Source of the DNA: an uncultured bacterium
Lineage (GTDB): Bacteria; Patescibacteriota; Minisyncoccia; Phycocordibacterales; CAIJYI01
Assembly: GCA_937871115.1 (NCBI GenBank)
Contig: CALMXW010000104.1
Span: forward strand, 1-18,941
Length of the DNA: 18,941 nt
Direction: 5' to 3'
This document shows, piece after piece, positions 1 to 18,941 of the stretch; the first letter of the stretch is position 1; each line of letters starts with the position of its first letter. Made by a program: the position numbers and the translations under genes. The notes below the pieces were generated by a model. That model did no database searches. It saw nothing but the letters and a program-made list of their open reading frames with translations, and was not told the DNA's origin.

Positions 1-893
1 AGAGTATTCGTCTCGAGAATATAGATGCCACGTGGCGTTACCATAAAATCCGCGCGTGAGTAATGGCGGAGTCCGAGCGCTTTGTGTGCGAGGCGAGCGG
101 CATTCTGGATCATCTCTGACTCTTCTCGCGAAAAACTGCCCGGAGTTATTTCGTGCGACTTCCCCTCATACTTTGCTTCATAATCAAAAAAATCTTTTTC
201 TTCATGCGGGCGGATTTCGGTCGGCAAAAGTGCATACAAATCTTCCCCACGGAAATTTTCAATCACGCCGCATGTCGCTTCTTTTCCACGAATAAGTTCT
301 TCTACAAGAAGGTCTTCCCCACTCTCGGCCGCTGACTCAAAAACTTCTTTGAGCTCGGGGAAACTCCGCACAATTATCACTCCCACAGACGAGCCGCCAG
401 AAATAGGCTTCACGATCCACGGTGGAGTAATTTGCCGGAAGATTTCAAAACTGAGCGCCGAAATGCCCGCACTTCCCTCTTTCATTTTCTTTTCCAAAAA
501 ATCATCCCCACGAATCCATCGCCCAAGTGGCACTCGAAGTCCTGCTTTGGAGAAATGCTCGCGAGCAAACGCTTTGTGCATGCCGAGAGCGGAACCAATT
601 ATTCCCGAGCCGGTGTAAGGAATATTCCATTTTTCCAACTCGCGTTGCACCTTGCCGTCTTCGCCGTATTCACCATGAAGCGCATTAAAAATTATATCAG
701 TCTTTCGCGACACTCTTTCGAGATTTGCTGGGAGGCCATTTACGTGCCACTGGCCATCTTTGGTAATGAGTACATCTACAGGATCATATTTATCAGTGGG
801 AAGATGGCGCAACACCGCCTGCCCCGTTTTCAGAGAGACATGATATTCGGGGCTCACTCCCCCACGAAGCACGCCGACACGAAGCTTGTTCAT
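1..893 (-). CDS. ddl: D-alanine--D-alanine ligase, C-terminus cut by window edge
   Basis: ATP-grasp enzyme that joins two D-alanines for the peptidoglycan stem peptide in the cytoplasm. My reading from the ATG at 893 gives 297 full codons running off the window. Seen: an N-terminal GGVSPEYHVS block (about residues 11-20, Ddl-type with the catalytic Glu), LHGEYGEDG (about 72-80), the ATP-grasp segment IVKPISGGSSVG (about 160-171), VEELIRGKEATCGV, DYEAKYEGKSHEITPG, and the metal-binding ETNT just before the edge. Ddl proteins are usually 300-370 residues, so only the end is missing. The gene follows the aminopeptidase in the same direction but is separated from it by a large inverted repeat. 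No SD is visible; a TATAAT ends 6 nt before the ATG, suggesting a leaderless transcript. Confidence 0.95.
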   Translation of the reverse strand, partial: MNKLRVGVLRGGVSPEYHVSLKTGQAVLRHLPTDKYDPVDVLITKDGQWHVNGLPANLERVSRKTDIIFNALHGEYGEDGKVQRELEKWNIPYTGSGIIGSALGMHKAFAREHFSKAGLRVPLGRWIRGDDFLEKKMKEGSAGISALSFEIFRQITPPWIVKPISGGSSVGVIIVRSFPELKEVFESAAESGEDLLVEELIRGKEATCGVIENFRGEDLYALLPTEIRPHEEKDFFDYEAKYEGKSHEITPGSFSREESEMIQNAARLAHKALGLRHYSRADFMVTPRGIYILETNT

Positions 894-899
894 TAAATT

Positions 900-905
900 A
901 TTATA
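900..905 (-). promoter_or_regulatory. Candidate -10 box (TATAAT) for a leaderless ddl transcript
   Basis: TATAAT on the minus strand ends 6 nt before the ddl ATG, the distance at which transcription normally starts. The box overlaps the outer edge of the 34-bp inverted repeat, so any -35 region lies in the repeat arm. No good TTGACA match is seen at 17 nt. Confidence 0.5.
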
Positions 906-994
906 CTGCGAATAAGAAAATAGTTAAAATTTTCAATGTCTGGCCGAGCAAAGCGACCCGTTGAAAATTTTAACTATTTTCTTATTCGCAGTAT
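903..994. repeat. 34-bp perfect inverted repeat between aminopeptidase and ddl
   Basis: Arms 903-936 and 961-994 are exact reverse complements over 34 bp, separated by 24 nt. On the minus strand the loop can extend the stem further (GGTCG with CGGCC, one G-T pair). The arms are AT-rich with no clean T-tract after them, so it is not a standard intrinsic terminator, though it fills almost all of the gap between two co-directional genes. It may be a terminator or processing site, or a small mobile repeat. Confidence 0.9.
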
Positions 995-998
995 TGTA

Positions 999-2381
999 CT
1001 ATTTCTCTAAAAGTTTCCACAAAAGACGCACCGGCGCACCAGCCGCACCTTTCGCAAGAAATTCTCCATCGACAGAAGTCATGCGCGGAGCCATGTCCAC
1101 ATGCACCCACGGATATTCTTTTGCAAATTGATACAAAAACATCGCTGCCGTAATAGCGCCACCGTATCTGTTTTTCCCCGTGTTGGCCCAGTCGCCAAAC
1201 GTGCCTTTTACATCGTCTTCATATTCGTCCCAGAGTGGAAGTGGCCACACATAATCACCACTTGTTTCTCCAAGCTCGCGGAAAAGCGTTTCGAGTTTTG
1301 TATCTCGCGTAAAGATCGCCGAAGCGCGGAGACCGAGTGCGCCCATTGCCGCGCCGGTCAGTGTCGCCACATCCACCACAAGCTCTGGGTTATATTTCTC
1401 CGCATACGTGAGTGCGTCGGCGAGGATAATCCGCCCCTCGGCATCAGTGTTGAGCACTTCAATCGTTTTGCCCGACATACTGCGCAAAATATCTCCCGGG
1501 CGATAGCTCGATCCAGAAGGCATGTTTTCTACCGCAGGTACGAGCGCGACTACATTTTTCTTGAGCTTGAGTTTTGCGGCGAGTACAATAGCATGTATCA
1601 CCGCCGCGCCACCCGACATGTCCATGTGCATTTCATAAATTCCGCTATCCGGCTTGAGATTGAGTCCACCAGTATCAAAAGTCACTCCTTTACCCACAAA
1701 CACAATAGGCTTTTCTTTCTTTGAAGCGCCGCTGTACTCCATAACAATAAACTTCGGATCGTGATCAGACCCTTGCGCCACACCGAGGACTCCGCCCATA
1801 CCAAGTTTTTTCATCTCAGCTTTTCCCAAGACGGTAACTTGCATTCCGGTACCCTTCGCGGCATTCTTCGCAGCAGTCGCGAGAATCTCGGGTGTCATTT
1901 CTCCGCCCGGAGTGTTGGCGAGAGTACGGCACGCATTTATTTCTTCCGCCGCCAGTCTTCCCCGCTCAAAGCCTGCTTCTGCTTCTTTTGAAACCCCCTC
2001 GATAGAAATCTCCGTGACAAAATTCCATCCTTCTTTCGGGGTGGTTTTATATTGCGTAAATTCGAAGTTCGCCATCTCAAAATTGACCGCCAAAAGATCG
2101 CCTAAGTCGCGAGGAGAAATTTCTACAGACGAAAACGAAAAATCGGAAAACTTGAGGTGTATCTGACGAATCTGCTTCTGCTTTGCGGTCACCACCACCT
2201 TTCTTGCCAGAAGTACGAGCTTCCGAAGAGTCATCTCTTCTCGCTTCCCGGTACTCACCACGAGCTCTTTCGTACCATCGATACTTCGGACAAAATCAGA
2301 AGCCTCCTGCTCGCTTAACATAACGAGAGTACAATTCTTTGGGAGTTTCTTGTTATATGAAAATTTCGCTTTGAGATACAT
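999..2381 (-). CDS. pepA: M17-family leucyl aminopeptidase (cytosol aminopeptidase)
   Basis: Cytoplasmic two-metal aminopeptidase that removes N-terminal residues from peptides. The protein is 460 residues, close to the family's usual 450-500. The catalytic C-terminal domain shows K231 and D236 in GKGVTFDTGG, D254 in HMDMSGG, and D313/E315 in the signature NTDAEGR (311-317). The spacing of these five residues matches the known metal ligands of E. coli PepA (K270, D275, D293, D352, E354). The N-terminal domain (about 1-140) is divergent, as is common. The ATG overlaps the stop codon of the response regulator by one base (TAATG), so the two are probably co-transcribed and translationally coupled. 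PepA in E. coli also binds DNA at cer sites; nothing here supports that role. Confidence 0.95.
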   Translation of the reverse strand: MYLKAKFSYNKKLPKNCTLVMLSEQEASDFVRSIDGTKELVVSTGKREEMTLRKLVLLARKVVVTAKQKQIRQIHLKFSDFSFSSVEISPRDLGDLLAVNFEMANFEFTQYKTTPKEGWNFVTEISIEGVSKEAEAGFERGRLAAEEINACRTLANTPGGEMTPEILATAAKNAAKGTGMQVTVLGKAEMKKLGMGGVLGVAQGSDHDPKFIVMEYSGASKKEKPIVFVGKGVTFDTGGLNLKPDSGIYEMHMDMSGGAAVIHAIVLAAKLKLKKNVVALVPAVENMPSGSSYRPGDILRSMSGKTIEVLNTDAEGRIILADALTYAEKYNPELVVDVATLTGAAMGALGLRASAIFTRDTKLETLFRELGETSGDYVWPLPLWDEYEDDVKGTFGDWANTGKNRYGGAITAAMFLYQFAKEYPWVHVDMAPRMTSVDGEFLAKGAAGAPVRLLWKLLEK

Positions 2382-2818
2382 TAGGAAGTCGGAGCTACTC
2401 CAAAAGACCCTTTCACAGCCCTTGGCTCCTGGTGATTTTTGGAAGCAAGAGCGTTCGCTACCTCCTTCACGAGTTCTTGCATATCTACATTCGCTTTTTC
2501 CATATACTGCAAAATTCCAGAATTCACGGCCTCGAAAATAGTTTCCGGACTACCTGAATTTGTAAGTACCAGAACAAGAGCACTCTTTCCCCACTCATCT
2601 TCGCGGAGTTTCTTCAGGGCTTCGATGCCATTCATGACCGGCATTTCGAGGTCGAGGATAATGAGGTCGGGGTGAATACGAAGAGCTGCGTCGAGGCCCT
2701 CTTTGCCGTTTTCTGCAACAACAAGCTCATATCCTGCGTCGGTGAGTGTCGTGTTCATTATATTACGCAGGGCAGTGTCATCCTCCACCACCAAGATCTT
2801 CTTTTTTTCGTCGTTCAT
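2381..2818 (-). CDS. Single-domain response regulator (REC)
   Basis: A 145-residue CheY-like receiver protein with no output domain. Seen: acidic cluster E12-D13-D14, phospho-acceptor D56 in LIILDLEMP, switch T86 in LVLTNS and conserved K108 in QYMEKANV. The ~25-residue tail after the receiver (from about 120) is low-complexity and lacks a DNA-binding motif. Such proteins act by protein contact after phosphorylation by a histidine kinase; no kinase is in the window. The gene is first in an operon with the aminopeptidase, which may be simple co-transcription. Upstream there is a weak AAAGG about 13 nt before the ATG and an AT-rich TATATT region. Confidence 0.93.
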   Translation of the reverse strand: MNDEKKKILVVEDDTALRNIMNTTLTDAGYELVVAENGKEGLDAALRIHPDLIILDLEMPVMNGIEALKKLREDEWGKSALVLVLTNSGSPETIFEAVNSGILQYMEKANVDMQELVKEVANALASKNHQEPRAVKGSFGVAPTS

Positions 2819-2920
2819 AGTGAATTAGTTACCTTTAAATATACAACTTTTATAGCAAACACTCCCGAAGCTCCTCTGTCTTGCCTTAAGAATACCATAA
2901 AAATAGTCGAGGCAAAATGG

Positions 2921-2949
2921 TTGCTTTTTAGGGTGTTTTATGCTAGGAT
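2921..2949 (+). promoter_or_regulatory. Candidate promoter for the lysozyme-like gene
   Basis: TTGCTT (2921-2926), a 17-nt spacer and TAGGAT (2944-2949) preceded by TGC, which fits an extended -10. It lies in the 234-bp divergent gap between the response regulator and the plus-strand gene, giving a leader of about 100 nt. That leader holds a 6-bp stem (3030-3035 with 3044-3049) just before the ATG. Nothing else recognisable is in the gap. Confidence 0.45.
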
Positions 2950-3052
2950 AGTATGGTTGTTTGGTATCGGCAAAATGATTGTGAAATAAGGACTTTTTCA
3001 TCCTTTTTAAGGAAAAACAGACCCGGAGTTGGCGGAGCAAAGACCGCCATTC

Positions 3053-3646
3053 ATGAGTAACAAACTACAACAAATACCCCACATGGTGGCTATCCTTCCC
3101 TTCTTTGCCACCGCGGGCTGGCCGTTTTCCTTCTTGTTTGCACCGGATTCCTCGGTAGGAGTTGCAAACTTTAGGGCAAACTCTTTATTTGCGCTCGAAC
3201 AGTCTCAGGCAGACGCGCACGAAAAAGAGCTTAAGCAACGCGCCCAGAAAATCGATGCATACTTCAAAGACCGTGGCATGCCACTTGCCGGACGAGGGCT
3301 TTTAATGGTGCGCGCGGCTGAGGAGAATGATCTCGACTGGAGGCTTTTGCCAGCTATTGCGGTACGCGAATCAAGCGGTGGGAAGCAGATGTGTGGGTCA
3401 AACCCTTTCGGTTGGGCCTCGTGCAAAGTGCGCTTTAAGAGCGTTGACGAAGCGGTAAACACCGTTGCAAGCCACCTCGGCGGCAATGAAGCCAGGACCG
3501 AGAGCTACTACAGTGGCTCCACCGACAAGAAGCTCCATGCTTACAACGGTACCGTCGTCCCGACTTATGCCAATGAGGTAAAAGCCATCATGGACAAGAT
3601 CGAGGCGCAAGACATTGAGGATGACACAACAGATACTGACAAATAA
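3053..3646 (+). CDS. Lysozyme-like / glucosaminidase-like cell-wall protein
   Basis: A 197-residue protein. Residues about 9-31 form a hydrophobic stretch that could be a signal peptide or anchor. Residues 50-70 are charged and helical. Residues about 95-182 resemble the glucosaminidase/lysozyme-like fold: LLPAIAVRESSGG with a candidate catalytic E106, then C114 and C124 flanking SNPFGW (possible disulfide, consistent with export), and a tyrosine-rich YYSGSTDKKLHAYNG segment. The last 15 residues are acidic. Likely role is cleavage or remodelling of peptidoglycan, but activity is inferred from fold only. I prefer the ATG at 3053; an upstream in-frame TTG at 3029 would add eight residues but has no properly spaced SD. 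The gene ends at a bidirectional terminator and is monocistronic. Confidence 0.75.
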   Translation: MSNKLQQIPHMVAILPFFATAGWPFSFLFAPDSSVGVANFRANSLFALEQSQADAHEKELKQRAQKIDAYFKDRGMPLAGRGLLMVRAAEENDLDWRLLPAIAVRESSGGKQMCGSNPFGWASCKVRFKSVDEAVNTVASHLGGNEARTESYYSGSTDKKLHAYNGTVVPTYANEVKAIMDKIEAQDIEDDTTDTDK

Positions 3647-3658
3647 AAAAACATACAT

Positions 3659-3683
3659 AAAACCCCCGTTCTCCGGGGGTTTT
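3659..3683. terminator. Bidirectional intrinsic terminator
   Basis: A 10-bp stem (AAAACCCCCG with CGGGGGTTTT) around a 5-nt loop lies between two convergent genes ending at 3646 and 3697. The stem carries a T-run on each strand, so it can stop transcription both ways. Confidence 0.92.
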
Positions 3684-3696
3684 ATTCTTTCTCGTC

Positions 3697-5940
3697 CTAT
3701 TTCGTTGATTGGATTTGCTTGATGTAAGCTTCAGCTTGGTCTTTGATTTGTGGATTGATTTCTTCTGCTTGGCGGATCTGAGCAATAGCGTCTTTCTTTC
3801 GTCCGAGCTGGAGATATCCGGCAGCAAGGCGCACTCGGATCTCTACATCTTGAGGACTTTTTGCTACTTCTGCCTCAAGAATAGCTACCGCTTTCGGAAA
3901 ATTACCTACACTGGCGTAAGCGTTTACAAAATCATCTTCCATAATCGTGGTCGTACCGAAATTCTCCATCAAAATCTTATCGGAAAGTTTCTCGTCACCA
4001 GCATAAATGGCCGTAATAGCATATATCTTGGTTGCCTGCTCAAAGCGGGGCTCGAGCTCGTGAGCTTCTTTTGCGAGCTCGAGGGCGTGCGCAGCATCGT
4101 GCTTGCCGAGATACGCATTGATCATATCGAAGTAGATAGACTGCTTGGCAGGAGAAAGCTGATGAGCTTTTTCGAGATGAGCGAGAGCTTCGTCGTACAT
4201 ACCAAAGCGCGAGAACAAAAGCGCGGCGAAGGATTCATTGCGAGCATCTCCGGGAAACTCTTCGGTCTGGAGGATTGCCTGCTTGCGAGCGGCGTCGAAG
4301 AATTTTTGAACAATATCCTGAGGAATGCTGGAATCTTTCGCTCGGATAGCGTTCTGAGCGAGCTGCTCCCGAGCCTCACTCGTGCCGAAAGTGTTATAGT
4401 TAATGGCTCGTTCAAACGCGTCGATATTCTTGGTGAGGTCTTGGTTTGGTTGGAATCCATCGATAATAGCGAGGTTGGCGAGAATCGGACGCACGTTTAC
4501 AAAGTACATGATGACCACAAGCGCGAGCACCGTGATGGCTCCTACCGCAATAGCACCATCCGGGACATTGTTGCTCGGGACAATCTCTCCTCTTTCTTTT
4601 TCAGTAAGACAGTGATGCAGATAACCCAAGAGAGAAATGAAGAGTACGTAGCTCCAGAGGTTGTCGAATACGAAGAAGTTGTGAATGAAGTAGGCAACCA
4701 GAAGTCCAGTAAGAATACTCTTTTCCACCACGGTAAATCTTGTTTTTTCTGGATCGCCTTGTCCAAGATTTGCAAACCAGTGTTTTATTCGAGCAAAAAA
4801 TGAGAGCCGGCTACTATCTTCTTCGTTTTTCCAAATATACCAAACAGAGAGAACGAAGAGAGAGAGGTACGAAAGGAGGCCAAGAGCTCCACCGGCAACG
4901 AGCCAATCAAAGAAAATGTTATGCGCACGGTCAAACCACTGCTCTTGAGCATACATGCCAGGGTTGTAGTATTTGTTGAAGACGAAATTAAAACCTTCTT
5001 GTCCCCATCCGAGGATAGGGCGTTCTTGCCAACCATTAATGGCCATGCCCCATACCATAAAGCGCGCATTCGTCGTGTCAGCAGAGAGTGAGATAGATGC
5101 AAGACGAGCCAAGGCTCCATGGTTTCGGACAAACTCAGTGTTCTTTAGAGCAAAGAAACCTCCGATGAGTATCAACACCGTAAGTATTCCTCCGATGGCG
5201 ACCTTTCTCAGGGTCTTGTTCTTTTTTTCAAACAAAGCAGTAAGAGCGGAAGTAACGAAAATACCCGCCAAAACACCGAGGATGGTGCCACGAGTTTCCG
5301 TAAAGTACAGTATAGCGAGCTGGAGAATCATCGCTACGCCATATGCCCATCGCATGGAGACGTGCCCGCGGTGTCGAGCAAAAAGAAATGCCGTGAGGAA
5401 AAAGCTCCACATCATGTAGACGGCAAGGTAGGCTGCGTTACCAAATGTCCCATCCAAGCGCGCACCACCCTGATTAATAGTGATACTCCCAGAAAGCTGA
5501 AGAAAACCGTATACAGACATTATGACACTCGCAAAGACATTCATCTGAATGAATCGCTCCCAGAGCTTTTGAGTAGAGAGCACCGAAGTGGTCACAATAA
5601 AGTAGAGGAAGAGGTGCGCGAGAGCGACAAAGCCTTCCATTCGCTCATAATTTGACCAAAAACTCTTGAAATGATTGGCTCCAAAAAGGTCGGCCAGGAA
5701 CATAATGCCCACAAAAGCAGAAAGCGCCCAAAGTATGGCGGATTTCTTCGGACGATAGGCGACATTTATATAGGCCAAGACGATCCAGACCGCAAACAGA
5801 AGCTCTACAAGAATTCGGAAGGCGAAGTTCTTGCCGGTAATAAAAGGAAAGAATAAATTACTAAAAACGATAAACGGGATAAATGGCAATACAAAAATCC
5901 CGACAAGGGTTATGCGCCGTAGAATATTTTCTAAATTCAT
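3697..5940 (-). CDS. O-antigen ligase/polymerase-like membrane protein with C-terminal TPRs
   Basis: A 747-residue multi-pass membrane protein. Residues about 10-370 and 405-485 hold roughly a dozen hydrophobic segments. Residues 205-230 contain TETRGT with R217, and the large external loop (about 265-345) contains FDRAHNIFFDWL with H340. These are the conserved Arg and His regions of the Wzy_C/WaaL/PglL superfamily, which transfers or polymerises lipid-linked glycans outside the membrane. Residues about 555-747 are tetratricopeptide repeats, probably for partner binding. The reading frame stays open upstream to 6813, but that part is antisense to the ABC permease; the ATG at 5940 starts a typical hydrophobic N-terminus and has a -10-like TATATT ending 6 nt upstream. 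Ligase and polymerase cannot be told apart from sequence. The gene is divergent from the exporter operon. Confidence 0.88.
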   Translation of the reverse strand: MNLENILRRITLVGIFVLPFIPFIVFSNLFFPFITGKNFAFRILVELLFAVWIVLAYINVAYRPKKSAILWALSAFVGIMFLADLFGANHFKSFWSNYERMEGFVALAHLFLYFIVTTSVLSTQKLWERFIQMNVFASVIMSVYGFLQLSGSITINQGGARLDGTFGNAAYLAVYMMWSFFLTAFLFARHRGHVSMRWAYGVAMILQLAILYFTETRGTILGVLAGIFVTSALTALFEKKNKTLRKVAIGGILTVLILIGGFFALKNTEFVRNHGALARLASISLSADTTNARFMVWGMAINGWQERPILGWGQEGFNFVFNKYYNPGMYAQEQWFDRAHNIFFDWLVAGGALGLLSYLSLFVLSVWYIWKNEEDSSRLSFFARIKHWFANLGQGDPEKTRFTVVEKSILTGLLVAYFIHNFFVFDNLWSYVLFISLLGYLHHCLTEKERGEIVPSNNVPDGAIAVGAITVLALVVIMYFVNVRPILANLAIIDGFQPNQDLTKNIDAFERAINYNTFGTSEAREQLAQNAIRAKDSSIPQDIVQKFFDAARKQAILQTEEFPGDARNESFAALLFSRFGMYDEALAHLEKAHQLSPAKQSIYFDMINAYLGKHDAAHALELAKEAHELEPRFEQATKIYAITAIYAGDEKLSDKILMENFGTTTIMEDDFVNAYASVGNFPKAVAILEAEVAKSPQDVEIRVRLAAGYLQLGRKKDAIAQIRQAEEINPQIKDQAEAYIKQIQSTK

Positions 5941-5946
5941 GCTATC

Positions 5947-5952
5947 AATATA
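5947..5952 (-). promoter_or_regulatory. Candidate -10 box (TATATT) for the O-antigen-ligase-like gene
   Basis: TATATT on the minus strand ends 6 nt before the ATG at 5940, the same spacing as at ddl. It sits inside a small dyad (gctat/atagc, 5941-5954), so a plus-strand promoter for the ABC operon may overlap it. The whole divergent gap is 39 bp. Confidence 0.45.
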
Positions 5953-5979
5953 GCATAAGGCGGAGGATTCGCACAAATT

Positions 5980-6804
5980 ATGGCTGAAGCAATTACCATC
6001 ATAAAACCGAAGAAAAAGTTCTCGCTCCAGGATATCCGCGAGCTCTGGCAGTATAAAGAGCTGCTCTACTTTTTCACGTGGCGTGACCTCAAGGTGCGCT
6101 ACAAACAGACCGTCATCGGAGTCGGCTGGGCGATCTTCCAACCCTTCATTACCATGGTGGTCTTTACGGTATTTTTTGGCACCCTCGCCAAAATGCCTTC
6201 GGACAACGTGCCTTACCCGGTCTTTGTGTACGTGGGGCTGCTCTTTTGGCAGTTTTTCTCTGGAGCACTTTCTGACACCAGCGCCACACTCGTGGGCAAC
6301 CAAGCCATCATCACAAAAGTCTACTTCCCTCGCCTCCTCTTGCCCCTCTCTTCGGTGTTTACGAAGTTTGTAGACTTTGCCATCTCTTCGGTAATCCTCG
6401 CCGTACTCATGGTGTACTACGGATACGCGCCAAACATTTGGGGATTCTTGATTCTTCCTATCCTCCTCGTCATCACCTTTATGGCATCGTCGGGTATCGG
6501 GCTCTTCCTCGCGGCGGTCAATGTTAAATACCGCGACGTACGCTACGTGCTCCCCTTTTTCATTCAAATGCTTCTCTTTCTTACTCCAGTTATTTACCCT
6601 TCGAGTATCGCCGGTAAATATTCCTGGCTCCTCGCCTTCAACCCCATGACAGGAGTGATCCAGACCGCTCGCGCCGCACTCTTCAATACTGCGCCCATCA
6701 ACCTCACCCTCGTCGGACTTTCTTTCCTCGCGAGCCTTGTGGCCCTCGTAATCGGCGTGATGTATTTTAAGACAGTAGAACGTTATTTTGCAGACATTAT
6801 ATGA
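5980..6804 (+). CDS. wzm: ABC-2 type polysaccharide export permease
   Basis: A 274-residue membrane protein of the Wzm/TagG/KpsM type, the channel half of an ABC transporter that moves lipid-linked polysaccharide across the cytoplasmic membrane. Seen: the family's N-terminal cytoplasmic helix followed by LKVRYKQTVIGVGWAIFQPF (about residues 38-57), then six hydrophobic segments (about 55-80, 85-105, 130-150, 155-190, 195-212, 240-263). Length is normal. A GGAGG sits 13 nt before the ATG, rather far. The stop overlaps the start of the ATPase gene by 4 bases (ATGA), so the two are translationally coupled. The symbol is given by family; the exported glycan is unknown. Confidence 0.93.
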   Translation: MAEAITIIKPKKKFSLQDIRELWQYKELLYFFTWRDLKVRYKQTVIGVGWAIFQPFITMVVFTVFFGTLAKMPSDNVPYPVFVYVGLLFWQFFSGALSDTSATLVGNQAIITKVYFPRLLLPLSSVFTKFVDFAISSVILAVLMVYYGYAPNIWGFLILPILLVITFMASSGIGLFLAAVNVKYRDVRYVLPFFIQMLLFLTPVIYPSSIAGKYSWLLAFNPMTGVIQTARAALFNTAPINLTLVGLSFLASLVALVIGVMYFKTVERYFADII

Positions 6805-8057
6805 GTCAGCCAATTATCGAAGTAAAAAATCTCGGAAAAAAATATAACATCACCCACCAGCAGGGTGGGTACATTGCCTTGCGTGACGTGCTCGCCTATA
6901 TCCTCAAAAAACCTTTCTCTTTCCTGAAAACAAAAGCAAAATCGATGGTCGGCGCGAGTACCAAAGAAGAATTCTGGGCGCTCCGAGGCGTTGATTTTTC
7001 GATCGACCAAGGCGAGGTCATTGGTATCATTGGGGCCAACGGTGCGGGCAAGTCGACTCTTCTCAAAATCCTCACCGGCATCACGCCACCCACCGAAGGC
7101 GAAGTGGTCATGCGCGGACGCGTCGCCTCTCTCCTCGAAGTCGGTACCGGCTTTCACCCCGAGCTCACCGGGCGCGAAAATATTTTCCTCAACGGCGCTA
7201 TCCTCGGTATGACACGAAAAGAAATCGCGAAAAAATTTGATGATATCGTAGAATTTGCCGGAGTCACACAATTTCTCGATACACCCGTGAAATATTATTC
7301 GAGCGGCATGTACGTCCGTCTCGCTTTCTCTGTCGCGGCACACATGGAGCCCGACATTCTCCTCGTCGACGAAGTACTCGCGGTGGGCGACGCAGAGTTT
7401 CAAAAGAAATGTCTCGGCAAGATGGAAGAAGTGACCAAAAAATCCGGCCGCACGATCCTTTTCATCAGCCACAACATGGGAGCGATCCAAAACCTCTGCA
7501 AGAAGACAATATTCCTCAAAAAAGGGAGAATAGAAATGTTTGGAAAGACCGACGATGTCATCCGTGCGTATCTGGAACACTCCGAAGCCGTTTCTTCCAC
7601 GGAATTTCAAGAAGACACGGAGAAGTCTGCACAAATACGAAAGATACAAATCCTCGATGCAAACAAAAACCCGACCGGGAAAGTGCCCATTAGTCAGAAG
7701 TTTTTTATTAAGATTGATTACGTCGTACGGCAGCCAATAAAACAAGCACTCCTGTATCTTTGGTTTTACTCCCGGGGAGAAATTCTTCTCTCCTCTTCAA
7801 GTGCGGACAAAGATGGCGTGCTCCGAGACTACGAGCCCGGGCAATATTCCACACTTGTCGAAATCCCTGCTTTTCTTTTCAATGTAGGATATTATTATTT
7901 CGATGTGCGTTTCCAGAAACCATTTATCGAAGATATTGATTATCAACTCAATTTAAGTTTTGAAGTCTCAGACGTGAGAAATCCCGTCTCAGAAATTTTC
8001 CACGGCAACAATGCCGGGAGGATTGCCACAATTCTTGAATATCATACCGAAAAATAA
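6801..8057 (+). CDS. wzt: ABC transporter ATP-binding protein with C-terminal glycan-binding domain
   Basis: A 418-residue ATPase partner of the permease. Seen: Walker A GANGAGKST (78-86), the short signature YYSSGMYVRLAF (165-176) typical of Wzt/TagH, Walker B ILLVDE (186-191) with the D-loop just after, and the switch His H224 in FISHN. Residues about 275-418 form a beta-rich extension matching the Wzt_C type, which in known systems reads the end of the finished O-antigen chain before export. An insertion at about 33-55 between the first strand and Walker A is common in this subfamily. Its 3' end leads into a methyltransferase 14 nt later, plausible because chain-end methylation is a known export signal in Wzt_C systems; the link here is inference. 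Confidence 0.94.
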   Translation: MSQPIIEVKNLGKKYNITHQQGGYIALRDVLAYILKKPFSFLKTKAKSMVGASTKEEFWALRGVDFSIDQGEVIGIIGANGAGKSTLLKILTGITPPTEGEVVMRGRVASLLEVGTGFHPELTGRENIFLNGAILGMTRKEIAKKFDDIVEFAGVTQFLDTPVKYYSSGMYVRLAFSVAAHMEPDILLVDEVLAVGDAEFQKKCLGKMEEVTKKSGRTILFISHNMGAIQNLCKKTIFLKKGRIEMFGKTDDVIRAYLEHSEAVSSTEFQEDTEKSAQIRKIQILDANKNPTGKVPISQKFFIKIDYVVRQPIKQALLYLWFYSRGEILLSSSSADKDGVLRDYEPGQYSTLVEIPAFLFNVGYYYFDVRFQKPFIEDIDYQLNLSFEVSDVRNPVSEIFHGNNAGRIATILEYHTEK

Positions 8058-8071
8058 AATACCAAAACCAT

Positions 8072-8947
8072 ATGTTGCTACACAAAATTATCGTCTTGAT
8101 GAGCGATATCGAGCATATTTTTTCTCCCGCATATAAGCACCCTCGCCGTGGAAAAATCTTGCGCAACTATCTTCGCATACGCGTACGGGCTTCACTCAAC
8201 CGCTGGTTCCACTTTACTCACGAACACTTTCTCGACTATCGTGTGGAGGTGCCCGACTACGATGTTTTCCTCGCCATTTTCCGCCAAATATTTGTCCGCC
8301 ACACGTACTATCTTGAAACAAAGAATTCCTCGCCAAAGATTATCGACTGCGGTGGAAATATCGGTATGTCCGTGCTCTATTTCAAATATCTCTACCCAAA
8401 TGCGAGCATTACCGTTTTCGAGCCATCACGTGAAGTCCTCTCCGTGATGAAACGAAATATCGAAGGGAACAAACTCAAAGATGTGAAGATTGTCGAAGCG
8501 GCAGTAAGCGCAAAAGATGGCGAACTTGAGATACACCCTCGCGGAAATGCAGCTTCCGGAAACACCCTTCTCTCCGGAATATCCGAAGCTACGCCAAAAA
8601 AAGGATTAGCCGAAAAGCCCTATACCGTAAAAACTGTCCGCCTTTCCCCACACATTCCAGAAACTCTCGATCTCTTGAAACTGGACATTGAAGGAAGCGA
8701 AGGGGGTGTCATTCAAGAGCTCGAAGATGCGGGGAAACTTCATTCTGTGAAGGAATATGTGATGGAATACCACTACTACCCACAAGTACCGGAAAACAAT
8801 TTCGGCGATCTCGTAAAATGTTTCGAGCGAAATGGGCTCGGCGTACAGATGTATTTCGAAGACATGCCGGCGGCATCCGAGCAACTCTCTTTTGCGCACA
8901 ACGGATCCTACGCTACCTCTCTCCGCACATCGCCCTTAAAAAAGTAA
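8072..8947 (+). CDS. FkbM-family methyltransferase
   Basis: A 291-residue class I SAM-dependent methyltransferase, probably O-methylating a sugar. Seen: SAM-binding IIDCGGNIGMS (90-100), the acidic end of the second strand in VFEPSR (115-120), and the FkbM signature LLKLDIEGSE (201-210). Residues 1-85 are a positively charged extension without a clear signal peptide. It follows wzt by 14 nt, suggesting the same transcript, but no SD is visible before the ATG at 8072. A second in-frame ATG at 8099 is an equally weak alternative. A strong hairpin follows the gene. Context suggests it modifies the glycan exported by the Wzm/Wzt pair. Confidence 0.88.
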   Translation: MLLHKIIVLMSDIEHIFSPAYKHPRRGKILRNYLRIRVRASLNRWFHFTHEHFLDYRVEVPDYDVFLAIFRQIFVRHTYYLETKNSSPKIIDCGGNIGMSVLYFKYLYPNASITVFEPSREVLSVMKRNIEGNKLKDVKIVEAAVSAKDGELEIHPRGNAASGNTLLSGISEATPKKGLAEKPYTVKTVRLSPHIPETLDLLKLDIEGSEGGVIQELEDAGKLHSVKEYVMEYHYYPQVPENNFGDLVKCFERNGLGVQMYFEDMPAASEQLSFAHNGSYATSLRTSPLKK

Positions 8948-8968
8948 TTTTTGTAGAATAAAACAACT

Positions 8969-9000
8969 GTAGATACTTTCTTTCAAAAGAAAGTATCTAC
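8969..9000. terminator. 15-bp hairpin after the FkbM gene
   Basis: Perfect 15-bp inverted repeat (8969-8983 with 8986-9000) with almost no loop, 21 nt after the methyltransferase stop. A T-rich run (about 9018-9024) follows only after 17 nt, so it is not a textbook intrinsic terminator, but it marks the operon end before the LamG gene. The rest of the 162-bp gap holds only the next promoter. Confidence 0.6.
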
Positions 9001-9041
9001 TTGGCGCCCTTGGTGTCTTTTTTTATATCCACTTTTCCTAC

Positions 9042-9072
9042 TTGTGCTCCAATGGGGTGGTAGGAGTATAAT
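9042..9072 (+). promoter_or_regulatory. Candidate promoter for the LamG gene
   Basis: Consensus TATAAT at 9067-9072 with a weak TTGTGC at 9042-9047 (19-nt spacer). It lies 37 nt before the ATG at 9110 and just after the hairpin ending the previous operon, so the LamG gene is probably its own transcription unit. Confidence 0.55.
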
Positions 9073-9109
9073 GCTATTTATTATCAAATAACTCATAGTT
9101 TTCATAAAA

Positions 9110-10306
9110 ATGAAATCATATAAGCGTTTGGGTGCGGCGGTTCTGCTTTTTATCGGAATTTTAATTACAAGTTTTACTGGGATAAAAGGAAGCAGTGTGC
9201 AAGCTGCAAATACTCATTCTATAGACATAGAAAGGGGTAGTTCTCAATATCTTTCCATATCAGATGGAAGTCAAACTGGTCTAGATATAACAGGAAACTT
9301 TACCATTGAATCTTGGATTAAACTTGAAAGTCTCCCGTCCGACGGACAAAATTATTTTATTGCTTCAAAGTGGGAAGACGGTGACTGGGCAAACGGATCC
9401 TACGAATTTCGTGTTCGAAACGCGGGCGGAACGCATTATCTCACCCTTTCTACTTCCAACGGAAGTACTGGGAATAATCCGGAAGTTTCTTGGTCACCAT
9501 CTACTGGCACTTGGTATCATGTCGCTGTTGTTTATACGACTAGTGGTACTGCAAAATTTTATGTAAATGGAACTCAACAGGGCTCAACCCAGACAGGGCT
9601 AGTTACAAGTATTCAAGACTCTGGTACATCTTTCCTTGTAGGTGCAAACGACCCAAGTTCTCCAACAAACTTCTTTGACGGACTTATTGATGATCTTCGA
9701 GTGTGGAACACCGCACGAACAGAAACAGAAATTTCTGACGACAAAGATCGAGAACTCAACGGTAACGAGACAGGCCTTGTTGGATATTGGAAACTCAACA
9801 ACTCCCTCTCAGACACAACAACCAACGGAAATACACTAACAAATAACAATAGTGCTATTTTTTCGACAGATACACCATTTTCTTTTACTGAGTTACTGAA
9901 GGTTCGTAAGTCCACTAGCGAATCCCTCTCAAGCTCTACTGTTCTTCAGAACGACGACGCCTTGAACTTAAGCCTTGATGCAAATAAAACATACATTATC
10001 GATGGTGTAATCTTTGCGTCTTCCACAAGTGCAACACCAGATATTCTCATAGGGTTTTTCGGTCAAACCGGCTCCATAATAACCATTGGCTACACCAATG
10101 ACGTGAATGAAATGGTATTGAGTTCTGGGGCTGCAAGCTCGCGAATAAACCTTCCGGCAAATACACCGACATCAATTCACATAAAAGGAACAGTGGTCAC
10201 AGGAAGCGCTTCTGGGGACTTTCAGCTCAAATGGGCACAAGCAACATCAAATGGCGCGCCAACGACCGTAATGGCAGGTAGCTACCTCAGAGCAGAGGCA
10301 ATCTAA
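9110..10306 (+). CDS. Secreted LamG-domain (concanavalin A-like) protein
   Basis: A 398-residue exported protein. Residues 1-32 are a clear signal peptide (KSYKR, hydrophobic core AAVLLFIGILI, VQA cleavage site). Residues about 36-245 are a LamG/concanavalin-like jelly roll: the repeated pattern FTIESWIKL, WYHVAVVY, AKFYVNGTQ, FFDGLIDDLRVWNTARTETEI and GLVGYWKLNN is typical of Laminin_G_3 glycan-binding domains. Residues about 258-398 are a second beta domain (KSTSESLSSSTVLQNDDAL through FQLKWAQATSNG to AGSYLRAEAI) that I recall from phage structural and adhesin-like proteins, so an adhesion role is plausible. There is no membrane anchor. The gene is visibly more AT-rich, and Ser/Thr/Asn-rich in product, than its neighbours, which may reflect transfer or an exported-protein bias. 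Confidence 0.85.
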   Translation: MKSYKRLGAAVLLFIGILITSFTGIKGSSVQAANTHSIDIERGSSQYLSISDGSQTGLDITGNFTIESWIKLESLPSDGQNYFIASKWEDGDWANGSYEFRVRNAGGTHYLTLSTSNGSTGNNPEVSWSPSTGTWYHVAVVYTTSGTAKFYVNGTQQGSTQTGLVTSIQDSGTSFLVGANDPSSPTNFFDGLIDDLRVWNTARTETEISDDKDRELNGNETGLVGYWKLNNSLSDTTTNGNTLTNNNSAIFSTDTPFSFTELLKVRKSTSESLSSSTVLQNDDALNLSLDANKTYIIDGVIFASSTSATPDILIGFFGQTGSIITIGYTNDVNEMVLSSGAASSRINLPANTPTSIHIKGTVVTGSASGDFQLKWAQATSNGAPTTVMAGSYLRAEAI

Positions 10307-10329
10307 TAAAAGAAAGACAAAGGCGCGTG

Positions 10330-10358
10330 CAACAAGTTAGCCTGTGGTTAACTTGTTG
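10330..10358 (+). terminator. Hairpin after the LamG gene
   Basis: A 10-bp perfect stem (10330-10339 with 10349-10358) around a 9-nt loop, followed by a T-rich TTGTTATAT stretch, 23 nt after the LamG stop. Reasonable weak intrinsic terminator separating LamG from asnB. Confidence 0.55.
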
Positions 10359-10408
10359 TTGTTATATAAATGGAAATATGGTCAAATCAAAATAAACAAC
10401 TAATCACC

Positions 10409-12229
10409 ATGTGCGGCATCCTCACCATCGCAGGCAAGAATATCGGGAAGTATGACACGCAAAAAGTGGGCGTGGCATTACAGACTCTCGCCCATCGCGG
10501 ACCAGACGAGCAGAAAGAAATGCGCTTTGAAAACTGCATCCTCGGGCAAGCACGGCTCTCCATCATCGACCTCGGTGGGGGCAAACAGCCGATGCGCAAC
10601 AACACAGAAAATATTGCTATCACCTTCAACGGCGAGATTTATAATTACAAAGAACTAAAAGAAGAACTTGAAAAGAAAGGTCACAAATTTTCTACGCAAT
10701 CCGACACAGAAGTCATCTTGAAAGCCTATCTCGAATATGGAAAAGAGTGCCCGAAGTATCTCGACGGCATGTTTGCATTTGCGATCTGGGACGAACGACA
10801 GGACAAGAATGGAGGCAAGAAAGAAATTTTTCTCGCCCGAGATCGCTTCGGCAAGAAGCCGCTGTACTACGCTTTTGATGCAGAAGGTGGCATCGTGATT
10901 GCGTCTGAGATAAAAACCATCGCCGCAGCGGGGATACGCCCCGTGCTTGATCCGGAGGGCATCGACGCCTACCTCACCTTTATGTACCTGCCACCATGGC
11001 GCACGGTGTATAAAAATATTTTTCCTATTCCACCTGCTCACTCGGCGCATTTCAGTGTCGATGCTACCGAGAAAATTTCACCCGTGCGATACTGGGCACT
11101 CGAACAAAAACCTATCGACCCAAAAGAAGTCTCCTACGACGATGCAAAAAGCCATGTGAAAGAGCTCCTCGTAAAAGCGGTAGAAAAACGCATGCTTGCT
11201 TCTGATGTTGAGGTGGGCTCTTTCCTCTCCGGCGGAGTAGACTCGACGCTCGTCACTGCGTACGCGCAAAAATTTGTGAGCCACCCTATTAAAACTTTCT
11301 CTGTGGGATACGACGGCGCGGGTGAGAAAAATGAACTGCCGTTTGCCGAAGTCGCTGCGAAAAAAATCGGCACCGATCATCACGTCCTCCACGCTTCTGC
11401 AGAGAATAAAGATGTGCTCGAAAACGCGATGGCGTATTTCGACGAGCCGCATGCCGACTCTGCCGACCTCGCCCAATACATTCTCTCCGAATACACCGCA
11501 AAGGAAGTAAAGGTGGCGCTCGCAGGCGACGGTGGCGATGAGCTTTTCCTCGGCTATGGCTGGCACACTGTTTTCTGGAATCGCCCCAAGCTTGCCCGGC
11601 TCAAAAACATGCTCACCTTCGCCACGCCCTACAGCGAGCACCTCCGCCTCGTGACACAATTCTCTCCCACCGAGCGCCGCCGCCTGATGAAGGACAATCT
11701 TTCAAGCAAAGTCGACATGGAGCATTTCTCTCGCGATTTTATCGGCACTGGCGTAGAAAAAATAAACGCATTCGATATCACCACCTACCTCCCCGGCCAG
11801 CTTCTCTCGAAAGTCGACATGATGAGCATGCGACATTCTCTCGAGGTGCGTTGCCCACTTCTCGACTATCAACTCGCAGAGTATGCATACAACTTGCCAC
11901 GGGCATATAAAATGAACACCGGTACCGGAAAGCTCATTTTGAAAGATTTGCTCGCAGAAATAATGCCGAGAGAGTTTGTGGACAGAAAGAAACAAGGCTT
12001 CGGCGCGCCGGTGCGACATTGGCTCTCACAGCCCGACATGCAAAAATATGTAGAAAAAAATCTCGCGCCAGGTGCAAAGATCTACAGCCTCCTTCGTGAA
12101 GAAGAAGTGCGAAAAATTCTCGCCGCCGCGTTCACCACCAAACGCCCGAAAGAAAGTTATCAAACCTGGATTCTCCTCTGTCTCGAGCTCTGGCTCAAAT
12201 CACATGAAGGGTTTTATAGGGTGGATTGA
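10409..12229 (+). CDS. asnB: Asparagine synthetase (glutamine-hydrolysing), AsnB type
   Basis: A 606-residue enzyme of the AsnB/WbpS class. The N-terminal class-II glutamine amidotransferase domain (about 1-215) starts MCGI, with Cys2 as the nucleophile once Met is removed; this fixes the start at 10409 and rules out the upstream in-frame ATG at 10370. Further signs are AHRGPDEQ (about 28-35), FNGEIYNY (73-80) and the SDTE motif (98-101). The C-terminal synthetase domain (about 240-590) carries the PP-loop SGGVDS (274-279) and the LAGDGGDELFLGY block. It makes asparagine from aspartate and glutamine with ATP. In glycan clusters, AsnB-like enzymes often amidate sugar acids, and that is a fair alternative here. 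No SD is visible. It ends convergent to the DGR template region. Confidence 0.92.
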   Translation: MCGILTIAGKNIGKYDTQKVGVALQTLAHRGPDEQKEMRFENCILGQARLSIIDLGGGKQPMRNNTENIAITFNGEIYNYKELKEELEKKGHKFSTQSDTEVILKAYLEYGKECPKYLDGMFAFAIWDERQDKNGGKKEIFLARDRFGKKPLYYAFDAEGGIVIASEIKTIAAAGIRPVLDPEGIDAYLTFMYLPPWRTVYKNIFPIPPAHSAHFSVDATEKISPVRYWALEQKPIDPKEVSYDDAKSHVKELLVKAVEKRMLASDVEVGSFLSGGVDSTLVTAYAQKFVSHPIKTFSVGYDGAGEKNELPFAEVAAKKIGTDHHVLHASAENKDVLENAMAYFDEPHADSADLAQYILSEYTAKEVKVALAGDGGDELFLGYGWHTVFWNRPKLARLKNMLTFATPYSEHLRLVTQFSPTERRRLMKDNLSSKVDMEHFSRDFIGTGVEKINAFDITTYLPGQLLSKVDMMSMRHSLEVRCPLLDYQLAEYAYNLPRAYKMNTGTGKLILKDLLAEIMPREFVDRKKQGFGAPVRHWLSQPDMQKYVEKNLAPGAKIYSLLREEEVRKILAAAFTTKRPKESYQTWILLCLELWLKSHEGFYRVD

Positions 12230-12310
12230 TCTTGAATTCTTTTTTGAAGTTTCCAACCCACTTGAAGAAACTGGTAGAATGCTCGGGGGATGGAAGAAGG
12301 GCATACAAGC

Positions 12311-12335
12311 AAAAACTCCCGCGAGATAGCGGGAG
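12311..12335 (-). terminator. Intrinsic terminator downstream of the DGR template repeat
   Basis: On the minus strand: CTCCCGC (12335-12329), a 6-nt loop, GCGGGAG (12322-12316), then TTTTT (12315-12311). It lies 9 nt past the end of the template repeat and would end a minus-strand template RNA. It has no T-run on the plus strand, so it should not serve asnB. Confidence 0.88.
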
Positions 12336-12344
12336 AAACATGTG

Positions 12345-12461
12345 GTTTCGAGAAAGGACTCGATTGCCCTCGCTCCACTGGCCGTTCTCGTCAAGCTTCC
12401 ACGCGTTCACGTTCCACTTGGCGTTGTCGCGATTCCAGTTCACGTTCACAACGAACACTTT
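12345..12461 (-). repeat. DGR template repeat (TR)
   Basis: Matches 12763-12879 at an offset of exactly 418 bp with no gaps. Over 12345-12460 there are 12 differences (plus-strand positions 12348, 12364, 12365, 12379, 12386, 12391, 12413, 12425, 12434, 12440, 12445, 12446). At all 12 this copy has T on the plus strand, that is A on the coding strand; the other copy has C (6), T (4) or G (2). A thirteenth A/C difference lies at 12461, at the edge. The segment has 32 coding-strand adenines, of which 12 differ, and 84 other bases, of which none differs. Read in the target frame it has nine Asn codons (AAC/AAT), the typical DGR design for variable positions. This polarity makes it the template, not a decayed gene copy. 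Confidence 0.95.
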
Positions 12462-12681
12462 CGTGCTTGCGGCCATCCATTCCACCACCCGTTGAATAAT
12501 CTTCGGGTTGAATCTGATTCGAGACATCGAAGTCCCAGAGCTACAAACACCAACAATATGTTTTTTGTTGAAGAAGTTGGAAGTCACTCCTGCGGAAACC
12601 GTAGCCGCAACAGACCTCGACTTTCAATTCTTAAAACCTCTGCCGTAAGCCGTAGCCAACAGCCTAGCAAGATTTGAATTG

Positions 12682-12710
12682 AGTATACCAAAACAAAAAC
12701 CCTCTGACAC
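12682..12710 (-). promoter_or_regulatory. Candidate promoter for the template RNA
   Basis: Minus strand: GTGTCA (12710-12705), 17-nt spacer, TATACT (12687-12682) with TGG directly before it (extended -10). The -35 overlaps the terminator stem of the target gene, so the two transcription units are packed back to back. Confidence 0.55.
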
Positions 12711-12732
12711 CCTGCTCGAAAGCAAAGTGTCA
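12691..12732 (-). terminator. Terminator of the DGR target gene (TTCG tetraloop)
   Basis: A 12-bp stem (12732-12721 with 12716-12705, including two G-T pairs) closed by a TTCG loop, followed by GAGGG and a T-rich run to 12691. It lies 27 nt after the target stop codon. Known DGRs need a stem-loop with a 4-nt loop shortly downstream of the VR for homing; this hairpin could serve that role too, although its loop does not match the GRNA consensus known from Bordetella phage. Confidence 0.82.
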
Positions 12733-12759
12733 AAGGTTCAAAGGTTAATGGCCCAAGGT

Positions 12760-13398
12760 TCAGTTGCGAGAAAGGACTCGAGGGCCCTCGCTCCACCGGC
12801 CGTACTCGACAAGCTTCCACGCGTTCACGTACCACTTGGCGTGGTCGCGATGCCAGTACACGCGCACAACGAACACTTGGACGCCAACCTGTAGGTAAAA
12901 AATGTTGGCATAGCCATTGTTCAGAAGCGTACCCTCTTCGCCTCTGGGTTGAAGCTTTACGAGAGCTCCAATCACCCAGAGGTCAGCCCAGGAAAAGACG
13001 TGGGCTGTCGGCAACTCAGCGCGAATCTCGCTATCGTACATATTCTTTGCGAGATCGTGCACCGACACGCCCAGTGCGGGCCGGTTGGTGACCGGACTCG
13101 CCGACGAAAGTACACAAGATTTGAAGTCGTCCCAAACGTACAGATTCACCTCGGTATTCCCGTTGCTGAAGAAGCCATCGGGGTCGAAAGTACCGACTAG
13201 TGGGCCAAGGGTTACTGGGTCCCGAGGGATCAAACCCCCAAGCCCGTCCGGAAACCGACCCTCAACCAACGCCTGTAAAGCGAGGTTCAGGAGGCTGGGA
13301 CTAAACGGGTAGCCCCCAGCCTGTCGGATCTGCCTCTTTATCTCGAACAACTTTCCGTCAAGCTGTTCGTACAAATCGCCTGTGACGATACTCGCCAT
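12760..13398 (-). CDS. DGR target (variable) protein
   Basis: A 212-residue protein of unknown function whose C-terminal 39 residues are encoded by the variable repeat. The start at 13398 is supported by AGGAG 7 nt upstream, one of few good SD sites here; an open frame upstream to 13509 lies in the leader. Residues 1-50 (GDLYEQLDGKLFEIKRQIRQ, then GYPFSPSLLNLALQALVEGRF) look helical and I recall similar N-termini in CPR hypothetical proteins. Residues about 55-172 look alpha/beta with several Trp. The variable end (174-212) keeps a W..N.W framework while varying at 179, 181, 183, 186, 190, 197, 199, 201 and 206; Arg, Tyr, His and Pro replace template Asn, Val replaces Asp197 and Arg replaces Gln201. 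By analogy with Mtd-like proteins this end probably forms a ligand-binding surface. No signal peptide or membrane segment is seen, so surface display is not shown. It has its own promoter, structured leader and terminator. Confidence 0.9.
   Translation of the reverse strand: MASIVTGDLYEQLDGKLFEIKRQIRQAGGYPFSPSLLNLALQALVEGRFPDGLGGLIPRDPVTLGPLVGTFDPDGFFSNGNTEVNLYVWDDFKSCVLSSASPVTNRPALGVSVHDLAKNMYDSEIRAELPTAHVFSWADLWVIGALVKLQPRGEEGTLLNNGYANIFYLQVGVQVFVVRVYWHRDHAKWYVNAWKLVEYGRWSEGPRVLSRN
12763..12879 (-). repeat. DGR variable repeat (VR)
   Basis: The mutated copy of the template repeat, ending directly before the TGA stop of the target gene (12762-12760); the template has CAC in that place. Differences give nine amino-acid changes and one silent change (CGA to CGC at R211). 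Seven of the nine template Asn codons are altered, two by double substitutions (AAC to CGC at 179, AAT to CCT at 206). The 3'-most bases shared with the template would be the site where homing starts. Confidence 0.95.
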
Positions 13399-13431
13399 GA
13401 CAATTCTCCTGTTTAGATTGCACTGTACAGC

Positions 13432-13502
13432 AAAAAAACGGCAATCCGCTTTGCCACAGCGGGGAATGTCCTGAAATACAGGGCACTTTCTGCTGTGGCA
13501 AA
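13432..13502 (-). promoter_or_regulatory. Attenuator-like leader of the DGR target gene
   Basis: In the minus-strand RNA, segment 1 (13502-13492, TTTGCCACAGC) pairs over 11 bp with segment 2 (13460-13450, GCTGTGGCAAA), enclosing a 6-bp hairpin (13484-13479 with 13473-13468). Segment 2 also holds GGCAA, which can instead pair with TTGCC (13444-13440) to give a short hairpin followed after one G by seven Ts (13438-13432), a terminator-like shape. The two pairings exclude each other, as in attenuators. The terminator stem is only 5 bp, so this is a suggestion. The SD and ATG follow about 30 nt later. Confidence 0.5.
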
Positions 13503-13529
13503 ACTTCAAGATTTATTTCAAATAGCTAG

Positions 13530-13562
13530 AAATAGTGTACACTATTTGTGCTTTGTTGTCAA
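13530..13562 (-). promoter_or_regulatory. Promoter and palindromic operator of the DGR target gene
   Basis: Minus strand: TTGACA (13562-13557), 17-nt spacer, TACACT (13539-13534). An 18-bp perfect palindrome, AAATAGTGTACACTATTT (13530-13547), covers the -10 and part of the spacer, where a repressor would block polymerase. Another AAATAG lies at 13520-13525, one helical turn away. Transcription would start near 13527, leaving a leader of about 130 nt. Confidence 0.75.
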
Positions 13563-13585
13563 TAACTCTGGTTAGAAAAACAAGC

Positions 13586-13591
13586 TATGCT
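13586..13591 (+). promoter_or_regulatory. Candidate -10 box (TATGCT) for the GT4 gene
   Basis: TATGCT ends 8 nt before the ATG at 13600, so the transcript would have almost no leader, though a G-rich TAGGGGGC immediately precedes the ATG. No good -35 is seen. The 200-bp gap to the DGR target gene is otherwise filled by that gene's promoter and leader. Confidence 0.3.
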
Positions 13592-13599
13592 TAGGGGGC

Positions 13600-14727
13600 A
13601 TGAATCTCTCCGAGCTCACCCGTAAAATTCTCAAAAAACTCCGTGGTGGGGTGGTGACACTTCGCGCAAAAGGCGATGTGCGTGGGCGGGTGCTCCTCTC
13701 CTATACCACACTTCCTTTCATCTCGCCCCAATCCATCGGCGGGCACACAAATAGGTGGGAGTGCCAGCGCATAGCAGAGATCTGGAGCGAGCATGGGTAC
13801 ACGGTGGATATTGTAGATTTCGACAATCTCTCTTTTCTTCCAAACCCGAAAAAGAAATATGACTACTGTATTGATATTCAAAACAGACTCGAAGATTTCA
13901 CACCACACCTGCCGAAAGAATGCGTGAAGATTTTTCATGTTACCACCGCGCATTGGAAATTTAATAATGACGCGGAGCAAAAACGCATTGAAGAAATAAA
14001 TAAGAAACGAAACACCTCACTCTCTCCGAGCCGCGGATTGCCACCGTCTAAAAATATTGAACTTGCCGACAGGGTGACCATGCTCGGCAATGACTTCACT
14101 GAAAGTACCTACGCTTTCGCGGGAAAGAAAATAGTCCACATTCCCATTTCTACCACGCATCTTTACGACTCTCCGGAGAAAAAAGATTTTGAGAAAGCGC
14201 GAAAGAGCTATGTGTGGATCGGTGGAGCGGGTATGGCACACAAAGGACTCGACCTTGTACTCGAAGCTTTCGTTGCAATGCCGGAATACAACCTCGTGAT
14301 TTTTGGAAAACCAGAAATTGGTTTTGTGGAGGCGTATCACAACGAGCTCTACAAGACCGCAAATATTCACTATGTTGGAAACATCGATCTGGGAAGTAAA
14401 AAATTCATCGATATTGCCGACACTTCACTTGGAATAATATTCCCATCCTGTTCGGAGGGTGGTGGCGGATCAGTGGTCAGTATGATGCACGCTGGTATTA
14501 TTCCCATTGCAAGTTATGAGGCAAGTGTAGACGTAGAATATTTCGGAATTATCCTGAAAGAAAATACCGTAGTCGAAATTGAAAAAGAAATCCGAGCGCT
14601 CTCTTCCCTCCCCACAGAAACACTTCGCGAGTGGGCCGTGAAAGCGTGGGGCTATGCACGAGCACATCACACGCGCGAAACATTTTCGGAAGCGTATGAA
14701 AAATTTGTAGACGAAGTGACAAAATAA
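13600..14727 (+). CDS. Glycosyltransferase, GT4-like (GT-B fold)
   Basis: A 375-residue cytoplasmic glycosyltransferase. The N-terminal half carries the acceptor-side Rossmann features (GRVLLSYTTLPFI, then GGHTNRWECQRIAEIWSEHGYTVDIVDFD, about residues 29-74). The C-terminal half has the donor-binding signs: WIGGAGMAHKGLDLVLEAF (206-224), a GT4-type strand-loop, then PSCSEGGGGSVVSMMHAGIIP (from 282), where the Glu of the E-x7-E-like region and the Gly-rich loop contact the nucleotide sugar. Length is usual for GT4. Sugar and linkage cannot be read from sequence. It is the first plus-strand gene after the DGR locus and continues the glycan cluster. Confidence 0.87.
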   Translation: MNLSELTRKILKKLRGGVVTLRAKGDVRGRVLLSYTTLPFISPQSIGGHTNRWECQRIAEIWSEHGYTVDIVDFDNLSFLPNPKKKYDYCIDIQNRLEDFTPHLPKECVKIFHVTTAHWKFNNDAEQKRIEEINKKRNTSLSPSRGLPPSKNIELADRVTMLGNDFTESTYAFAGKKIVHIPISTTHLYDSPEKKDFEKARKSYVWIGGAGMAHKGLDLVLEAFVAMPEYNLVIFGKPEIGFVEAYHNELYKTANIHYVGNIDLGSKKFIDIADTSLGIIFPSCSEGGGGSVVSMMHAGIIPIASYEASVDVEYFGIILKENTVVEIEKEIRALSSLPTETLREWAVKAWGYARAHHTRETFSEAYEKFVDEVTK

Positions 14728-14785
14728 AATATAGACGGAGTGTTTCAATTCGTGTACTGTTTATAGAAAGCACACGCAAACACCT

Positions 14786-16099
14786 ATGGAAAACTCACCA
14801 GAAGAGGTAACAAAAAAACCACGAAAAAAAATCAGCCGCTTTCTGAAAATTCTTGGCCCAGGAATAGTGACCGGGGCCGCCGATGACGACCCATCGGGTA
14901 TTGCCACCTACTCGCAAGCGGGAGCGCAGTTTGGTTTCCAAATGCCATGGACCATGCTCTTCACCTACCCGCTCATGACCGCCGTACAGGAAGCGTGTAT
15001 GCGGATCGGCGCGGTGACCGGCAAAGGACTTGCGGCGATAATTCGTGAAAACTATTCCAAGAAAGTACTCTACCCCGTCGTCCTCCTCGTCGTCTGCGCC
15101 AACACACTCAACATTGGCTCCGACATCGGCGCCATGGCCGCGAGTACTCAGCTCCTCTTTCCCAATATCCCCTTCCTGGCACTCGCCGTCGGTTTTTCTT
15201 TCTTCATAGTCTTACTCGAAGTTTTTATCTCCTATCGCTTCTATATCCACATATTGAAATGGCTCGCGATGGCTTTGTTTGCCTACTTTATCACCGCCTT
15301 CCTTATCGCGGTGCCGTGGTGGGAGGTAATCCGAGCGACATTCATACCGCATATAGAATTTAACAAAGAATTTTTATACATCATCATTGCGATTTTTGGC
15401 ACAACCATATCGCCCTACTTGTTTTTCTGGCAGACGAGCAATACTGTCGAAGATGAAATCTCAAAAGGAAAACTCTCTGCCGACGGTGGCACCCCAGAGC
15501 TCAGTAAAGAATATTTGAAAGAGCTCCGAATCGATACCTTTGTGGGCATGCTGTTCTCCAACGTTGCCGCGTGGTTTATTATCGTCGTGGGAGCCGTCGT
15601 GCTCCATGAATCCGGAATGACCAACATCACCTCTGCCGCAGACGCCGCACGAGCGCTCGAGCCCCTCGTCGACACTTTCCCCAACGCCGGGCTTCTCGCA
15701 AAAATTATTTTCTCGATCGGTATTATCGGCATCGGCCTCCAGAGCATCCCCGTACTCGCAGGATCTTCTGCCTACGCCGTAGCTGAAACATTTAGCTGGA
15801 AGGAAGGCTTGTATCAAAAATTCAATCAATCTCGCAATTTCTATTTTGTCATCATCATCGGTACTCTGGTGGGGCTCGTATTTAACTTTATCGGCTTCGA
15901 CCCAATCAAAGCGCTCATCTTCACCGCGGTCTTCAATGGCATCGCCGCTGTCCCTCTCATCTACCTTATCGCTCGCGTTTCGAGCAAAGAGGCAGTGATG
16001 GGTGAATACAAAAGTGGGCCGCTCTCCAAACTCGGACTCTGGATCGCCTTCGCCGTCATGGGAATTTTCGCGATTGCCCTGCTCTCCTCGTTTATTTAA
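14786..16099 (+). CDS. Nramp-family divalent metal transporter, atypical metal site
   Basis: A 437-residue inner-membrane protein with about 11 hydrophobic helices (LeuT fold). Helix 1 reads GPGIVTGAADDDPSGIATYS (24-43) and aligns with the Nramp helix 1, but the metal-binding DPGN is DPSG (35-38). Helix 6 reads FGTTISPYLFFWQTSN (204-219), where canonical Nramps have MPH; here it is SPY (209-211). So the Asn and the Met that bind Mn/Fe are both absent. The rest of the QAGAQFGF region is well kept. Loss of the Met is a feature described for Nramp-related Mg and Al transporters, so a harder ion than Mn/Fe is plausible. It stands between glycosyltransferases without an obvious functional link; no SD is seen before the ATG. 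Confidence 0.88.
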   Translation: MENSPEEVTKKPRKKISRFLKILGPGIVTGAADDDPSGIATYSQAGAQFGFQMPWTMLFTYPLMTAVQEACMRIGAVTGKGLAAIIRENYSKKVLYPVVLLVVCANTLNIGSDIGAMAASTQLLFPNIPFLALAVGFSFFIVLLEVFISYRFYIHILKWLAMALFAYFITAFLIAVPWWEVIRATFIPHIEFNKEFLYIIIAIFGTTISPYLFFWQTSNTVEDEISKGKLSADGGTPELSKEYLKELRIDTFVGMLFSNVAAWFIIVVGAVVLHESGMTNITSAADAARALEPLVDTFPNAGLLAKIIFSIGIIGIGLQSIPVLAGSSAYAVAETFSWKEGLYQKFNQSRNFYFVIIIGTLVGLVFNFIGFDPIKALIFTAVFNGIAAVPLIYLIARVSSKEAVMGEYKSGPLSKLGLWIAFAVMGIFAIALLSSFI

Positions 16100-16112
16100 T
16101 ATCTAAAAATCG

Positions 16113-16148
16113 AAAAACAAAAAGACCCGTTGATATCATCTCGGGGTC
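16113..16148 (-). terminator. Terminator for the nucleotidyltransferase-like gene
   Basis: On the minus strand GACCC (16148-16144) pairs with GGGTC (16128-16124) around a 15-nt loop, followed by a T-rich run (16123-16113, TTTTTGTTTTT). It lies 33 nt past the stop at 16182. The stem may extend by two pairs if one C is bulged. The plus strand has no T-run, so Nramp is not clearly terminated by it. Confidence 0.7.
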
Positions 16149-16181
16149 GGGGGAAGCGTACGTGAGCTACTAGACTAAGAG

Positions 16182-16754
16182 CTAGAGAGGCACCGCATCC
16201 ACGGCAATGTTACACATAAAGTTCGGGTCGCTGTGAGGAAGAGCATCTTGTAATTCACCAAGGCGATGACGCCAGTTGGTGGGAAACAAGAAAAGGTCTA
16301 TCTGCCACCTCTTTGAATAGGGCAATTCGAAGGGGGCGTATCGCCCTCCGAGCAACCCATAACCAATTTCAAACCGCGTCGTGGCAGTACCAAATCCATA
16401 GACCACCCGACTGAGCTTGGTGGATTGGATCTCCTCCAGCACCCTTTGCCGGAACTCACACCACAGATACTCGGGAACAGTAATGGCCAGGTCAAGATCG
16501 TTCCCCTCACCGTCCCTAGCAACACTACCAAAACAGTAAATTTCCTGTCCGGGGAATCCAGGGATGCGGCGGAATGCGTCCGCAATCTCCCTTGCCACCT
16601 GCATGGTGATCTTCTCGTAAGAAGCTCCAAATACCCCCATTAGGGCGAACACTGCTTCTCCCACCGACTGCTCCTCAATAGTCAAAAATTCTTCGATTCC
16701 ATCGAAAAGCTCTCCCTGAGAGACCTCTTCGAATCTTCTTGTTACTTGTGGCAT
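16182..16754 (-). CDS. Lone nucleotidyltransferase-fold protein
   Basis: A 190-residue protein. Residues 73-90 read YCFGSVARDGEGNDLDLA, the GS-x10-D-x-D signature of the DNA polymerase beta-like nucleotidyltransferase fold (G76-S77, D86, D88), and D153 in RWQIDLFLFP fits the third acidic residue. All three metal ligands seem present, so activity is plausible. Residues 1-60 are helical. Such folds include MNT antitoxins, aminoglycoside adenylyltransferases and CCA-like enzymes; I cannot say which. No HEPN partner adjoins it. The start at 16754 has AGGTG 7 nt upstream, and a TTGACT-N17-TATTTT promoter lies further up. It runs against the glycan genes on both sides with its own promoter and terminator, which looks like an inserted accessory gene. 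Confidence 0.8.
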   Translation of the reverse strand: MPQVTRRFEEVSQGELFDGIEEFLTIEEQSVGEAVFALMGVFGASYEKITMQVAREIADAFRRIPGFPGQEIYCFGSVARDGEGNDLDLAITVPEYLWCEFRQRVLEEIQSTKLSRVVYGFGTATTRFEIGYGLLGGRYAPFELPYSKRWQIDLFLFPTNWRHRLGELQDALPHSDPNFMCNIAVDAVPL

Positions 16755-16792
16755 GGTCTTACACCTGTTTTTTTGTTGAAACTCCAAAAATT

Positions 16793-16821
16793 AAAATAGC
16801 TTATTTTAGCTCAAAAGTCAA
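16793..16821 (-). promoter_or_regulatory. Promoter of the nucleotidyltransferase-like gene
   Basis: Minus strand: TTGACT (16821-16816), exact 17-nt spacer, TATTTT (16798-16793). A 7-bp inverted repeat with a 3-nt centre (16792-16808) covers the -10, a possible operator. This region also abuts the plus-strand promoter of the GT2 gene. Confidence 0.7.
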
Positions 16822-16857
16822 GACCCACATGATTCAACGCTTCCCTCCTGCGTGCTA

Positions 16858-16863
16858 TATTAT
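16858..16863 (+). promoter_or_regulatory. Candidate -10 box (TATTAT) for the first GT2 gene
   Basis: TATTAT ends 6 nt before the ATG at 16870; an overlapping TATATT (16856-16861) ends 8 nt before it. Either would give a leaderless or nearly leaderless mRNA. No strong -35 is seen. Confidence 0.4.
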
Positions 16864-16869
16864 ATCCAC

Positions 16870-17760
16870 ATGCCTCCGCTTATTTCCGTCATCATTCCCA
16901 CCAACAACGAAGCCCACGATGGGCGGCTCGCACTCGCACTCCGCTCAATGCAGGAGCAGACCTACAAGAACCTGGAGATTCTTGTTATAGACGACCACAG
17001 CACCGACAACACTCGAGAGCTCGTCGAGAGCATGACCGCGAGCGACCCACGCATCCGGTACCACCTCCTCTCTCCTGAATACGAAGATCCGAAACGCACA
17101 CATGTCCTCCCTCACCGCACCCAGGGCTTCCGCGAATATGACATCAACGGCGGGTACAGTGCACGCAATTACGGATTTAAGATTGCGAAGGGCGAATACA
17201 TCACCCTCCAAGATGCCGACGATGCTTCTCTTGCAAACCGCATCGAAGCGCAGTATGAGCTTCTGAAAAAATATAATGCGACCCTCGTGGCGACTCAGTG
17301 GATGCGCCTCACCGAAGAGCGCACGTCCAAACAAATCGATACTGAAAAAATATTTTCAGAAAAAGGTGAAGAGCATGTTGTGATCCGCCCCGAAGTCATC
17401 ACCGCCATGGCTCGGCGCAATAAAGGCACCCTGATGAACGGCTGGTTTCCACATCGATACACACCATTTTTTTTCAAATGGTTTCCGCTCACACGAGGTC
17501 TTTTTTTCCGCGGACTCGAAAATTATCCGGGTGCCGACAACAGCCTTTTCTTCAAGCGCGAAGTGGTAGAAAAAGTACAATTCAGAAAACGCGACGACCG
17601 CGTGTGGCCAAACCCATACGGCCGCGGCTCCGGACGCGACTTTGCTTTCCAAGTCGCTGAAACATTTCAAAACAGCTGGTCGTTTCGCCTCCCGCTCTAT
17701 CTCTGGCGCGCTGGAAGTGAAAATCCCACGTTTGCGGATTACGAAAAATATCTGAAGTAA
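16870..17760 (+). CDS. Family 2 glycosyltransferase (GT-A)
   Basis: A 296-residue glycosyltransferase. It begins PLISVIIPTNNEA, has the nucleotide-binding VIDDHSTDNT (about residues 39-48), a conserved GYSARNYGFKIAKGEYI stretch, and the metal-binding LQDADD (about 117-122). A later region RGLENYPGADNSLFFKREVVEKV probably shapes the acceptor site; no membrane helices are seen. A GTG six codons upstream (16852) is in frame, but the ATG at 16870 is preferred because residues upstream do not fit the family start and a -10-like box overlaps them. The next GT2 starts 6 nt after the stop, so the two form an operon. Confidence 0.9.
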   Translation: MPPLISVIIPTNNEAHDGRLALALRSMQEQTYKNLEILVIDDHSTDNTRELVESMTASDPRIRYHLLSPEYEDPKRTHVLPHRTQGFREYDINGGYSARNYGFKIAKGEYITLQDADDASLANRIEAQYELLKKYNATLVATQWMRLTEERTSKQIDTEKIFSEKGEEHVVIRPEVITAMARRNKGTLMNGWFPHRYTPFFFKWFPLTRGLFFRGLENYPGADNSLFFKREVVEKVQFRKRDDRVWPNPYGRGSGRDFAFQVAETFQNSWSFRLPLYLWRAGSENPTFADYEKYLK

Positions 17761-17766
17761 AAAATA

Positions 17767-18678
17767 ATGAAATTCTCTCTCATCACCCCGGTTTACAACA
17801 TGGAGCGCTTTGTCCGCGAAACTATTGAGAGCGTGCTCTCCCAAGCGGGTGATTTTTTTATTGAGTACATTGTCGTAGACGACAGCTCGACAGACAAGAC
17901 AAGTGAGATCGTCCGCGAGTATGTAGAAAAAATTTCACGCGGAGAATACCCTCTCCACTGTCTCGGAGTCACGATGCGCCATATTGTGCGAGAGGAAAAA
18001 GATGGGATGTATTCGGCAATCAACACTGGCTTCTCACAAGCTTCGGGTGATATTTTCGCCTGGATTAATGCGGACGATGTGTACGAGCCGGGGGCTTTTG
18101 CTACCGTTCAAAAAGCTTTTGAAACATTCCCCGAAACACAATGGCTCAAAGGTATTACGGGGACACTCAACGAAGACGGAAGTGTTGTGAAACCCGGACA
18201 ATGCCTTGTGTACCGGCAGGATTGGCTGGCAAAAGGTGTGTACGGGCAAGAAGCATACTATGTGGCACAGGATAGCGTGTTTTGGCGAGCAGGGCTTTGG
18301 AAAAAGGTGGTGGGCATACCGGCAGAGTACAAATACGCGGGAGATTATTTCCTCTGGACAGAATTTGCGAAACACACCACACTCGTCTCGCTCAACACCC
18401 CGGTGAGCTATTTCCGAAGGCGCGAAGGGCAACTCTCGAAAGATGTATCCAGATACAAACGTGAACAAAAAATTATACGCCCGGAAAAAAGTTTTACCGC
18501 GTGGCGTGTCCGAATATTTTTCAGCGCGCAATCACGACTCGTACGAAAATTCCCAAGCCTTGAAAAATTCTTCGTGAAATTTTACCCTCTCTTTTTCATC
18601 CAAAAGCCCCTCACCTATTTGGAAATAAAAGACGGTGAGGTGGTGAGGAGAGAAATAAAAACATTTGTGGTACAGTAG
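17767..18678 (+). CDS. Family 2 glycosyltransferase (GT-A)
   Basis: A 303-residue glycosyltransferase, different from its upstream neighbour. It begins MKFSLITPVYNMERF, with VVDDSSTDKT (about residues 36-45) for nucleotide binding, EEKDGMYSAINTGFSQASGD (about 76-95), and the metal-binding WINADD (about 98-103). Near residue 195, YAGDYFLWTEFAKH matches the acidic/Trp region of WcaA-type transferases. The C-terminus (about 240-303) is basic and aromatic and may lie at the membrane. It follows the first GT2 by 6 nt and precedes the FkbM gene by 4 nt, so all three probably share a transcript. Confidence 0.9.
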   Translation: MKFSLITPVYNMERFVRETIESVLSQAGDFFIEYIVVDDSSTDKTSEIVREYVEKISRGEYPLHCLGVTMRHIVREEKDGMYSAINTGFSQASGDIFAWINADDVYEPGAFATVQKAFETFPETQWLKGITGTLNEDGSVVKPGQCLVYRQDWLAKGVYGQEAYYVAQDSVFWRAGLWKKVVGIPAEYKYAGDYFLWTEFAKHTTLVSLNTPVSYFRRREGQLSKDVSRYKREQKIIRPEKSFTAWRVRIFFSAQSRLVRKFPSLEKFFVKFYPLFFIQKPLTYLEIKDGEVVRREIKTFVVQ

Positions 18679-18682
18679 AATT

Positions 18683-18941
18683 ATGTTAATGAAAATCAAA
18701 AAAATCTTAAACCGCTTCGGGTATGATATTAAAAAGCATCATCCTGTTTTTGATCTTGTCGTAAAACCGCTCGACATTCATACCGTCATCGACATCGGCG
18801 CAAATGTTGGAAACTTCGCCAAACACATGCGCGAAGAATTTCCTGATGCAAAGATTTATATGTTCGAGCCGCTCGCTGACTGTTTCCAGGAAATAGAAAA
18901 GAAATTTTCTGCAGATACAAATCACCGAGCATTCCAAAGAG
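18683..18941 (+). CDS. FkbM-family methyltransferase, 3' end cut by window edge
   Basis: The first 86 codons, read from the ATG at 18683, run off the window. After a basic N-terminal helix (MLMKIKKILNRFGYDIKKHH) comes the SAM-binding VIDIGANVGNF (about residues 35-45) and the next strand AKIYMFEPL (about 56-64), both typical of FkbM methyltransferases; the LDIEG part would lie outside. It is a second, distinct FkbM in this cluster, shorter at the N-terminus than the one at 8072. It begins 4 nt after the GT2 stop. A TACAGT that overlaps that stop codon ends 6 nt before the ATG, but the short gap suggests simple co-transcription. Confidence 0.88.
   Translation, partial: MLMKIKKILNRFGYDIKKHHPVFDLVVKPLDIHTVIDIGANVGNFAKHMREEFPDAKIYMFEPLADCFQEIEKKFSADTNHRAFQR

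Follow-up and report, generated by a model that had tools for sequence, protein, structure and literature searches.

Can the end of a gene be diversified from a template at a locus that carries no reverse transcriptase (RT)? The question is raised by the window analysed here, a whole contig (C104) of 18.9 kb from a draft genome, likely patescibacterial, that totals 753,628 bases over 142 contigs and is estimated to be 95.7% complete. The window holds a genuine template repeat (TR) and variable repeat (VR) of the diversity-generating retroelement (DGR) type, as part of a cassette that has a conserved RNA leader but no RT (Table 1). A preliminary description had assigned the locus to the DGRs. 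The DGR-type TR/VR part of that claim stands, and is backed by homologous loci in other members of the order, which carry both RT and Avd, whereas a full DGR is not what the window contains: a DGR-type RT gene is absent from the 18.9-kb contig, and of avd only about 28 C-terminal codons are left, unlike in complete relatives. The absent RT and the structured RNA immediately upstream of the TR had both been overlooked.

The template/variable pair and its target gene

In a repeat search of the window, 12345-12460 and 12763-12878 form the sole long direct-repeat family (116 nt, gapless, 90% identity), and the second family is a 27-nt pair of 78% identity. Read on the minus strand, all 12 differences between the TR and VR1 in these 116 nt fall at TR adenines (hypergeometric p = 3.3e-8), while none of the 84 non-A sites of the TR is changed in VR1. 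Repeat search and base tabulation thus agree with the preliminary description, which had reported two gap-free 116-bp copies with 12 differences, all at coding-strand A of the 12345 copy and none at the 84 other bases; its estimate of roughly 2 in 10 million for such an outcome by chance turns out to be conservative. The check that it proposed, aligning 12345-12461 with 12763-12879 by template base, takes in an additional A>C at base 12461/12879 and places 13 of 13 substitutions at A (p = 9e-9). These comprise seven A>C, four A>T, and two A>G changes; at the codon level, 10 of 39 residues differ and one change is silent. The template had been described as rich in AAC codons, and 9 of its 39 aligned codons are indeed AAC or AAT. 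The mutated copy had been placed at the C-terminal coding end of a gene, up to the stop, and the 12763 copy indeed runs as far as the final sense codon of a 212-aa ORF.

An origin of this pair in a DGR is well supported. The alternative is an ordinary partial gene duplication that has since drifted, with its adenine specificity due to chance or to a general A-directed mutator. That no RT was found would suit such a history, but a chance probability of ~1e-8 and the presence of DGR-type RT and Avd at homologous loci already contradict it, and we find it scarcely credible.

The target gene starts with an ATG at 13398-13396 that is preceded by GGAG. Its product has 24 other database proteins as relatives at E<=0.001 (19 of the 25 target-family proteins from the database search were taken in and the rest dropped) and has no match in Pfam or NCBIfam (E<=0.01) or in PHROG (E<=0.1). 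Behind VR1 lies an imperfect hairpin of 26 nt that also serves as a terminator; it recurs behind VR2, the variable repeat of another target gene (contig C90), where a single base opposite a G is altered from C to T. The BPP-1 target rule is a hairpin or cruciform shortly behind the VR with the loop GRNA (PMC3240598); the loop in the window is TTCG, not GRNA.

Several further features surround the cassette. The imperfect inverted repeat at 13450-13502 resembles positions 7617-7715 of locus L200: in an alignment of 106 columns that takes in the ribosome-binding site the two are 82% identical. It thus precedes two otherwise different target genes, that of the window and a third target on contig C83; it is possibly a shared regulatory leader or a mobile unit. 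An N-terminal module (GDLYEQLDGKLFEIKRQIRQ.GGYP and variants; 13260-13398 in the window) is common to the target proteins P0021, L067, L075, and L083, which differ in their C-terminal VR regions, so that the targets are modular. A perfect 34-nt inverted repeat with a 24-nt loop occupies 903-994, between two gene ends. The neighbours of the cassette (5980-14727) encode ABC-2 transporter, FkbM methyltransferase, glycosyltransferase, and Laminin-G-like domains, and the setting of the cassette is likely a cell-surface one.

Table 1. Features of the cassette and its flanks, in window coordinates.
Feature	Position	Strand	Remarks
asnB-like gene	10370..12229	plus	stops 10 nt before avd remnant
Antisense avd remnant	12240..12329	plus	final ~28 codons with their stop (FFEVSNPLEETGRMLGGWKKGIQAKTPAR); matches avd end at E 3e-10 (28 aa, 64% identity)
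Hairpin and T-run, intrinsic-terminator type	12309..12335	minus	9 nt behind TR; counterparts in relatives
TR	12345..12461	minus	differs from VR1 at 13/33 adenines and 0/84 other bases
Three-way-junction RNA leader (model R1)	12462..12555	minus	abuts 5' end of TR
Extra hairpin upstream of leader	12581..12623	minus	from a 15-sequence alignment (weaker); outside model R1
Imperfect hairpin and terminator	12706..12731	minus	starts 31 nt behind VR1; candidate target-site hairpin
Target gene, 212 aa	12760..13398	minus	stop codon included; VR1 is its 3' end
VR1 (variable repeat)	12763..12879	minus	closes on last sense codon of target gene
Imperfect inverted repeat, 24-nt arms	13450..13502	minus	upstream of target gene

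Complete relatives and the leader RNA

Matches to the target protein were present in 26 of 148 sampled genomes of the order. TR/VR loci were sought around these matches and around the RTs of some of the same genomes, which yielded 16 adenine-biased loci, counting that of the window; they come from 14 of the 26 genomes, and the remaining 12 had none. Read along the TR strand, a complete locus consists of a target gene with its VR, the leader, the TR, and a hairpin terminator, followed by avd on the opposite strand and then by the RT gene on the TR strand. The window keeps the leader, the TR, the terminator, and the end of avd, after which comes asnB. The profile of the relatives' RTs matches chain 8ub7 (E 4e-56), which we take to be the BPP-1 enzyme. 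Two small antisense proteins of relatives scored 38 and 37 bits against bAvd (PF22296; cut-off 40) and 54 and 62 bits against the NCBIfam family DivGenRetAVD (cut-off 80). An antisense avd match of at least 90 aa lies within 1.2 kb of every one of the 34 RT-linked leaders that were examined.

The alignable leader RNA of the relatives is about 93 nt long, with an 11-pair closing helix and two hairpins, and its nearly invariant unpaired bases are UUGG, AU, AU.CA, and GUG. Model R1 was built from 13 of the 16 TR loci, leaving out L067, whose leader is not alignable, and L100 and L103, which carry long insertions. Across these 13 sequences 95.3% of cells are paired, compared with 32.5-47.3% when the partners are slid by 1-3 columns, and compensatory change occurs at 17 of 20 pairs. 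It occurs at 19 of 20 pairs among 73 distinct sequences, an alignment that leans towards the model (83 R1 matches gave 73 places once ten duplicates of one place were dropped). The window leader folded by itself beats its shuffles only modestly (z -1.7; 11 of 200 shuffles as good), so the case for a leader RNA rests on covariation. Against R1 the window leader scores 84.4 bits (E 9e-18) over its full length, a partly circular result since the window is one of the 13 model rows. R1 matches 134 of 397 genomes of the order (E<=0.01) and 65 of 379 genomes sampled across the phylum (E<=0.001). It fails to match L103, which indicates that divergent leaders escape this census. Rfam returned no family for the window at gathering level, and none for 12290-12760 up to E=1.

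Probable loss of RT and avd in the window and across the order

Searches of the window and the draft genome found no RT, either with Pfam RVT_1 or with a profile of 12 DGR-type RTs from relatives. Of 397 genomes of the order, 172 have a match to the profile (E<=1e-5), and therefore the query works. What we take, from its sequence, to be an asnB-like gene sits where relatives carry the remainder of avd and the RT. The avd remnant behind asnB, whose final codons overlap the TR terminator on the opposite strand, aligns with the end of avd in relatives, so that the RT and some three quarters of avd are missing at precisely the positions that they occupy there. Deletion is the simplest account of how the RT and most of avd were removed.

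A different account is that the contig wrongly joins a DGR to asnB and that the RT truly adjoins the TR. The draft is fragmented into 142 contigs, repeats of the TR/VR type are hard to assemble, and C90 stops 137 nt behind the VR2 gene, all of which would be compatible with a misassembly. Against it, 26 other leaders in 25 other genomes are also without an RT, on contigs that continue for at least 1.4 kb, and the joint lies in no repeat of at least 24 nt within the window. We regard an artefact of this kind as very improbable.

Among the 150 leaders listed from the 397 genomes, 111 are RT-linked, 27 are RT-less, and 12 are unclear; more matches exist for the leaders, as for the RTs, of which 150 were likewise listed. 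A same-strand RT match lies downstream of 106 of the listed leaders, at 500-656 nt in 105 cases and at 900 nt in one. By tblastn the remaining 44 comprise 5 that are RT-linked, 3 that are followed by a fragment of an RT, 9 that have a contig end within 800 nt, and 27 that are RT-less, meaning that no tblastn RT match was present within 3.5 kb (2.2 kb for L075) or up to the nearer contig end (1.4 kb for L076). L154 was counted as RT-linked through a partial RT match. All 27 RT-less leaders, the window's among them, have at least 1.4 kb of contig downstream. Antisense avd matches (E<=0.01) reach at least 90 aa at 2 of the 27 loci, are shorter at 10, and are absent at 15; the traces include the avd 3' end and are graded in length, the shortest being 11-13 residues with weak E-values. 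RT-profile matches are absent from 12 of the 134 leader-bearing genomes.

Three leaders, L147 (G241:C38), L156 (G162:C40), and L143 (G093:C6), are followed only by a match to a C-terminal RT fragment and are possible intermediate stages of RT loss. Another, L139 (G238:C3, 4688-4781), scores 90.7 bits in a 9.5-kb locus with no VR and no avd match, and its genome, which is in 4 contigs and rated 100% complete, has no RT.

A VR of at least 45 nt was present at 20 of the 27 RT-less loci, with an adenine bias of p<1e-5 in 16 of the 20. No such VR was found within 1.5 kb at L139, L145, L146, L153, L155, L161, and L173, four of which have less than 450 nt upstream. For comparison we used 34 of the 111 RT-linked leaders, mostly the best-scoring ones and those reached through target homologs; a script located the VR at 32 of them (that of L095 is inverted and downstream, and none was found at L090). 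Changes affect 256 of 553 template adenines (46%) and 42 of 1783 other sites (2.4%) in the RT-less pairs (n=20), and 503 of 1021 adenines (49%) and 51 of 2969 other sites (1.7%) in the RT-linked pairs (n=32). The per-locus rate at non-A sites does not differ detectably between these small samples (Mann-Whitney p=0.61), which is an absence of difference and not proof of activity. Leader scores are not comparable between the groups (medians 86.7 bits RT-linked and 77.5 RT-less), since the RT-linked group was chosen largely by score; the middle of the 150 listed leaders lies at ~76 bits by hand count, so the RT-less leaders are not weaker.

Individual RT-less pairs vary. Eight of the 20 have no non-A differences at all (the window, L075, L076, L138, L157, L160, L165, and L175), L140 and L174 have 11 non-A changes each and L159 has 7, and at L142 neither of the two TR/VR differences is at A. 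The DGR RT profile finds an RT elsewhere (E<1e-100) in the genomes of 12 of the 20 pairs and only weaker matches in G134 and G387, while G000, G029, G077, G123, G185, and G343, the six that include the window's own genome, have no match at E<=1e-5.

The layout around the leader is similar in both groups. TR/VR homology begins 0-3 nt behind the leader at 23 of 32 RT-linked and 13 of 18 RT-less loci (VR of at least 90 nt), and in the window the leader's 3' end lies one base from the start of TR/VR identity. The leader therefore delimits the template on its 5' side. A terminator-type hairpin lies within 300 nt of the leader at 32 of 34 RT-linked and 23 of 27 RT-less loci in a simple scan with no background control, whose doubtful hits include L106, L076, and L161. 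We rejected a long-range pairing of the 3' part of the leader (GGUGG) with the CCANCCNCC site behind the terminator: at the 45 loci with the site, true partners are no better than shuffled ones (0.19 of shuffles at least as good). We infer that the CCANCCNCC site represents the Avd codons for LGGW.

Use in trans or recent decay

Two further target loci of this genome have to be considered here. The gene on C90 (L007:3350-3832) shares 71% protein identity with the window target over residues 56-212, and its VR2 differs from the window TR at 30 sites, 21 at A and 9 at other bases; with 9 non-A differences, the window TR has not rewritten VR2 recently. C83 (L200) carries a third target-like ORF, from an ATG at 7712 to 8473, whose VR-like end reads through a TR-type terminator, and on the strand opposite the ORF an avd remnant of 32 codons (8394-8489), the only other avd trace found in the genome. 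R1 detects no leader on C90 or on C83. The C83 locus may have formed by collapse of VR and TR after RT loss. A genome with three target loci, two remnants of avd, and no RT found points to recent decay; a TR/VR pair this clean and a leader that is still intact point to use that is recent or continues today.

On balance we consider it probable that the window carries an RT-less DGR cassette whose RNA can be served in trans by RT and Avd from another locus. The end of the target gene would have been written by error-prone reverse transcription of a template RNA, with the cDNA then recombined into the gene, and the RT and most of avd would have been lost by deletion. The RNA unit would consist of leader, TR, and terminator, ~250 nt in all. 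RT and Avd would recognise the leader, which possibly also sets the stop point of cDNA synthesis, and when made at another locus they would use the cassette RNA in trans. In this genome the RT would come from an unassembled part, or would have been lost recently; many relatives do have another locus. Speaking for service in trans are the RTs elsewhere in the genomes of 12 of the 20 RT-less pairs, and an adenine specificity of the RT-less pairs that is not measurably below that of RT-linked ones.

The main rival to service in trans is a dead relic, a complete DGR that lost its RT and most of its avd too recently for TR and VR to drift, and whose gene is no longer rewritten. The lack of an RT in a 95.7% complete draft, the C83 locus, which also closes in an avd remnant and has no R1 leader, and the drift of VR2 at non-A sites count both in favour of a relic and against trans service. 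Drift in L140, L174, L159, and L142 is a further point against trans service, and the 6 of 20 RT-less pairs in genomes without an RT-profile match are a further point for a relic. A relic is harder to reconcile with the unchanged 84 non-A sites, with a leader that still scores 84 bits over its full length, with RT-less pairs that, taken together, show no measurable excess of drift over RT-linked ones, and with the RTs present elsewhere in the genomes of 12 of the 20. We therefore see decay as a serious but rather doubtful explanation of the window.

Published systems offer both parallels and contrasts. Complete DGR loci akin to those of Patescibacteria (Roux et al. 2021, PMC8144416) are found in other genomes of the window's order. 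The complete patescibacterial DGRs resemble the window in a homologous leader, a C-terminal VR, and adenine bias, and differ from it in having both RT and avd, of which the window lacks the first and almost the whole of the second. Roux et al. describe a DGR clade restricted to Patescibacteria (PMC8144416), and the relatives' RTs likely belong to their DGR clade 2.

The BPP-1 DGR and the window have in common an adenine-mutagenic transfer from TR to VR (PMC3240598, PMC12875486). In BPP-1 the avd gene is located ahead of the TR, and both the priming adenine and the RNA structure by which RT and Avd are recruited are found on the 3' side of the TR (PMC12875486). Unlike in BPP-1, the conserved structure found in the loci examined here is 5' of the TR, a terminator-type hairpin stands directly behind the TR, and avd, in antisense orientation, separates the TR from the RT. 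With a 5' structure and a terminator-type hairpin immediately after the TR, these loci would need a different arrangement of recognition, and possibly of priming, from that of BPP-1.

RT-less loci with diversified targets, some of them best explained in trans, have been described in Thiohalocapsa PB-PSB1 (Dore et al. 2024, PMC10907252), and these degenerate DGR loci are a direct precedent for the window cassette. In Thiohalocapsa, MITE-like arrays had taken the place of the RT at two loci, and the genome has a complete locus of each class; in the order studied here, many loci lack the RT and part of avd, and searches of the window genome found no RT. The partial DGRs of nanoarchaea (Paul et al. 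2015, PMC4372165) likewise have adenine-mutated VR genes away from an RT; they consist of target, VR, and cis elements only, while the window retains its own TR and leader. With these precedents, RT-less diversified loci and action in trans are already known. Titles and opening lines of abstracts, a scope outside which the key DGR papers fell, contained no description of a 5' leader RNA or of a recurrent RT-less layout in the order.

Roux et al. state that DGRs whose VR does not adjoin the RT escape their detection (PMC8144416), and a cyanobacterial survey looked first within 5 kb of the RT. Surveys confined to the neighbourhood of the RT undercount diversified genes, and solo cassettes, if they are functional in trans, are invisible to them. 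A covarying RNA 5' of the TR provides an RT-independent marker for DGR templates. More tentatively, and in a form that we find plausible but would not yet favour, patescibacterial DGRs may be split systems, in which a free-standing small template RNA has a leader that, in place of the 3' spacer of BPP-1, recruits RT and Avd and ends cDNA synthesis, and in which solo cassettes functional in trans are a regular form. The leader RNA thereby opens the question of which part of the RNA is recognised by a non-phage DGR RT, and that of one RT serving many templates.
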